A stretch of DNA of 64,000 nucleotides, from contig NZ_QYUO01000001.1 in NCBI RefSeq assembly GCF_003591035.1, positions 434,001 to 498,000 on the forward strand, in the 5' to 3' direction. This stretch comes from Noviherbaspirillum saxi (GTDB lineage Bacteria; Pseudomonadota; Gammaproteobacteria; Burkholderiales; Burkholderiaceae_D). Position numbers and translations under genes: made by a program. Shown here in pieces: positions 1 through 64,000 of the stretch (positions are counted from its first letter, which is position 1; each line of letters begins with the position of its first letter). Below the pieces are notes generated by a model, which saw nothing but the letters and a program-made list of their open reading frames with translations, did not search any database and was not told where the DNA came from.

Positions 1-251
1 TCGACATTCAGATAACCCAGCGAATCGCCGATCACTTTTTCCATCCCGAGCTGCGAGGTATGGGCGATCACCGACGCGGTTGCCGACAAATCGCTGGTCA
101 CATTGGCCGGGCCGGTGGCGGCGTTGCGGAACAGAAGCTCGTACGCAACAAGTGACTGGCTGCGATCGAGTATCGGTTGCCGGGCAAGAAAAAATTCGCG
201 TACGCGCAACGGGCGCGCTGCAAGGTTCTCTGACAGGGAAGTGGCAATCAT
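1..251 (-). CDS. EAL/HDOD-domain signalling protein, N-terminal fragment
   Basis: This is the first 83 codons of a gene that runs off the left edge of the window. The ATG at 251 opens a protein whose residues about 20-43 contain FLARQPILDR and AYELLFRN, the start of the degenerate EAL domain found in YuxH-type proteins that pair EAL with a C-terminal HDOD domain. Such proteins are signalling components, often with an inactive c-di-GMP phosphodiesterase domain. The HDOD part is outside the window, so its presence is inferred from the family. The Shine-Dalgarno sequence is weak, and the start was chosen because it is the first in-frame ATG before the conserved block. Confidence 0.72.
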   Translation of the reverse strand, partial: MIATSLSENLAARPLRVREFFLARQPILDRSQSLVAYELLFRNAATGPANVTSDLSATASVIAHTSQLGMEKVIGDSLGYLNV

Positions 252-554
252 CGCGTTACTCTTGTCTTCGCCATCGTTGGAAGGATCGCGCTCTGCGCTG
301 CCGGCCGCATTAGGTAAATGCAAACAGGTCGTATGGGTCGCAGGCCATCAAAACTGGCGTCCGTGGGAGTATCGGGCACCAGCAAGTCTGGTACTGCAAC
401 GCATACGGCATCTTCGCACTCGACTGCATTTGCGGAAGTGTCGCAACGCCGTCGTTAGAGCAGAACCGGTTAGATTGACTCCGCTTTAAATATACTCTAG
501 CGCATTTCAGTTGCCATGGCGCAACTTTCGATTGTGCGCTGCACAGCGCCCGGT
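252..554. other. Intergenic region, no gene seen
   Basis: About 300 bases separate the divergently read EAL/HDOD gene from the 3' end of the glutamine amidotransferase gene. Reading frames here have no recognisable protein. The promoter of the EAL/HDOD gene should lie here, but I could not pick a convincing -35/-10 pair. Confidence 0.5.
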
Positions 555-1325
555 TCAGAGGGCGGTAGGTGCGCCGTCGACAAAAACCTTCATTTCGCCG
601 CTGGCGAATTGGGTCCAGATTTCATTATTCGTCAGCGGTGCGGTGACGATGATCGCAACCCGGTCCTGCGGCGTCGTGACTTCGGAAAAGTCGACTGTCA
701 TTTCTTCGTCGGACAGGGCTGCGGTCGTAAACGGGTATTGGCGCACGATGTAATGCAGGTTGGTCGAGCAATGGGCAAACAGTGCGGACCCGTCCGACAG
801 CATCATGTTGAATGGTCCATGGGCGGCGATCTCGGCGACCAGTTCGCGCAGCGCGGCACTCAAGTCGGCAAGCGATGGCGCCGAATCGCCGAAGCGCCGC
901 CGCAATTCCTGCAACAGAAAGCAGAACGCCAGCTCGCTGTCGGTATTGCCTACCGGTCGGAAGGCTCCGGTCAATGAAGGCGCGTATTGCTTGAGGTCGC
1001 CATTGTGGGCAAATACCCAATACCGTCCCCACAGTTCACGCACGAAAGGGTGGCAGTTTTCCAGTGCTACCCGGCCCTGGGTTGCCTTGCGAATGTGCGC
1101 GATCACGTTTTTCGACTTGATCGGCCAGCGCTTGATCAGGTCGGCGATGGGAGATGCCATAGCTGCTTCATGATCGACGAAATGGCGAACGCCGGCGCCT
1201 TCAAAGAAGGCGATGCCCCAGCCGTCATTGTGGACGTCGGTGCGGCCGCCACGCGTGGCGAAGCCGGTAAAGCTGAATACGATGTCCGTCGGGACATTGC
1301 AATTCATTCCGAGGAGCTGACACAT
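555..1325 (-). CDS. Class II glutamine amidotransferase (YafJ-like)
   Basis: A 256-residue protein that is a stand-alone N-terminal nucleophile glutaminase domain. Met1 is followed directly by Cys2, the catalytic nucleophile exposed after Met removal (MCQLLGMNCN). Further marks are the GGRTDVHNDGWG block near residues 27-38 and HNGDL near residue 108, which bind glutamine. The length matches the YafJ family (about 255 residues). These proteins release ammonia from glutamine, but the acceptor reaction is unknown because no synthase domain is fused or adjacent. It has its own intergenic space on both sides, so it is probably transcribed alone. Confidence 0.88.
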   Translation of the reverse strand: MCQLLGMNCNVPTDIVFSFTGFATRGGRTDVHNDGWGIAFFEGAGVRHFVDHEAAMASPIADLIKRWPIKSKNVIAHIRKATQGRVALENCHPFVRELWGRYWVFAHNGDLKQYAPSLTGAFRPVGNTDSELAFCFLLQELRRRFGDSAPSLADLSAALRELVAEIAAHGPFNMMLSDGSALFAHCSTNLHYIVRQYPFTTAALSDEEMTVDFSEVTTPQDRVAIIVTAPLTNNEIWTQFASGEMKVFVDGAPTAL

Positions 1326-1420
1326 GGCATGAAAATGATTTCGGGTTGAAGCAATGCGGGCGGAGATTCACGCCACCAGGCCAACATAGCACGATCAGCA
1401 ACAGGTGTGCTGCGAATACA

Positions 1421-2338
1421 TCATGCCGCCTGCCACGGATCGGCTTCGGGACGAGGAAACTGTTTTGCCATGAAGTCGACGAAGGTTCTCACTTTTGCCG
1501 ATAGCAGACGACGGCTCGGATAAACCAGCATCACCGGCAACCTTCCCAGTTCGTGCCCGGGCAGCAGCCGCACCAGACGCCCGGCGGCCAGATCGTCGCC
1601 CAATGCAAACGATGGCCGAATCGTGATTCCCATTCCGGCGATCGCACAATGACGCAGCAGGTCGCCATTGTTCGATACCACTTTCCCGCTTACCGGAATA
1701 TTGACCGTGCCGCCATCAGGACCCTTGACCGGCCAATGATGGCGCAACTGTTCGTAAGAAAAATTCAGGCAGGAATGATGAGTGATATCTTCCAGGTCTT
1801 CCGGAGCGCCATGCCGCTTGACGTATTCAGGGGATGCGCATAACAGGGCTTCCGATACCGCAAGCTGACGTGCGATCATGCCGGCGTCGAATTTCTGGAA
1901 GTCGATGAAAATCCCGACATCGAAACGATCTTCGACCAAGTCGACGGTGCGGTCCGACAGGGTGACGTCCAATGTCACATCCGGGTAGAGACTCGCATAC
2001 ACCGGAAGCACATGCGCGAGCTGCTGTTGTCCAAACCCCAGATGCGAATAGATGCGCAGGATGCCGGCGGGCTTCTTTGCCTGCGAAGAAGCGATCGCTT
2101 CCGCGTCTTCGATTTCCTGCAGGATCTGCAATACCCGCTCCAGATAGGCATGTCCGGTTTCGGTCAGGGACAGCTTGCGCGTGGTCCGGTTCAGCAGGCG
2201 TGTGCCAAGGTGGTCTTCCAGATCGGCGACCAGGCGCGTGACGACCGCGTTGGACATATCGAGCGCTTGTGCTGCACGTGCGAAGCTTCCCTGTTCCACC
2301 ACTTTTGAAAATACCCGCATCGATTGCAATCGATCCAT
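1421..2338 (-). CDS. LysR-family transcriptional regulator
   Basis: A 305-residue LysR regulator of usual length. The N-terminal winged helix-turn-helix covers about residues 1-60 (MDRLQSMRVFSKVVEQGSF, then LDMSNAVVTRLVADLEDHLG), followed by the linker helix and a type 2 periplasmic-binding-like effector domain from about residue 90. It belongs to the large AaeR/DsdC-like group with an RLLNRTTRKLSLTE motif. No obvious target gene is divergent from it: upstream lies a 1.1-kb gene-poor region. Ligand and target are unknown. Confidence 0.9.
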   Translation of the reverse strand: MDRLQSMRVFSKVVEQGSFARAAQALDMSNAVVTRLVADLEDHLGTRLLNRTTRKLSLTETGHAYLERVLQILQEIEDAEAIASSQAKKPAGILRIYSHLGFGQQQLAHVLPVYASLYPDVTLDVTLSDRTVDLVEDRFDVGIFIDFQKFDAGMIARQLAVSEALLCASPEYVKRHGAPEDLEDITHHSCLNFSYEQLRHHWPVKGPDGGTVNIPVSGKVVSNNGDLLRHCAIAGMGITIRPSFALGDDLAAGRLVRLLPGHELGRLPVMLVYPSRRLLSAKVRTFVDFMAKQFPRPEADPWQAA

Positions 2339-2597
2339 CTCAACACCTTGATTTCAATTGTTTCTAAAGAGGGAATAGTGCTTTGCGATTATTGGTGTTT
2401 TTTGTGAACGGCGCAATGACTACACTTGATCCTATCCATGAGCAGACACCGCGACTTGCCCGTCGAAGACCTCGCTGCAGTCCGCAGCGAAGCGATCCGG
2501 CAGGCACCTGGGCGTCGGAGCGTTAGTAGCTTTAGCAGCTGAGTTGGGCGTAACGCTGGTGCCGCGAATGCAAACCAGGCCGTCCGTTCTGAAACAA

Positions 2598-2624
2598 AAA
2601 AAGCGTGCATGGAGTACGCTTTTT
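2598..2624. terminator. Hairpin with A-tract and T-tract (possible bidirectional terminator)
   Basis: Arms AAAAAGCGT (2598-2606) and ACGCTTTTT (2616-2624) are perfect complements around a 9-base loop. The A and T tracts make it readable as a terminator in either direction. The GC part of the stem is only four base pairs, so strength is doubtful. Confidence 0.4.
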
Positions 2625-2859
2625 CTTTATATGAACGCTTTGCCGGACGGTGATGCAAATTCGGTACACTTTGGGACCGCGCTTGCACGACAAACGTCGT
2701 CGTCAACCAGGAAATCAAACGGAATCAAGTGCTTGGCGGGCCGGCATGTGTTTTGCGAACGCAGGACAGTATGACAGGCAACCGCATCAAGCGGTATGGA
2801 TAGCGGCTTATGACAGTTAATAGGCACACCGCTGTTGCCTCTCACGTCGATCTCCGGTT

Positions 2860-2899
2860 CCCGCCATTGTCCGCGTAAGTGGGGCGTGGCGGGTTTTTT
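2860..2899 (+). terminator. Intrinsic terminator-like hairpin, plus strand
   Basis: CCCGCCA at 2860-2866 pairs with TGGCGGG at 2887-2893, followed by six T residues at 2894-2899. No protein gene on the plus strand precedes it, so if active it would end an unannotated transcript starting somewhere in 2400-2850. Confidence 0.5.
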
Positions 2900-3452
2900 C
2901 ATTTTGCACTCAAAAGAAGATGCCTTTGAGGAAATTATCTCCACGTCCGGCATGACGAAATAGACAGCTGGGAATTGGAAGCAAGACGTGAGTTAACACT
3001 TTTGGACGGACAGGATTAAATTCCTGGGGGATATTGATTTGCCTGTGTGTAATAAGTATGGTGTTGCCAGCTTCAGTAAAAGGCAGGTATCACGCCTATT
3101 TTGCGGCTTTACGCGGGCATTACATACATTCCTCGCTTTTCTTTCCGATAGCCATCCACAGTCATCCATATTCTGGAATCGGCATTAGCCATGCTTCCAT
3201 CGGAAGTGACGGCCTCAGTATATCTAGTGCAAAAAATAAACAGTTAATCAGCGCGCACGTTACATATTTGGACAAAACTTTTCGTCCTTTGAAAAGAAGT
3301 CCTAGCAAATCAACAGTTTGCCCGACGGGCTTGGCTTTTGCTATTGCCGTATTCACCCAGTGTCGTCCCGATGAACGTCACGGTAAGCCGTGCCTGCGTC
3401 ACATCGGGTGCCAATACGCTGATCGTTTGTCTAGTGGTTAAGAAGATTAAGG

Positions 3453-4469
3453 ATGAAACATATGACGCAAACAAGAACGCAAGCCCACGCTCCGATGTCA
3501 AGCATGAAAGCCGCACGCGCAATCTACCGCTCGCGCCCGCACGACCTGCAAAATCTTTATGTCAGTCTCAAGCAATGGCGGATCTTTCATGCAGTCATCG
3601 ACTGCGGCGGGTTTGCCGAGGCTGCCAAAGCACTTCACCTGAGCCAGTCGACCATCAGCTATACCGTCTCCAAATTGCAAGACCAGCTTGGTACTTCCTT
3701 GTTGCGAATCGAGGGGCGCAAAGCCAAGCTGACTCTGGAGGGGCGCGCCTTGCTGGACCGCTCCCGCCACATTCTGAAAGAAGCCATCGAACTCGAAAAT
3801 TTCGCCAAGGACCTGGGTCAAGGCCTGGGTGGCGAAGTAAAACTGGTGGTCGACCACAATTTTCCGCCGCACTTGCTGGTGCGCGCGCTGGACGAGTTTT
3901 CCCGCACCGGGTGCGTTGCAAGCAATGTAAAGCTGAGCGAAGTCGATACGCTGCATGCCGAAGATGTCTTGCGCGACCTGAACGTCGACCTCGCCATTAG
4001 TGAACGCGTGCCTCTGGGTTTTCTGGGCGAGCCGCTGGTGGAAGTCGAGCATTTGCCGGTTGCGCATCCCGAACATCCATTGCTCAAACTCGGCCGCGAT
4101 GTCAGCGCCATCGACCTGGCGCAGCATGTGCAGATAGGCGTTGGCCACGCCGCTGATCGCGAGCGCTCGACCGCCAGTTCAAAGCCTATGCGTCGCTGGG
4201 CAATGAGCAGTCCCGATACGGTGGTCGAGGCTCTTACCGAACGGCTGGGCTATGCGTGGCTGCCGGAACACCGAATTCGCAGGTGGCTTGATAACGGCTT
4301 GCTGGTCCGCCTGCCCGTGGGCGACAACCGACCGCACAAGACCATGCTGTATCTGATTCATGGACGTCCATGGGCTTCCACTGCAGCCGCTGGCAGGCTT
4401 GCGGATGTCTTGCGCGGCATTACCTGCGAATCCGCATCTACCCATGGCGCCAACAATGTAGTCGTGTAG
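3453..4469 (+). CDS. LysR-family transcriptional regulator with N-terminal extension
   Basis: A 338-residue LysR protein, about 30 residues longer at the N-terminus than the family norm. The DNA-binding domain starts near residue 38 (SLKQWRIFHAVIDCGGFAEA) and its recognition helix carries LSQSTISYTVSKLQ. The effector-binding domain follows from about residue 125. An ATG at 3462, preceded by AAGGA at a good distance, is an equally likely start and would remove three residues. The middle of the effector domain (near residue 225) matches the family less clearly than the rest, so a sequencing or evolutionary frame slip there is possible. Targets are unknown. Confidence 0.82.
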   Translation: MKHMTQTRTQAHAPMSSMKAARAIYRSRPHDLQNLYVSLKQWRIFHAVIDCGGFAEAAKALHLSQSTISYTVSKLQDQLGTSLLRIEGRKAKLTLEGRALLDRSRHILKEAIELENFAKDLGQGLGGEVKLVVDHNFPPHLLVRALDEFSRTGCVASNVKLSEVDTLHAEDVLRDLNVDLAISERVPLGFLGEPLVEVEHLPVAHPEHPLLKLGRDVSAIDLAQHVQIGVGHAADRERSTASSKPMRRWAMSSPDTVVEALTERLGYAWLPEHRIRRWLDNGLLVRLPVGDNRPHKTMLYLIHGRPWASTAAAGRLADVLRGITCESASTHGANNVVV

Positions 4470-4724
4470 TTCCATCGATCGGCGATGCCATTGCGCATCG
4501 CCGATACCGAATACCAAAGCCGTTTCAGGTTGCACCGGCAAGACGCGGCTGACGTCATGTGCTCGTGGAGCAAGGCAGGGTGGCACAACGAGGTGATGCG
4601 ATGGCAAGCAAGAGCAACGCCGTGCCGCAGGTAAATCGTCCGGCATCGACGGTACAGTCAGGGTGAAACTGCTGTAGTGCTTAGGATACGCTACACGCCT
4701 GCATCAGCCTGGACATCAAAGTGT

Positions 4725-6173
4725 CTATTTGCGCGCATCCATTTCACTACCTGGATTGCCAACAAATGAAGGCCGTGCGCCAGACATGACTTCAGGCCGG
4801 ATGTTGTACTTTTCTATCAGCCGATAAAGCGTGACACGCGATACGCCAAGCAATGATGCCGCGCGCGAAATCTGATTGCGTGATTGTGCCAGCGCGCGCC
4901 GTATCATGGTTCGTTCGGCTGCGGCCCGGGCATCTTCGAGCGACATCAACTGACTATCGCCCGAATTGCGGTTGAGCCCCAGGTCTTCCGGCTGGATAAA
5001 ACGTCCTTCCGCCATCACAGTCGCCCGCTGGACCCGGTTCACCAGTTCACGCACATTGCCTGGCCAGCTATGGCTGAGCATGGCATTCATTGCAGCCTTT
5101 GAAAAGCCGCGCAGGCTGCGGTTATGCATACTGGCAAACTTGGAAAAATAATGTCGTGAGATATCTTCGATGTCCTGTCCTCGATCGGCGAGTTGGGGTA
5201 TCTCGATGCAGACGACATTGATGCGGTAATACAGGTCTTCGCGAAAACGGCCTTGCGCCACGGCCTCGGCGAGATCGACGTGGGTAGCGGCAATGACGCG
5301 CACGTCGATTTCAAGGCTGTCGTTTCCACCCACGCGCTCTATCGTCTTTTCCTGTAGAAAACGCAACAGGTTGACCTGCATGTCGAAAGGCATGTCACCG
5401 ATTTCATCAAGAAACAGCGTGCCGCCCTGTGCGGCTTCGATACGACCGATCTTGCGTTGGTGGGCGCCTGTAAAAGCGCCTTTCTCATAGCCGAACAATT
5501 CCGACTGAAATAATTGAGGCGCAATTGCACCGCAATTGACAGCCACGAACGGGGCGTTCCGGCGCGCCGACTGGCGATGAATGGACAGTGCCGCCAGTTC
5601 CTTCCCGGTGCCTGACGGTCCCGCAATCATGACGGCCGCATCGGTACGCGCGACCTTATGCAACTGGCTGAACAACTGCAGCATCTGCGGCGTCTTGCCG
5701 ACCATGGCAAACTCGCCGTCATCGACGAGCGGCTGCGGACGGCCCAGGTTTTCATTCCTGACATCGCGCAGATACGCCATGCCCCAGGCATGGCGCAACG
5801 TCAGCACGATATGGTCAAGCTGGGCGGGAATCGAAATGAAGTTGAACAGGTGCTCGCCGATAAAATCGCGCATGCGTGGCAGCGAGATCAGTTCCTGGGC
5901 AACGAGGCCGACCCAGGTGACCCGGGTATTGCTGACGAAGGGTTCGCACTTGTCCAGATGCGCAAGGTCGGCTTCATGAGTCACCGTCAGCAGGCCGACG
6001 CGGCAACCGGTCTGCAAGGCGTCGTTCGCGGCGTCGAGACTGAAGCATTCGATAAGGTTCAGTCCCTGCTGCCTAAGTGTTTCGGTGTACTGGCACGGTT
6101 GACCGTTGCGGCCGGCCAGCCGTAATACCAGAACCGGCTGGGTCGTCGGTGCAGAATTGGACGCATACAGCAT
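4725..6173 (-). CDS. VpsR-like sigma54-type transcriptional activator
   Basis: A 482-residue regulator with three parts. Residues 1-145 form a degenerate receiver-like domain of the VpsR type. Residues about 155-390 form an AAA+ sigma54-interaction domain with Walker A GPSGTGKE (near 185-192), the sigma54-contacting GAFTGA loop and LFLDEIGDMP as Walker B. Near the C-terminus lies a Fis-type helix-turn-helix (NQISRAASLLGVSRVTLYRL). In Vibrio, VpsR binds c-di-GMP and switches on polysaccharide and biofilm genes; a similar role here is inference, since no polysaccharide genes are in the window. It stands alone with a 250-base upstream region. Confidence 0.88.
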   Translation of the reverse strand: MLYASNSAPTTQPVLVLRLAGRNGQPCQYTETLRQQGLNLIECFSLDAANDALQTGCRVGLLTVTHEADLAHLDKCEPFVSNTRVTWVGLVAQELISLPRMRDFIGEHLFNFISIPAQLDHIVLTLRHAWGMAYLRDVRNENLGRPQPLVDDGEFAMVGKTPQMLQLFSQLHKVARTDAAVMIAGPSGTGKELAALSIHRQSARRNAPFVAVNCGAIAPQLFQSELFGYEKGAFTGAHQRKIGRIEAAQGGTLFLDEIGDMPFDMQVNLLRFLQEKTIERVGGNDSLEIDVRVIAATHVDLAEAVAQGRFREDLYYRINVVCIEIPQLADRGQDIEDISRHYFSKFASMHNRSLRGFSKAAMNAMLSHSWPGNVRELVNRVQRATVMAEGRFIQPEDLGLNRNSGDSQLMSLEDARAAAERTMIRRALAQSRNQISRAASLLGVSRVTLYRLIEKYNIRPEVMSGARPSFVGNPGSEMDARK

Positions 6174-6419
6174 TTCGCATACCTTCTTATTGATGCCTGC
6201 CGAAGCATCGGGGCGCGTGGAAAACGCGGTTGTGTCTGACGTCTGCCGGTCGATAAAGACTGCCTACGCCGGTATTTCCAGCGAAATTCCCCGATGTCTA
6301 TCGTTGGTAAAAGAGTCTGTTTTCAGACTCGAACCCGGCTGAGCTTAGCGGCTTTTATCTAGCCTAACAATGCCATAAATAGGGGATTTCCATTGAACCG
6401 GTATGGCATTTGTTTTTTG

Positions 6420-7241
6420 TCAATAGACCGTGGATTTGCCGTTTATTTCGCCCAACATATCCACTTTTTCGATAAATTTGCTGCGGTTCAGGCAGCCAAG
6501 ATTGAGGCGGCAGCGCCACAGGCTATGGCCGGACGCGATGTATTTCCGTTCGAAGGGTGTGATTGGTGCCTCCGTGACATAGGACTCGCAAGTTACTGCC
6601 TGCCCGCTCAGGTGAGCGAGCGCCGCGGCAAACTCTTCAATATAGATGCGCCAGTTGCTTCTGCATTCCAGTTCGCCGCCCAGGCTCGCGAGGGTCGGAA
6701 AAACTGCATGGCCATGCCAGCGGCGCGCAAGCTGTCCAACCTTCGGCCATGGATTCGGGTACAGGATGTAATGGCGCGCCAATTGCACTCCGGCGGTTTG
6801 CAACAGGCGCCAGTAGTCAACCAGATCGGCGCGCACGGTGATGAGGTTATCGGGCGTATCACCGCGCCATTGGGTATTGCGCGACAGCCGGTCTGCCGAC
6901 TGATCCACGCCGATGATGAAAGAGTCGGGATATCGTGTGGCGAGATGCAGGCTCGACAATCCCACGCCGCAGCCGGCGTCGAGTATCAGAGGGGCATTCC
7001 CCGCCCTTGTCCATGCGGCAATGCTGGCGTCGAAGGCCTCCTTGTTATAAGGCATGATCGGCTTCTGGAATTGTGACCGTGCATGTTTGTCGACCAGCAT
7101 GAACAATTGCTCATGAATGGTAGTCTGGGCGCTGCTGATGGAACGAGAATTGGCGTACATAAACGAATGGTAAAAAAACGGCGCGCGACTGGGTTGTAAG
7201 TAATACACGTCGAATCGCGAAGGGTACTCGCGACTGAACAT
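6420..7241 (-). CDS. TrmB-like SAM-dependent methyltransferase
   Basis: A class I SAM-dependent methyltransferase. The SAM-binding motif I reads LDAGCGVGLSSLHLA and is followed by IIGVDQSADRL. LYPNPWPK corresponds to the DPWPK signature of tRNA (guanine-46-N7) methyltransferase TrmB. The N-terminus and C-terminus differ from standard TrmB, and the basic stretch after PWPK is weak, so this is probably a TrmB paralogue rather than the housekeeping enzyme. The ATG at 7241 was chosen; an in-frame TTG at 7268 would overlap the preceding LysR gene, and an ATG at 7160 would give a shorter protein. It lies 17 bases downstream of that LysR gene and may be co-transcribed. Confidence 0.72.
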   Translation of the reverse strand: MFSREYPSRFDVYYLQPSRAPFFYHSFMYANSRSISSAQTTIHEQLFMLVDKHARSQFQKPIMPYNKEAFDASIAAWTRAGNAPLILDAGCGVGLSSLHLATRYPDSFIIGVDQSADRLSRNTQWRGDTPDNLITVRADLVDYWRLLQTAGVQLARHYILYPNPWPKVGQLARRWHGHAVFPTLASLGGELECRSNWRIYIEEFAAALAHLSGQAVTCESYVTEAPITPFERKYIASGHSLWRCRLNLGCLNRSKFIEKVDMLGEINGKSTVY

Positions 7242-7258
7242 AACAGGTTGGCTGGAGC

Positions 7259-8161
7259 TCAGGCCCAAGCCGGCGCGCGATAAATGTCGGCGGCGAAATC
7301 GACAAAGGCGCGAACTTTCGGCGACAGATGGCGATTATGCGGATATACCGCGTACAAGGTGCGCGGCCGCATCGGGGAGTCGGAGAGCACCTGCACCAGC
7401 CGGCCCTGCGCAAGATCCTCATGCACTATGAATGGCGCGGTGGTCGCAATGCCGATGCCTTCGAGCGCCGCGTGCCGAAGCGCCACACCGGTATTGGCTT
7501 GCAGGCTGCCTTTGACCGTTACCGTAAGCGGCTGCCCATCGGGCGCGGTGAAACTCCATTCCTGCGGACGCGGCACCATGGTATAGGTCAGGCAGTTATG
7601 GTCAGTCAATTGTGCCGGCGCGACCGGCATACCGCATCGGCTCAGATAAAGGGGCGATGCCACCAGCATGGCTGGTATAGACGCCAAGGCCTTGGCTACC
7701 AGACTCGAATCGGGCAAGTCACGCGCAAGACGTATGCCGACGTCAAAGCCATCTTCGATCAGGTCGACATTGCGATCGTTGCACACCAGATCGACGCGCA
7801 GATCCGGATAGCGCGTCATGAAGCGCGGCAGCCATAGCGCCAGGTCAAGGGTACCGAAAGCCATGGGCGCATTGACGCGCAATACGCCGCGCGGGGCGGC
7901 ATGATGATGAGAAACTGCGAGATCAGCCTCCAGCAATTCGGCCAGAATTCGGCGCGCGCGTTCATGGTAAGCATGACCAGCTTCGGTCAGCGCCAACCGC
8001 CGTGTCGTGCGATTGAGCAAGCGCGCGCCGAGCAAAGTCTCAAGCTGGCGTACCTGCCTGGATATCAGTGTGTGCGATACCTTGAGTTCGGCGGCTGCGG
8101 CCGAAAAGCTGCCAGCTTCCACCACACGGCAGAATGCCTTTAATGCATTGAGCTGGTCCAT
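7259..8161 (-). CDS. LysR-family transcriptional regulator
   Basis: A 300-residue LysR regulator beginning MDQLNALKAFCRVVEAGSF. The winged helix-turn-helix (about residues 3-60) contains LKVSHTLISRQVRQLETLLG and the linker carries LLNRTTRRLALTE. The effector-binding domain fills the rest. The open frame extends 38 codons upstream to 8275, but those residues do not resemble a LysR N-terminus, so the ATG at 8161 was chosen. It is followed closely by the TrmB-like gene on the same strand. The ligand is unknown. Confidence 0.9.
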   Translation of the reverse strand: MDQLNALKAFCRVVEAGSFSAAAAELKVSHTLISRQVRQLETLLGARLLNRTTRRLALTEAGHAYHERARRILAELLEADLAVSHHHAAPRGVLRVNAPMAFGTLDLALWLPRFMTRYPDLRVDLVCNDRNVDLIEDGFDVGIRLARDLPDSSLVAKALASIPAMLVASPLYLSRCGMPVAPAQLTDHNCLTYTMVPRPQEWSFTAPDGQPLTVTVKGSLQANTGVALRHAALEGIGIATTAPFIVHEDLAQGRLVQVLSDSPMRPRTLYAVYPHNRHLSPKVRAFVDFAADIYRAPAWA

Positions 8162-8404
8162 TCTGCACCCGTTCCCGCTTCGCAATCCGACGACCGTGCA
8201 ACGCCAAGCCTGCGCAAGGGCAGGCCGAGGTTTGCTTGCATCAGAAACAGAAGCCGATTGAAATGCCGCCATCATGCCATAGGGCAGACGTGGAATGCAG
8301 CGACAGCGGGAGGTCGGTTGGTTGGTAATCCGGCCCTCAGGCCGGAAACTTTTGATAAAAGGCTACAGAAACAATCACGCTTCCGTAGGGCCGTTTGAAA
8401 AAAA

Positions 8405-8662
8405 TTAATGGAGCGTGACTGGCTGACGCATCAACGCGTCATATTTACCGAGGAAGTCATCGATTTCTTCAACGCTCGGTTCGGTCGCGATGAGGTTTTC
8501 CACTTCTTCGCGGAACGACCGGGCGAGCGTACCTCCGATGAAGATTTCACGTTTGCCGGATTTATCCATGATTTCGTATCCGCCAAAGCGCAATGCTTCG
8601 CGACCGTCATCTGCGCCAAACTCCACTACGCTGTACTGCTCGCTGTTGTAGATTAAGTTCAT
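8405..8662 (-). CDS. DUF3567 family protein
   Basis: An 85-residue acidic protein starting MNLIYNSEQYSVVEFGADDG, which matches the short DUF3567 (BTH_I0359-like) family found almost only in Burkholderiales. Function is unknown. The start is well supported by AAGGAG six bases before the ATG. It has no signal peptide or membrane segment and is probably a cytosolic single-gene unit. The upstream side (8663 onward) holds a large inverted-repeat element rather than another gene. Confidence 0.85.
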   Translation of the reverse strand: MNLIYNSEQYSVVEFGADDGREALRFGGYEIMDKSGKREIFIGGTLARSFREEVENLIATEPSVEEIDDFLGKYDALMRQPVTLH

Positions 8663-8839
8663 GTTGCGCTCCTTGTTACGGGGACAGTGTAGGTAACACG
8701 CTTTCCTTCAATGCAAAAATGAGGCCACCTCCACGCTTTTCAAGATGGAAGAGGAAAATCGGAAGAGGATGATTGAATGCGCGAAGGAAATACACCGGTA
8801 TATGTTGCCGGTTTACATACAAGCGATTGGCGAGGCACA

Positions 8840-9113
8840 TTAGAGCGGATTGCGGTTCAGCGTAGGGGTCGCGCAGCCCCGGGAACTGGCCGAATGCTAG
8901 GCACGGCGACGCGTCGTAGCGGGGGCTACGGCAAGGAGCCGTAACACCGCAGGCGGCCAGTTCCCGGGGCTGCCCGAAGGGTTCGGACCAGAAGGGCGCA
9001 TTGCGGCGTTGCGCCGCTTGCACAGGGGGCCACCCTGTGCGGCGTGCCGCGCCTTGCACTGCATCCCTTCTGGTCCGAACGCGACCCCTACGCTGACCCG
9101 CAATCCGCTCTAA
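8840..9113. repeat. Three-armed nested inverted-repeat element
   Basis: A 274-base non-coding element. Outer arms 8840-8872 and 9081-9113 are complementary over 33 bases with one mismatch. Inside are two further stems: 8874-8892 with 8954-8972 (19 bp, perfect) and 8981-8996 with 9065-9080 (16 bp, perfect). Each carries smaller hairpins, for example GCACAGGG (9020-9027) with CCCTGTGC (9033-9040), and CGTAGC with GCTACG around 8915-8930. Folded, it is a three-way junction. No open frame inside is convincing. It shares core sequence with the element at 34437-34600. Confidence 0.85.
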
Positions 9114-9468
9114 CGTGAAGGTCGCTCGTCAATTGCAGTAGGGAATCGTAAGGCGGCTGTGCGAGAAACAGTCGCAGGGTTTCCAGATGAGTGGATGTCG
9201 CAATGCCTATGTAAAGCCGCAGCGGCTTCTTTCTGAGCAGGCGATTCAGCGTCACGCGCATGGTCAGATTGCCGGTACAGCACAGGCAGCCAGGTGCAAT
9301 GCGGGAAATCTGCAACTGGGGAAATTGCATCGTCGCATCGAGTGAGGATAGTCCATCTGGCAAACCTTCAAGCAGCAAGGCGGTTTCCAGATGCGGATCG
9401 AGCAGAGGCGCGATCGCCGCTTCGCGCGAGGCGGCAGTACCACCGACGACCAAAGTGGTCAGAGTCAC
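9088..9468 (-). CDS. Short CobW/GTPase-like protein without a standard P-loop
   Basis: A 126-residue protein. Residues 4-20 (TTLVVGGTAASREAAIA) sit where a P-loop should be but lack the GKT/S ending. The later IAPGCLCCTGNLTMRVTL matches the GCxCC metal-binding motif of CobW/COG0523 GTPases. It starts 7 bases after the response-regulator gene and so belongs to the ntrY operon. Its last seven residues and its stop codon at 9088 lie inside the right arm of the inverted-repeat element, so the natural C-terminus has probably been altered. Function is unknown. Confidence 0.7.
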   Translation of the reverse strand: MTLTTLVVGGTAASREAAIAPLLDPHLETALLLEGLPDGLSSLDATMQFPQLQISRIAPGCLCCTGNLTMRVTLNRLLRKKPLRLYIGIATSTHLETLRLFLAQPPYDSLLQLTSDLHVRADCGSA

Positions 9469-9475
9469 CCGGCGC

Positions 9476-10198
9476 TTAGCCTTTTCTGGACACTTTGCTT
9501 GGCTCTACGCCGAGCTGCTTGAGCTTGCGATAAAGATGCGTGCGCTCCAGGCCGGTACGCTCCGCAACACGTGTCATGCTGCCACCTTCGCGAACCAGAT
9601 GATGCTCGAAGTAGGCCCGCTCGAATGCATCGCGTGCCTCGCGTAAAGGCATATCGAAGGACAAGCCTGACAATGGCGTTTCGGCTGCCGGTTGCGAAAC
9701 TGGCGCAGTGTGGCCGCTGGCCAGACCCGGAGCATAGGCGCCGTTCGCTGCCGCGGTTGCTATGATCGGTTCTTCATAGGCAACCACCGGGGCCGGCCGA
9801 GCTGGATAGGCAGAAGTCGGGCGAATGGTTTCCGGGGTGCGGGTCAGCCCTTGCTGCACGGCCTTGAGTAATTTTTGCAAAGCGATTGGCTTTTCAAGGA
9901 AGTTGAGCGCTCCGATGCGTGTTGCTTCCACCGCTGTATCGATCGTCGCATGCCCGGACATCATGATGACCGGCATGGTCAGCAAACCATCGCGCTGCCA
10001 TTCCTTGAGCAAGGTGACGCCATCGGTATCAGGCATCCAGATATCGAGCAATACAAGATCCGGCGTGCCTTGTGCGCGAACGTCACGCGCCTGCTGTGCG
10101 TTTTCCGCAGTGGTAACGACGTGACCTTCATCTCCGAGGATTTCGGAAAGCAATTCCCGGATTCCCATTTCATCATCGACTACCAGAATATTTGCCAT
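9476..10198 (-). CDS. ntrX: NtrX-like response regulator lacking the AAA+ domain
   Basis: A 240-residue response regulator. Residues 1-120 are a receiver domain with acidic pocket DDE near residues 8-10, phospho-acceptor Asp in LVLLDIWMPD (about residue 54), the conserved Thr/Ser in MMSGH and the Lys in LEKPI. A linker rich in Ala/Pro leads to a C-terminal Fis-type helix-turn-helix (MTRVAERTGLERTHLYRKLK). The AAA+ sigma54-interaction domain of classical NtrX/NtrC is missing, as in many betaproteobacterial relatives. It should therefore act as a direct DNA-binding regulator. It follows ntrY in the operon and is its probable partner. Confidence 0.85.
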   Translation of the reverse strand: MANILVVDDEMGIRELLSEILGDEGHVVTTAENAQQARDVRAQGTPDLVLLDIWMPDTDGVTLLKEWQRDGLLTMPVIMMSGHATIDTAVEATRIGALNFLEKPIALQKLLKAVQQGLTRTPETIRPTSAYPARPAPVVAYEEPIIATAAANGAYAPGLASGHTAPVSQPAAETPLSGLSFDMPLREARDAFERAYFEHHLVREGGSMTRVAERTGLERTHLYRKLKQLGVEPSKVSRKG

Positions 10199-10253
10199 AT
10201 GCTTACCTTATTTGCTTCTATCGTTGCCAAGTTCGTTGATGCCAGGGTCTGGT

Positions 10254-12557
10254 TCAGGTCGGCGCTAACTTTAACAGTAAAATTGCCACTTTTGCACCAT
10301 TTCCGCTCGATTGGTTTTTGATATCAATTCGCCCGCCGTGTTCATCGATAATCTTCTTGACCATGGCCAAACCTAGTCCGGTACCACGTGCCTTTGAGGT
10401 AACGTAGGGCTCGAAGGCGCGCGACAGTATCTTCGCGGAAAATCCCGGGCCATTGTCCGTTACCGAAAGTCGCACTGCGGTGTTACGGCTGCCATCGGAA
10501 TCCTGATAATGCACGGTTTCCGTAAGGACATCGACACGCGCCTTTTCTGCACCCGGCACCCGGTCGGCGACGGCATCCTGGGCGTTTTGGAGCAGATTGT
10601 GAATGACTTGCCGTAGCTGGGTTTCATCTCCCATTACCTGCGGCAAGCCGGACCCGAGCGACGCATGAATAATGTCGCGCTCGTCACCGGCGGTGTACAG
10701 ATGCAGGATTTCCTCTACCAGCTCATTCAGATGCAAGGGCGTCAATACTGCCGGTGGTGTCTTCGCATAATCGCGGAAATCATCGACCATACGTTTCATT
10801 GCCGAGACCTGGTTGACTATCGTTGCCGTACTCTTGGTCAACATTGCAACATCAGGCTCGGTAAGTTTAGCTTCCAGCTTCATCTGTAATCGTTCTGCCG
10901 ACAACTGTATGGGCGTCAGAGGATTCTTGATTTCATGCGCAAGCCGCCGCGCAACTTCGCCCCAGGCAATCGAGCGCTGGGCGGAAATCACATCGGAAAT
11001 ATCGTCGAACACGACGATATAGCCTTTTCCGCCGGCAATCGGCAGGTAGGATCCTCGCGCAAGCAGGGTGATATCGTTTTCGCCTTCCGTGCCTGCACTG
11101 CGGCGCGGTACTTCGATCTGTTTTTGCCAGTGCAATTCTTCCGTGCTGCCGGCGGATTGTGCGCTCTGTTCTGAAAAGGCTTTCGTGATTGCCGTTGCCA
11201 TCGGCTCCAGACCGGCAATGGTGGCGAGCGACTGGCCGATATGCGGATCGAAATCATGATGCAAAATTCGCTCGACCGATTCATTGCAGGTGACCAGGCG
11301 GAATTGTCCATCCAGGACCATCACGCCGGCCGACATATTGGCCAGCACCGATTCCAGATAAGCCTTCGCGTTTTCCAGCGCCGTGCGATTGCGCTCGACC
11401 GAGATGCGCGCCTCCGACAATTGGCGCGTCATGGTGTTGAACGACTGCGTCAGCGTGCCGAGTTCATCGGAGGTTGCCACGATCGGTCGCGGCGACAGAT
11501 TGCCCTCTGCAACCGCTTTGGTACCCTCGGCCAGTACCAGCAGCGGTTGCGCAAGATCGCCGGCGATCAGAAAGGCGGCTGCGATCGCGCCGAAGATCGC
11601 GAGCAGCAAGGTCAGCGTCAAGGTCACAATATAAATCTTGCGCAAGCCTGTGCGCGCGAGCGAGCGTTCCTGATATTCGCTATAGGCGGCACGCAATGCT
11701 TCGGCATTCGCGGCCAGATGCGACGGTACCGGTTGCAGCAACTGCAGGAAGCGCGATTCGCTTTGCAGGCTGAGCCCGTTGTTCGACGCAGGAATGGCTA
11801 CCACGACGCGTAACCGCAGGCCGGCAGCTTCACCGGAGGCAGCAGCCGGCGCTGCCTGCTGCTCCGCCGTTTCGTTATTTTCCTTTGCCGGATTCTCGTG
11901 AAAATCAAAGCCTCCCTCAATGGCCGAATACGCTCGCGTCAGGCGTGCCTGACGCAGCATGGCAGCGGTCGGCAGGTCGGGAATAAAGCTGGCCAGGCGG
12001 CCGCCGACGGTTGCCACGATTTGACCGTTGGAAGTAACGATAGTTGCTTCCTGCATTTGACTTTGATCACGCAGCCGCGTCAGTTGCGTCACTTGCGACG
12101 ACTCGGATAGTTCGGAAAGTTCGAGCGCAATGCTGCGCGCCTTTGCGCTGAGGTCGGCGAGGGAGCCGTCGAGTGCGGTACGTCCCAACGTCAGACCGGA
12201 TTCCAGCGCCGATTCGACCCGCACGTCGAACCAGGATTCGATCGAGCGCGATACGAACTGCACCGACACAATATAGATGACGGTGCCCGGCAAAATACCG
12301 ATGACGGCGAACAGGAGCACCAGTCGCGCCATGAGCCGTGAGCCGAATTCCCTTCGCTTGTAACCCTTGTATAGCCGTCCCAGCAGCAGGGCGACCAAGG
12401 CCAGCAGTGCGACCGCGATCACGGCGTTCAGTACCAGCAGCTCCGGATAATGCCGGTCGAAGAACGCCGAGTTCTCGGAGGCCGACGCCAGCAGGAACAG
12501 CAGGATGCTGACGATCGCACCGCCGACGACGAGGAAATAACGCAGGAAACGCTGCAC
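10254..12557 (-). CDS. ntrY: NtrY-type membrane sensor histidine kinase
   Basis: A 767-residue membrane kinase. Hydrophobic segments near residues 5-25, 38-60 and 80-105, plus one near 320-340, anchor it. A HAMP domain follows (SPRPIVATSDELGTLTQSFN), then a PAS domain (about 400-500). The dimerisation/phosphoacceptor box is RLAHEIKNPLTPIQLSAERL, the N box NLLQNAQDAV, and the G boxes DNGPGFS and GTGLGLAMVKKII. The start is GTG at 12557, two bases after the DUF4390 stop, which indicates translational coupling. NtrY/NtrX pairs respond to nitrogen or redox conditions in other Proteobacteria; the signal here is not visible. Confidence 0.9.
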   Translation of the reverse strand: MQRFLRYFLVVGGAIVSILLFLLASASENSAFFDRHYPELLVLNAVIAVALLALVALLLGRLYKGYKRREFGSRLMARLVLLFAVIGILPGTVIYIVSVQFVSRSIESWFDVRVESALESGLTLGRTALDGSLADLSAKARSIALELSELSESSQVTQLTRLRDQSQMQEATIVTSNGQIVATVGGRLASFIPDLPTAAMLRQARLTRAYSAIEGGFDFHENPAKENNETAEQQAAPAAASGEAAGLRLRVVVAIPASNNGLSLQSESRFLQLLQPVPSHLAANAEALRAAYSEYQERSLARTGLRKIYIVTLTLTLLLAIFGAIAAAFLIAGDLAQPLLVLAEGTKAVAEGNLSPRPIVATSDELGTLTQSFNTMTRQLSEARISVERNRTALENAKAYLESVLANMSAGVMVLDGQFRLVTCNESVERILHHDFDPHIGQSLATIAGLEPMATAITKAFSEQSAQSAGSTEELHWQKQIEVPRRSAGTEGENDITLLARGSYLPIAGGKGYIVVFDDISDVISAQRSIAWGEVARRLAHEIKNPLTPIQLSAERLQMKLEAKLTEPDVAMLTKSTATIVNQVSAMKRMVDDFRDYAKTPPAVLTPLHLNELVEEILHLYTAGDERDIIHASLGSGLPQVMGDETQLRQVIHNLLQNAQDAVADRVPGAEKARVDVLTETVHYQDSDGSRNTAVRLSVTDNGPGFSAKILSRAFEPYVTSKARGTGLGLAMVKKIIDEHGGRIDIKNQSSGNGAKVAILLLKLAPT

Positions 12558-12559
12558 GT

Positions 12560-13183
12560 TTATTCGGCCCTGAAAGTGAACTGTTGCCAGTCCGACGAAA
12601 AGCGCCAGTCGGAACTGTTGAGCGCATGTACCTGGAACGGCTTGGGCAGCCGCGCCACATCAAGTCCCATGCGGACCGCTACGTAATAGGTTTCGCCGGA
12701 CTTGAGCGCACCTTTTTCCGCAACGATCCAGCGGCTTGGGCGACGCACGAGCGACAGCGCATCGTCGAGGGTAGCGAAGCTTTGCTGCAGCCGGCCGCCG
12801 ATCGACGCATGGTACTGATGGGTCAGTACATTGTAGGAAATCCGGATCGTTTGCGACGCACTGATGGTTTTTTCATCAAACCAGTACCAGCGCGGGCGAT
12901 TGATCTGCACATCGGTCGTAAAGTACAACGGAATGCCCCGCGTGACCGCGTCTTCCAGTCCGCGCGTCAACTCGAATGAAAATGCCAGCGCGAGCCGGTA
13001 CCCGTCGTCAGTGCTTTCCAGAGTGGCACGGGTAATATCGACGCCTTCCGCGGCACGCGCGGGCAGCGACAGGACCGGCGCAAGCAACAGCGCTGCCAGG
13101 AACCAGCCGGTCAGAAATCGGAAAAAGCGATGAGTCACTCGTATCGGGGCATTGTTCAGGAAAGTTGAGGCATGCCGGGACAA
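12560..13183 (-). CDS. DUF4390 family exported protein
   Basis: A 207-residue protein with a hydrophobic segment near residues 20-42 ending in LPARAAEG, which reads as a signal peptide and cleavage site. The remainder resembles DUF4390, a betaproteobacterial family almost always coded between rsmB and ntrY, as here. The position suggests it serves the NtrYX system or the cell envelope, but there is no proven role. An in-frame start at VTH (about residue 16) would give a more compact signal peptide. Confidence 0.82.
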   Translation of the reverse strand: MSRHASTFLNNAPIRVTHRFFRFLTGWFLAALLLAPVLSLPARAAEGVDITRATLESTDDGYRLALAFSFELTRGLEDAVTRGIPLYFTTDVQINRPRWYWFDEKTISASQTIRISYNVLTHQYHASIGGRLQQSFATLDDALSLVRRPSRWIVAEKGALKSGETYYVAVRMGLDVARLPKPFQVHALNSSDWRFSSDWQQFTFRAE

Positions 13184-13353
13184 TATTGTCCGGTCAGCCT
13201 TGCAGCCACGATGGCGTATCTGTGAATGACCTCCGGGCGGAAAGTTGGCGTGCCGCTGTCATATCCTGACTTATCTGACAAGAATTTGCGAACGTGCAAG
13301 TGTATGTATTCATGCGCCTTCCAGCAGAGACCGGTTTATTGCAAAAGATACTA

Positions 13354-14661
13354 TCAGACAGCGCTCTTTTGGAATAGCGCATAGAACAAACCATCGTGAT
13401 CTTGCTGCGCTTCCGAGACGGGCAGCAACTGACCCGGTGCCGACAGTCTGAGTGCGCCGTTTCTGACGGCAAAGGCTGCAGCCTGGGCTTCCGATTCCTG
13501 TGGCCAAAGCGAACAGGTGACGAACAGCAGTGTGCCGTCCGGTCGCAGCATCTGCCACAGATTATCGAGAATGCGTGCCGATACGGACGCCAGTTGCGCG
13601 GCGTCGGCCTTGCGGCGCAGCCATCGAATATCGGGATGACGCCGGACGATGCCGGACGCGGTACACGGTACGTCGGCCAGAATGCGGTCGAACGGCCGGC
13701 CATCCCACCAGCCGCGTTCGGCTGCATCGCCCTGCCGCAGCGTTGCTCCCAGTCCCAAGCGTTCAAGGTTTTCCGAGATGCGCGTCAGTCGCCGTGCATC
13801 GCTGTCCAGCGCCAGCAGGTCCACCGTTGCCTGTTCCAGAATGTGCCCGGTCTTGCCGCCCGGAGCGGCACAGGCATCGAGTACCCGCATGCCGTCGTGC
13901 AGATCGAGCAGCGGTGCAGCCAGTTGCGCCGCGGCGTCCTGCACCGAGACGACGCCATCGGCAAAACCGGGAATCTGGTCGACCGGGATTGGACGAGCAA
14001 GGCGCACGGCGCAGGGGCCGATCGCGCGGGCGGCTATGCCTTGCGCATCCAGCAGCGCAAGATAGTCGTCCACCGTGCTCTTGCGGCGGTTGACGCGCAG
14101 AGTCAGCGGCGGCGTGGTATTGCCCGCATTGAGTATCGCTTGCCACTGTGCCGGATAGGCAGTGCGGATACTGTCTATCCACCAGCCCGGATAATTCCAT
14201 TGGGCCGCAGGGACTGTCGCGATCTGCGCAAGCAATGCATCGCGTTCACGCAGGAAGCGGCGCAATACCGCATTGACCATGCCTTTCGCATGCGCCATGC
14301 CCGGATCGGCGGCACAGGCGTTGACCGCCTGATCGACCACGGTGAATGATTCATAAGGCGCGTCCTCGCCGGTATGGAGTATCAATGCCAGCGCAGTGCA
14401 GAGCAAGCCGTGCAGCTCAGGCGGAGATGGCGCCTTTTTCGCAAGCAGCCCCAGCAGCGCTTCGGCCCGGCCGAGTTGGCGCATCGTGCGGTAGGCAATG
14501 TCTTGCATGGCACCGCGCGCCTGCGGCGACGGATTGTCTTGGGCGAAAACGCTTGCCAATGCCTGCGGCAGCGCAGTGCCGCTCTTGACTTTTGTGACCG
14601 CACGAGCGGCGCCGAGCAGGCTGAAGGCGAGCGAATCGGATTTCAAACGGATTGTGGACAC
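13354..14661 (-). CDS. rsmB: 16S rRNA (cytosine-967-C5)-methyltransferase RsmB
   Basis: A 435-residue RNA methyltransferase of the NOL1/NOP2/Sun family. Residues about 1-150 form the NusB-like RNA-binding domain. The catalytic domain shows the SAM motif LDACAAPGGKTGHIL, motif IV DVPCTASGIVRRHPD, whose Cys releases product, and the nucleophile Cys in VTCSLWPQES. It methylates C967 of 16S rRNA in the small-subunit decoding region. It heads the minus-strand block with DUF4390, ntrY and ntrX, but a 170-base gap separates it from DUF4390, so a separate promoter for the latter is possible. Confidence 0.93.
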   Translation of the reverse strand: MSTIRLKSDSLAFSLLGAARAVTKVKSGTALPQALASVFAQDNPSPQARGAMQDIAYRTMRQLGRAEALLGLLAKKAPSPPELHGLLCTALALILHTGEDAPYESFTVVDQAVNACAADPGMAHAKGMVNAVLRRFLRERDALLAQIATVPAAQWNYPGWWIDSIRTAYPAQWQAILNAGNTTPPLTLRVNRRKSTVDDYLALLDAQGIAARAIGPCAVRLARPIPVDQIPGFADGVVSVQDAAAQLAAPLLDLHDGMRVLDACAAPGGKTGHILEQATVDLLALDSDARRLTRISENLERLGLGATLRQGDAAERGWWDGRPFDRILADVPCTASGIVRRHPDIRWLRRKADAAQLASVSARILDNLWQMLRPDGTLLFVTCSLWPQESEAQAAAFAVRNGALRLSAPGQLLPVSEAQQDHDGLFYALFQKSAV

Positions 14662-14713
14662 GTGGTGAACCTGAAAAAAAATCGCGGGCAGCGTATCAAT
14701 TGTTTTAAGGAGT

Positions 14714-15349
14714 TTACTGCCGCGTCAATGCCAGCTTGACGCCAAGGCCGACGAACGCCGCGCCGACGGTGCGTTCCAGCCATAGCTTGACGCGCGGGTT
14801 GTTGCCGGCGCGGCGGGCCAGTGTCCCGGCCAGAAAAGCCGTGCCGCTGTTCCAGCCCATGCTGATCAACGCGAACGCTGTGCCGAGCAGTAAAAATCCT
14901 ACGGTCTTGTGCGGCGCGTCGGCGTGCACGAATTGCGGAATGAAGGCCAGGAAAAACAGGATGACTTTGGGATTCAGCACATTGGTCACCATGGCCTGCC
15001 AAAAAATCGTGCGCAGCGAACGCACATCGCTCTGGGCGCTAGCGGCTGCGCCCGCAGGCTTGGTCAGCATCATGCGTATGCCGAGATAGATCAGATACAG
15101 GCCGCCAGCCAGCTTGATCAGCATGAATGCCGTGGCGGATGCGGCCAGCACCGCACTCAGGCCGATCGCCGATGCCAGCGCGTGGATGAAGCAGCCGGCC
15201 GAAATGCCGAGTGCCGACATCAAACCTGCGGATCGGCCTTGCGCGACGCTGCGCCCGACGATATACGCGGTGTCCGGACCGGGAGTGGCATTAAGCAACA
15301 GTACCGCGGCGAGAAAAAGGCCAAAATTGTAAATGCCGAACGAGTCCAT
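14714..15349 (-). CDS. LysE/RhtB-family amino-acid exporter
   Basis: A 211-residue membrane protein with about six hydrophobic segments. The N-terminus (FGLFLAAVLLLNATPGPDTAYIVGRSVAQG) carries the NATPGPD motif of LysE/RhtB exporters. These proteins pump out amino acids such as lysine, homoserine, threonine or leucine. The substrate cannot be told from the sequence. It lies 52 bases upstream of rsmB on the same strand, perhaps only by chance. Confidence 0.9.
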   Translation of the reverse strand: MDSFGIYNFGLFLAAVLLLNATPGPDTAYIVGRSVAQGRSAGLMSALGISAGCFIHALASAIGLSAVLAASATAFMLIKLAGGLYLIYLGIRMMLTKPAGAAASAQSDVRSLRTIFWQAMVTNVLNPKVILFFLAFIPQFVHADAPHKTVGFLLLGTAFALISMGWNSGTAFLAGTLARRAGNNPRVKLWLERTVGAAFVGLGVKLALTRQ

Positions 15350-15419
15350 GATGCCGCTGCCCCCGGATGAAGCAATAAGTTAAAACAGGATTGTAGCCGG
15401 TGTCAGCATACGGGCTCGT

Positions 15420-16310
15420 TCAAACTGCGCAGTCCGGGCTCATGGCCTCGGCAAAATGCTTGTCCAGCCACGCATCGATGTCATCGAATACGCGTTGGGC
15501 ACCGACTTCGTTCAATACTTCGTGGTAATAGCCGGTGTAACGGTGGATGGTCCCGGTTCCCGCGCGCAGCGCAGAGAAAAAGCGATCGCTGCCGGATGCA
15601 TCGACCAGGCGGTCGTCGCCTGCCACCACCATCAGCGTCGGCAGCGTTAGCGAAGAAGCATGCCGATGCGCGAATGCGGCGGCATCCAGCATGCCCCTGA
15701 GCAGGCGGGCGCTGATTTTCGGATGCACCAGCGGGTCGTTTTCATAGGCGCTGACGATGGCGGGATCATGCGATAGATAACGGGTTTGCAAGCCGTTCGG
15801 CACACCGAGGCCGGGGGCAATCGCACCAAGCGCCTTCAGCAGCAAGCCATGTACGCCGGACAGCGGAATCGCGAGCGCCGGCGACGACAGGATCAGCCCG
15901 CGCAGGGGTACCATGCCGGCCGTCGCGCAACGTGCGGCAAACAGGCCGCCCATGCTATGCCCGAACAATATCGGCGGCCGCCCCGAGCGGCGGGCCACGT
16001 CGGCAATCACCGTGGCGGCATCCTGCACGATGGCGTCGGTATTGGGAGTGTCGCCACGTGCGCCGCCGGAGCGTCCATGACCGCGATGGTCATAGGTTCG
16101 CACTGACCAGCCGCGTGCATTGAAAAAGCGGGCCACATGCGCATAGCGTGCGCAATGTTCGCCCAGCCCGTGCATCAGCACGATATCGCCCCGGGCGTCG
16201 GCGACTGGCCAATCGGCGATAAAAAGCGGAGTGCCGTCGCCGGCGCCGAGTCGCTGTTCGACCGGTGCGCCAGCCGGTAGCTCGCGTGCCGTCGGCACTA
16301 TACGCCCCAC
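15420..16310 (-). CDS. Alpha/beta hydrolase, monoacylglycerol-lipase-like
   Basis: A 296-residue serine hydrolase. HGLGEHCARY near residue 46 forms the oxyanion loop, YDHRGHGRSGG is the typical strand-turn of the monoglyceride lipase/lysophospholipase group, and the nucleophile Ser lies in GHSMGG near residue 120. The catalytic Asp is probably in VVAGDDRLVD and the His in YYHEVLNE. It likely hydrolyses monoacylglycerols or lysophospholipids. The start is GTG at 16310, overlapping the upstream DUF1840 gene by 13 bases, so the two are probably translated together. Confidence 0.85.
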   Translation of the reverse strand: MGRIVPTARELPAGAPVEQRLGAGDGTPLFIADWPVADARGDIVLMHGLGEHCARYAHVARFFNARGWSVRTYDHRGHGRSGGARGDTPNTDAIVQDAATVIADVARRSGRPPILFGHSMGGLFAARCATAGMVPLRGLILSSPALAIPLSGVHGLLLKALGAIAPGLGVPNGLQTRYLSHDPAIVSAYENDPLVHPKISARLLRGMLDAAAFAHRHASSLTLPTLMVVAGDDRLVDASGSDRFFSALRAGTGTIHRYTGYYHEVLNEVGAQRVFDDIDAWLDKHFAEAMSPDCAV

Positions 16311-16642
16311 ATCACGTCGTGGCCGTCATGCTTGGCGGCGCGCAGCATTTCCAGCAAAGGATAGGCACGGGTTGCAAAGCTGACAAACTCGACCGGCTCA
16401 TGCTCATTGTCATCGCCGTTCTCGCCGTGATGGGCATACACGTCGCGCCTGACTTCCTCTGTTGTCGGATGGAGGCGGCTTTCAGCGATTTCCGCTTCCA
16501 GTCGCGATACTGCGCGCGGTGTTTCCTCTGCGGTAATAACCCCGCGCCGGACGTCCTTGTTCAGCAAATCAAGAATGCGCTTGGCATGGTCTTCGTACAT
16601 CAGCACTTCGGCAGCCGCTTTTGATTTGAATTTGACCAACAT
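16298..16642 (-). CDS. DUF1840 family protein
   Basis: A 114-residue protein starting MLVKFKSKAAAEVLMYEDHAK, which matches the Burkholderiales family DUF1840. The first half can form a helix-rich domain, and the acidic middle (HGENGDDNEHEPVEFVSF) is followed by a helix RAYPLLEMLRAAKH. Function is unknown. It overlaps the downstream hydrolase gene by 13 bases. Confidence 0.83.
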   Translation of the reverse strand: MLVKFKSKAAAEVLMYEDHAKRILDLLNKDVRRGVITAEETPRAVSRLEAEIAESRLHPTTEEVRRDVYAHHGENGDDNEHEPVEFVSFATRAYPLLEMLRAAKHDGHDVMWGV

Positions 16643-16796
16643 GGAGCCTCCAATTGTGGTTCGATACGATTAAACGATAGCATGACTTTGTAAATTTGCT
16701 ATACGCCAAATCAGACCATTGGAGGCCTTGCGCAGTTCATTCATTGGCTCTCTGCCGTCATGCGGCGGCGCACCTGATGAAAGCCTGCAGGCCGGC

Positions 16797-17336
16797 TCAA
16801 CCCGGTTTGAACGAAGTAAAGAAAGTATCGATTTGTTCTCGCGGGATATTTTTTTCCTGGCCGACCACCACGATCTGGTAGACGCGGCGGTCTTTCACGA
16901 TAAAGCGGGCGACCATGAGCCGTGTGTCGCTTGCTGTGGATGGGCTGGGCCCGGCGATTTCGACTTCCGTCATGGCCGGGGCGCCTGCCGACGACACCGT
17001 CTTGTCATGCCTGACGGTGCCGCCCATGTTACGGATCATCGCCGTCTTCATGGCAGTCAGCGCCGCCGCCGCTTGCGCTGCGTCGGCCAATGTCGCACTG
17101 CCGACGGCAAAGCTTGCACCGTCGACGTCGGCGGCCGTCATGGTCATCGTGACCTGGATGCCATCCAGGTTGATGGCGCGGGAATGGGAAGATGGCTTGC
17201 CGGGAAACAACGCCTGGAAGTTCGCGTCGGGGCTGCGAACTTCGCGCCAGTCGTATTTGGGGCTGCAGGCAAGCAGAAGCGCGGCGGCAGCGATGCAAGC
17301 CGCCTTGCGCAGGAATGAATAGGAGAGATGTGCCAT
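16797..17336 (-). CDS. Putative lipoprotein of unknown function
   Basis: A 179-residue protein. The signal peptide (residues 1-24) ends in the lipobox LLAC, so Cys24 should be lipidated. The mature part contains FQALFPGKPSSHSRAI, a motif I have seen in uncharacterised betaproteobacterial secreted proteins that carry an FPGxP element, and ends with an alpha/beta-like segment TFFTSFKPG. There is no recognised enzyme motif. It stands between DUF1840 and an EamA exporter on the same strand. Confidence 0.72.
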   Translation of the reverse strand: MAHLSYSFLRKAACIAAAALLLACSPKYDWREVRSPDANFQALFPGKPSSHSRAINLDGIQVTMTMTAADVDGASFAVGSATLADAAQAAAALTAMKTAMIRNMGGTVRHDKTVSSAGAPAMTEVEIAGPSPSTASDTRLMVARFIVKDRRVYQIVVVGQEKNIPREQIDTFFTSFKPG

Positions 17337-17364
17337 GCCGATATGGTAGCAGCCGGCGGCGCTT

Positions 17365-18336
17365 CTATCCGGCGGCAGCTTCGGCCGCGGAGGCGGTGCG
17401 GCCTTGCTGGAAGGCGCGCATCCCGACCATCACGCCTATGCACAGCAGCGCAATGCCGGCCAGCACCGGAAGGGGCGGGATCGTACCGCGCCAGATGAAG
17501 GCATACAGCAGCGCGGACAAGGTTTCGAACACGATCAGCTGCCCGGCCAGGGAAGTCGGCAGACGCTGGCTTGCCTTGTTCCAGAGCATGGTGCCAAGCC
17601 ATGAGGCGCACAAACCCAGCACCAGCATCAAGCCGATGAAAGGCCAGGGACGAGGGCCCAATGGAAAGTCATAGTTGCCGCCGCCCATGCCGGTATAGGC
17701 GCCATACGCCGCGAACCCAGCCAGTGCAAGCGGCAGCGTCGCCAATCCTTGGGCCGTCGACCAGGTCGATGAACGGATGTGCGGATGGCGTTTCATGTGC
17801 CGCGCATTCATGATTGGATACCAGGTCCACGCAGCCAGTGCGCCCAGCGCGATGAAGCAGCCCAGCGCATAGTCGTGCAGCGAGCGTGAGCCGTCCAGAT
17901 GCGCCAGTTCGCTCGCATTGACCAGCATCAGTCCGGCCAGGATGATCACCAGCGAAGGCGCCAGCCGCCGCCATGCAATGGCCTCGGATGGATGGCCGGG
18001 CGCCCAGTTCGAGAAGATAGAGATGATCACCGGCAGGGTGCCGATCAGCATGGCCGGCAGGGGCGCGTCGGCAAGCTGTATCGCGGTGGCCAGTGCTGCG
18101 TAGTAAAGAATATTGCCGACGAACGACAGCTTGATCGCCGCGATCCAGTCGGCGCGCGTCAACGCCGCGATGCGTTGCCGGTCGAAGAAGGCCGGCACCA
18201 GCGCGATCAAGCCAAAGCCGATATAGCGGCCAAACGACAATACCAGGCCAGGATAGTCGCCCAGCATCAAGGGTGCGACGAATACCAGGCCCCACATCAG
18301 GCCCGCTCCCAGTGCGCAAAGTAAACCGATCAACAT
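17365..18336 (-). CDS. EamA/DMT-family transporter
   Basis: A 323-residue inner-membrane protein with about ten hydrophobic helices in two EamA repeats, beginning MLIGLLCALGAGLMWGLVFV. It is a drug/metabolite superfamily exporter; the substrate is unknown. The open frame continues about 165 codons upstream, but that part is the shadow of the AraC gene in another frame, so the ATG at 18336 was chosen. The AraC regulator lies 32 bases upstream on the same strand and is a likely controller. Confidence 0.85.
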   Translation of the reverse strand: MLIGLLCALGAGLMWGLVFVAPLMLGDYPGLVLSFGRYIGFGLIALVPAFFDRQRIAALTRADWIAAIKLSFVGNILYYAALATAIQLADAPLPAMLIGTLPVIISIFSNWAPGHPSEAIAWRRLAPSLVIILAGLMLVNASELAHLDGSRSLHDYALGCFIALGALAAWTWYPIMNARHMKRHPHIRSSTWSTAQGLATLPLALAGFAAYGAYTGMGGGNYDFPLGPRPWPFIGLMLVLGLCASWLGTMLWNKASQRLPTSLAGQLIVFETLSALLYAFIWRGTIPPLPVLAGIALLCIGVMVGMRAFQQGRTASAAEAAAG

Positions 18337-18368
18337 GATGCAGAAGAAAAAAGTGCAAGAGCGCCCGA

Positions 18369-19190
18369 TTATGCGCGCGACGATCCTGGCGGTCTTGTAC
18401 CGATTTGCTGTTGATACTGCGCCGGCGTCACGCCGTAGGTGCGCTTGAACCAGCGGTTCAGGTGACTTTGGTCGGTCAGGCCGGCGGCGGCTGCCGCGTC
18501 GGATGGCGTGGCGCGCCGGGCCAGCAGGAATTTCGCCCGCGCCGCGCGCCGCGCCTGCAGGTACTGGTGCGGCGTCGCATGAAAGATCGCGGAAAAAGTA
18601 CGGACGAAATGAAATACCGACAAGCCGGCTTCGGCTGCCAGGGTTGCAATGCTGAGCGTCTGGTCGAGATTGGCCTCGATGCAATCCAGCACGCGCTGCA
18701 TACCCGCCATCCGCTGCTGCGTGCGTGCGCTGGCTGGCGAGATGTCGCGTGCATTGCGCCCATAGCGCGCCACAAGCGCGTCCACCAACTGTGTAAAGCC
18801 TGACACAAAGGCAATGTCGTCGGGCGCATCCCACATCTGGCGAAATACCGCCTGATAGGCGGCAGCCAGCGCGGGGTCATGCACGGCAGCGTCTGGAAAG
18901 AAGGCTTCGCTGCCGGTCATCGCACGCAGCGTATCGGGTTCGATGTACAGCATTTGATAAGTCCAGCCGGTCGCAATTTCGGCTTTTCCGGTATGCAGTT
19001 CGTCCGGATTCAGCATGACCAGTGTCCCGGCCGGCGCGATGTGTTCCTCGCCCTGGTAACGGAAACGTTCGACCCCGGCTTCTATCGCACCCAGCGAATA
19101 GCCGTCATGCACATGCGGCGCGAATGCATGATCGATCAGGCGCGCGGAATACAACTCTACTCCCGGCAGATGCGGACTGGCTTTGAACAT
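18369..19190 (-). CDS. AraC-family transcriptional regulator
   Basis: A 273-residue regulator. The N-terminal half is a cupin-like AraC_binding domain (HAFAPHVHDGYSLGAIEAG, then PAGTLVMLNPDELHTG). The C-terminal about 100 residues hold two helix-turn-helix motifs, SIATLAAEAGLSVFHFVRTF and a second ending LNRWFKRTYGVTPAQYQQ. This layout is typical of AraC regulators of amino-acid exporters, which fits the EamA gene directly downstream. The open frame continues upstream to 19409; the start at 19190 was chosen at the beginning of the cupin domain, with 19217 as an alternative. Confidence 0.87.
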   Translation of the reverse strand: MFKASPHLPGVELYSARLIDHAFAPHVHDGYSLGAIEAGVERFRYQGEEHIAPAGTLVMLNPDELHTGKAEIATGWTYQMLYIEPDTLRAMTGSEAFFPDAAVHDPALAAAYQAVFRQMWDAPDDIAFVSGFTQLVDALVARYGRNARDISPASARTQQRMAGMQRVLDCIEANLDQTLSIATLAAEAGLSVFHFVRTFSAIFHATPHQYLQARRAARAKFLLARRATPSDAAAAAGLTDQSHLNRWFKRTYGVTPAQYQQQIGTRPPGSSRA

Positions 19191-19317
19191 AACGAATTCG
19201 GATGGATGCTGGAACATGCGCGCTTGGCATTTTGCGCATCTTGCCTGGTCGGCAAGATGGCGCGTGGCGAAAGACAATTGCCATGATAAGTCTTTATCGC
19301 TCCAGCCGTGCGCAAGC

Positions 19318-19659
19318 TCAGACACCGAAATGCGTCGCCATGCGCCGCCGTGCAAAACCGATGGCAGCAGACAGCAATTGCCGCGGCGAGGACCGAGCCT
19401 GTTCGTCAATAACGCAAAGCAACTCGGCTGAAGTCTGTGCGGTTACCCGGATCCAGCCTGGATCGGCAGGCACATGCGCTTGGCCTTCGTGCAGGATGGA
19501 TTTCGGGCTGATCATCCGTTCGCCAAGCGAGGCGAGCGGCCCGTCGATGCGCACGCGGCCGCAAGCCGCAACAATGCGCATGCCGGCAGCGCTGTGTAGT
19601 TGCAGCGCCTGTCCCGGCTGCAAGATAATTCTTTGGGGAAAGCGTTCCATGATCTTCAT
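19318..19659 (-). CDS. DUF2917-like small protein
   Basis: A 113-residue protein starting MKIMERFPQRIILQPGQALQLH. The beta-strand-rich body (AAGMRIVAACGRVRIDGP, then ISPKSILHEGQ) resembles the cupin-like DUF2917 family common in Burkholderiales, which often sits beside regulators. The frame extends 16 codons further to 19707. It is divergent from the MocR regulator at 19829 and shares a 169-base control region with it that contains an inverted repeat. Function is unknown. Confidence 0.7.
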   Translation of the reverse strand: MKIMERFPQRIILQPGQALQLHSAAGMRIVAACGRVRIDGPLASLGERMISPKSILHEGQAHVPADPGWIRVTAQTSAELLCVIDEQARSSPRQLLSAAIGFARRRMATHFGV

Positions 19660-19740
19660 CCCGTTCGGTGAATTGACATGGCCCCATGTTAAAAAGCGCA
19701 CGTGCATCGCAACAGGTACAGGCAGGCATCAACTGCACCG

Positions 19741-19798
19741 TAACAGATCGGCATCCGAGCATCTGTTATTGTTCAATTTATCGATATCTATATCTGTT
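19741..19798. promoter_or_regulatory. Candidate operator between DUF2917-like gene and MocR gene
   Basis: TAACAGAT (19741-19748) and ATCTGTTA (19761-19768) form a perfect 8-bp inverted repeat with a 12-base spacer. A third copy of the half-site, ATCTGTT, lies at 19792-19798. The site is 30-90 bases before the MocR start codon, a usual place for an autoregulatory MocR/GntR operator. The binding protein is inferred. Confidence 0.5.
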
Positions 19799-19828
19799 CC
19801 GGTTGGCCCGGACAGGCGATTATCCGGT

Positions 19829-21268
19829 ATGGATCCGCAACCACTTTATCGGCAGTTGGCAAATCACTATCTCGGCGCCATCAAGGCCGGCACGCTGGGA
19901 CAGGGCGAGCGCATGCCCTCGGTACGGTCGATGATGCGGCTGCACGATGTCAGCCTGTCGACCGCGCTCCAAACTTGCCGTCAGCTGGAAAGCGAAGGAT
20001 GGATAGAAGCGCGGCCGCGTTCGGGCTATTTCGTGCGTCAGCCCAGGCGCGTGGCGATGATGCCGCCCGAAGAACCGAATTTCGGACTACCTCCCGATCC
20101 CGCCCAATATGTTGGCATCCATGCCCGCGTATCGGACTTCATCGCAAAGGGACGCGCTTCGCCGATCAAGGTCAATCTGTCTGGTGCGCGCGCCGCACCC
20201 GAACTGTATCCGGCCGCACAACTGAAGAATGCGGCCATTCGCGCCTTGCGCCGCAATCCGGAACTGCTGGTGCGCAGCTGTCCGCCCGGCGGCAATGCGC
20301 AGTTTCGCGCAATACTTGCCCGGCGCGCGCTCGCGCTCGGCATGGTGCTTTCGCCCGACGACATCACCATCACGCATGGTTGTATCGAAGCGCTGAACCT
20401 CGCGCTGCGCGCAGTGACGCAGCCGGGCGACACCGTCGCTGTCGAGTCACCGACTTTCTACGGCCTGCTGCAAATCCTGGAAAGCCTGGGATTGCGGGCG
20501 CTGGAAATTCCGGCGGGAACCGGTAGCGGCATTTCCATCGAGGCGCTGGAACTGGCAATGCAAACCTACGGCAACATCAAGGCCGTGGTGGTGGTGCCGC
20601 ATCTGCAAAACCCGCTCGGCAGCATCATGACCGACGTCAGCAAGCAGCGGCTGGTGCACTTGTGCGAACAGCATGGCGTCGCGCTGATCGAAGACGATAC
20701 CTACAGCGCGCTGGTGGAAAGCGAAGTGCCGCTCAATGCCCTCAAGGCATGGGACCGCAGCGGCAATGTGATCTATTGCGCCTCGCTGCACAAGATCCTG
20801 GCGCCCGGCATGCGGTTGGGATGGATGGTCGCCGGAAAATGGCAGGCGCGGGTGGCGATGCTGAAATATGCGCAGACACGTGACAATGAAGAATGGTCGC
20901 AGATCGCCGCGGCCGAATTCATTGCGTCCACCGATTTCGACCGTCACTTGCGCCGCTTGCGCGCCGCATTGCGGCCGCAACGCGAACGCATGGCCGAAGC
21001 GATCGCCGCCGGCTTTCCGCTCGGGACAAGGATGACCATGCCACAAGGCGGCATCACGCTGTGGATCGAATTGCCGCACAAGCTGTCCGCGAAAAAGGTA
21101 TTCGACGAAGCGCTGCGTCATCAGATACTGATCGCGCCGGGATCGATGTTTTCAAACTCGAATCGATACGACGCATTCATTCGCGTAAGCTGCGGCTGGC
21201 GTTATTCCGAGGAGATTGATGACGCGGTGCGCCGGCTCGGCCATATCGTGTCCGGACTCGCGCGCTGA
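19829..21268 (+). CDS. MocR-type regulator (GntR HTH fused to aminotransferase-like domain)
   Basis: A 479-residue protein with a GntR-type winged helix-turn-helix (residues about 1-72: YRQLANHYLGAIKAGTL, RMPSVRSMMRLHDVSLSTALQTCRQLE) fused to a fold-type I aminotransferase domain. The PLP lysine lies in SLHKILAPGMRLGW. MocR proteins bind PLP or amino-substrate aldimines and do not normally transaminate. The frame is open 209 codons upstream, but the ATG at 19829 gives the exact family N-terminus. An EamA exporter follows 113 bases downstream and is a plausible target. Autoregulation through the inverted repeat at 19741 is likely. Confidence 0.88.
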   Translation: MDPQPLYRQLANHYLGAIKAGTLGQGERMPSVRSMMRLHDVSLSTALQTCRQLESEGWIEARPRSGYFVRQPRRVAMMPPEEPNFGLPPDPAQYVGIHARVSDFIAKGRASPIKVNLSGARAAPELYPAAQLKNAAIRALRRNPELLVRSCPPGGNAQFRAILARRALALGMVLSPDDITITHGCIEALNLALRAVTQPGDTVAVESPTFYGLLQILESLGLRALEIPAGTGSGISIEALELAMQTYGNIKAVVVVPHLQNPLGSIMTDVSKQRLVHLCEQHGVALIEDDTYSALVESEVPLNALKAWDRSGNVIYCASLHKILAPGMRLGWMVAGKWQARVAMLKYAQTRDNEEWSQIAAAEFIASTDFDRHLRRLRAALRPQRERMAEAIAAGFPLGTRMTMPQGGITLWIELPHKLSAKKVFDEALRHQILIAPGSMFSNSNRYDAFIRVSCGWRYSEEIDDAVRRLGHIVSGLAR

Positions 21269-21381
21269 GCCGATAGCGGCAGCATCGCGAATCGTACGAG
21301 CGGTGTACCATTTGGGCAGCGTCTGTACCGGCACATACCCTGACAGAATAGACATCCTTCTTCCCGACACTGCAAAACATC

Positions 21382-22260
21382 TTGGCCAAACTCAGCGCGC
21401 GCTCCATCGGCATTCTTTGTCTGATCGTCACCTCGGTCGGCTGGGGCTTGAATTGGCCGGCAATGAAAATCCTGCTGCGCGAATGGCCGCCACTGTTTGC
21501 GCGCGGAACGGCAGGAATGACCGCGGCAATCATTATCGCGGCGATCGCCGCCAGAGCGGGCCAGACGCTTGCGGTGCCGCGCGGGCAGGCCGGCCGGCTG
21601 TGCATCAGCGCTGCCATCAACGTGTTTGCCTGGATGGGTTTTTCCACGCTGTCGATGCGCTGGCTAAGTGCAGGGCAAGGCGCATTGCTGGTCTATACCA
21701 TGCCGGTGTGGGCGACGCTGCTGGCATCGGCTTTTCTCGGCGAGCGATTGACGACCAAGGCCATTTGTGGCCTGGTGCTGTGCATTGCCGGCGTGGGCAT
21801 CCTGTTCGGCGACCAAGGCTTATCACTGGGCATAGACAAATTGCCGGGGATCCTGTTCGCACTCGGCGCCGCATGGCTGTTTGCATTGGGAACGATTGTG
21901 ATCAAGCCAACTGCCATGCCACCGCTTTCCTCGGTCGCATGGCAATTGGCAATCGGTTGCCTGCCGATGATCGTGCTCGGTGTGCTGTTCGAGCATCCGC
22001 AATTGTCGGCGCTGTCTCCGGCTGGCGCGGCAGTGATGGTCTACATGACGATTGTCCCGATGGGCGTGTGCTATATCAGCTGGTTTGCAGCGCTGCGGAG
22101 GCTGCCGCCCGCCACTGCTTCGATGGCGACCTTGATGACACCGATCGTGGGCGTGGTCGCCGCTGCGATCAGCTTGGGTGAGCCTTTGGGGTTCAAGGAA
22201 TTTGCCGCATTGAGTTTCACTATTGCCGGAATCGCACTGGCATTGCGGAGGCCTGCATGA
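21382..22260 (+). CDS. EamA/DMT-family transporter
   Basis: A 292-residue inner-membrane protein with ten hydrophobic segments in two EamA repeats (SVGWGLNWPAMKILL at the start; PIVGVVAAAISLGEP near the end). It is a metabolite exporter of unknown substrate. TTG at 21382 is the start that includes the first helix; the first in-frame ATG would cut into it. The gene follows the MocR regulator on the same strand, a common pairing for exporters controlled by amino-acid or amine levels. Confidence 0.83.
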   Translation: MAKLSARSIGILCLIVTSVGWGLNWPAMKILLREWPPLFARGTAGMTAAIIIAAIAARAGQTLAVPRGQAGRLCISAAINVFAWMGFSTLSMRWLSAGQGALLVYTMPVWATLLASAFLGERLTTKAICGLVLCIAGVGILFGDQGLSLGIDKLPGILFALGAAWLFALGTIVIKPTAMPPLSSVAWQLAIGCLPMIVLGVLFEHPQLSALSPAGAAVMVYMTIVPMGVCYISWFAALRRLPPATASMATLMTPIVGVVAAAISLGEPLGFKEFAALSFTIAGIALALRRPA

Positions 22261-22306
22261 TTGGCGTATGTCGTGTGCATCGCGGTCTGGAAGTCCTATC
22301 TGCAAA

Positions 22307-22369
22307 CTATCGTTCACGCAACGCACGCCGATACTGAATCGCCTCGGCCATGTCGGCAATCGTATTCAA
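22307..22369 (-). pseudogene. 3' fragment of a comM/yifB gene
   Basis: Read on the minus strand, this stretch codes for TIADMAEAIQYRRALRER and a stop. That is nearly the end of ComM as found intact in this window at 34597-36120, which has TIADLAG, then AEAIQYRRALREH and stop. About 13 codons present in the intact gene are missing between TIAD and AEAI, and a stop lies four codons upstream, so nothing functional remains. It marks a rearrangement: a past second copy, or a scar of an element that used the comM end. Confidence 0.68.
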
Positions 22370-22540
22370 ATGCTAGAAGGAAAAATGCTAATGTAGAACT
22401 AGCAACAATATTTCAGGTGCTTCTACACCACGTAACGTACATTTGTTCACTTCACCGACTCAACAAGGAAACAGCTGGATGAGAGTGGTTTCGAGCGATG
22501 TTATATTTTTCTAACTGTTCAAACCATACGAGGAGGAGCG

Positions 22541-23062
22541 GTGCTTTATCTAACTTTGGTTGTTCCAATTTTCATAATCATTAGTCTCTACATGACTGTA
22601 GATAGCTGGTTCATGAAGCGCCCGTGGGTGTTACTTCTCATGGGATTTGTTACTGCTTCATTCGGACTAGGCATTAAAGCAATCCCGTTGACGCTCAAGT
22701 CATTTGAAGCCTCTGCGTTTGAAATAACTTTCCTCGAGATTGCAGCATCTGCTTTAGACCCTACGCTACTCGCTTTGGCCGGTGGATTGATTGCATCGGC
22801 ATTCATTCTCAAAATCCAACATGACTATGACAATGTGAGCGCTGAAAACAAAGAAAGCTTCGCACGGGCCGAAGAGCACAAGAACGAAGCCGTGGAATAT
22901 GCAAACGAGCTGGCAAGAGTTCGTCCAACTCTCTCAGAGGAAGAGTATGAACGTCGCCAACGGGAACTAGAGTTTAAGAGGGAGCTCGCGATCTGGGCGA
23001 TGCAGAACGCAAAGGCAGCGTACCGTAGGCTGGAGGGACGGGGATGGAGCAAGAGCCGATGA
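22541..23062 (+). CDS. Orphan membrane protein with C-terminal coiled coil
   Basis: I do not recognise this 173-residue protein. It has three hydrophobic segments (about residues 1-20, 28-50 and 63-90), then a highly charged helical tail (AENKESFARAEEHKNEAVEY and later EEYERRQRELEFKRELAIW) that should form a cytoplasmic coiled coil. The start is GTG at 22541, strongly supported by AGGAGG just upstream. Base composition is visibly richer in A+T than the neighbours, and its last 89 bases overlap the end of the opposing MocR gene. These features, and the comM fragment beside it, suggest acquired DNA. Confidence 0.68.
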   Translation: MLYLTLVVPIFIIISLYMTVDSWFMKRPWVLLLMGFVTASFGLGIKAIPLTLKSFEASAFEITFLEIAASALDPTLLALAGGLIASAFILKIQHDYDNVSAENKESFARAEEHKNEAVEYANELARVRPTLSEEEYERRQRELEFKRELAIWAMQNAKAAYRRLEGRGWSKSR

Positions 23063-24539
23063 ATGGCATTCCACAATGTTCCCGGATGATGGCTGCCAGC
23101 GTGTCGAACGCCGACCGTATCTGTTCCACAGGTACGCAGGCATAGCCGAGCAACAGGCCGCTACGGGCGGTATCCGGGCCGGCGTAATAACCGGATAGCG
23201 GCCGCGCAATGATACCCGCCGCGCGAGCCGCGCGGCTGATCGCAACATCGTTGCTGCCCGGCGGCAGGCGCAGCACAAGGTGCAGGCCCGCCTCGTCGCC
23301 GATGGCCGCCATGCTGTCGCCGAAGTGGCCTTCTATCGCACTCCGCAGCGCCTGGAGGCGCTCGGCATACAGAATGCTCATGCGGCGCACATGCGATGCA
23401 AAGTGGCCCTCGTTCATGAAGTCGGCGAGCACCGCTTGCAGGAATCCCTGGCTGCCTCGATAGAGCTCGGAGACCGCAGTGCTGACCGCGGCCGCGAGCG
23501 ATTCGGGCACCACAATGAAACCGACGCGCAGGCCGGGGAACAAGGTCTTGCTGAATGTTCCCATGTACAGCACCCGGTCGTGGCGGTCCATTCCCTGGAG
23601 CGAGGCCAGTGGGCGACTGCCGTACCGGAATTCGCTGTCGTAGTCATCCTCGATAATCCACGCCTTTTGGGTGGCCGCATATTCCAGCAGCAGGCGCCGC
23701 CGCGACAGGCTCATGACCATGCCCAGCGGGTACTGGTGCGAGGGCGTGACGCAAATGAAACGGGGCGGGCGCCGCAAATCCGCGCGCTGCAACGCAAGTC
23801 CTTCGTCGTCTACCGGGATCGCGACCGGCTTGATGCTGGTCGATTCGAGCACGCTGCGCGTGCCCCAATAGCAGGGGTCCTCGATCCACGCGCTGTCGCC
23901 GACTTCGCCGAGCAGTTTGACAACGACGTCGAGCGACTGGTGGGTTCCCGTGGTGATGATCACTTGTTCCGCGCGGCAGTTGACCGATCGCGCGATGCGC
24001 AAGTGTTCGGCAATGGCTTCGCGCAGCGGCGCATGGCCGCCGGCCCCTCCGTAAGTCAGCAGCTCGGCGCGCGAGCGGCGCCAGTGCTTGTTCTGAAGGC
24101 GGCTCCAGACCCTGTGCGGAAATTGCGTGACGTCGGGCACGCCCGGCATGAAGGCGCCCCACTGCAAATCGCTGGCGCCCGCTTGCGCAATCAGTTTGGC
24201 GCCCCGCGCCGACAGCTCGGGGCCATCGGGCGCTGCCGCCTTCGGGAACTGGCGTTGAGAAAACTGATCGGGCACGGTGTCCGCCACGTAGGTTCCCGCG
24301 CCCGTGCGGCTCTCCAGGTAACCTTCCGCCATCAGTTGGTCATACCCATAGGTGACGGTGTTGCGCGACATGCCGAGGCCTTTCGCCAGCTCGCGCGTGG
24401 AAGGCATGCGGAAACCGACCGGGAGCAGCCGCGCCAGAATCGCGTCGCGGATGATCAGGTAGATCTGGCGGTTCATCGGCTGGTCGGCTGATCTGTCAAT
24501 GCGGATCAGTAAAAATTCGGCGAACGAAGCATCCTTCAA
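22974..24539 (-). CDS. MocR/GabR-like regulator of the gab cluster
   Basis: A MocR-type regulator of about 520 residues. The GntR winged helix-turn-helix includes RQIYLIIRDAILARLLPVGF and MPSTRELAKGLGMSRNTVTYGYDQL. The aminotransferase-like domain has its PLP lysine in GTFSKTLFPGLRVGF. A TTG at 24539 includes the usual strand LLIRIDRSADQP before the HTH; the ATG at 24476 would drop it. It is divergent from gabT and gabD, and by analogy with GabR should activate them when GABA and PLP are present. The last roughly 29 residues go beyond the usual family end and overlap the opposing orphan gene. Confidence 0.85.
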   Translation of the reverse strand: MKDASFAEFLLIRIDRSADQPMNRQIYLIIRDAILARLLPVGFRMPSTRELAKGLGMSRNTVTYGYDQLMAEGYLESRTGAGTYVADTVPDQFSQRQFPKAAAPDGPELSARGAKLIAQAGASDLQWGAFMPGVPDVTQFPHRVWSRLQNKHWRRSRAELLTYGGAGGHAPLREAIAEHLRIARSVNCRAEQVIITTGTHQSLDVVVKLLGEVGDSAWIEDPCYWGTRSVLESTSIKPVAIPVDDEGLALQRADLRRPPRFICVTPSHQYPLGMVMSLSRRRLLLEYAATQKAWIIEDDYDSEFRYGSRPLASLQGMDRHDRVLYMGTFSKTLFPGLRVGFIVVPESLAAAVSTAVSELYRGSQGFLQAVLADFMNEGHFASHVRRMSILYAERLQALRSAIEGHFGDSMAAIGDEAGLHLVLRLPPGSNDVAISRAARAAGIIARPLSGYYAGPDTARSGLLLGYACVPVEQIRSAFDTLAAIIREHCGMPFIGSCSIPVPPAYGTLPLRSASPRSRAPS

Positions 24540-24562
24540 GTGGCACCATAAAAAATTCAAAA

Positions 24563-24585
24563 GTGGACCTATATTATAGGTCCAC
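24563..24585. promoter_or_regulatory. Perfect palindromic operator between MocR gene and gabT
   Basis: GTGGACCTATA (24563-24573) and TATAGGTCCAC (24575-24585) are perfect complements around one central T. The site lies between the divergent regulator (start 24539) and gabT (start 24651), in the place expected for control of both promoters. The TATA-rich centre may also serve as a -10 element. Binding by the adjacent MocR protein is inferred. Confidence 0.7.
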
Positions 24586-24650
24586 AGCCGCCGTAGTATT
24601 TGAAACCGCTTATTTACAACCACCAACTTACAACTACCAACGGAGCTACG

Positions 24651-25928
24651 ATGCGCAACGCCGACCTGCAGCAGAGAAAAAACGCCGCCACCCCGCGCGG
24701 GGTAGGGGTCATGTGCGACTTCTACGCGGCATCTGCCCTTAACTCGGAAATCTGGGATGTCGAGGGGCGCCGCTTCATCGATTTCTCCGCCGGAATCGCA
24801 GTATTGAACACAGGACATCGCCACCCGAAGCTCGTGGCGGCGATCCAGGAACAGCTTGGCAAGTTCACGCATACCGCCTATCAGATCGTCCCCTATGCCA
24901 GCTATGTGGAACTGGCCGAACGCATCAATGCCCTGACGCCCGGCCGCCACGCCAAGAAGACTGCGCTGTTCTCGACCGGCGCCGAAGCGGTGGAAAATGC
25001 GATCAAGATCGCCCGCGCGGCAACCGGTCGCACCGCCATCGTCGCCTTCGGCGGCGCATTTCACGGCCGCACCATGATGGGCATGGCGCTCACGGGTAAG
25101 GTCGCGCCGTACAAGATCGGCTTCGGCCCCTTCCCAGGTGATGTCTACCATGTGCCGTTTCCCACCGCGCTGCATGGCGTGACGACGGCGGATTCGCTGG
25201 CGGCGCTGCAGACCCTGTTCAAGGTAGATGTCGATCCCAAGCGGGTTGCCGCCATCATCCTCGAACCGGTGCAGGGCGAGGGCGGCTTCTATGCCGCGCC
25301 GACCGATTTCATGCAGGGATTGCGCAAGCTGTGCGACGAGCTCGGCATCCTGTTGATCGCCGATGAAGTGCAAACCGGATTTGCGCGCACCGGCAAACTG
25401 TTCGCGATTGAACATTCGGGCGTGGTCCCGGACCTCATGACCATGGCCAAAAGCCTCGCCGGCGGTATGCCCTTGTCGGCGGTATGTGGTCGTGCCGACA
25501 TCATGGATGCCGCCGCGCCGGGCGGCTTGGGTGGAACGTATGCGGGCAATCCGCTGTCTGTTGCATCGGCGCATGCCGTCCTGGACGTGATCGAAGAGGA
25601 AGGCCTGGTGGAACGCGCCGCCGTTCTCGGAAAGCAGCTGACGACGCATCTGGAGCGGTTGCGCGAGGAAGTGCCCCAGATCGCCGAGATTCGCGGCCTG
25701 GGCTCCATGGTTGCCGTTGAATTCATGAAGCCGGGGACGCAGGATGCGGATGCCGACTTTACCAAAGCGGTCCAGGCTGAAGCGCTCAAGCGCGGCTTGC
25801 TGCTCCTGAGCTGTGGCACTTACGGCAATGCCATCCGCTTCCTCTATCCGTTGACCATTCCGGATGCGCTGATGCAGGAGGCGCTGCAGATCCTGAGCGC
25901 GGCCATGCAGGCAGCAGCGGCGCGTTAA
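24651..25928 (+). CDS. gabT: 4-aminobutyrate aminotransferase
   Basis: A 425-residue class III aminotransferase. Marks are the early GVMCDFYAASALNSEIWD and FIDFSAGIAVLNTGHRHPK, the PLP-site region FSTGAEAVENAIKIAR, the Asp in LLIADEVQTGFARTG and the Schiff-base Lys in MAKSLAGGMPLSAV. It moves the amino group of GABA to 2-oxoglutarate, giving succinate semialdehyde, in the cytosol. The ATG at 24651 was chosen because it follows a CGGAG ribosome site and matches the family N-terminus, although the frame is open to 24600. gabD follows 46 bases later. Confidence 0.92.
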   Translation: MRNADLQQRKNAATPRGVGVMCDFYAASALNSEIWDVEGRRFIDFSAGIAVLNTGHRHPKLVAAIQEQLGKFTHTAYQIVPYASYVELAERINALTPGRHAKKTALFSTGAEAVENAIKIARAATGRTAIVAFGGAFHGRTMMGMALTGKVAPYKIGFGPFPGDVYHVPFPTALHGVTTADSLAALQTLFKVDVDPKRVAAIILEPVQGEGGFYAAPTDFMQGLRKLCDELGILLIADEVQTGFARTGKLFAIEHSGVVPDLMTMAKSLAGGMPLSAVCGRADIMDAAAPGGLGGTYAGNPLSVASAHAVLDVIEEEGLVERAAVLGKQLTTHLERLREEVPQIAEIRGLGSMVAVEFMKPGTQDADADFTKAVQAEALKRGLLLLSCGTYGNAIRFLYPLTIPDALMQEALQILSAAMQAAAAR

Positions 25929-25974
25929 GTTTTTCGTACGCGCCCCGAATCCACGCACCATATCGAATACGAAC

Positions 25975-27435
25975 ATGTCCCAATTGATCTTGAAAGACCC
26001 GTCGCTGTTGCGACAGCAGGCGTTCATCAACGGCGAGTGGGTTGATGCCGACAGTGGCGCAACTTTCGACGTTACCAATCCGGCAACCGGCGAAAAAATC
26101 GGCGTCATGCCTCAAATGGGCGCGGCCGAGACGCGGCGCGCCATCGCCGCCGCCAATGACGCCTGGCGCCAATGGCGCGGCAAGACGGCCAAGGAGCGCA
26201 GCGGCGTGCTGCGCCGCTGGCACGATCTGATGCTGGCCAACGCTGACGACCTGGCCCAAATCATGACGGCCGAGCAGGGCAAGCCGCTGTCCGAAGCGAA
26301 AGGCGAAATCGGCTACGCCGCATCGTTCCTGGAGTGGTTCGCCGAGGAAGGCAAGCGTGCGGGCGGCGACACGATTCCGTCGCCGTCCCCGACTTCACGC
26401 ATCGTTGTCATCAAGGAGCCGATTGGCGTTTGCGCCGCCATTACGCCATGGAACTTCCCGTCGGCGATGATTACCCGCAAGGTCGGCCCTGCGCTTGCCG
26501 CTGGTTGCCCGATGGTGTTGAAGCCGGCGGAAGCCACACCCTTTTCGGCCCTCGCGCTGGCCGTGCTGGCCCAGCGCGCCGGCGTCCCTGCTGGGGTATT
26601 CAGCGTGATTACCGGCTCGCCGCAGGCAATCGGCGGGGAGCTGACGAGCAATCCGATCGTGCGCAAGCTCAGCTTCACCGGCTCGACCCAAGTGGGGCGG
26701 CTGTTGATGCAGCAATGCGCGCCGACCATCAAGAAGCTGTCGCTGGAACTGGGCGGCAATGCTCCTTTCATCGTGTTCGACGACGCCGACCTCGACGCTG
26801 CGGTCGAAGGGGCCATCGCCTCCAAGTACCGCAATGCAGGGCAGACCTGCGTCTGCGCCAACCGCATCTACGTGCAGGACGGCGTATACGAGGCATTCGC
26901 GCAGAAACTGGTTGCCGCGGTTGACAGGTTCAAGGTAGGAGACGGCCGACAGGAGGGTGTCACGCAGGGGCCGCTGATCGATCACAAGGCAGTTCAGAAA
27001 GTCGAAAGCCACATTGCCGACGCTGTCGCGAAGGGCGCGCGCGTGCTGATCGGCGGCAAGCGGCATGCCCTCGGCCAAACCTTCTTTGAACCGACGGTGC
27101 TGGCCGACGTGACCGCCGAGATGCTGGTCGCGAAAGAGGAGACCTTCGGTCCGATGGCGCCCCTGTTCCGCTTCCGCACAGACGAGGAAGTGCTGGCCAT
27201 GGCGAATGACACCGAGTATGGACTCGCCAGCTATTTCTATTCGCGCGACATCGGCCGCATCTGGCGGGTTGCCGAGGGGCTGGAGAGCGGCATGGTGGGC
27301 ATCAACACCGGATTGATTTCGAACGAGGTGGCGCCGTTCGGCGGCGTCAAGCAGTCGGGCCTGGGGCGCGAGGGCTCCCGCTACGGCATCGAGGATTACC
27401 AGGAAGTGAAGTACCTGTGCATGGGAGGTATTTAG
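25975..27435 (+). CDS. gabD: NAD(P)-dependent succinate-semialdehyde dehydrogenase
   Basis: A 486-residue aldehyde dehydrogenase of the GabD group. Conserved parts are AAITPWNFPSAMITRKVGPA (cofactor and catalytic Asn), the general-base Glu in LELGGNAPFIVF and the catalytic Cys in NAGQTCVCANRIYV. The C-terminus has GLGREGSRYGIEDYQEVKYLC, typical of succinate-semialdehyde dehydrogenases. It oxidises the product of GabT to succinate for the TCA cycle. It lies in the same operon as gabT and probably shares the palindromic operator upstream of gabT. Confidence 0.92.
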   Translation: MSQLILKDPSLLRQQAFINGEWVDADSGATFDVTNPATGEKIGVMPQMGAAETRRAIAAANDAWRQWRGKTAKERSGVLRRWHDLMLANADDLAQIMTAEQGKPLSEAKGEIGYAASFLEWFAEEGKRAGGDTIPSPSPTSRIVVIKEPIGVCAAITPWNFPSAMITRKVGPALAAGCPMVLKPAEATPFSALALAVLAQRAGVPAGVFSVITGSPQAIGGELTSNPIVRKLSFTGSTQVGRLLMQQCAPTIKKLSLELGGNAPFIVFDDADLDAAVEGAIASKYRNAGQTCVCANRIYVQDGVYEAFAQKLVAAVDRFKVGDGRQEGVTQGPLIDHKAVQKVESHIADAVAKGARVLIGGKRHALGQTFFEPTVLADVTAEMLVAKEETFGPMAPLFRFRTDEEVLAMANDTEYGLASYFYSRDIGRIWRVAEGLESGMVGINTGLISNEVAPFGGVKQSGLGREGSRYGIEDYQEVKYLCMGGI

Positions 27436-27534
27436 AGCGTTTTAGGCGCCGCTCACCGCGTGTTCGTTCTGTATTGCTGTTTCAGCACCCGCCGCCATTG
27501 CTCGGCGGAACATATCAATAAGAGGAGATTTACA

Positions 27535-28512
27535 ATGCGTGTTGGTTTCATTCATGCCTGTGTTGCCGCTGCCGCGCTGGCGACGTCGTCCCTGAGCCTG
27601 GCCCAGAATGCGGGCAACTGGCCCAACAAGCCGGTGCGCATCATCGTGCCGTTCCAGGCAGGCGCCGCCACCGACCTGATTTCGCGCCAGCTGGGCCAGG
27701 GGCTCGGCAAAGAGTACGGCCAGACCTTCATTGTCGAAAACAAGCCCGGCGCGTCCGCCATCATCGGCAGCGAAGCGGCAGCCCGCTCGCCCGCCGACGG
27801 CTACACGTTGCTGATGTCGGGTCCCGCTTCCATGGTGACCAGCCGTTTCCTGTACAAGAAACTTGGCTACGATCCGGATGCGTTCGAGAAGATCGCGGTG
27901 GTGGCCTATACGCCGAATATCCTGCTGGCCAATCCAGCGCTGCCGTTCAAGACCTTGCCGGAGATGATTGCTTATGCGAAGGCGAATCCGGGCAAGCTGT
28001 CCTATGCTTCGTTCGGCGCCGGCACCACATCCCACATGGCGGGCGAGATGCTCAAGACGCTGACCGGCGTCGACATCCTGCACGTGCCGTTCAAGGGCGC
28101 GGCCGAGGCTATCCCGGCGCTGCTGTCGGGCCAGGTCTCGATGTACTTCGATACCATCATGACCGGCCTGCCCTATGTGAAATCGGGCAAGCTGCGCGCG
28201 CTCGGCATGTCCAACAGCAAGCGTTCGGCGATGGCGCCGGATATTCCGACCATCGCCGAGCAGGGCTATCCCGGCTTCGATATCGCGCCCTGGTACGGTC
28301 TCGTCGCGCCCAAGGGTACCCCGGCCGAGATCGTCGCCAAGCTCAACGCGTCGGTCAACAGGCTGCTGCAGGATCCGGCTTTCCGCGAAAAACTGACGGC
28401 CAACGGCACCGAACCGCGCGGCGGCAGCGTGGCCGACTTCGCCGCGATGGTCAACACCGAGATCCCGCGCACCGAGAAACTGGTGAAGCAATCCGGCGTC
28501 ACCATGCAGTGA
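27535..28512 (+). CDS. Bug/TctC-family periplasmic solute-binding protein
   Basis: A 325-residue exported protein. Residues 1-23 are a signal peptide (ending SLAQ), followed by WPNKPVRIIVPFQAGAATDL, the opening of Bug (TctC-like) receptors. Such proteins catch carboxylates, amides or amino-acid-like compounds. No TctA/TctB membrane partners are adjacent here, which is common for Bug proteins. AAGAGGAG precedes the ATG. Its position between gabD and a gamma-glutamyltransferase suggests a ligand linked to GABA or glutamyl compounds, but this is inference. Confidence 0.88.
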   Translation: MRVGFIHACVAAAALATSSLSLAQNAGNWPNKPVRIIVPFQAGAATDLISRQLGQGLGKEYGQTFIVENKPGASAIIGSEAAARSPADGYTLLMSGPASMVTSRFLYKKLGYDPDAFEKIAVVAYTPNILLANPALPFKTLPEMIAYAKANPGKLSYASFGAGTTSHMAGEMLKTLTGVDILHVPFKGAAEAIPALLSGQVSMYFDTIMTGLPYVKSGKLRALGMSNSKRSAMAPDIPTIAEQGYPGFDIAPWYGLVAPKGTPAEIVAKLNASVNRLLQDPAFREKLTANGTEPRGGSVADFAAMVNTEIPRTEKLVKQSGVTMQ

Positions 28513-28564
28513 CCCGCGCGCCGCTCTCGCAATGACGCTATTCCCTAACTATTGAATCGACCTT

Positions 28565-30154
28565 ATGTTGCCTTTCGACTGGACCTTCCCCTATCCCTCC
28601 CAGAAAATGCCGCTGCTTGCCGCCAACGCGGTCAGCACCAGCCAACCGCTCGCGGCGCAAGCGGGCCTGCGCATGCTTTACGAAGGCGGCAACGCCATCG
28701 ATAGCGCAATCGCCACCGCCATCGCCCTGACGGTGGTGGAGCCGGTGATGAACGGCATCGGCGGGGACATGTTTGCGCTGGTCTGGCACGAAGGCCAGCT
28801 CTACGGTCTCAACTCCAGCGGGCGCGCGCCTGCCCGCTGGACGCCGGAATATTTCGCCGGCCGCGAGCGCATGCCTTCGGTAGGGTGGGATACCGTCACG
28901 GTACCGGGCCAGGTGGCCGGCTGGAAGGCGCTGTCGGCGCGCTTCGGCAAGCTGCCATTCGCGCGGTTGTTCGCACCGGCGATCGAGTACGCCGAGCAGG
29001 GCTTCCAGGTGTCGCCGCAGATCGCGCGCCAATGGGCGGCCCAGGTGCCGGTGCTGGCGGAGCAGCCGGGTTTTGCGAAGGCCTTTCTGCGCGACGGCAA
29101 GGCCCCGCAGGCTGGAGAGCGCTGGCGTTTCCCGGAGCAGGCCGCCACGCTCCAAAAGATCGCGGAAAGCGATGGCGAGAGCTTCTACAAAGGCGATCTG
29201 GCGGCGCGGATTGTCGCCTTCGCCGAAGAGACCGGCGGCGCAATGCGCGCCGACGACTTGGCGCAGCATACGCCCAACTGGGTGACGCCGCTGTCGCAGA
29301 ATTTCCGCGGCTATACGCTGCATGAGATCCCGCCGAACGGGCAGGGGCTGGCCGCGCTGATCGGGCTCGGCATCCTCGACCGTTTCGACCTGGAGGGAAT
29401 GGGGCGTGACAGCGCCGCCTTCTATCACGTGGGCATCGAGGCAATGAAACTCGCGTTTGCCGACCTGCACCGGCACGTGTCGGATCCTGCCACCATGCAG
29501 TGCGACCCGAAGTCCTTCCTCGATCCTTCCTACCTGGCCGAGCGCGCGGCGCTGATCGACCTGCAGCGCGCAAGCACACCGGAGGCCGGGATGCCCAAGA
29601 CGGGCGGCACCGTCTACCTCGCATCGGCTGACGCCGGCGGCTCGATGGTGTCGTTCATTCAGTCCAACTACCGCGGCTTCGGCTCCGGCGTGGTGGTGCC
29701 GGGCACCGGGATCGCACTCCACAACCGCGGCGAGGGCTTCAACCTCAAGCCCGGCCATGCCAACTGCGTAGGCCCGCGCAAGCAGCCCATGCACACCATC
29801 ATCCCCGGCTTTGTGACCCGCAACGGCGCGCCTGTCATGGCCTTCGGCGTGATGGGAGGCTCCATGCAGGCGCAGGGCCATGTGCAGATGATGGCGCGCC
29901 TGGCGGCCTTCGGCCAAAACCCGCAGGCGATGAGCGATGCGCCGCGCTTCCGGGTCGAAAACGGGCCGGTGGTCAACGTCGAGTCCCATCTGCCGCAGGA
30001 CGTGGTGGCCAGCCTGCGGGCGATGGGACATCGCGTCGAGGTGGCGCCGGCGCAAAGCCTGGAGTTCGGTTCCGCCCAGTTGATCTACAAGGCGGAGCAC
30101 GGGTATGTCGCTGCCTCCGATTCGCGCCGCGACGGCCAGGCGGTCGGCTTCTAA
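28565..30154 (+). CDS. Gamma-glutamyltransferase family protein
   Basis: A 529-residue Ntn-hydrolase of the gamma-glutamyltransferase family. The N-terminal part contains EGGNAIDSAIATAIALTVVEP and NGIGGDMFALVW. The self-cleavage site is expected before the Thr in KTGGTVYLASADAGG, since the following SFIQSNYRGFGSGVVVPGTG has the family signature. No clear signal peptide is seen, so it resembles the cytosolic YwrD-like group rather than periplasmic Ggt. It could hydrolyse gamma-glutamyl compounds and feed the GabT/GabD route. It follows the Bug gene by 52 bases. Confidence 0.85.
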   Translation: MLPFDWTFPYPSQKMPLLAANAVSTSQPLAAQAGLRMLYEGGNAIDSAIATAIALTVVEPVMNGIGGDMFALVWHEGQLYGLNSSGRAPARWTPEYFAGRERMPSVGWDTVTVPGQVAGWKALSARFGKLPFARLFAPAIEYAEQGFQVSPQIARQWAAQVPVLAEQPGFAKAFLRDGKAPQAGERWRFPEQAATLQKIAESDGESFYKGDLAARIVAFAEETGGAMRADDLAQHTPNWVTPLSQNFRGYTLHEIPPNGQGLAALIGLGILDRFDLEGMGRDSAAFYHVGIEAMKLAFADLHRHVSDPATMQCDPKSFLDPSYLAERAALIDLQRASTPEAGMPKTGGTVYLASADAGGSMVSFIQSNYRGFGSGVVVPGTGIALHNRGEGFNLKPGHANCVGPRKQPMHTIIPGFVTRNGAPVMAFGVMGGSMQAQGHVQMMARLAAFGQNPQAMSDAPRFRVENGPVVNVESHLPQDVVASLRAMGHRVEVAPAQSLEFGSAQLIYKAEHGYVAASDSRRDGQAVGF

Positions 30155-30259
30155 GGAAACGCCGATTTAATCGGCTGAGTTTGCCAACCACTTGCGTGCG
30201 CATGAGTTGGAGCCCGCCTGGCGATTTGCCGTGGCGATTGTGATTTGCGTTGGAAAGGG

Positions 30260-31081
30260 ATGGAATTGGATATTGCAGCACAACTGCCATGGTATATGGC
30301 GTACTTGGTATTGGGATGCGTTGGCGGATTTGCCGCAGGCTTGCTTGGCATTGGTGGCGGCATGATTTATGTGCCGCTGATGGCAACGTTGTTTGAGGCG
30401 CAAGGATTTCCTTCGGCAAGCCTGATGCACCTGGCCCTCGGCACCTCACTGAGCACTATTCTCTTCACCTCGCTATCCAGTTTGCGGACGCATCATCAGA
30501 ACGGCAATGTGGATTGGGGTATCGTCAAATCGATTGTGCCTGGCATCGTAGCCGGCGGGGTCATCGGAGGCCTGCTGGCCAGCCGGTTTTCGACAATGGC
30601 ATTGGCGCTGACATTTTCTGTGTTTGTCTATTATTCAGCCGCGCAAATGTTCCTCAATGCGAAACCCAAACCATCCCGCCAGTTGCCCGCTCCGGCGGGG
30701 ATGTTCGGCGCCGGTACGGTGATCAGCACACTTTCTCAACTCGTCGGCGCCGGCGGCGGATTTCTGTCGGTACCGTTCATGACTTGGTGCAATGTATCGA
30801 TTCACCGTGCCATCGGCACCTCGGCCGCGGTTGGCTTGCCGATCGCTATCGTCGGCGCGATAGGTTATTTCATCAATGGCGCAGGGGCGGCCGGGTTACC
30901 GGCCGGTAGCGTCGGATATATCTATATGCCTGCTTTGCTGGGCGTGCTGGTGACCAGTGTGCTGTTGGCTCCCGTCGGCGCGCGGCTTGCCGCACGCTTG
31001 CCAGTGGCGACGCTAAAAAAGGTGTTCGCGATTTTCCTTTTTGTATTGGCGACCAAGATGCTTTTCACGGCGCTGAAATGA
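30260..31081 (+). CDS. TauE/SafE-family sulfite/anion exporter-like permease
   Basis: A 273-residue membrane protein with about eight hydrophobic segments. LVLGCVGGFAAGLLGIGGGMIYVPLM near the start and VGAGGGFLSVPFMTWCNV in the middle are the paired GxGGG motifs of TauE/SafE (DUF81) permeases. They move sulfite, sulfonates or other anions; the substrate here is unknown. The ATG at 30260 was preferred over an in-frame TTG at 30245. There is a 105-base gap after the gamma-glutamyltransferase gene, so co-transcription is possible but uncertain. Confidence 0.87.
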   Translation: MELDIAAQLPWYMAYLVLGCVGGFAAGLLGIGGGMIYVPLMATLFEAQGFPSASLMHLALGTSLSTILFTSLSSLRTHHQNGNVDWGIVKSIVPGIVAGGVIGGLLASRFSTMALALTFSVFVYYSAAQMFLNAKPKPSRQLPAPAGMFGAGTVISTLSQLVGAGGGFLSVPFMTWCNVSIHRAIGTSAAVGLPIAIVGAIGYFINGAGAAGLPAGSVGYIYMPALLGVLVTSVLLAPVGARLAARLPVATLKKVFAIFLFVLATKMLFTALK

Positions 31082-31617
31082 CGTGACAGGGCTGTGTTCC
31101 CCCCTCGGCCAATCCTTCTTTGTTCTCAATAACAGCGCACAGGCAAATGCTTGATCCCCTGCCGCGTCCCGACTGGGACTGTTCGCGGGCAATTTCGATG
31201 AAGTCGGACACTACGGCGTGGTTGTGCGCGCCGCGCCGCCAGATCAGCCCCACATCGCCATACTGGGCTCCGCATCGCGCAGGTTGCGCCCCTCGATGTG
31301 ATCGGCGTCCAGCGTCCACGGCCGGTAAAGAAAATCCGGCAAGACGGCGATGCCCGGCCCCACGCCGACCAGCGATCGAACCGCCCCAGCGACGAGGTGC
31401 GCATGGTCACTTTGGGACGCAGGTCATGGCGCGACCATACCGAGCGCTGCCCCCCTTCCACGCGATCCGCTTCGAGCACCACCTGCTGATGCGCGGCGCA
31501 TTCGCTCAGCGTCAGCTCGGCACGCTCGGCCGGTGAGTCGACGACAGCCACACGCGATTCGGCGAACGGGTCAGCACCTCCACCACCAAGACACTGTGAC
31601 CAATTGAGCCCTGACAA
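31065..31617 (-). pseudogene. Broken LysR-family regulator, C-terminal half only
   Basis: Minus-strand translation gives pieces of a LysR effector-binding domain spread over three frames. LVVEVLTRSPNRVWLSSTH lies around 31525-31590, AAHQQVVLEADRVEGGQRS around 31440-31510, and SLVGVGPGIAVLPDFLYRPW with GLIWRRGAHNHAVVSDFIEI at 31190-31380. At least two frameshifts are needed to join them. The DNA-binding half is missing and the break coincides with the insertion-sequence-like repeats starting at 31595. The gene cannot make a working regulator. Confidence 0.75.
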
Positions 31618-31727
31618 TTCCTGGGTTTAATAAGGCACATTGTCAGGAAATTATGACCAATTGAACCCCCCATGGGATAGAAGCTTTATTTGGGGACACT
31701 GGAAAGGAATTATGGCCAATTAAACCT
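31595..31727 (+). repeat. Insertion-sequence end relic with three direct repeats
   Basis: The motif TGACCAATTGAACC occurs three times in the same direction: 31595-31610, 31651-31668 and 31710-31727, the last as TGGCCAATTAAACC. CCTGACAAT (31610-31618) and ATTGTCAGG (31639-31647) form an inverted pair. Several subterminal repeats of this kind are typical of IS21-family ends. No transposase is present, so this is a relic, and it marks where the LysR gene was cut. The family assignment is tentative. Confidence 0.55.
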
Positions 31728-31826
31728 AAAAACCGAGTCGAGTCTCTGGAGCTTGCCCGATCGTGACCGTACCCGTGATACCTATTTCATGGGCAGCGCT
31801 AGACACATCGCGCTTACAAAAAAAGC

Positions 31827-31840
31827 TTGATATTTCTCAA
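31827..31840. promoter_or_regulatory. FNR/Dnr-like binding box
   Basis: TTGAT-ATTT-CTCAA matches the FNR/Dnr consensus TTGAT-N4-ATCAA at nine of ten positions. Regulators of this type respond to low oxygen or nitric oxide, which fits the NO-sensor gene that follows 164 bases later. The distance is large, so the transcription start would lie well upstream of the coding start. Confidence 0.5.
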
Positions 31841-31865
31841 AGGTAATTTGTCTTATGAGCATTTA

Positions 31866-31881
31866 TCCCATAGATATGGGA
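31866..31881. promoter_or_regulatory. 16-bp palindrome, possible operator
   Basis: TCCCATA (31866-31872) and TATGGGA (31875-31881) are perfect complements with a 2-base centre. It lies 26 bases after the FNR-like box and upstream of the H-NOX gene. A dimeric regulator could bind here; which one is unknown. Confidence 0.4.
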
Positions 31882-32003
31882 TGGTTTAAATAAAGATGCT
31901 TGGTTTAATTACCCATAGGAAATATTGATATGATTTAACTAGCTGGATTGGCTGGGCGCTATGACGTAATTGATGAAATGCTTTTGTCACTTTAGGAGAA
32001 GTT

Positions 32004-32543
32004 ATGAAGGGAATTGTATTCCGTGAGTTTATCAACATGGTTGAAGAGAGTTTTTCTCCTGACATGGCCGATAAAATCATTAGCTCGTCCAAATTGACGA
32101 CAGCAGGCGCATATACCTCGGTGGGCAATTATGATCATCGTGAAATCGTCGAGCTCGTCAGCCACTTAAGCGCAGCGACCGGGACTTCCGTACCTGATCT
32201 GCTGCGCGCGTTTGGCGAGCACCTGTTCGGGCGTTTCGCGGTACTGTATCCCTCCCACTTTGCCGCACAAGTTTCCGCCTTCGAATTCATCAGCATCCTC
32301 GACAACAAGATCCATGTCGAAGTGCAGAAGCTCTATCCTGATGCCGAACTGCCGCAATTCCAGCATGAATTTCCGACGCCAGACCGCATGGTGGTTGTAT
32401 ACACGTCGAAGCGGCCCTTCGCCGACTTGGCCGAAGGCTTGATCCGGGGCTGCATCAATTATTTTGGTGGGGGAATTAGCCTGACGCGCGAGAACCTGCC
32501 ATGCGACGAGGGCGCCCATACCCGTTTCGCTCTGACGAGATAA
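32004..32543 (+). CDS. H-NOX heme nitric-oxide/oxygen-binding sensor
   Basis: A 179-residue stand-alone H-NOX domain (MKGIVFREFINMVEESFSPD, then GAYTSVGNYDHREIVELV). The proximal heme ligand is His104 in NKIHVEVQKLYPD, and Tyr133, Ser135 and Arg137 in VVYTSKRP form the YxSxR motif that holds the heme propionates, so heme binding should be intact. Bacterial H-NOX proteins sense NO at low concentration and pass the signal to a kinase or a cyclic-di-GMP enzyme. The PAS-GGDEF-EAL gene starts 4 bases after this one, so that protein is the likely partner. An FNR-like box lies upstream. Confidence 0.93.
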   Translation: MKGIVFREFINMVEESFSPDMADKIISSSKLTTAGAYTSVGNYDHREIVELVSHLSAATGTSVPDLLRAFGEHLFGRFAVLYPSHFAAQVSAFEFISILDNKIHVEVQKLYPDAELPQFQHEFPTPDRMVVVYTSKRPFADLAEGLIRGCINYFGGGISLTRENLPCDEGAHTRFALTR

Positions 32544-32547
32544 ACCA

Positions 32548-34440
32548 ATGGCCGCGGATATCGCGCTGTACGAGCGTCGGCTGACACGAGAAATCAGCGC
32601 CCGCAAGCAGGCGGAGGCACTGCTCGAACAAAAGAGCCTGGAACTTTTTGCCAGGGAGGCGCAAGAACGGAAGCTGGCGGAGCTGGCCTTGCGAGAAAGC
32701 GAAGAACGCTACCAGTTACTGGTGGAGTTGTCACCGGATGCCATCCTGATTGAAGCCGGGGGGCGATTTATCTTTGCCAACGCAGCGGCTGTGCGCCTGT
32801 TCCGGGCGCAAGAGCCAGCTGATCTGCTGGGCTATCGGATGCTCACGCTTGCCGCCCCAAGTTGTCGGGCCGACGTGGAGGCGGCGGTCCGCGACCTGGT
32901 GCAAGGGAGATTTTGTCCGACTGTTGAAGAGCAAGCGGTTCGATTCGATGGAACGATCGTGGATGTTGCGGTGACGCGTCTCGCATTCGACTATCGAAAC
33001 AAGCCCGCAATCCAGATAGTGGCGCGCGATATTTCCGAGCGCAAGCGCCTCGAAACGCAGCTCAATTACCTGGCCACGCATGACACAGTGACTGGATTGC
33101 CAAACCGCATGCTGTTGATGGATCGCCTGCGTCAAATGATCATGGACGCGAAACGCCGACACGACCAATTTGTCGTGTCCTTCATCGATCTGGATCGCTT
33201 CAAGTGGGTCAATGACAGTCTGGGCCACGAAGCAGGCGACACGCTGCTTAAAATCATGTCCCGCAGAATGTCCAGCTGCCTGCGCGAGTCCGACACGGTC
33301 GCGCGCATCGGCGGAGATGAATTCGTCCTTCTCACACAGGATGCCGGCAATCGGGAACAGACCATGCAAATGTTGGGCCGTGTGATGGCTGCGGTGTCCA
33401 TGCCCTTGACCCTCGATGGTCATGAAGTGGCTGTCACCTGCAGTTTGGGCTGCAGCACCTATCCGGATGATGGGCAGGACGCCGAAGCGCTGCTCAAGTG
33501 CGCCGATGCCGCGATGTACAGGGCAAAGGAAATGGGGCGTAACAAAGTGCAGATTTATGACATGGAATTGCGTAGCCAGACCGACAAGAGAGTGAGGCTG
33601 GAAACCGATCTGCGCCATGCGGTCGAACGCGGAGAATTGGTTCTCCACTATCAACCGCAGGTCGATCTGCAGGATGGCAGCATTGTGGGGGTGGAAGCAT
33701 TGCTGCGTTGGCAGCACCCCGAGCTCGGCAGCATCGCGCCTGCCGGCTTCATTCCCATTGCCGAAGATAGCGGCCTCATCGTACCTATCGGCGAGTGGGT
33801 GATCCATCAGGCCTGCATGCAAAACAAAGCTTGGCAACAAGCCGGCCTTCCACCGATACGGGTGGCCGTGAACTTGTCCCCGAAACAGTTAAGTGCTCCC
33901 GGACTGATAGACTTCATCGCCCAATGTCTGTCCACCAGCGGGCTCGATCCCTCCCACCTGGAGCTGGAGCTCACGGAAAGCGCGTCGATGGACGATCCCG
34001 ACACGATCATCCCGCTCATGCACAAGCTGAAGACCCTAGGCGTGAGGCTGTCGATCGACGACTTCGGCACCGGTTATTCGAATATGCAGTATTTGAAAAA
34101 CTTCCCGGTGGATAGCCTCAAGATGGATGGTTCCTTCGTCAGGGAGATCACGACCGATTCACGCAGCCTCGCCATCGCCGACGCGATTGTCGCCATGGCG
34201 CATCGGCTCGGTCTGCAGGTGGTCGCCGAAATGGCGGAAACCGAAGACCAGGTTATGCTGCTCGCGTCGCATGGCTGCGACCACGTACAGGGCTATTATT
34301 TCAGTCGTCCGGTAGGCGCTGCTGAGTGTGCGGAGCTGTTGCATGCCGCTCGCCTGCCTCTTCCTGAAAAGCGCAGATGGCAATGCACTGTACCGGGCAG
34401 ATTGCCAGTGCCTTCACGTAAGGCTGTAAAAGTCGCTTAG
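32548..34440 (+). CDS. PAS-GGDEF-EAL cyclic-di-GMP enzyme, H-NOX partner
   Basis: A 630-residue protein with no membrane segments. An N-terminal coiled coil (about residues 1-55) leads into a PAS domain (about 56-170). The GGDEF domain (about 175-335) has intact RIGGDEF with an RESD inhibitory I-site just before it. The EAL domain (about 350-610) has VEALLRW and DDFGTGYSNMQYL. Both catalytic motifs are present, so it could make and break c-di-GMP. In Shewanella and Legionella, H-NOX binding of NO changes the activity of such a partner and so biofilm formation. The same is inferred here from operon position. Its stop codon lies in the left arm of an inverted-repeat element. Confidence 0.92.
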   Translation: MAADIALYERRLTREISARKQAEALLEQKSLELFAREAQERKLAELALRESEERYQLLVELSPDAILIEAGGRFIFANAAAVRLFRAQEPADLLGYRMLTLAAPSCRADVEAAVRDLVQGRFCPTVEEQAVRFDGTIVDVAVTRLAFDYRNKPAIQIVARDISERKRLETQLNYLATHDTVTGLPNRMLLMDRLRQMIMDAKRRHDQFVVSFIDLDRFKWVNDSLGHEAGDTLLKIMSRRMSSCLRESDTVARIGGDEFVLLTQDAGNREQTMQMLGRVMAAVSMPLTLDGHEVAVTCSLGCSTYPDDGQDAEALLKCADAAMYRAKEMGRNKVQIYDMELRSQTDKRVRLETDLRHAVERGELVLHYQPQVDLQDGSIVGVEALLRWQHPELGSIAPAGFIPIAEDSGLIVPIGEWVIHQACMQNKAWQQAGLPPIRVAVNLSPKQLSAPGLIDFIAQCLSTSGLDPSHLELELTESASMDDPDTIIPLMHKLKTLGVRLSIDDFGTGYSNMQYLKNFPVDSLKMDGSFVREITTDSRSLAIADAIVAMAHRLGLQVVAEMAETEDQVMLLASHGCDHVQGYYFSRPVGAAECAELLHAARLPLPEKRRWQCTVPGRLPVPSRKAVKVA

Positions 34441-34600
34441 GAATGTGTACGGAATAAGTTACCGATTTGGACGCGTCCGACGGGATGCGCTGCAAGGCGC
34501 GAGAAGGAGTCATAGCGAGCTATGGCGACGCCGAGCAACGCTGCAGCGCGCCCGTCAGACGTGAACCAAATCGGGAAATTATTTCGTGCACGTTCCTTAA
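34437..34600. repeat. Nested inverted-repeat element between two convergent genes
   Basis: Arms 34437-34470 and 34566-34599 pair over 34 bases with six mismatches, several of them G-U pairs in RNA. Inside, GGG, a bulged A and a further long stem (34482-34494 with 34542-34553) lead to an apical hairpin CATAGC (34511-34516) with GCTATG (34519-34524). The left arm contains the stop codon of the GGDEF-EAL gene and the right arm that of comM, so the element fills the whole space between them. Its core matches the element at 8840-9113. It may act as a bidirectional terminator. Confidence 0.82.
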
Positions 34601-36120
34601 TGTTCGCGTAGTGCGCGCCGGTACTGAATCGCTTCGGCGATATGTGCCTGCCCGATCGTGGCTGCGCCCGCCAAGTCGGCAATCGTGCGTGCGACCTTGA
34701 GCACGCGGTGATACGCGCGCGCCGACCAGTGCAGTCTCGTCATCGCAGTACGCAATATCTGCTCGCCCGCCTCGTCGGGCTTGCAATGCAGATCGATCTC
34801 GGCAGTCGACAATGCATGGTTGCCCTTGCCTTGTCGCTGCAACTGCAGTGCGAAGGCGCGTTCGACGCGTTCCGTGATGCGCTGCGACGGTTCGCCGTCG
34901 GCTTGCTTCAGCAAGTCCTCATGCGGCAACGCGGTGACCTGAATCTGCATGTCGATGCGATCGAGCAGCGGACCGGAAATCTTGTCCTGGTATCGGGCAA
35001 CCTGATCCGGCGTGCAGCGACAGCGATTGGCGGTGTGACCCAGATAACCGCAGGGGCAGGGGTTCATCGCCGCGATCAATTGAAAGCGGGCGGGAAAATC
35101 AGCCTGCTTCGCCGCACGCGAGATCGTGATATGCCCGGACTCTAGCGGTTCACGCAACACTTCCAGCACTTTTCTGTCGAATTCCGGCAGTTCATCGAGA
35201 AACAAGACGCCGCGATGCGCAAGCGAGATTTCACCCGGACGGGGTGAGCTGCCGCCGCCGACCAGCGCCACGCCGGAGGCGGTATGGTGCGGCGCGCGGT
35301 AAGGCCGAGCCTTCCAGCGCGCAATCGAAAAGCCGCTGGTCAGCGATTGCACGGCGGCCGACTCCAGCGCTTCGTCGTCGGTCATCTGCGGCAGGATGCC
35401 GGGGAAGCGCTGCGCCAGCATCGATTTGCCGGTACCCGGCGGGCCGGCCATCAAGACACTATGTCCGCCGGATGCCGCGATTTCCAACGCGCGCTTGGCC
35501 TGCAACTGTCCTTTAACGTCGGCGAAGTCCGGATAAGTCGGACGCGCCGGCGCCGCTTCGGCGCGATGCCGTGCGAGTCGGGCATCGCTGCCGCGCGAAG
35601 CGAAGTGTGCACACACCTGTAACAACGATTCCGCCGGATAGATGGCTGCGTCGGCGACCAGTCCGGCCTCGTCTGCATTGGCGCGCGGCAGGATGAATGC
35701 GCGTTGCTTGCCGGACCTGTCGGCCGCGCGGTGCATCGCATAAGTCATCGCCAGCGCGCCGCGAATCGGCCGCAACTCTCCCGACAGCGAGAGCTCACCC
35801 GCAAATTCATATTTGGCAAGTTCGTCGCCGGGCATCTGTTCGGAGGCAGCCAGGATGCCCAGCGCGATCGGCAGGTCGAAGCGGCCGGACTCCTTGGGCA
35901 GGTCGGCCGGCGCGAGGTTGACGGTGATGCGCCGCGCCGGGAATTCGAAGCGGGCGTTTTGCAAGGCGGCCCTGACCCTGTCCTTCGATTCCTTTACTTC
36001 TGTTTCAGGCAAGCCGACGATCGTGAAAGAGGGTATGCCATTGGCAAGGTGAACTTCGACGGTGACTTCCGGCGCCTGCATGCCGGACAGGGCGCGGCTT
36101 TTCAAGACAGCAAGACTCAT
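34597..36120 (-). CDS. comM: ComM/YifB Mg-chelatase-like AAA+ helicase
   Basis: A 507-residue protein beginning MSLAVLKSRALSGMQAPEVTVEVHL. An N-terminal Lon-like ChlI domain (about residues 1-170) precedes an AAA+ module with Walker A GPPGTGKSMLAQ and Walker B VLFLDELPEF, and a C-terminal Mg-chelatase domain ending EAIQYRRALREH. ComM is a hexameric helicase that drives branch migration during natural transformation. A degraded copy of its 3' end is found at 22307-22369. It is divergent from ubiK in the usual Burkholderiales order. Confidence 0.93.
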   Translation of the reverse strand: MSLAVLKSRALSGMQAPEVTVEVHLANGIPSFTIVGLPETEVKESKDRVRAALQNARFEFPARRITVNLAPADLPKESGRFDLPIALGILAASEQMPGDELAKYEFAGELSLSGELRPIRGALAMTYAMHRAADRSGKQRAFILPRANADEAGLVADAAIYPAESLLQVCAHFASRGSDARLARHRAEAAPARPTYPDFADVKGQLQAKRALEIAASGGHSVLMAGPPGTGKSMLAQRFPGILPQMTDDEALESAAVQSLTSGFSIARWKARPYRAPHHTASGVALVGGGSSPRPGEISLAHRGVLFLDELPEFDRKVLEVLREPLESGHITISRAAKQADFPARFQLIAAMNPCPCGYLGHTANRCRCTPDQVARYQDKISGPLLDRIDMQIQVTALPHEDLLKQADGEPSQRITERVERAFALQLQRQGKGNHALSTAEIDLHCKPDEAGEQILRTAMTRLHWSARAYHRVLKVARTIADLAGAATIGQAHIAEAIQYRRALREH

Positions 36121-36220
36121 TGACCCTCATGGAGCTTTTGTTTTTGGTATTCATACCGATGGCGTGCCGGATGATGGCTCACGCGAGTCACGCCAAGTCT
36201 GCGCAAACCGGCTGCCGGCC

Positions 36221-36463
36221 TTACGGTTTTTTGAGCTGGACTTCCAGTTCGGCTACCCGAGCTTCCAGCGCTTCCAGCTTGGCACGGGTCTTTGCCAATA
36301 CCTGTGCCTGAATATCAAACTCTTCTCGCGTCACCAGATCGAGCTTGGAAAAACCCTGCGTCATCATTGCCTTGACGTTCTTTTCAACGTCCTTCATCGG
36401 TGAATTCTCGATGGCCTGGTTGATCTTGCTTTGCAGATCATTAAAAAAATCGTTCTTGTTCAT
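36221..36463 (-). CDS. ubiK: UbiK (BMFP) accessory factor for ubiquinone synthesis
   Basis: An 80-residue helical protein. MNKNDFFNDLQSKINQAI starts the membrane fusogenic BMFP domain (YqiC/UbiK) and the C-terminal half EFDIQAQVLAKTRAKLEALE is a trimeric coiled coil. UbiK supports the Ubi complex in aerobic ubiquinone synthesis. The open frame begins nine codons earlier, at 36490; the ATG at 36463 matches the family. The gene lies on the minus strand between comM and the divergent porin-glnK-amtB operon. Confidence 0.88.
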   Translation of the reverse strand: MNKNDFFNDLQSKINQAIENSPMKDVEKNVKAMMTQGFSKLDLVTREEFDIQAQVLAKTRAKLEALEARVAELEVQLKKP

Positions 36464-36624
36464 GGTCAATCTTCTTTCAAAAATTCGCACTTGCTTGGTG
36501 CGTACCGTTTCGGTGCGCCTCAGCGTGGTGCGATATGTTGGTGCACGTCGCCAAACCCAGTGCGTTTACTTGCCGAAGCTCCATAAAATGGAAAGTTTGA
36601 TAACGCAATTGTGGCATGAAAACG

Positions 36625-36641
36625 GTGGCATGAGTTCTGCT
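36625..36641 (+). promoter_or_regulatory. Sigma54 (-24/-12) promoter of the porin-glnK-amtB operon
   Basis: TGGCATGAGTTCTGCT has GG (36627-36628) and GC (36639-36640) separated by exactly ten bases, as required for sigma54, and TGGCA fits the -24 consensus fully. Transcription would start near 36652, 48 bases before the porin ATG. Further upstream (36495-36550) are several GGTGC half-sites that could bind NtrC. Sigma54/NtrC control of glnK-amtB is established in many Proteobacteria. Confidence 0.72.
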
Positions 36642-36699
36642 AAGTAGTTGGGGAAATGCAATGCCACGAATTTTTCTTCACCTACAAAAAGGGAACGAC

Positions 36700-37452
36700 A
36701 TGAAAAAAATGATTCTTGCTGCCGCGGTCTTCGCTGCTTGTGCGACGTCTGCCTCGGCACAGCAAGCCGCCCCGGCAGCTTCCGATCATACCTTTACCGG
36801 TAACCTGACTCTCGCAACGGATTATCGTTTCCGCGGCATTTCCCAGACTTTCGGCAAGCCGGCAATCCAGGGCGGTTTCGACTATGCGCACAGCAGCGGT
36901 TTCTATGTCGGTAACTGGAATTCCAATGTCAGCGGCAACCAATATCCCGATGGCGCCAGCATTGAGATGGACCTGTACGGCGGCTACAAGTTTGAAGTCA
37001 TGCCGGACCTGACCGCCGATATCGGCTTGCTGAAATACTACTATCCCGGCGTTCGTATCGGCGGTATCAAGGCCGATGCGCTGGAGCTCTACGTCGGCGC
37101 GACCTACAAGTGGTTCTCGGCGAAGTATAGCCATGCAGTCAGCGACGAATACTTCGGCTTCACCAATGCCGATGGTTCCTATTATCTGGACCTGAACGCC
37201 AACTTTGAAGTCGCCGACAAGACTACGCTGGGCTTCCACGTCGGTCGCCAGAAGTTCAAGAACTCCGGCGCGTTCAACTATACCGACTACAAGCTTGGCG
37301 TCGCACGCGACGTCGGCTTTGCCACAGTCGGCCTGGCCCTGGTCGGTTCCAATGCCGATTCCGCTGTGTATACCGTTTCCAACACCAGCGGCACCAAGCG
37401 GAAAGACGTGAGCAAGAATACCGTCGTGCTGTCGCTCTCCAAGACTTTCTAA
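36700..37452 (+). CDS. TorF-family (Gcw_chp) putative porin
   Basis: A 250-residue outer-membrane beta-barrel protein. Residues 1-21 form a signal peptide (MKKMILAAAVFAACATSASA). FTGNLTLATDYRFRGISQTF is the opening of the Gcw_chp/TorF family, and alternating strands run to a C-terminal Phe (VVLSLSKTF), typical for barrel insertion. It may help ammonium or other small nutrients cross the outer membrane when nitrogen is short, since it is the first gene of the sigma54-type operon with glnK and amtB. The frame extends 13 codons upstream; the ATG at 36700 gives a proper signal peptide. Confidence 0.88.
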   Translation: MKKMILAAAVFAACATSASAQQAAPAASDHTFTGNLTLATDYRFRGISQTFGKPAIQGGFDYAHSSGFYVGNWNSNVSGNQYPDGASIEMDLYGGYKFEVMPDLTADIGLLKYYYPGVRIGGIKADALELYVGATYKWFSAKYSHAVSDEYFGFTNADGSYYLDLNANFEVADKTTLGFHVGRQKFKNSGAFNYTDYKLGVARDVGFATVGLALVGSNADSAVYTVSNTSGTKRKDVSKNTVVLSLSKTF

Positions 37453-37461
37453 ATCTCTTAG

Positions 37462-37809
<348 letters not shown>

Positions 37810-37819
37810 GGAGATTTTG

Positions 37820-39364
37820 ATGAAAAAATTAATTGCAAGCTTCCTGGCGACCAGCACGCTGCTGTTCGCGGTCGGCTTTGCGCAGCCAACGCTGGCTGCA
37901 GACGCCCCCGCGGCAACGTCCGAACCGATCGTGCTGGCGCAGGCAACTGCCCCGGCCGCCGATGCCGCAGCGCCGGCAGCAGCAGCTCCGGCTGCGACCG
38001 CACCCGCCGCCGCAGCAACACCGGCCGAAGCGGCAGCACCGGCCGCCGCACCCGTCCCTAACAAGGGCGACACCGCATGGATGATGATGGCCACCGTACT
38101 GGTCATCCTGATGACGATTCCTGGCCTCGCCCTGTTCTACGGCGGCCTGGTGCGCACCAAGAACATGCTGTCGATCCTGATGCAGGTGTTCATGATCTTC
38201 TCGATGATCGTGGTGTTGTGGGCCATTTACGGCTACTCGCTCGCGTTCACGGAAGGCGGCAGCTTCATCGGTTCGTTCGATCGCCTGTTCCTGAAAGGCA
38301 TCACGCCGGAATCGGTCGCCGCGACCTTCAGCAAGGGCATCGTGATTCCCGAGTTTGTGTTCGTCGCGTTCCAGGCAACCTTTGCAGCGATCACTTGCGG
38401 CCTGATCGTCGGCGCATTCGCCGAACGCATCAAGTTCTCGGCTGCGCTGCTGTTCATCGTACTGTGGTTCACCTTCTCCTACCTGCCGATTGCGCACATG
38501 GTCTGGTTCTGGCCTGGTCCGGATGCCTATGTCGACGCAGCCGCTGCCGAAAAGGCGACAGCTGTTTCCGGCTGGCTGTTCCAGAAGGGCGCGCTTGACT
38601 TCGCTGGCGGTACTGTGGTCCACATCAATGCCGCGATCGCCGGTCTGGTCGGTGCTTATGTGATCGGCAAGCGTATCGGCTACGGCAAGGAATCGATGGC
38701 ACCGCACTCGCTGACGCTGACCATGGTCGGTGCATCGATGCTGTGGGTCGGCTGGTTCGGTTTCAACGCCGGTTCGGCGCTCGAAGCAGGCGGCACCGCT
38801 GCGCTCGCACTGGTCAATACCTTGCTGGCAACAGCTGCGGCAACCCTGTCCTGGAGCTTCGGCGAATGGATGGGCAAGGGCAAGCCTTCGATGCTGGGTG
38901 CGGCTTCGGGGGCGGTTGCAGGTCTGGTCGCGATTACTCCCGCAGCCGGCTTCGTCGGCGTCATGGGTGGCCTGGTAATCGGCCTGCTGTCCGGTATCAT
39001 CTGCCTGTGGGGTGTCAATGGCCTCAAGCGCATGCTGGGTGCGGATGACTCGCTTGACGTGTTCGGCGTGCACGGCGTCGGCGGTATCCTCGGCGCGCTG
39101 CTGACCGGCGTATTCGCGGCTCCTTCGCTGGGCGGCACAGGCATCTATGACTACGTTGCCAACAAGGTTGCCGCAGAGTACTCGATCGCAGGCCAAGTCT
39201 GGATCCAGTTCCAGGGCGTGCTGACCACGGTGATCTGGTCTGGCGTTGTGGCCTTCATCGCCTACAAGGTGGTTGACCTGATCGTCGGTCTGCGTGTGCC
39301 GGAAGAAGAAGAGCGCGAAGGCCTCGACATCTCCAGCCACGGCGAATCGGCTTACCACTCGTAA
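37820..39364 (+). CDS. amtB: Ammonium transporter AmtB with Ala/Pro-rich N-terminal segment
   Basis: A 514-residue ammonium channel. A signal peptide (residues about 1-27) is followed by an unusual low-complexity stretch of about 50 residues made mainly of Ala and Pro, placed before the first transmembrane helix (WMMMATVLVILMTIPGLALFYGG). Eleven helices follow. The twin histidines of the pore lie in LPIAHMVWFWPG and DVFGVHGVGGILG. It is gated by GlnK, coded just upstream. The amtB transcript terminator downstream has been split by an IS4-family element. Confidence 0.95.
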   Translation: MKKLIASFLATSTLLFAVGFAQPTLAADAPAATSEPIVLAQATAPAADAAAPAAAAPAATAPAAAATPAEAAAPAAAPVPNKGDTAWMMMATVLVILMTIPGLALFYGGLVRTKNMLSILMQVFMIFSMIVVLWAIYGYSLAFTEGGSFIGSFDRLFLKGITPESVAATFSKGIVIPEFVFVAFQATFAAITCGLIVGAFAERIKFSAALLFIVLWFTFSYLPIAHMVWFWPGPDAYVDAAAAEKATAVSGWLFQKGALDFAGGTVVHINAAIAGLVGAYVIGKRIGYGKESMAPHSLTLTMVGASMLWVGWFGFNAGSALEAGGTAALALVNTLLATAAATLSWSFGEWMGKGKPSMLGAASGAVAGLVAITPAAGFVGVMGGLVIGLLSGIICLWGVNGLKRMLGADDSLDVFGVHGVGGILGALLTGVFAAPSLGGTGIYDYVANKVAAEYSIAGQVWIQFQGVLTTVIWSGVVAFIAYKVVDLIVGLRVPEEEEREGLDISSHGESAYHS

Positions 39365-39411
39365 TAGCCATACGGCAGCACTCATTTCCCCGCTTGCGTC
39401 AGCAAGCCTTG

Positions 39412-39429
39412 AAAGCGCCTCTTCGGAGG
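39412..39429 (+). terminator. Left half of the split amtB terminator, with target duplication
   Basis: The sequence AAAGCG followed by CCTCTTCGGAGG (39418-39429) is the left half of an intrinsic terminator whose right half, CGC and a T-run, is now at 40868 onward. Joined, they give stem GCGCCTC, loop TTCG and stem GAGGCGC followed by T8. The 12-bp CCTCTTCGGAGG is the target duplication and occurs again at 40856-40867. Confidence 0.85.
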
Positions 39430-39431
39430 TA

Positions 39432-39464
39432 ATGCCGTTCAGTTAAGAACTGAACGGCATTTTT
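39432..39464 (+). terminator. Terminator hairpin inside the left end of the IS4 element
   Basis: ATGCCGTTCAGTT (39432-39444) and AACTGAACGGCAT (39448-39460) form a perfect 13-bp stem with a 3-base loop, followed by TTTTTG. It overlaps the left terminal repeat. It should stop transcription arriving from amtB before it reaches the transposase gene, and so may also replace the terminator that the insertion split. Confidence 0.75.
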
Positions 39465-39517
39465 GTTTTGGGAAACAGGTTGTAAACCTTGGGCGGTGAT
39501 GTTAACTTTTCGGCTTC

Positions 39518-40846
39518 ATGCTTGCCGACGCCCTGACCCTGCTGCTGGATGCACAAGACGCGCCCGACTGGGCGCGGTTGGGCGCGCATTTACCGTACGA
39601 GTGGATTGCGCAGGCTGTCGCAGAAACCGGCAGGGCCAGCCTCCGACATCGGCGCTTGCCGGCCGAACAGGTCGTGTGGCTGGTCGTCGCGCTGGCCTTG
39701 TATCGCCACCAATCGATTAGCGAGGTGATCGACGCACTCGATCTGGCGCTGCCGGCTGTGCAGGCACCGTTCGTGAGCAAGAGCGCGGTGGCGCAAGCAC
39801 GCCAGCGACTGGGGGAAGCGCCGCTGAAATGGCTGTTCCAGACGTCGGCGCGGGCGTGGAGCAGCCAGGACAAGAATGCTTACCTGTTCAAGGGATTGAG
39901 TCTGTTGGCAATGGACGGGACGACCTTGCGAACAGCGGATAGCCCCGCCAATCGGGAACACTTTGGCGCCCAATCGTATGCCAGTGGCGCGGTGGCGAGC
40001 TACCCGCAAGTGCGCGGGGTAACACTGACGGCTATTCCCACCCACCTGGTGGTCGATGCCGCCTTCGGCCGGTACGATAGCAATGAAATGCTGTACGCAA
40101 AGACGCTGGTGCCGGGCATCCCGGATCATACGCTGACAGTGTTCGACAAGGGCTTTCTGGCCGCGGAAATCCTGTGCGGGCTCACGGCCAACGGACAGAA
40201 CCGGCACTTCCTGATACCGGCCAAAGGCAACACCCAATGGGAAGTGGTCGAAGGCACACCGGAAGATGCGATCGTGCAGATGCGCGTGTCGCCGCAGGCC
40301 CGCAACAAGTCGCCCACGTTGCCCCAATTCTGGCGTGCACGCGCCATTGCAGCAATTGATCCGCAAGGCCGCAAAAAAGTGCTGCTGACCTCGCTGACCG
40401 ACCGCCAACGCTTCAAGGCGAGCGAGATCGTCGCTTGCTACGGCCGCCGCTGGCAGATTGAAACGAGCTATCGTGAACTCAAGCAATCGATGATGGGGAG
40501 GGCACTGACCCTGCGCAGCAAGACCGTAGAAGGCGTCCAGCAAGAGATCTGGGGGGCGCTCACCGCCTACAACCTGATCCGAGTGGAAATTGCGAAAGCC
40601 GCATTGGAAGCCAACTGCGCGCCTACCGAAATCAGTTTCGTGCGCGCATTTCACACGATCCAATATGAACTGCGCTGGGCCGCTGTCACCCGCGCCCAGG
40701 GAAAACTGCCGGCCTTACTGCAGCGGCTGCGCCAGCGTCTCGTCAGCATCCTCAATGAAAAACGACCCGGGCGCCGGTGCGACCGAGTCGTTAAGTCAAC
40801 GCCAAAACGTTATGCCGTTCGGGTGCTCAAGAAAGTCCTTATCTGA
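39518..40846 (+). CDS. IS4-family transposase
   Basis: A 442-residue DDE transposase. The N-terminal IS4 domain (ARLGAHLPYEWIAQAVAETG and later FVSKSAVAQARQRLGE) precedes the catalytic domain with Asp in LLAMDGTTLR, Asp in LTVFDKGFLAAEIL and the Y-R-E-K box around IETSYRELKQSMMGRALTLR. Length and motifs match the transposase of Escherichia coli IS4. No frameshift or stop interrupts it, so the element may be active. No strong ribosome site is seen before the start at 39518, as expected for a weakly expressed transposase. Confidence 0.93.
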   Translation: MLADALTLLLDAQDAPDWARLGAHLPYEWIAQAVAETGRASLRHRRLPAEQVVWLVVALALYRHQSISEVIDALDLALPAVQAPFVSKSAVAQARQRLGEAPLKWLFQTSARAWSSQDKNAYLFKGLSLLAMDGTTLRTADSPANREHFGAQSYASGAVASYPQVRGVTLTAIPTHLVVDAAFGRYDSNEMLYAKTLVPGIPDHTLTVFDKGFLAAEILCGLTANGQNRHFLIPAKGNTQWEVVEGTPEDAIVQMRVSPQARNKSPTLPQFWRARAIAAIDPQGRKKVLLTSLTDRQRFKASEIVACYGRRWQIETSYRELKQSMMGRALTLRSKTVEGVQQEIWGALTAYNLIRVEIAKAALEANCAPTEISFVRAFHTIQYELRWAAVTRAQGKLPALLQRLRQRLVSILNEKRPGRRCDRVVKSTPKRYAVRVLKKVLI

Positions 40847-40855
40847 ACAGCATTA

Positions 40856-41182
40856 CCTCTTCGGAGGCGCTTTTTTTTCGTCGTAACATGCGGGCATGTC
40901 GTCCTGACAAACTGCATCGGCCCGATGATGTTGCAAAGATGGCAAACTTTGTTGCGATATGCGCCCGAATCGTTTGCTGCAAAGCCGCATTGGAGGGCGC
41001 ATCCCACGCAAAACGAGGATTACTATTAGAATCAATACCGCTCCAGCATTGCAATATTCGCAGCGATCAGTTGAAAAGACGCCGTTTGCCCCGACCTTCA
41101 AGCGGTAGCGACGCAGGCGACTGAGGCTGATCCAGGCGATTTGCAAGCGCATCACACATTTGGAAGGTTAAGGAAGGTTAAT
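40856..41182. other. Region between the IS4 element and gshA
   Basis: This 327-base stretch has no gene. It begins with the second copy of the 12-bp target duplication (40856-40867) and the right half of the amtB terminator (CGC and T8). At 40886-40899 ACATGC and GCATGT form a perfect palindrome with a GG centre, a possible operator. The promoter of gshA should lie in the remainder; a GGAAGG ribosome site precedes gshA. Confidence 0.55.
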
Positions 41183-42481
41183 ATGGTTCCGCATCTCGTC
41201 ACGGCCCTCAACGGCCCGCTTCTCGACCTCGAAAAAAAGATCCTTGCCGCGACGCCGGCAATCGAGCGCTGGTTCCGGCTCGAATGGCAGGAACACACGC
41301 CGCCTTTCTACTGTTCGGTCGATTTGCGCAATGCCGGCTTCAAACTCGCACCGGTCGATACCAACCTGTTCCCGGGCGGCTTCAATAATCTGTCGGCGGA
41401 AATGCTGCCGCTGGCAGTGCAAGCCGCAATGGCGGCCATCGAGAAATACTGTCCCGATGCCAAGAACCTGCTGCTGATCCCGGAACGCCACACCCGCAAT
41501 ACCTTCTACCTGCAGAACGTCGCCCGCCTGATCCAGATCTTCCGCCAGACCGGCCTCAATGTACGGCTCGGATCGCTTTCCGACGAGGTCAAGGAGCCGA
41601 CCAATATCGATCTGCCCGACGGCAGCACGCTGACGCTGGAGCCACTGGAGCGTTCGGCCAATGGCCGCCGCGTCGGCTTGAAGAATTTCGATCCTTGCAC
41701 GGTGCTGCTCAACAATGACCTGTCTTCCGGCATTCCGTCGGTGCTCGAAGGTTTGCATGAACAAAATCTGTTGCCGCCGCTGCATGCCGGCTGGGCGGTG
41801 CGCCGCAAGACCAATCACTTCGCCGCCTACGACGAAGTGGTCAAGAAGTTCGCCAAGCTGATCGACGTCGACGGCTGGATGCTCAATCCGTATTTCTCCC
41901 GCTGCGGCGAAATCAACTTCCAGGAACGCACCGGCGAGGAATGCCTGGCGTCGAATGTCGATACCCTGCTGGCCAAGATCCGCAAGAAATACAAGGAATA
42001 CGGCATCAAGGAAACACCGTTCGTGATCGTGAAGGCCGATGCCGGCACCTATGGCATGGGCATCATGACGGTCAAGGATGCGAGCGAGGTGAAAGACCTC
42101 AACCGCAAGCAGCGCAACAAGATGTCGGTCGTCAAGGAAGGCCTGGAAGTGTCCGACGTGATCATCCAGGAAGGCGTGCATACGTTTGAGCACATCAACG
42201 ATGCGGTGGCCGAGCCGGTGGTCTACATGATCGACCGCTATGTGGTCGGCGGCTTCTACCGCGTGCACGCCGAGCGCGGCGTCGATGAAAACCTGAATTC
42301 GCCGGGCGCGCATTTTGTGCCGCTCGCCTTTGCGCAGCAGCATGCCTTGCCCGACCTGCAAGCCAAACCGGGCACTGCGCCGCCGAACCGTTTCTACATG
42401 TATGGCGTGGTGGCACGCATGGCCTTGCTGGCGGCGTCGCTCGAACTCGAAAAAACCGATCCGAACCCGGAAGTCTACTGA
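41183..42481 (+). CDS. gshA: Glutamate-cysteine ligase
   Basis: A 432-residue enzyme of the proteobacterial GshA family that is distinct from Escherichia coli GshA (annotated as a separate type in Burkholderiales). Conserved blocks include PPFYCSVDLRNAGFKLAPVD near residues 35-55, FPGGFNNL and a C-terminal FVIVKADAGTYGMGIMTVKD that resembles an ATP-grasp glycine loop. It joins glutamate and cysteine, the first and limiting step of glutathione synthesis. The start at 41183 follows AAGGTTAA; the frame is open 14 codons further. Its stop overlaps the gshB start. Confidence 0.92.
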   Translation: MVPHLVTALNGPLLDLEKKILAATPAIERWFRLEWQEHTPPFYCSVDLRNAGFKLAPVDTNLFPGGFNNLSAEMLPLAVQAAMAAIEKYCPDAKNLLLIPERHTRNTFYLQNVARLIQIFRQTGLNVRLGSLSDEVKEPTNIDLPDGSTLTLEPLERSANGRRVGLKNFDPCTVLLNNDLSSGIPSVLEGLHEQNLLPPLHAGWAVRRKTNHFAAYDEVVKKFAKLIDVDGWMLNPYFSRCGEINFQERTGEECLASNVDTLLAKIRKKYKEYGIKETPFVIVKADAGTYGMGIMTVKDASEVKDLNRKQRNKMSVVKEGLEVSDVIIQEGVHTFEHINDAVAEPVVYMIDRYVVGGFYRVHAERGVDENLNSPGAHFVPLAFAQQHALPDLQAKPGTAPPNRFYMYGVVARMALLAASLELEKTDPNPEVY

Positions 42482-43416
42482 TGAAATTCGCTTTCCTCGC
42501 CGATCCGCTCGACCACTTCAAGACTTACAAGGACACCACCTATGCGATGATGGTCGAAGCGGCGCGGCGCGGTCATGCGATCTACGCGTTCCAGCAAAAG
42601 GACATGGCGCTCGAAGGCGGCACCGTCACCGCCAACGTGTCGCGCATCACGCTGACCGGCGATCCCGATGACTGGTACCGCGCCGACGCGCCGGAAGCGG
42701 TTCAGCTGACCGCCTTCGACGCGGTCGTGGTGCGCAAGGATCCGCCGTTCAACATGGAGTACATCTACCTGACCTATCTGCTGGAACTGGCGGAGCGGCA
42801 GGGCGCGCGGGTCGTCAACCGGCCGCAGGCAATACGCAGCCACAATGAAAAGCTGGCGATCGCGCAGTTTTCGCAATTCACTTCTCCCACGCTGGTCACC
42901 AGCGATGCGGCCCGACTGCGTGCCTTTCATGCGCAGCACAAGGATGTGATTCTCAAGCCGCTCGACGGCATGGGCGGCACCGGCATTTTCCGCGTGCGCG
43001 AAGATGGCATGAACCTGGGGGCTATCATCGAAACCCTGACCGCCAATGGCGTGCATTCCATCATGGCGCAGCGCTTCATTCCCGACATTGTAAAAGGCGA
43101 CAAGCGGGTGCTGCTGATCGGCGGACAAGTGGTGCCGTTTTGCCTTGCGCGGATTCCGCAAGGCACCGAAGTGCGCGGCAATCTCGCGGCCGGCGGTCTT
43201 GGGGTGGCGCAGCCGATATCCGAGCGCGACCGCGAAATCGGCGAAACGCTTGCACCGGTACTGTTTGAACGCGGCTTATTGCTGGTAGGATTGGATGTCA
43301 TCGGGAATTATTTGACCGAAGTCAATGTGACTAGCCCAACCTGTTTCCAGGAAATCAAGCAACAGACCGGATTCGATGTGGCCGGCATGTTCGTCGATGC
43401 GCTGGAAAAGCAATAA
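42481..43416 (+). CDS. gshB: Glutathione synthetase
   Basis: A 311-residue ATP-grasp ligase. MKFAFLADPLDHFKTYKDTTYAMM is the N-terminal substrate domain; VVVRKDPPFNMEYIYLTYLLEL and ILKPLDGMGGTGIFRV form the ATP-grasp core, and VNVTSPTCFQEI closes the active site. It adds glycine to gamma-glutamylcysteine. The ATG shares one base with the gshA stop, indicating translational coupling. Both steps of glutathione synthesis thus form one operon. Confidence 0.96.
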   Translation: MKFAFLADPLDHFKTYKDTTYAMMVEAARRGHAIYAFQQKDMALEGGTVTANVSRITLTGDPDDWYRADAPEAVQLTAFDAVVVRKDPPFNMEYIYLTYLLELAERQGARVVNRPQAIRSHNEKLAIAQFSQFTSPTLVTSDAARLRAFHAQHKDVILKPLDGMGGTGIFRVREDGMNLGAIIETLTANGVHSIMAQRFIPDIVKGDKRVLLIGGQVVPFCLARIPQGTEVRGNLAAGGLGVAQPISERDREIGETLAPVLFERGLLLVGLDVIGNYLTEVNVTSPTCFQEIKQQTGFDVAGMFVDALEKQ

Positions 43417-43516
43417 GGCGCAAGGCTGAGCAAGGCACAGTTCGGATGAGCCGGTGCTGCGCGCCGGACGATCTGGCGGCCGTCGTCGCGGACATCGATT
43501 TGTTTAAAGAGTAATC

Positions 43517-43924
43517 ATGATTGGCATTCTTCTTCTTACGCATGCGCCTCTGGGTAACGCCTTCATCGAGGCGGCCACCCATGTCTTCCGCGCGCGGCCG
43601 GAAAGAATGGAAGCCATCGACGTGCATGCCGACCAGGACACCGCAGAAGTCAATCGTGTCGCACAGGAAGCGATCAAGCGGCTCGACGATGGTTCCGGCG
43701 TGCTGGTCATCACCGATGTGATGGGGGGGACGCCATCGAACTGCACCCTGCGCCTGTGCCATCCCGGCCATATCGAAGTCATTGCGGGAATCAGCCTGCC
43801 CATGCTGTTGCGTGCACTGACTTACCGTAACGACACCATCGATGTCGTGGTCGAAATGGCGCTGGCCGGCGGCCAGAGCGGGGCGGTGCGGGTCGATAAC
43901 CGTGTGCGGATTTCGCCGATCTGA
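43517..43924 (+). CDS. PTS EIIA component of the mannose family
   Basis: A 135-residue cytosolic phosphocarrier. His9 in GILLLTHAPLG is the phosphorylation site of mannose-family EIIA proteins, and VLVITDVMGGTPSNCTLRL is the dimer-core motif. No EIIB, EIIC or EIID sugar-permease genes are nearby. In Burkholderiales this EIIA-HPr-EI set is thought to be regulatory (for example of polyhydroxybutyrate storage) rather than a sugar transporter. ptsH follows after 72 bases. Confidence 0.9.
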   Translation: MIGILLLTHAPLGNAFIEAATHVFRARPERMEAIDVHADQDTAEVNRVAQEAIKRLDDGSGVLVITDVMGGTPSNCTLRLCHPGHIEVIAGISLPMLLRALTYRNDTIDVVVEMALAGGQSGAVRVDNRVRISPI

Positions 43925-43996
43925 GGCGCGTCGATAAAGCGAGCGCCCGACATACCGACGACAGAACACCATAACGACAACGATAGCGACTAGCAC

Positions 43997-44266
43997 ATGA
44001 TTCAACAGGAAATCGAAATCATCAACAAGCTCGGTCTGCATGCGCGCGCATCGGCCAAGCTGACGCAACTGGCAGCAAAATTTCAGAGCGAGGTATGGAT
44101 CAGCCGCAATACACGCCGCGTCAATGCCAAATCCATCATGGGAGTGATGATGCTGGCCGCAGGCAAGGGTGCCAAGGTAACATTGGAAGCCGATGGCGCT
44201 GATGAAAAGGCCGCGTTCGATGCGCTGGTCGAATTGATCCAGAACAGATTCGGCGAAGGCGAATAA
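43997..44266 (+). CDS. ptsH: HPr phosphocarrier protein
   Basis: An 89-residue HPr. His15 in KLGLHARASAKL receives phosphate from enzyme I, and Ser46 in NAKSIMGVMML is the possible regulatory phosphorylation site seen in species with HPr kinase. It passes phosphate to the EIIA coded upstream. It lies 24 bases before ptsI in the same operon. Confidence 0.95.
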   Translation: MIQQEIEIINKLGLHARASAKLTQLAAKFQSEVWISRNTRRVNAKSIMGVMMLAAGKGAKVTLEADGADEKAAFDALVELIQNRFGEGE

Positions 44267-44290
44267 CGAACAATACGGATAACAACGTCG

Positions 44291-46042
44291 ATGGCATCCT
44301 TCACCTTACACGGCATTCCGGTATCGCGCGGCATTGCAATCGGCCGCGCGCATCTGCTCGCCCCCGCCGCACTCGACGTCAAACACTACCTGGTGCCGCA
44401 AGAACAGGTGGAAGCCGAAGTGCAGCGCCTGCAAAAAGCCATCGCTACCGTACACAAGGAATTGCAGACCATCTGGAATGACTTGCCCAAGGATTCGCCG
44501 GCCGAACTTGGCGCATTCATCGATGTGCATGCGCTGATCCTGTCGGACCCGATGATCGCGGAAGTGCCGCTCGATATCATCCGCTCGCGCTCCTACAACG
44601 CGGAATGGGCGCTGGTCACGCAGATCGATGAATTGTCGGCGCAATTCGACGAAATCGAAGATGCCTATCTGCGCGAGCGCAAGAGCGATATCCAGCAGGT
44701 CGGCGAGCGGGTGCTCAAGGTCTTGACCGGCACCGCGACGGCCTTGCCGCCGCAAGCCGATGGCGAAGAATCGGCCGGCCGCATGATCGTCGTCGCGCAT
44801 GACATTTCGCCTGCGGACATGCTGCAGTTCAAGGACCGCGCCTTCGGCGGTTTCGTGACCGATCTCGGTGGTCAGAACAGCCACACCGCGATCGTTGCGC
44901 GCAGCCTCGACATTCCCGCCGCAGTCGGCATGTATAACGCTTCCGCGCTGATCCAGCAGGATGACTGGGTGATCATCGATGGCGATGCCGGGGTGGTGAT
45001 CGTCGATCCGGCGCCGAACGTGCTCGAACAATACCGCGAGCGCCAGGCCCGTCTGCTGCGCGAACGCAAAAAGCTCGGCAAGCTGAAGAAGACCCCGGCG
45101 GTCACGCGCGACGGTACGCCGATCATGCTGCTGGCCAACATCGAGCTGCCCGACGATTGTCCGGCTGCGATGGAGGCGGGCGCGATGGGCGTGGGCTTGT
45201 TCCGCTCCGAATTCCTGTTCATGGGCCGTACCGGCTATCTCAACAAGCTGCCGTCCGAAGATGAGCAGTTCGAGTCCTACCGCAAGGCGGTCATGGCAAT
45301 GAAGGGCCGGCCGGTCACCATCCGCACGCTCGACATCGGCGCCGACAAGCCGCTGGACGCGGCCGAGCAAACCTCGCTCAATCCGGCGCTGGGTTTGCGC
45401 GCGATCCGCTTCTGCCTCGCCGAACCGCAAATGTTTCTGGCCCAGTTGCGCGCGATTCTGCGCGCGTCCGCGTATGGGCCCATCAAGCTGCTAATCCCGA
45501 TGCTGGCGCATGCATTTGAAATCGACCAGTCGCTGGCAATGATCGAGCAGGCAAAGAACCAGTTGCGCGATGCCGGCAAAAAGTTCGATCCGCTGATCCA
45601 GGTCGGTGCGATGATAGAAATTCCGGCCGCCGCATTGACGCTGCCGATGTTCGTCAAGCGCATGGACTTCCTGTCGATCGGCACCAATGACCTGATCCAG
45701 TACACGCTGGCCATCGACCGCGCCGACCATGAAGTCGCGCATCTCTACAATCCGCTGCATCCGGCCGTGCTCTACCTGTTGTCGAGCACCATCGCGATCG
45801 GGGCGAAGGCGGGAATACCGGTATCGGTCTGCGGCGAGATGGCGGGTGACATCAAATTGACGCGGCTGTTGCTGGGCATGGGCCTGCGCGAGTTCTCGAT
45901 GCATCCGACCCAGCTGCTCGCGGTAAAGCACGAAATCCTCAACAGCGACCTGATGCTGATTGCGCCGCACATGAAGAAAATCCTGCGTACGATGGAGCCC
46001 GCCATGATCATGAGTGCGGTGGAGCAATTGCGGGCGGATTAA
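44291..46042 (+). CDS. ptsI: PTS phosphoenolpyruvate-protein phosphotransferase (enzyme I)
   Basis: A 583-residue enzyme I. The N-terminal domain has the active His in GGQNSHTAIVARSLDIPAAVG, and the C-terminal PEP-binding barrel includes VGLFRSEFLFMGR and FLSIGTNDLIQYTLAIDRAD, where the essential loop lies, and VSVCGEMAGD. It takes phosphate from PEP to HPr. Length is standard. A strong perfect hairpin at 46073-46108 closes the operon. Confidence 0.96.
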   Translation: MASFTLHGIPVSRGIAIGRAHLLAPAALDVKHYLVPQEQVEAEVQRLQKAIATVHKELQTIWNDLPKDSPAELGAFIDVHALILSDPMIAEVPLDIIRSRSYNAEWALVTQIDELSAQFDEIEDAYLRERKSDIQQVGERVLKVLTGTATALPPQADGEESAGRMIVVAHDISPADMLQFKDRAFGGFVTDLGGQNSHTAIVARSLDIPAAVGMYNASALIQQDDWVIIDGDAGVVIVDPAPNVLEQYRERQARLLRERKKLGKLKKTPAVTRDGTPIMLLANIELPDDCPAAMEAGAMGVGLFRSEFLFMGRTGYLNKLPSEDEQFESYRKAVMAMKGRPVTIRTLDIGADKPLDAAEQTSLNPALGLRAIRFCLAEPQMFLAQLRAILRASAYGPIKLLIPMLAHAFEIDQSLAMIEQAKNQLRDAGKKFDPLIQVGAMIEIPAAALTLPMFVKRMDFLSIGTNDLIQYTLAIDRADHEVAHLYNPLHPAVLYLLSSTIAIGAKAGIPVSVCGEMAGDIKLTRLLLGMGLREFSMHPTQLLAVKHEILNSDLMLIAPHMKKILRTMEPAMIMSAVEQLRAD

Positions 46043-46072
46043 TCGAATTGCGTAATACGCATTCCGCTGATG

Positions 46073-46108
46073 AAAAGAGAAAGGGCCCCGCAGGGCCCTT
46101 TCTCTTTT
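46073..46108. terminator. Bidirectional terminator between ptsI and tctA
   Basis: Arms 46073-46088 and 46093-46108 are perfectly complementary over 16 bases (core GAAAGGGCCC and GGGCCCTTTC) with loop CGCA. The A-tract on one side and T-tract on the other make it a good terminator in both directions, fitting the convergent genes ptsI and tctA. Confidence 0.92.
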
Positions 46109-46132
46109 ACCCGAGACAGGCTTAGATTAGCG

Positions 46133-47653
46133 CTACGGCGCAGCCGTCGCACCCCCCACCGGCGGGTGCTTCTTCGATGCGATACGCTTCCAGATCGGCG
46201 GGCCGACCAGCAGCAGGAAGGCAATTACCAGCACCGTTGCCGAGATCGGATGCGTAAAGAAAATCGACGGGTCACCCTGGCTGATCGACAGCGCGCGGCG
46301 CAACTGCTGTTCCGCAATCGGGCCCAGGATCATGCCAACAATGGTCGGTGCGACCGGAATATCGTAACGGCGCATCATGAAACCGATCAGGCCGATGATG
46401 TACAGCAGCAGCAGATCGAACCAGGAATTGCGCAAGCCGTAGGCACCCAGCGTTGCGAAAATCAGGATGCCACCGTACAGCAGCGGACGCGGGATCGATA
46501 GCAGTTTGATCCACAGGCCAACCAGCGGCAGGTTCAGCACCAGCAGCAGCACGTTGCCGATGTACATCGATGCGATCAAGCCCCAGACCAGCAATGGCTG
46601 GGTATCGAACAGCAGCGGCCCCGGCTGCAAGCCGTATTGCTGGAATGCAGCCAGCACGATGGCAGCGGTCGCCGACGTCGGCAAGCCGATGGTCAGCAGC
46701 ATCGCCAGCGTGCCGGTGCTGGCCGCATTGTTCGCGGCTTCCGGACCGGCGACGCCTTCGATCGCGCCGTTGCCGAACTCTTCCGGCTGCTTGCTTAGCT
46801 TCTTCTCGATCGCATACGACAGAAAGGTCGGAATTTCCGCGCCGCCGGCCGGCATCGCACCGATCGGAAAGCCGAGAAAGCTGCCGCGTATCCAGGGTTT
46901 CCAGGAACGCCCCCAGTCCGACTTCGACATCCAGATCGAACCCTTTACCTGTTCGATGGTGTCGCCGATCTTGTTGAGGTAAGTCGCCAGATAGAGCGTT
47001 TCGCCGACGGCGAACAAGCCGACAGCGGCGACCACGACATCAATGCCGTCCAGCAGTTCAGGGATGCCCATCGTAAAGCGCGCCTGGCCGGTCTGGCCAT
47101 CGATGCCGATCAGGCCGATCCACAGGCCGAAAAACAGGCTGGCGAGCCCGCGCGCCATTGATGAGCCAAGCAGCGTCGATACCGTGATGAAGGCCAGCAC
47201 CATCACGGAAAAATACTCGGTCGGGCCGAACTTGAGCGCGAGGTTGACGACCAGCGGGGCGACCGCGGTCAGCATGATCACCGACAGCGTGCCGGCGACG
47301 AACGAGCCGATCGCCGATGTCGACAGTGCCGGGCCCGCGCGGCCGCGCTTGGCCATCATGTTGCCTTCGAGGGCGGTGACGATGGTCGCCGATTCTCCCG
47401 GCGTGTTGAGCAGGATCGACGTGGTCGAACCGCCGTACATCGCACCGTAATAGATGCCGGCGAACATGATCAGCGCACCGGTCGGATCCAGGCTGGAGGT
47501 TGCGGGTAGCAGCAGGGCCACGGTAAGGGCGGGGCCGACGCCTGGCAACACGCCCACCAGCGTTCCCAGCGTGACGCCGATGAAACCCAGCAACAGATTT
47601 TGCAAGGTCATCGCGACCGCAAAACCGGACAGCAAAGCGTTCAAGGTTTCCAT
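46133..47653 (-). CDS. tctA: Tripartite tricarboxylate transporter, large permease TctA
   Basis: A 506-residue membrane protein with about eleven hydrophobic helices. [25 protein letters not shown] near the start and [15 protein letters not shown] later are the repeated glycine-proline motifs of TctA. It is the main permease that brings citrate-like carboxylates in, driven by an ion gradient. The frame extends to 47890, but the start at 47653 is 2 bases after the tctB stop and matches the family N-terminus [15 protein letters not shown]. Confidence 0.93.
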
Positions 47654-47655
47654 GA

Positions 47656-48138
47656 TTACAGGCCTCCGAGCAAGCCTGCCGGCAGGTTCAAGCCGAGGGC
47701 GCGGGTGAAGATGAAGTAGGCGGCGGTCGACAGCACCAGGCCGACGACGATGTCGCGCACCAGTTTGCGGCTGCCGAAGCCGCGCGCGATCAGGATGAAC
47801 AGGAACGTCGAGGCGAGCACAAAGCCGGCCCAGGCGATCGCCGCCATATGCAGCAGGATGGCGCCGGACAGGATTCCGAAGGCGAGCCAATCGGGCTCGT
47901 TATGCGCTTCGTCCTGCGGTACGTTGCGCCAGCCGCCGGACACCGCCTGCCAGCAAAGTATGCCGCCCAGCGCCAGCAGGCCGGCGCCGATCATGTAGGG
48001 AAAGGCGCGCGGGCCGATCTGCGAATAACCGCCGCCGGTGGAGATGTCTTGTGAGCCGATTATCGTAAACAGGCCGAGACCGGCAAGGCCGAGTGCAACC
48101 AGCAGCTCTCCGAAAACGATGGGAGAACGAGATGTCAT
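47656..48138 (-). CDS. tctB: Tripartite tricarboxylate transporter, small permease TctB
   Basis: A 160-residue membrane protein with four hydrophobic segments and the TctB pattern ([24 protein letters not shown], then [24 protein letters not shown]). It is the small membrane subunit that pairs with TctA. It is coded directly before tctA with a 2-base gap. A 210-base gap with a hairpin (48312-48340) and a 15-bp tandem repeat separates it from tctC. Confidence 0.88.
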
Positions 48139-48225
48139 GTGATCACCTAGTAGTGAGGGCTATGTCTGGTTCTGGAAGCGAACCGGAACGGCGGGCGTGG
48201 TCGCCGGCCATTCCGGATTGCATAC

Positions 48226-48255
48226 CGAAGTACAGTGTGCCGAAGTACAGTGTGC
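48226..48255. repeat. Perfect 15-bp tandem duplication
   Basis: CGAAGTACAGTGTGC at 48226-48240 is repeated exactly at 48241-48255, in the gap between tctC and tctB. It looks like a recent slippage event; effect on the operon is unknown. Confidence 0.8.
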
Positions 48256-48311
48256 GTTACTGCCGCCGAACAGGATGCGGATCGCCGGGTTCACGCAGTG
48301 CGTCGAGCAGT

Positions 48312-48340
48312 GCAGGCAGCCGGGAAACCGGGCTGCCTGC
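48312..48340. other. Stem-loop between tctC and tctB
   Basis: GCAGGCAGCC (48312-48321) pairs with GGCTGCCTGC (48331-48340), ten perfect base pairs just after the tctC stop on the minus strand. No T-run follows, so it more likely protects the tctC mRNA end or lowers read-through than acts as a full terminator. Such hairpins help make the binding protein in excess over the permease. Confidence 0.55.
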
Positions 48341-48348
48341 CGACGGCA

Positions 48349-49329
48349 TTATTTTTTCACCAGGCCGAGGTTGGTGATGATCTTTTCAGTCTTGGCAACT
48401 TCATTGTCCAGGTAAGTCTTGAACGCGTCGCCGACCAGGTAGGCATCGCTCCAGCCGTTCTTGGCCAGCAAGTCTTGCCAGGTCTTGCTGCGGACTGCCT
48501 TGTCGACGGCTGCGGTCAGCTCTTTCTTCTGCTGCTCGGTGATGCCGGGAGCGGCGAACACCGCACGCCAGTTCGACAGCTCGACATCGACACCTTGCTC
48601 TTTCAGGGTCGGGACATCGATGCCTGGCAGGCGCTGGCCCGAAGTCACGGCGATCGGACGCAGCTTCTTCGCTTCGATCTGGCCGGCGAATTCGTTGTAG
48701 CCGGACAGGCCGACGGTCACGTGGCCACCCATGATGGCAGCTTGCGCCTCGCCACCGCCTGCGAACGGAATGTAATTGATCTTGGCGACGTCGACGCCGG
48801 TTGCCTGGGCAATCATGGCGACGATGATGTGATCGGTGCCGCCTGCGGAACCGCCGCCCCAGGAAACGCTGCCCGGATTCGCCTTGAACTGCGCAACCAG
48901 ATCTTTCATCGATTTGATTGGCGAACTGGCCGGCACGACCAGGACGTCGTACTCGCCAGTCAGACGGGCGATCGGGGTGACTTGGGACAGGTTGACCGGC
49001 GACTTGTTGAGGGCGATACCGCCCACCATGACGCTGCCGCCGACCAGCAAGGCGCTGCCGTCACCCTTGGCTGAATTGACGAATTGCGCGAGGCCGATGG
49101 TGCCAGCTGCGCCCCCCTTGTTGTCGACCTGGACTTTCTTGACGGCCTCGCTTTGCTGCAGCGCTTGTTGCAGGCCGCGACCAGTCTGGTCCCAGCCGCC
49201 GCCCGGATTGGCCGGCACCAGCATCTTGATGCTGTCCAGCGCCAGCGCAGGACCTGCGGCCAGCAAGCCGAGCGCCGTGACGGACGTGGCGACCCAGCGG
49301 GTCAGGGACAAGTATTTTCCTGATTTCAT
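48349..49329 (-). CDS. tctC: Tripartite tricarboxylate-binding protein TctC
   Basis: A 326-residue exported receptor of the Bug/TctC family. Residues 1-29 are a signal peptide ending ALAL; KMLVPANPGGGWDQTGRGLQ is the carboxylate-pincer start and VSWGGGSAGGTDHIIVAMIA the second binding loop. It catches tri- or dicarboxylates in the periplasm for TctBA coded downstream. GAAGGAG precedes the ATG at 49329. No TctDE two-component genes are adjacent, so regulation is unlike the Salmonella system. Confidence 0.92.
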   Translation of the reverse strand: MKSGKYLSLTRWVATSVTALGLLAAGPALALDSIKMLVPANPGGGWDQTGRGLQQALQQSEAVKKVQVDNKGGAAGTIGLAQFVNSAKGDGSALLVGGSVMVGGIALNKSPVNLSQVTPIARLTGEYDVLVVPASSPIKSMKDLVAQFKANPGSVSWGGGSAGGTDHIIVAMIAQATGVDVAKINYIPFAGGGEAQAAIMGGHVTVGLSGYNEFAGQIEAKKLRPIAVTSGQRLPGIDVPTLKEQGVDVELSNWRAVFAAPGITEQQKKELTAAVDKAVRSKTWQDLLAKNGWSDAYLVGDAFKTYLDNEVAKTEKIITNLGLVKK

Positions 49330-49921
49330 GTCTTTGCTCCTTCTTCCAGAACTGATAACCCCGGTTATTGGTATGGTCGGCACCGGGTTGTATGCCGTGT
49401 TTCTGACCTAGGTTTTTACTCCCAAGTCCTTACCTTTTCACACTTTAATCCACCCTAGCTTGCAGTTTGCTTTCGATCGCCGGTTTTTTGGCCGGACTTG
49501 AGAATTGTCTACAAAGGCTGCTCCCGCGCCATGCGTGCACGGTGTAGTTGCGCGATTGTGCCGCCGCGCCGGAGGAATCTTGTCATCAAGACATGCATGG
49601 CTTGCTTGTATCAGGCAAGCCGCTTGAGCACCGAACGGGTGGAGAAGGCCGATCCCACTACGTCCCAACCGCTATGGCCGCCGTCGCGAGTTTGACGCGA
49701 TGAATCGACTTAGTTATTCTTACGCAATGCGCCGATTTGATAATCAGCTTGCGGGCGCGTAATAAATACGGCTAAAGCGTGCCTGACCATGCGCCCCAAT
49801 TTAGCCCGACAAGCTGCCGCTGTCGGGCTTTTTTGTTTTCCGGTCCAGGCCAGCTCCGGCCCTTCAGGGTTGCAGCGGGTTTATCCGCAACCCAGGTCAG
49901 AAGTTTTCTTTTTGGACGACT
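49330..49921. other. Intergenic region between tctC and metX
   Basis: About 590 bases without a convincing gene. It should contain the divergent promoters of tctC (minus) and metX (plus). A strong terminator-like hairpin at 49803-49834 lies 88 bases before metX. Between it and metX, GGGTTGC (49865-49871) and GCAACCC (49885-49891) form another hairpin. This could be a regulated leader or the end of a small RNA. Confidence 0.5.
49803..49834 (+). terminator. Terminator hairpin upstream of metX
   Basis: AGCCCGACA (49803-49811) pairs with TGTCGGGCT (49821-49829) and is followed by a run of six T. It points in the metX direction and lies 88 bases before its start. It could end a small RNA, or be the terminator half of an attenuator or riboswitch controlling metX. 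No known SAM-riboswitch core is recognisable before it. Confidence 0.65.
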
Positions 49922-51067
49922 ATGTCATCTGTTGGAATCGTAACGCCACAATCGCTGCATTTTTCCGAGCCGCTGCCGCTGTCCAGCGGCGCGTCGCTCG
50001 CCGATTACACCCTGGTCTATGAGACTTACGGCACGCTCAATGCCGATCGTTCCAACGCGGTGCTGATCTGCCACGCGCTCAACGCATCGCATCACGTTGC
50101 CGGCATGTATGAAGGGGTCGATGGAAGCAAAAATGTCGGCTGGTGGGACAACATGGTTGGACCCGGCAAACCGCTCGATACCGATCGCTTCTTTGTCATC
50201 GGCGTCAACAACCTCGGTTCCTGTTTCGGCTCGACCGGGCCCATGCATCCCAATCCGGCCACCGGCAAACCCTATGGCGCCGACTTTCCCGTTGTTACGG
50301 TCGAAGATTGGGTACATTCCCAGGCGCGTCTGGCCGATGCACTGGGCATACGGCAATTCGCGGCGGTCATGGGCGGCTCGCTCGGCGGCATGCAGGCGCT
50401 GTCATGGAGCATGATTTTTCCCGAGCGCCTGCGTCACTGCATCGTGATTGCATCGACCGCCAAGCTGTCGGCGCAAAATATCGCCTTCAACGATGTGGCG
50501 CGCCAATCCATCCTGACCGATCCGGATTTCCATGGCGGCGATTTCTACGCGCACGGCGTGGTGCCCAAGCGCGGGCTGCGGGTGGCACGCATGATCGGGC
50601 ACATCACTTATCTGTCCGACGACAGCATGGCTGAAAAATTCGGCCGCGAACTGCGCAATGGCGGCTATCAGTTCGGCTTCGGCATCGATTTCGAAATCGA
50701 GTCTTATCTGCGCTATCAGGGCGACAAGTTTTCCGAATACTTCGATGCCAATACCTACTTGCTGATCACCAAGGCGCTCGACTATTTCGATCCGGCCAAG
50801 GATTACGGCGACGATCTGACCAAGGCGCTGCACAACACGCAGGCGCAATTCCTGCTGGTGTCGTTCACCACCGACTGGCGCTTTTCACCCGAGCGCAGCC
50901 GCGAAATCGTGCAGGCATTGGTGCAGAACAAACGCAAGGTCTCGTATGCCGAAATCGACGCACCGCATGGACACGATGCCTTCTTGCTGGAAGACAAGCG
51001 CTATATGAATACTGTACGTGCCTATTACGACAAGGTCTGGCAAGAAATCGACAGGAGGCACGCATGA
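49922..51067 (+). CDS. metX: Homoserine O-acyltransferase MetX
   Basis: A 381-residue alpha/beta hydrolase-fold enzyme. The nucleophile Ser lies in [10 protein letters not shown] and the catalytic His in [12 protein letters not shown]; the motif [12 protein letters not shown] builds the oxyanion site. It activates homoserine with acetyl-CoA or succinyl-CoA for methionine synthesis. Proteobacterial MetX that occurs with MetW often uses succinyl-CoA, so the acyl donor should not be assumed from the name. The metW start overlaps the metX end by 4 bases. Confidence 0.95.
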
Positions 51068-51675
51068 ACTTCCGTGAATTGAGCGTGCTGCGCGCCGACC
51101 TTGCCTTTATCGCCCACTGGGTACCCAATGCATCGCATGTGCTCGATCTCGGGTGCGGCGATGGCGTGATGCTGGATTATTTGCAGACCGACAAACATTG
51201 CATCGGCTATGGCGTTGAAATCGATGATGAAAAAATCCCGCGCTGCATCGATCGCGGCGTTGCGGTGATCCAGCAAGACCTGGAAGGCGGACTCGCGATG
51301 TTTACCGACAATGCCTTCGATACGGTGCTTTGCTTGTCTGCCTTGCAAATGATGAAGAATGTCGAAGGCGTGCTGCGCGACATTGCCCGGGTCGGTCGCG
51401 AAGCCATCGTATCGTTTCCAAACTTTGCATACTGGCCACACCGGATGGCGCTGCTCGGCGGCAGAATGCCGGTGTCGAAGTCATTGCCGTATGAATGGTA
51501 TGACACGCCGAATGTCCGCTGCGCAACAATTAATGATTTTGAGGAACTTGCCAACCAGGTCGGGCTCGAAGTGCTCGAATGCATTGCATTGCACGAGGGC
51601 AAGCCCGTGACTTTCCTCCCGAATTGGCGTGGTAGTCTTGCCGTGTTTCGTCTACGTAAGAAAACGCACGCATGA
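51064..51675 (+). CDS. metW: MetW, methionine-biosynthesis partner of MetX
   Basis: A 203-residue methyltransferase-fold protein. [16 protein letters not shown] is the SAM-binding motif I, and the sequence [15 protein letters not shown] and [15 protein letters not shown] are typical of MetW. It is needed for or stimulates MetX acylation of homoserine in several bacteria. The ATGA overlap with metX and another 4-base overlap with the next gene show tight translational coupling. Confidence 0.93.
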
Positions 51676-53174
51676 GTGTCTCCGCAACCCAGACTGTCGC
51701 ACCCCCAAAAATCCTCCGTTCCAAGCTGTTCTGGATCAGCTTGTTGTATTTTTCAGAAGGCTTTCCGCTAGGCTTGTTCTTCGATCTGTTCCCGGTGTAC
51801 TTCCGCCAGCAGGGAATCGAACTGTCCAAGATCGGACTGCTCAGCCTGCTCGGGCTATCATGGACGCTCAAGTTCCTGTGGGCGCCGCTGATCGACTTTA
51901 CCCGTCGCCATCGCTACTGGATGGCTGCCGCCGACGTCGGCATGGGTATCGTCATGATCATCTGCGCGCGCGAAGCCGGCTTCGGCCCCTGGGTCTGGTT
52001 CGCGATCGGCGCGTTCACCGCGCTGTCCGCCACCAACGACATCGCCATCGACGGCTATACCATCGAGCAGCTCGACAAGCGCGAACTCGGCTTGGCCAAC
52101 GGTTTCCGGATCGGCTTTTACCGCGTCGGCATGCTGGCCGCCGGTATCCTGCTGTGGTTCTCGGATGTGGCCGGATGGACATCGACCTACGGTCTGGCGG
52201 CGCTGCTGTTTTTCGGGATTGCCGCCATCAGCCTGTTCGCGCCGAAGGAACCGCCCCGGCCGGCGCGCGATGCGCCTTCCAGCCTGCGCAGCGAAATGTC
52301 CGCGCTGGCGCAACAGCCGATCCTTATCGTTGCACTCGCATTGTTCATTGCCGGCCTGTTATGGCCGGTGCTGGGCGCGATTGATGCGCAATGGCTCAAG
52401 CCATTCAAGAGCGCATGGTGGTTCAAGGGTGGAGTACCGGTCGCACTGATCTTGCTGTCGGCTTATCTGTTCACCAAGGGTATACGCGGTCAATCGGCGC
52501 AGTTGTCTGCGGCGTCTTCCAGCGGGCCGATGTTCGGGGCCATCGTGTCGTTGCTGAACAAACCGCATGCGCTGCTGCTGATCGGCTTCATTCTGATCTT
52601 CAAGCTGGCCGATTCCTCGATCGGCTTCATGATCAAGCCGTTCTGGGTCGATAGCGGTTTTACCAATACGCAGATCGGCCTGGTGTCCGTGAACCTTGGC
52701 CTTGGTCTCTCGATTGCGGGCGGTATCATCGGCGGCTGGTACACGGATCGCGTCGGCATCTTCCGCGCGCTCTGGGTACTCGGGCTGTGGCAGGCCTTGT
52801 CCAACGTCGGCTATGTCGCTGCGGCTTACTTCATTCCAAAGGCGACGCAGGGTGCGGACATCGCGATGGCGCACCAGGTCCTGATGTACAGCGCCAGCGC
52901 GATCGAGTCGTTTACCGGCGGTCTTGGTACGGCGGCCTTCCTGGCCTTTTTGATGGCGATCGTCGACAAGTCGCGCGCCACGACCGAATATGCGATCCTG
53001 TCCTCGATCTTCGCTTTTTCACGCTCGATCGCCGGCTGGGCGGGCGGTATCGGCGCGCAGGAAATGGGCTACGCCAGCTATTTCGCGTTGACTTTCATCC
53101 TTGCGTTTCCGGCTTATGCCTTGCTGCCCTGGATTAAAACGATACTGACCTCTTCCGAGGAGCACCGCACATGA
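51672..53174 (+). CDS. AmpG-like major facilitator permease
   Basis: A 500-residue inner-membrane protein with about twelve to fourteen helices. LLYFSEGFPLGLFFDLFPVYFRQQG and ATNDIAIDGYTIEQLDKREL match AmpG-type permeases, which carry GlcNAc-anhydromuropeptides into the cytosol for cell-wall recycling and in some species control beta-lactamase. The assignment to the superfamily is firm, the muropeptide substrate is inferred. The ATG lies inside the end of metW and the stop inside the next gene, so it is fully embedded in the operon. Confidence 0.85.
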   Translation: MSVSATQTVAPPKILRSKLFWISLLYFSEGFPLGLFFDLFPVYFRQQGIELSKIGLLSLLGLSWTLKFLWAPLIDFTRRHRYWMAAADVGMGIVMIICAREAGFGPWVWFAIGAFTALSATNDIAIDGYTIEQLDKRELGLANGFRIGFYRVGMLAAGILLWFSDVAGWTSTYGLAALLFFGIAAISLFAPKEPPRPARDAPSSLRSEMSALAQQPILIVALALFIAGLLWPVLGAIDAQWLKPFKSAWWFKGGVPVALILLSAYLFTKGIRGQSAQLSAASSSGPMFGAIVSLLNKPHALLLIGFILIFKLADSSIGFMIKPFWVDSGFTNTQIGLVSVNLGLGLSIAGGIIGGWYTDRVGIFRALWVLGLWQALSNVGYVAAAYFIPKATQGADIAMAHQVLMYSASAIESFTGGLGTAAFLAFLMAIVDKSRATTEYAILSSIFAFSRSIAGWAGGIGAQEMGYASYFALTFILAFPAYALLPWIKTILTSSEEHRT

Positions 53175-54067
53175 ACAGGCACACGCCGCTTACCCTGACG
53201 CTGGCCGCACTGGTGTCGATATCGCCGCTGGTCATGGCCAAGGACGAAGTCAGCTCCGACGGCGTGAAGGTCGACAAGATGTCGCCGCTGCGCAATCTGG
53301 TGCCGGAAGAGCAACTCGAGGCGGCGGCATCGGAGCAGTATGTCGGCATCAAGCAGCAGGCAAACCAGCACAAGGCGCTGGCTGCCGATGATCATCCGGA
53401 GGTGCAGCGGCTGCGCGCGATTGCGCGCAAGCTCATTCCGCATGCGGTGCGCTGGAACGATCGCGCATCGAAATGGCAATGGGAAGTCAATCTGATCGGT
53501 TCAAAGGAAATCAATGCCTTCTGCATGCCCGGCGGGAAGATTGCCTTTTTCAGCGGCATCCTGAGCAATTTGAAACTGACCGATGATGAAGTCGCCATCG
53601 TCATGGGGCATGAAATCGCCCACGCCTTGCGTGAACACGGCCGCGAGCGGGTGGCGAAGTCCGGCCTGGCCAGCGCTGGTGCAAAGATCGCGGGTATCGG
53701 GTTATCGGCATTGTTGGGCGTGGACCCCAATCTCGCTACCGCCGCGACAGGCGGCATTGCCAACCTCACCATGCTGAAATTTTCACGCGACGATGAAACC
53801 GAAGCCGATCTGGTCGGCCTCGATATCGTCGCGCGCGCCGGCTACGATCCGCGTGCCGGCATCGCGTTGTGGCAAAAGATGGGCATGATCAGCAAGAACG
53901 CACCGCCGCAATGGTTCTCCACCCACCCGGCCGGCAAGAGCCGCATTGCTGAAATGCAAAAGCACATGCCTTCGGTCGTGCCTTTGTATGCGAAGGCCAA
54001 GGGCGTGCAGCCTACGTCGCTGCCGCCTTACGAATCGAATGTGAAGGGAATTGCGCCGATTCGGTGA
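53171..54067 (+). CDS. M48-family zinc metalloprotease, exported
   Basis: A 298-residue protease. Residues 1-23 form a signal peptide (ending PLVMA). The zinc site is HEIAH in VMGHEIAHALREHGRERV, and the third ligand Glu lies in DDETEADLVGLDIVARAGYDP. FSTHPAGKSRIAEM near the end fits the BepA/LoiP group, which acts on outer-membrane proteins in the periplasm. It overlaps the AmpG-like gene by 4 bases and ends the metX operon; an imperfect hairpin at 54083-54107 follows. Confidence 0.9.
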   Translation: MNRHTPLTLTLAALVSISPLVMAKDEVSSDGVKVDKMSPLRNLVPEEQLEAAASEQYVGIKQQANQHKALAADDHPEVQRLRAIARKLIPHAVRWNDRASKWQWEVNLIGSKEINAFCMPGGKIAFFSGILSNLKLTDDEVAIVMGHEIAHALREHGRERVAKSGLASAGAKIAGIGLSALLGVDPNLATAATGGIANLTMLKFSRDDETEADLVGLDIVARAGYDPRAGIALWQKMGMISKNAPPQWFSTHPAGKSRIAEMQKHMPSVVPLYAKAKGVQPTSLPPYESNVKGIAPIR

Positions 54068-54082
54068 ATAGAAGGTAGAAGG

Positions 54083-54107
54083 GGCAGGGCGGAAAATCGC
54101 CTCTGCC
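54083..54107. terminator. Imperfect terminator-like hairpin between M48 gene and xthA
   Basis: GGCAGGGCG pairs with CGCC-CTGCC with one bulged T. It lies between the convergent M48 and xthA genes. The T-run is weak, so this is a tentative terminator. Confidence 0.4.
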
Positions 54108-54142
54108 TCGGTTACAGTCAATTTGAAATGGTGCCGGCGCTA

Positions 54143-54940
54143 TCAAGCGCCCATGAACACCGACGCGCCGTTGTACTCTACCGTCAGCGGCGCATGATCG
54201 GAAAAACGCTCGGTCTTGTAGATCGACGCGGCACTGGCCTTCGATGCCAGATTCGGTGTCGATACATGGTAGTCAATCCGCCACCCGACATTGTTCGCCC
54301 ACGCCTGCCCGCGATTGCTCCACCAGGTGTAGGCATCGCCGGTTGTTTCGGGATGTAGCGCGCGGTACACATCGACCCAGCCCACATCGCCCAGCACCCT
54401 GCTCATCCACGCGCGCTCTTCCGGCAGGAAGCCGCTGTTCTTCTGGTTCGATTTCCAGTTCTTCAGGTCGATTGCTTTGTGCGCGATATTCCAGTCGCCG
54501 CAAATCACGACTTCCTGCCCGCATGCACGCAGCTTTTCCAGATGCGGCAAAAACACTTCCAGGAAACGAAACTTCGCCTGCTGCCTTTCCTCGCTGGATG
54601 AGCCGGAAGGGCAATACACGGAAATCACGCTCAGCTTGCCAAAATCGCACTGCACATAGCGGCCTTCGGCATCGAATTCGGCGCAGCCAAAACCGATCTG
54701 CACCGCATCCGGTTCATAGCGTGAGTACACGCCGACTCCGGAATATCCCTTCTTCTCGGCGTAGTGAAAATGGCCATGGTAGCCATGTGGCCTCAAAAAC
54801 TCTGGCGTCATATCGGCCGCCTGGGCCTTCAATTCCTGAACGCAGACGAAATCAGCGGATTGTTTTTGCATCCAATCGAAGAAGCCTTTCTTAGCGGCGG
54901 AGCGGATGCCGTTGAGGTTGGCGGAGATAACTTTCAGCAT
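54143..54940 (-). CDS. xthA: Exodeoxyribonuclease III
   Basis: A 265-residue AP endonuclease/3' exonuclease. MLKVISANLNGIRSAAKKGF, the metal Glu in CVQELK, GDWNIAHKAIDLKNWK, RIDYHV and the terminal SDHAPLTVEY are all conserved. It cuts at abasic sites and removes damaged 3' ends. The frame is open to 55027, but the ATG at 54940 is the family start. It lies downstream of the Rhs cluster on the same strand without an obvious link. Confidence 0.95.
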   Translation of the reverse strand: MLKVISANLNGIRSAAKKGFFDWMQKQSADFVCVQELKAQAADMTPEFLRPHGYHGHFHYAEKKGYSGVGVYSRYEPDAVQIGFGCAEFDAEGRYVQCDFGKLSVISVYCPSGSSSEERQQAKFRFLEVFLPHLEKLRACGQEVVICGDWNIAHKAIDLKNWKSNQKNSGFLPEERAWMSRVLGDVGWVDVYRALHPETTGDAYTWWSNRGQAWANNVGWRIDYHVSTPNLASKASAASIYKTERFSDHAPLTVEYNGASVFMGA

Positions 54941-55167
54941 GGTTTCCTGAGCGATAACGACGAGGGGCTTAGGATAACTTATCCGGCTGTTGAGTGTGAC
55001 GAGTCGTTGCTTCGGAGAGGGATGCAATCCGGTTTCGGAATCAAATACTGTGCTTTTCTTTTTTCGGCGGGTGTATCAATCGTCATGTTTGATTAATGAT
55101 TCGTTGCTCCGGTTTCGACGTGTCGTTGTATATACACGCAGCCTGAATGGCATACCCTTTGGACGTT

Positions 55168-55572
55168 TTATTGAGTTATTCTTTTTCCTGGCTCATCGTG
55201 TGCTTCAAGTGCTATTGAAGTAGCTTGAATTCGAATTTCAAGCTCGCTATGCTCGCCGGATGCAGATACCGAATTGACGTTAACAATGATTAAGTACTTT
55301 CCAAGGTTATCTGCAAGTTGTTCAGCGCGAATATCGTTTATCGAATCATTCGGAAGAATTCCCGGCGGATCAAGAACAATGCTTTCTACGCCTTCAAAAA
55401 CAATATATCCGTCGATCAAATCTTCAGCATCGTAATAATTCCATGACTCCGAACGCACACGGGAAATACAAGTCACTTGCATTTTGACTTCAGAATTCCA
55501 TCCATCGATCAACAATGATTTGCATCCGCGCTCACCAAGATAGATGGTTTTTAAGAACTCGATAACATTCAT
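55168..55572 (-). CDS. Possible second immunity protein of the Rhs cluster (DUF6258-like)
   Basis: A 134-residue acidic protein starting [21 protein letters not shown], with [10 protein letters not shown] and [19 protein letters not shown]. It resembles, from memory, DUF6258 proteins, which appear near polymorphic toxins. Length, acidity and a place just downstream of the Rhs-immunity pair suggest an orphan immunity gene left by an earlier toxin tip. It has no signal peptide. A 115-bp inverted repeat lies between it and the first immunity gene. Confidence 0.6.
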
Positions 55573-55593
55573 TTTTCATCACTTTTTATCGTT

Positions 55594-55708
55594 CGCGAGT
55601 TCAAAGACCAAGTGCAACTGATGAATAATGAGGTCCGGTGGAAAGATGCGATAGCATGCGAGTCTCCAGACCGCCAAGTCAAAGTTGCACTTCGTATTCG
55701 AACTCGCG
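55594..55708. repeat. Inverted repeat between the two small Rhs-associated genes
   Basis: Arms 55594-55619 and 55683-55708 pair over 26 bases at 23 positions (CGCGAGTTC and AAGTGCAACT are the exact blocks). The 63-base centre has a further GGTC...GACC pair. It could be a remnant with insertion-sequence ends or a recombination point used to exchange toxin/immunity cassettes. It does not share the core seen in the elements at 8840 and 34437. Confidence 0.6.
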
Positions 55709-55730
55709 TTGGAAAACCTACTTCGTTCAA

Positions 55731-55982
55731 TTAATGTGGTGTCCTCCAATTAGATAGGATTTGGATGAACTCATCCAAACTTATCCAGAGTGGTTCTGAT
55801 TCATCCTCCCATAAATTTTCTATGGATACACCTTTTAGGGAAAATTTTACATTGAATGCGTTACCTGTCAGCTCAAGCTCGTCGTGGTGGCCAGACAGCA
55901 CATTATTTGCGTAACCTAAATACTTGCGCTGAGTAAGTGGCGTTTGAACATCGCTTTCTAGAAAATCGCTTATGGTTTTCAT
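55731..55982 (-). CDS. Putative immunity protein of the Rhs-EndoU toxin
   Basis: An 83-residue acidic protein (MKTISDFLESDVQTPLTQRK, then SGHHDELELTG and SEPLWISLDEFIQIL). I do not recognise its family. It starts 16 bases after the Rhs toxin gene on the same strand, the standard place for the cognate immunity gene. Size and negative charge also fit a protein that covers a basic nuclease site. Base composition is A+T-rich like the toxin tip. Confidence 0.7.
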   Translation of the reverse strand: MKTISDFLESDVQTPLTQRKYLGYANNVLSGHHDELELTGNAFNVKFSLKGVSIENLWEDESEPLWISLDEFIQILSNWRTPH

Positions 55983-55998
55983 ACTGTAACTACCCCAT

Positions 55999-58900
55999 TT
56001 ACATTTTTGGAAAAGCTGTATTGATTTTTCCCGAAGTATCTAAATACCCTTCCATTTTTACTCCACTTGTTGATCGCCCTTTGAAACTTCTGCCATCAAT
56101 AGCACCTTTCGTTACTGCGTCTTGATAGGCTGAACGAATTTCAGTAAGAGTTTGGGCTCTTGACCATGTGTTAGGAAACATTGTTGAGGTTTTGATTTGA
56201 TAAATACCGGTGGCAGGATTAAATACTCCAACATTAGCTTCGTAAACGCCGTGTTTATTTGCTGGGCCTCTTTGGGTAACTATCGCATTGTCGACATGGC
56301 CAATTGATCCTTCGTGGTGAAATCCAGTTGGCCGCCCCCTGCGATTAGTTTCACCATGAAATATATGTTTAAGATTGATTTGTGGAGAGCATGGGCAAGA
56401 AGATAAGCCGAGCGGATCGATCCACGCTATGGGATTTGGCGCATATTGATACAGGTTATCGCCGCCCTGCAGCCCGATCGGATCCTGGCTGATGAACCGT
56501 CCTATATCCGGATCGTAGTACCGGAAGCGGTTGTAATGCAATCCGGTTTCACTATCGCAGTATTGCCCCTGGAAACGGATCGGCTGCACCTCGGCAAACG
56601 TGTCGGCGCCGGGCGTGCTGCTCGCGTCGGGTTCAGGTTCCAAGGTTACGGCCAGCGTATTGCCCCATGCCCGGTAGGTCGCTGCCCACACCAGCTTGCC
56701 GTCGTCGGCAGTCAGTTCGCGCGGCGTGCCCAGATGATCGACATGCAGATGCCGGATGCGCTGTGCCTGGCGACGGCTCCCTGTGGCTTGCCCGACCTGC
56801 GGGGCGCTGTTCTGCACCTGCGCCAAGGGCACGAACGACTCCGGCTCATACACATGGGTGCGCATGTGACTGCCCCTCGTCTCGCACAGCAAGCGGTTGC
56901 CATCCCAGAGGAACCGCGTGGTGCCGAACGCATCGCGCTTGAACAGGCGCCGTCCGAACGGATCATAGCCATAGCGTACCGTTTGCACTGCCGGCTGGTC
57001 TTCCTGCGCAGGGCGGGTGACGTTCGCTTCGACCAGTTGATGCTCGGCATTCCAGCGCAGCGTCATCTGCGTATGGCGGCCGATCTTCTTGTCGATCAGG
57101 TTGCCATGCGTATCGTATGCAAACCGCTTGTCTTCATGCACGGTGACCCGGTTGTTGACGATGCGCCCGGCGCTGCCGGTGGCGTGCTGCGCATCGAGCA
57201 GGTTGTGCGCCGGATCGAAGGCAAAGACTTCCGCCAGGGTCGGCTGCGTGGCTTGCAGCAGGCGGCCGATGGCGTCGTACTGGTAGCGGGTAAGCCCGCT
57301 GCGGCGGTCCTCCAGCGTGGCCAGGTTGCCGGCACGGTCATAGCCGTAATGGCGGCTGAGGAGGCCGTCTTCTCCCTTGCTGGCCTGCTGGGCGGTCAGC
57401 CGTCCCGCCGGGTCATACTGGAACCGGCTGGCCATCGCCCCCTGGGTGCGGCCGATCACCCGATGCAGCGCATCGCGCTCCAGATCGGTGACCACCTCGC
57501 CGTCCAGGCTGATCTGGTGCAGATGCCCGCTGCCGTAATACAACTGCTGCATCACCCTGCCATCGGGCAAGGTGGTCTGGAGCCGGTTGCCCAGCGCATC
57601 GTAGGCATGGGTGAGCGTGGTGGCGCGGCCTTCGGCGGTGGTGGTCTCGGCCACCAGTTGCCCGATCGCGTCATACTGCAGCTGCACATGGGCGTGCTGG
57701 TTTCTGGCTTGCACCAGCCGGCCCAGCTTGTCATACGCATAGACGCTGCGCAATTGCTCGGCCTGGGCGGCCCCGGTCAGGTGCGAGACGATCTTTTCGA
57801 GCAGCCGGCCACCGCCATCGCGGCGGTAGGTGGTTTCGATCGCTGCGCTCTGTGCCGTCGCCAGCGGCGCCAGGTTGGGCAGCGTGCCCAATTCTTCCCT
57901 GGCCACCGGCCAGCCGGAGGCATCATAGCGGTAGCGCGTGACCCGTGCATCCACCCTGATTTCCTGCACCAGCCGGTCCGCCGCATCGTAGGCAAAGGCA
58001 TGCACCGCCCCATTCTCGTTGACCAGTTGCACCAGTCGCCGGGCGGCGTCGTAGCGGTATTGCACCGCATGCCCGAGCGCATCGGTACGGGTCAGCGGCT
58101 TGCCATCGACATCGCGCGCATAGACGGTGCGCTGACCGGCGCCATCGACATGGGCGATGAGCCGGCCCAGCGCATCGTAGTCCAGCTGTTCTTCGCGGCC
58201 ATCCGGATACACGATCGCGGCAAGCCGGCCAAGTTGATCATGGCGATAGCGGGTGACGTGTCCCAGCGCATCCCGGAGCGCGATCAGCCGGCCCTCGTCA
58301 TCGTAGTCAAAGCGGGTGGTGTGCTGCGCGCAATCGGTATGGCTGCGTACCTGACCGCTGCTGTCATACGCGAAGGTGCGGGTCTTGCCGTGCGCATCGA
58401 TGATGGCCAGCGGCAAGCCGCGCCCATCATGGCGGTAGTGCGTGCGCTGGCCCAGCGCATCGGTGACCGAAGCCAGGTTGCCGCAGGCATCGTAGCGGTA
58501 GGCGGTGATGCCGCCTTCGGCATCGGTCACCAGCGCCGGCTGGCTGGTGCGGCCGTCGTACACGATGCGGGTGATGCCGCCCTCGGGCGCTTCGATGCGG
58601 ATCAGCAGGCTGCGGCTGTCGTAGCGATAGCGGGTGGTGCGCCCGGCCGCATCGGTGGCTGCCAGCACATTGCCATAGTCGTCGAGCAACTGCTCGGTAC
58701 GCTGCCCCAGCGCATCGGTAGCGCCGGTATAACGCTGCGCGCGGTCAAAGCGGTACGTATGGCGGCGCCCGAGCCGGTCGGTGACCACCGTTTCATGCGG
58801 CCGATAGTCGAACGACCAGGATTGGCCGCTATTGGTCCAGTGCCGGAGCACGCGGCCGGCGGGGCGGTAGTCATCGTACGTGTATGCGGCGATCAATCCG

Positions 58901-60642
58901 CCGGGCTGGCTGTGGCGGATCAGGAGATGGTTGCGGTAGCCGAATTCACGCACCGTCTGGCCCAGCCGGTTGCGGACCCGGATCAGGTCGCCGGCGGCAT
59001 CGTAGTCGTAATGCACCAGCGGCACGGCGCTAGGCGGCACCGGCGCCTCGGGGGTGTCGCGCAACAGCGAGACCGTGCGCAGGCGCTGCCCGCTAAAGTC
59101 CAGCACATAGGTGCGGCCGGCGCTGTCGAACAGGCGCGTCGGTTGCCGGCATTCATCGTAGAGAATGCGGGTGGTGTTGCCGTTGCGGTCGGTGATGTCG
59201 GTCAGGTGGGCCATCCCGGCATGCGGGTCCGCCAGCGCAAAGGTGCTGTGGGTCTGGTCGCGGTCGATCAGCGCAAAGCACAAGGCAGACAGCCGCACCA
59301 GCGTGACTTGCTCGTAGGGCGAATACAGGCGCTGGCCGATCTGGGGCAGGCTGAAGCTGACTTCCCGCTGTTGCGGATCGAGCACGACGACGCGGTCGGC
59401 GCTTACCTGCAATGCCAGCGAGATCGGCAGGCTCCAGCCCTGGCCGAGCCAGCCGATGCGGGGATTGTCGGAACTGTAGCTGCGCTGCCAGAGCAGGGGC
59501 AGCGGCGCGGGCAAGGCGAAATCGCGCTCGAGCTCGCCGGTGAGCAGCTTGTTGCCGAAGATCGGGTTGACTGGATGGCCGACGGTCACGCATTGCTTGC
59601 AGGATTTGCCGCGGCCCTCGCTGGTCTGGCCGGCCGGGGCGGGCGCGGCAGCGGGTCGCGGTGCAGGGACCGGTGCAGGAGCAGGCTTGGAACGTACCGG
59701 AGGACGCTCGGCCGCCGAAGCGCCGGGTTGCAAGACCGGGCTCTTGTGCAGCGCCGCTTCATTGGCGGCCACCCATTGGGCAAACCGCGGCCCCAGCTTG
59801 CTCCCAGCCAGTTCCTTGAGCAAGGTATCCCGCGCGTGTACCCCGCGCGAAAAATACTGCAACACGCTCGACAGGATCATCACAATCAGCAGTATCTTGC
59901 CTTCTGCAAAAGCCTCGGCCGCATTGGCCATGTCCGCCACATAACGGCCAGGCGCGCTGTCTTTGTAATGGATCGCATTCCAGGACAGTGCAAATCCGCG
60001 GGCAAACTGCCTGGTCATCTCGGAAATCGTATGAAACACGCCGTCGGCCAGACTGGCCAGTCCCATCAGCGCCATCACCTGGCCACCCAGTTTGGCCCCG
60101 GCGGCCGCGCCCAGCGCCGCCCCGGGGATGGCTCCGACGCCGCCGGCGAAGCTGCCGGCAATGCCGCCGACCACACCGCCCAATACCGCGCCGCCGCCAA
60201 CATAAATTGCCACTTCCTTGGCTGTCGCCAGCAGCAGATGCGCAATCGTCTGGCCGACGCCGCTCCAGTCGAAGGCCGGCAGCCGCTCGCGCAGGAGCGC
60301 ATACAGACGCGCATCACTGCGGCTCAGCGCAGCGGTTACGCATTGCCCGTTGCGCACGCCCGGTACGCTGGCAAGACCATCGGCGACTTCGTCATAGGCG
60401 CGGCTGACCTGATGCGAATAGATGCCGATGCGGCGCTGGATGTCCGCCTGCACCTGGGCGCTGGCGGCGTGAAAGGCGCGCTCGTACGACTGCAGCACGA
60501 AGTCGAGCGAGACAGGCGGCTGGGAAGAGGGTGAGGAACGGCGCGAAGACAGTAAGACGGGCAGCATGAAGGAATACAGCGCGAAGCAGCAGAAGTTGTT
60601 ATATAGATATGTTAACAATACATTAACATTTTGCTGTTGCAC
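55999..60642 (-). CDS. Rhs polymorphic toxin with C-terminal EndoU nuclease
   Basis: A giant protein of up to 1547 residues. The N-terminal about 300 residues have glycine-rich hydrophobic helices (GGGAVLGGVVGGIAGSFAGG) and resemble Rhs pre-domains used for delivery. HPVNPIFGNKLLTGELERDF opens the DUF6531/Rhs core, made of many YDxxGRL repeats up to about residue 1420. The core ends with the hallmark NLYQYAPNPIAWIDPLGL, where the tip is cut. The last about 120 residues (HIFHGETNRRGRPTGFHHEG, then STMFPNTWSRAQTLTEI) match bacterial EndoU nucleases, which cut tRNA or other RNA in rival cells. GTG at 60642 is the outermost start; ATG at 60567 is an alternative. Confidence 0.88.
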   Translation of the reverse strand: MQQQNVNVLLTYLYNNFCCFALYSFMLPVLLSSRRSSPSSQPPVSLDFVLQSYERAFHAASAQVQADIQRRIGIYSHQVSRAYDEVADGLASVPGVRNGQCVTAALSRSDARLYALLRERLPAFDWSGVGQTIAHLLLATAKEVAIYVGGGAVLGGVVGGIAGSFAGGVGAIPGAALGAAAGAKLGGQVMALMGLASLADGVFHTISEMTRQFARGFALSWNAIHYKDSAPGRYVADMANAAEAFAEGKILLIVMILSSVLQYFSRGVHARDTLLKELAGSKLGPRFAQWVAANEAALHKSPVLQPGASAAERPPVRSKPAPAPVPAPRPAAAPAPAGQTSEGRGKSCKQCVTVGHPVNPIFGNKLLTGELERDFALPAPLPLLWQRSYSSDNPRIGWLGQGWSLPISLALQVSADRVVVLDPQQREVSFSLPQIGQRLYSPYEQVTLVRLSALCFALIDRDQTHSTFALADPHAGMAHLTDITDRNGNTTRILYDECRQPTRLFDSAGRTYVLDFSGQRLRTVSLLRDTPEAPVPPSAVPLVHYDYDAAGDLIRVRNRLGQTVREFGYRNHLLIRHSQPGGLIAAYTYDDYRPAGRVLRHWTNSGQSWSFDYRPHETVVTDRLGRRHTYRFDRAQRYTGATDALGQRTEQLLDDYGNVLAATDAAGRTTRYRYDSRSLLIRIEAPEGGITRIVYDGRTSQPALVTDAEGGITAYRYDACGNLASVTDALGQRTHYRHDGRGLPLAIIDAHGKTRTFAYDSSGQVRSHTDCAQHTTRFDYDDEGRLIALRDALGHVTRYRHDQLGRLAAIVYPDGREEQLDYDALGRLIAHVDGAGQRTVYARDVDGKPLTRTDALGHAVQYRYDAARRLVQLVNENGAVHAFAYDAADRLVQEIRVDARVTRYRYDASGWPVAREELGTLPNLAPLATAQSAAIETTYRRDGGGRLLEKIVSHLTGAAQAEQLRSVYAYDKLGRLVQARNQHAHVQLQYDAIGQLVAETTTAEGRATTLTHAYDALGNRLQTTLPDGRVMQQLYYGSGHLHQISLDGEVVTDLERDALHRVIGRTQGAMASRFQYDPAGRLTAQQASKGEDGLLSRHYGYDRAGNLATLEDRRSGLTRYQYDAIGRLLQATQPTLAEVFAFDPAHNLLDAQHATGSAGRIVNNRVTVHEDKRFAYDTHGNLIDKKIGRHTQMTLRWNAEHQLVEANVTRPAQEDQPAVQTVRYGYDPFGRRLFKRDAFGTTRFLWDGNRLLCETRGSHMRTHVYEPESFVPLAQVQNSAPQVGQATGSRRQAQRIRHLHVDHLGTPRELTADDGKLVWAATYRAWGNTLAVTLEPEPDASSTPGADTFAEVQPIRFQGQYCDSETGLHYNRFRYYDPDIGRFISQDPIGLQGGDNLYQYAPNPIAWIDPLGLSSCPCSPQINLKHIFHGETNRRGRPTGFHHEGSIGHVDNAIVTQRGPANKHGVYEANVGVFNPATGIYQIKTSTMFPNTWSRAQTLTEIRSAYQDAVTKGAIDGRSFKGRSTSGVKMEGYLDTSGKINTAFPKM

Positions 60643-60873
60643 AAGAATTTATTGGTGGCTGCAAAGGTTCGCTAATACCAATCCTGACTCGTAACGTAAT
60701 GACAAATGATCCGATTGCGGCTTTCAGCCTAAAGCCGTGCCGACATTGCTTTTCAAAGAGGTATAGGACTTAAAATATCGGCTTTGTCGTGTGGATGCGG
60801 GACGCGCGTTTCCGTCTATCGCTCCACCGTGTTCGCTATTTCGTCTATCCCATCATCTCTACCGAGGACCACC

Positions 60874-61539
60874 TTGAGCCAACTACGTCAGGAATTCATC
60901 GCCTTCTCCGTCTCTACCGGAGTACTGCGGTTCGGCGATTTCGTCACCAAGGCAGGGCGTAATTCGCCTTACTTTTTCAATGCGGGGCTGTTCAATGAAG
61001 GCGCGACGCTGGGCAAGTTGGCCGATTTCTATGCGCAGACGCTGATCGATTCAGGTGTCGAGTTCGACATGCTGTTCGGTCCGGCGTACAAGGGCATTAC
61101 GCTGGCCGCCGCGACATCGGTCGCGCTGGCCAACAAGGGACGCAACGTTCCATTCGCCTATAACCGCAAAGAGGCAAAGGACCATGGAGAGGGCGGCACC
61201 ATCGTCGGCGCCACGCTGCAGGGAAGGGTAGTGATTATCGACGACGTGATTTCGGCCGGTACGTCGGTGCGTGAATCGGTCGAGATGATCCGCGCGGCAG
61301 GCGCGACGCCATGTGCGGTATTGATTGCGCTGGACCGGATGGAACGCTCGGGCAAGGATGGCGCCTTGTCCGAACATTCGGCGGTGCAGGAGGTGGCCAA
61401 TGCCTATGGCATGCCGGTGATTTCGATCGGCAATCTGGCTGATTTGCTTGAATATATTTCGCAGGCGGGCGCGAACCAGGATCTGGCCCAATACAAGGAT
61501 GCCGTGGCTGCCTATCGCAGCCGTTACGGCATTGTGTAA
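60874..61539 (+). CDS. pyrE: Orotate phosphoribosyltransferase
   Basis: A 221-residue phosphoribosyltransferase. GRNSPYFFNAGLFNEGATL and FGPAYKGITLAAATSVAL are the family signature, and VVIIDDVISAGTSVRES is the PRPP-binding loop. It makes OMP from orotate in pyrimidine synthesis. Length against Escherichia coli PyrE (213) favours a TTG start at 60874, which has GAGG at a suitable distance; the frame itself is open from 60784. It converges on gatB. Confidence 0.93.
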   Translation: MSQLRQEFIAFSVSTGVLRFGDFVTKAGRNSPYFFNAGLFNEGATLGKLADFYAQTLIDSGVEFDMLFGPAYKGITLAAATSVALANKGRNVPFAYNRKEAKDHGEGGTIVGATLQGRVVIIDDVISAGTSVRESVEMIRAAGATPCAVLIALDRMERSGKDGALSEHSAVQEVANAYGMPVISIGNLADLLEYISQAGANQDLAQYKDAVAAYRSRYGIV

Positions 61540-61558
61540 CTGCTATTGGTGCAGTTGA

Positions 61559-61583
61559 CTGGCGGCGCGCATCACGCCGCCAG
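61559..61583. terminator. Hairpin between convergent pyrE and gatB
   Basis: CTGGCGGCG (61559-61567) pairs perfectly with CGCCGCCAG (61575-61583) around a 7-base loop. It lies between the stops of pyrE and gatB. The T-tract after it is short, so it is a moderate terminator candidate in the plus direction. Confidence 0.6.
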
Positions 61584-61589
61584 AGTCTT

Positions 61590-63050
61590 TCAACCCACCA
61601 GCTTTTGCTTCAGCAATTCGGTCAACTGCGCCGGATTGGCCTTGCCCTTGGTAGCCTTCATCGCCTGGCCGATAATCGCATTGAAGGCCTTTTCCTTGCC
61701 GGAGCGGTACTCTTCTACCGATTTCGCATTCGCGGCCAGGACTTCGTCGACGATCTTTTCCAGCGCGCCGCTGTCGGAAATCTGCTTCAAGCCCTTGGAC
61801 TCGATAATGTCGTCGGCGATGCCGGCCTTGTCCGACTTCGCTTCCCACATGCCGGCGAATACTTCCTTGGCGATCTTGTTGGAAATCGTGCCGTCGGCGA
61901 TTCTTTGCAATAGCAGCGCAAGCTGTTCCGCTTTCACTGGCGAGTCGGCAATGTCCACGCCTTCGCGGTTCAGCGTCGATGACACGTCGCCCATCAGCCA
62001 GTTTGCGGCGGGCTTGGCCTGCTCCCTGCCGGCCTTGCCGACCACGGCTTCGAAATACGAGGCCATCGCTTTCGATTGGGTCAGTACCGCCGCGTCGTAT
62101 TCCGGCAAGCCATAATCGTTGACGAAGCGCTCGCGCATCGCGCCGGGCAATTCCGGCATGCTGGCCTTCACGCGATCAATCCAGTCCTGCGCGATGACCA
62201 GCGGCGGCAAATCGGGATCGGGGAAATAGCGGTAATCCTGCGCGTCTTCCTTGCTGCGCATCGAGCGCGTTTCCTTGCGATCCGGATCGTACAGGCGGGT
62301 TTCCTGCACCACCTTGCCGCCATCCTCGATCAACTCGATCTGGCGGCGCACTTCATAGTTGATCGCCTCTTCAAGGAAGCGAAACGAGTTCAGGTTCTTG
62401 ATTTCGCAGCGCGTGCCGTATTCCTTCTGGCCGAATGGGCGCACCGATACGTTGGCGTCGCAGCGGAACGATCCTTCCTGCATGTTGCCGTCGCAAATGC
62501 CCAGCCACATCACCAGCGAATGCAGTGATTTCGCATAGGCGACCGCTTCGGCGGCGCTGCGCATGTCGGGCTCGGTCACGATTTCGAGCAGCGGCGTGCC
62601 GGCGCGGTTGAGGTCGATGCCGGACATGCCGTGATAATCCTCATGCAGCGACTTGCCGGCGTCTTCTTCCAGGTGCGCGCGCGTGAGTTGTACGCTGCGC
62701 ATCTCCGCCTTGCCATCCTTTTCAAGCACGAAGGAAACCGTGCCGCCCTGGACTACCGGAATTTCATACTGGCTGATCTGGTATCCCTTGGGCAGGTCGG
62801 GATAAAAGTAATTCTTGCGCGCGAAGATGGATTGCGGCGCAATCTTGGCACCGATCGCCAGGCCGAACTGGATCGCGCGTTCGACCGCGCCCTTGTTCAT
62901 GACCGGCAGCACGCCAGGCAACGCGAGGTCGACCGGCGAGGCTTGCGTATTTGGCTCGGCGCCGAAGCGTGTCGACGCGCCGCTGAATATCTTGGATTGG
63001 GTCGAGAGTTGCGCGTGCGTCTCAAGACCGATTACGACTTCCCATTGCAT
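61590..63050 (-). CDS. gatB: Asp/Glu-tRNA amidotransferase subunit B
   Basis: A 486-residue Gat[23 protein letters not shown] is the conserved N-terminus, [18 protein letters not shown] the kinase-site region and ANVSVRPFG the metal-linked block; the C-terminal YqeY-like domain ends [12 protein letters not shown]. With GatA and GatC it converts Glu-tRNA(Gln) and Asp-tRNA(Asn) to the amidated forms. The ATG at 63050 is preceded by GAGGACA; the frame is open 14 codons beyond. An extra secreted-protein gene lies between it and gatA. Confidence 0.96.
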
Positions 63051-63121
63051 GGTGTTGTCCTCATTTTGCTTGCTTCCCGCCGCCTGCGCCAAGCAGACGC
63101 AAACGGGCGGCAGGTTGCTGA

Positions 63122-63610
63122 TTATTCTTCATACCGGCATTGTCCGGTCTTCAGGTGGATCGACAATTCCGAAAAATTCTCGCGCGATCCGCACAGGGCG
63201 GGACAGCTTGGCTTGACGCTCAGGGTATCGCCGTCTCGCTCCAGCCGGATCGAGCAATTCAAGCGCCGACCGAAATCGAAGCCGCGTTGTGCGCGCGCAG
63301 CGGGTGCATCCTTGAGCGCGACGCGCCAGCTTGCGCGCGTGTTGTCGTCGCGGACCTCGGCTTGCAAGCCATCGCTTTCATCGATACTGCAATCGAAGCC
63401 ATGCGTACTGCGAAACAGGGACGACTCCCAGCGAAAGGCTTCGATCCGGCTGCCGTTGAGACGGAACTCGCCATTGTCGGCATAGGTGGTCGTCTCCGCT
63501 GCGTCCTTGCGCGTGGTGCTGCAGGAAAAGCGCGCATCGAGCTGCTGCGCCAGCGCGCTGGCTGCAGCCAGCGACAGCAGTGCTCCAGCGACGATGGCGC
63601 GCGGCGTCAT
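63122..63610 (-). CDS. Small exported protein of unknown function between gatA and gatB
   Basis: A 162-residue protein with a signal peptide (residues 1-21, ending SALAQ). The mature part has four to six Cys ([42 protein letters not shown]), enough for disulfides in the periplasm. I recognise no family. It starts 2 bases after the gatA stop codon and ends 71 bases before gatB, so it is co-transcribed with the gat genes although its likely place is outside the cytosol. Confidence 0.7.
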
Positions 63611-63612
63611 GC

Positions 63613-64000
63613 TTATACGCCTTCCGGTGCGCGGCGGTGCCAGTCGGTCGCCAGCTGATACTGGTGCGCGACATTGAGCAGCTTCGCTTCTTCGAAATAA
63701 TTGCCGATGATCTGCAGTCCGACCGGACGCTTGCCATTCTTGTCGCCCTGGCCGAACCCGCAGGGAATCGACATGCCGGGCAAACCGGCCAGGCTGGTCG
63801 ACAGCGTGAAAATATCGGCAAGATAGTTGGCCACCGGGTCATCGGTCTTGTCGCCGAGATCCCATGCCACGGTGGGTGATACCGGGCCCATGATCACGTC
63901 GCACTGCGTGAATGCATTCTGAAAATCCTGCGCGATCAGACGGCGGATCTTTTGCGCCTGCAGGTAGTAGGCATCGTAATAACCGTGCGACAGCACATAC
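63613..64000 (-). CDS. gatA: Asp/Glu-tRNA amidotransferase subunit A, C-terminal part
   Basis: This is the C-terminal roughly 129 residues of GatA; the rest lies beyond the window edge. [20 protein letters not shown] and [22 protein letters not shown], then [13 protein letters not shown] and [18 protein letters not shown] are the amidase-family C-terminal motifs. GatA is the glutaminase subunit feeding ammonia to GatB. The catalytic Ser-Ser-Lys is outside the window. Confidence 0.94.

Follow-up and report, generated by a model that had tools for sequence, protein, structure and literature searches.

We propose that the element at 34440-34596 of the window (the 64,000-nucleotide stretch of Noviherbaspirillum saxi DNA analysed here) is a non-autonomous transposon (MITE) belonging to a large superfamily whose members share one structured centre, and we regard this reading as probable. 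The elements display the features of MITEs that were tested, namely terminal inverted repeats, a target duplication, a small non-coding body and presence or absence at a given site. The unusual point is that a conserved folded centre is common to classes with different ends, the function of this centre being only outlined here. A sequence-only reading of the window had described the copies near 34440 and 8840 as a repeat family with covarying stems. This is borne out, the covariation being strong with and without an alignment, but the reading was too narrow: it overlooked the target duplications, the fact that the 8840 element is a doublet and the sharing of the core by MITE classes with different ends. 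The features of both elements and of the adjacent genes are collected in Table 1.

Table 1. Coordinates, in the window, of the two elements, their parts and the genes that touch them.
Feature	Position	Strand	Remarks
Whole palindromic element, class A, 157 bp	34440..34596	+	delimited from the flanks of 16 copies and the 3-bp duplications
Left target duplication TTA	34437..34439	.	overlaps the TAG stop 34438-34440
Right target duplication TTA	34597..34599	.	is the TAA stop of the comM-like gene (minus)
Left terminal inverted repeat GGAATGTGTACGGAATAA	34440..34457	+
Right terminal inverted repeat, minus-strand reading GGAACGTGCACGAAATAA	34579..34596	-
Core hairpin GCAAGGCG...GCAACGCTGC, 53 nt	34492..34544	+	52 bp from each element end
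Covariance-model match (core and inner stem)	34480..34556	+	50.9 bits; copy outside the model's alignment
PAS-GGDEF-EAL gene, stop codon at element edge	32548..34440	+	TAG 34438-34440
Mg-chelatase/comM-like gene, convergent, stop codon at element edge	34597..36120	-	TAA 34597-34599
Whole doublet element, 268 bp, terminal repeat GAGCGGATTGCGG	8843..9110	-	TA at 8841-8842 and 9111-9112
First core hairpin of the doublet, 55 nt	9003..9057	-	model match 8991-9069; its 70.5 bits are by construction, the copy being within the model's alignment
Linker CCCTTCGGG between the two cores of the doublet	8973..8981	-
Second core of the doublet, diverged and inverted	8884..8962	+	33.3 bits; outside the model's alignment

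The window element is a near-perfect palindrome (fold of 34430-34605, -96.2 kcal/mol, z -9.96) and the 8840 element has a fold z of -16.08; both are crossed by mechanical ORFs only. The kinship of the two had been deduced from a pair of short blocks, and these match as announced: 34482-34502 agrees with 9047-9067 (minus) at 18 of 21 positions and 34535-34553 with 8994-9012 (minus) at 16 of 19. The folds of both elements likewise contain the predicted flank pairing with GGG/CCC and a bulged A, and show apical hairpins that are unrelated in sequence. Neither block reached its match in 100 mononucleotide shuffles (plus strand); when the cut-offs are relaxed to 17/21 and 15/19, the real window holds one additional match to each block, and allowing 3 mismatches in a degenerate left-block pattern yields 3 matches versus 0.70 expected. 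One block alone is thus weak evidence, which the block pair and the genome-wide matches are not. Two minor sites of the window may be recorded here: 20241-20259 on the minus strand (GGATTGCGGCGCAAGGCGC) has 2 mismatches to the left block and is a place where the covariance model sees no element, and 4558-4635 (+), a doubtful model match (12.4 bits, E 0.45) containing GCAAGGC and GCAACGCCG, is probably a chance match or a decayed copy.

Other copies exist throughout the genome. A 123-bp element query returned 16 full-length matches at 87-100% identity, and a core pattern returned 36 matches versus 1 for the reversed control, one of the 36 being a 41-nt chance match. Covariance model R1, built from 66 pattern-found sequences of which nine are from this genome, gave 112 matches at E<=0.1 when 150 of the 4927 first-look candidates were scored. 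The core measures 53-55 nt in 35 of the 36 pattern matches, although the pattern allowed 36-66 nt, a range that copies with a 14-bp core insertion narrowly escape. Judging by the flanks in this genome, the same core stands at the centre of no fewer than eight classes, which are told apart by their ends. These are A (GGAATGTGTACGGAATAA), B (GGCGCCGCGCAGGAATAA), C (TACCAATCC), D (GAGCGGATTGCGG, to which the 8840 element belongs), E (GAGCAGATTGCGTA), F (GGCTACGCTGAATAAG), H (GTGGGTTACTTGG) and J (TGTAGTGTTTCAC); A, B and F look mutually related, and D and H are each seen once. Six copies of class A and one of class B (L011-L016, L025) carry the 14-bp insertion (GGGCCCGCCGAGGG-like) in the left half of their core, which suggests that the classes have exchanged centres or share a secondary event.

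The evidence for mobility comes from the near-identical dispersed copies, from the ends and from an empty site. Of 179 cores flanked by 80 nt or more, 52 (near-identical copies among them) are framed by a T.A duplication and a terminal repeat of at least 11/14; with arms exchanged between loci, the same was seen in 3 of 534. The duplicated triplets are TTA (29), TAA (14), TCA (5) and TGA (4). In 47 of the 52, the distance from core to left end is 51-54 bp, though the script allowed 20-260; for the right end, it is 50-54 bp in 30 elements, 157-162 bp in 12 and 132-133 bp in 5. Ten joined flanks were also compared with 14 same-genus genomes. The site of copy L019 is spanned without the element in seven relatives, and in three of them (L326, L327, L329) the letters bear this out cleanly, one TTA taking the place of the TTA-element-TTA of this genome; the other four show a poor local alignment or lack the TTA. 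Overall, clean empty sites were obtained in 3 of 16 comparisons, that is 3 of 7 for L019 and none convincing for L029 (3), L053 (2) or L008 (1). For the window copy (L001), two of three relatives carry no element beside comM (L331, L336); this concerns the comM side only, orthology of the left flank being doubtful, and the case appears weaker than that of L019.

The frequent location of such repeats right on stop codons is also simply explained by insertion into T-N-A targets. For 125 loci flanked by 700 bp or more, with genes called as the longest ORF of 100 aa or more, the interval from -4 to +3 around the element edge contains 33 of 129 adjacent gene 3' ends versus 2 of 104 gene starts. T-N-A triplets are stop codons or their complements and the triplet is duplicated on insertion, so that stops would be preserved; T-N-A insertion together with selection against insertions inside genes would then leave many copies exactly at stops. 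The sequence-only reading had both window copies touching the stop codons of their neighbours. This is exact at 34440, where the stops of the PAS-GGDEF-EAL and comM-like genes both overlap the duplicated TTA, and looser at 8840, where the neighbouring frame (9468-9088, minus strand), which has no Pfam match, runs some 20 nt into the element before it stops.

The same contacts had led that reading to a role at gene 3' ends, such as termination, and the elements could indeed be cis-acting RNA hairpins, either bidirectional terminators or mRNA-stabilising structures serving the neighbouring genes. The very stable folds of both window elements, the frequency of the stop-codon position and the strand-specific G.T excess described below speak for this, as do three stand-alone cores located 25-32 nt past the stop of a groEL-like gene (L079, L080, L203), whose arms differ yet pair. 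The copies at gene 3' ends are real, but T-N-A targeting and triplet duplication explain the contact without a termination role. Moreover, 63 gene ends lie on the core strand and 66 on the opposite strand, and this lack of orientation bias argues against a terminator; at the window copy, a pattern scan of 34200-34800 detected 0 terminator-like sites. An intrinsic terminator would have a fixed orientation to the upstream gene and a T-run. Target duplications, the empty site and the high identity between copies also fit poorly with resident 3'-end structures, and we consider a cis-acting hairpin very unlikely. As for the groEL-associated cores, they are possibly an old insertion kept in place; a domesticated groEL 3' hairpin is not general, the variant pattern occurring in 3 of 200 genomes of that family.

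The structured centre is supported by covariation. Across 66 sequences of less than 70% identity, the covariation score is 0.604 versus 0.168 +/- 0.010 for shuffled and 0.125-0.186 for slid alignments, and the proposed structure has 80.2% standard pairs versus 54.6 shuffled and 609 cells changed on both sides versus 243 shuffled, in a set where the search patterns imposed invariant GCAAGGCG and GCAACGCNGC and core lengths of 49-56. An alignment-free test on equal-length cores clustered below 85% identity (53 55-mers) found covariation at 10-45, 11-44, 12-43, 13-42 and 18-38 to 25-31, eleven pairs having 3-4 Watson-Crick types each; the input for the covarying pairs left out 37 of 229 cores with an arm score below 9 or too little flank. 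The flanking arms also pair: complementarity of at least 10 is seen in 188 of 228 scored cores versus 5 of 288 cross-locus arm pairs, and pairing stays high to about 22 nt beyond the core, which extends the module to about 100 nt. The two opposed bulges are kept as well. Among 32 distinct model matches in this genome, which need not fit the search pattern although the model was trained on pattern-found copies, the AA bulge is present in 30 and the CAA bulge in 30, the exact left letters being kept in 24 and the right letters in 20. Six left sides read ACAAGGCG and six right ends GT instead of GC, as an A-T pair replacing the outermost G-C pair would.

The non-Watson-Crick pairs of the stems seem to distinguish the two strands. 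At arm positions 7-21 of 130 sequences, the core strand carries 127 G.T versus 35 A.C, with 68 sequences favouring G.T and 17 A.C (sign test, p 2e-8), and a stricter redundancy cut leaves 101 versus 27 in 101 sequences; positions 5-6, a fixed T.G motif, were left out of this count. The excess is also seen in the covarying core pairs (G.T 74, A.C 31) and, weakly, at the outer arm positions 22-40 (191:139, p 0.02). An inner-core count with A.C above G.T (148 versus 104) was set aside, the alignment having run through the internal loop. Because G.T exceeds A.C on the core strand, the data suggest that this strand folds alone, as RNA or as single-stranded DNA.

Template-switch correction of quasi-palindromes is a known process that can give matched changes in both arms. 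Acting during replication, it could keep arms and centre of a neutral palindrome complementary and would make the covariation uninformative on function; whole elements are palindromic, and part of the stem covariation could stem from it. However, a strand-neutral correction predicts no strand bias, no kept bulges and no fixed core length, whereas G.T exceeds A.C on one strand, the bulges persist in 30 of 32 matches despite differing neighbour letters (with the caveat on model training given above) and the core length is nearly constant within a much wider permitted range. We thus find it quite unlikely that the structure is a by-product of this kind. A free-standing small-RNA gene dispersed by MITE ends would account for the RNA-like pairing statistics and for high pairing up to about 22 nt outside the core in a module of about 100 nt. 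It is nonetheless an unlikely explanation: a scan of 34200-34800 for the sigma-70 consensus, which covers this one copy, gave 0 promoter-like sites, and Rfam has no match to the element. Indeed, a search of the window against Rfam 15 gave 0 matches at the gathering score (mir-431 reached 26 bits against a cut-off of 70) and the sole match among 19 loci, PrrB_RsmZ, is away from the element, so that identity with a known ncRNA was rejected and the family appears absent from Rfam 15 as far as tested (window and 19 loci).

In the MITE reading, and with less certainty than its other parts, the core strand would fold as a single strand (RNA, possibly single-stranded DNA) and be bound or processed by some factor; folding of this kind together with a factor would explain why bulges and G.T pairs are kept despite changing stem letters. 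In its most specific form, this idea holds that different MITE families, IS5-type and others, in Pseudomonadota and in further phyla have inherited or captured a folded, strand-specific and deeply conserved module of about 100 nt that has two opposed bulges, because it serves the element as RNA or single-stranded DNA. We advance it tentatively, the odds being somewhat against it. Attracting a host protein, shielding the long palindrome from cleavage and helping mobilisation are conceivable roles for such a module. If the idea is right, bacterial MITEs would contain a functional structured element of a new class.

Doublets such as the 8840 element bring another type of mobile repeat to mind. 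A CCCTTCGGG-like linker is found downstream of the core in 56 of 172 elements, 20-22 nt away in 55 of the 56, and upstream in 0 of 172. A recognisable inverted second core accompanies 15 of the 56 elements with the linker versus 4 of the 116 without it, and the two cores face each other wherever seen. One could therefore regard the elements as REPIN-like and moved by a RAYT (Y1/HUH) through single-stranded hairpins, doublets being two facing hairpins. The near-fixed position of the linker and the single-strand signature of the G.T excess would agree with this, and Y1_Tnp domains occur in 9 of 10 high-copy genomes. Weak model matches were also obtained within about 1.2 kb at two Y1_Tnp loci of this genome (L104, G000:C1:3170671-3173994; L111, G000:C1:2706167-2709379), that is 2 of its 5 such loci versus 0.28 expected (P 0.03). 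Against it, these are the only 2 of 24 Y1_Tnp loci with a model match within about 1.5 kb, 22 having none, and Y1_Tnp domains are also carried by 24 of 35 genomes chosen without pattern matches (Fisher p 0.25); 12 of these 35 were also searched with the model, which had matches in 5 of the 12 (G007, G015, G023, G062, G070). The strict pattern, which missed a class B copy with an inserted core, gave one match in the 24 loci (L092, judged by eye to be chance). Duplicated T-N-A targets and DDE-type terminal repeats also argue against it. We consider movement by a RAYT very unlikely, the two loci of this genome having raised its odds a little.

Candidate mobilisers of the proposed MITEs are DDE_Tnp_1 transposases, which would move elements with matching ends in trans. 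Paired ends that match core-bearing elements were encountered at four places among the 39 DDE_Tnp_1 loci examined (9 in this genome and 30 in others): (i), L274 in this genome, whose ends TAGGACTTACGCAAAA recur in the Undibacterium element L214 (an NCBIfam search with the L274 frame gave no family); (ii), L294 (Vandammella), with GAACCTGTTCAAAATCT versus GAGCCTGTTCAAAGTCT in L175 of the same genome; (iii), a single Lampropedia place on which L298, L309, L317 and L320 overlap and, (iv), L307 (G225), whose right end is as in Lampropedia L224 and bears a looser likeness to that of G389 elements of its genus. Single-end matches to insertion sequences were common. We take the insertion sequences to be of the IS5 family on the basis of their Pfam domain, size (~0.85-1.1 kb), ends and duplication. 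The 9 DDE_Tnp_1 loci of this genome lack paired ends of classes A-F or H, the DDE_Tnp_1 loci examined gave no autonomous partner for class A and, among the transposase families searched (DDE_Tnp_1, Y1_Tnp), no resident mobiliser of the window copy was found. At one further locus (L321, G294:C1:2285620), a decayed core-bearing element has a DDE_Tnp_1 gene as its immediate neighbour, which looks like the landing of an insertion sequence in the element.

The elements most resemble IS5-family MITEs, which are short, non-coding and present in many copies with terminal inverted repeats and T-N-A or TA duplications, and in a few genomes the likeness extends to ends that match those of DDE_Tnp_1 insertion sequences. 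Whereas it is normally the ends that define a MITE family, the elements described here have one structured centre, placed at near-fixed spacing within classes with different ends. Correia/NEMIS, ERIC and RUP-type repeats are MITE-like and can fold as hairpins, and have been described from particular genera with one end sequence. We know of no GCAAGGCG/GCAACGC core in these repeats. Correia elements are also named in PMC4853749. REPINs and REP/BIME repeats are, like the present elements, palindromic extragenic hairpins that occur as facing doublets (PMC3116915, PMC2817692, PMC3733652). REPs are 20-40 bp long with GTAG or CGTC tags and the GTAG types accompany RAYT genes (PMC3733652). Identity with CGTC/GTAG REPs was rejected on size, the elements being 157 and 268 bp with a core of 53-55 nt versus 20-40 bp (PMC3733652); they further differ from REPs by their end repeats and duplications and by being missing from 22 of 24 Y1_Tnp loci. 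GACG/CGTC is present beside the class A core, but the fold has it paired. Intergenic repeats of 101 and 320 bp, R178 and R200, are reported for P. fluorescens in PMC2718517; their genus also carries the present core (L171, L215), the likeness being by description only. The literature as searched by title, start of abstract and excerpts (including PMC3733652, PMC2718517, PMC4853749, PMC10969869 and PMC2267715) holds no description of the core, and a plasmid and phage search with the window element gave no match.

The core is widespread. At E<=1e-5, the covariance model has matches in 28 of the 100 Pseudomonadota genomes sampled, this genome included, and a stricter pattern matched 60 of 398 (again with this one), the reversed control having matches in 2; many single matches among these 60 look like chance. 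A pattern scan of GTDB gave at least 115 matching stretches. Among the matches listed (80 GTDB titles), 57 are Beta- or Gammaproteobacteria and the remainder include Deltaproteobacteria, Acidobacteria, Alphaproteobacteria, Elusimicrobia, Planctomycetota, Verrucomicrobiia, Clostridia and Actinobacteria; some, with unpaired arms, are chance (L161, L165, L188). MITEs are usually treated as ends plus filler. Here the filler is the conserved part: a folded centre with extreme covariation, held at near-constant spacing from changing ends in more than a quarter of the sampled genomes, and this raises the testable question of what a structured centre does for a transposon that has no gene. Finally, a second arm motif, GATGGATTT...AAAGACGC, recurs beyond the core, at a distance of about 12 bp, in classes C, H and J and in several Betaproteobacteria (L048, L028-L030, L385-L388 and GTDB loci such as L200, L213 and L221).
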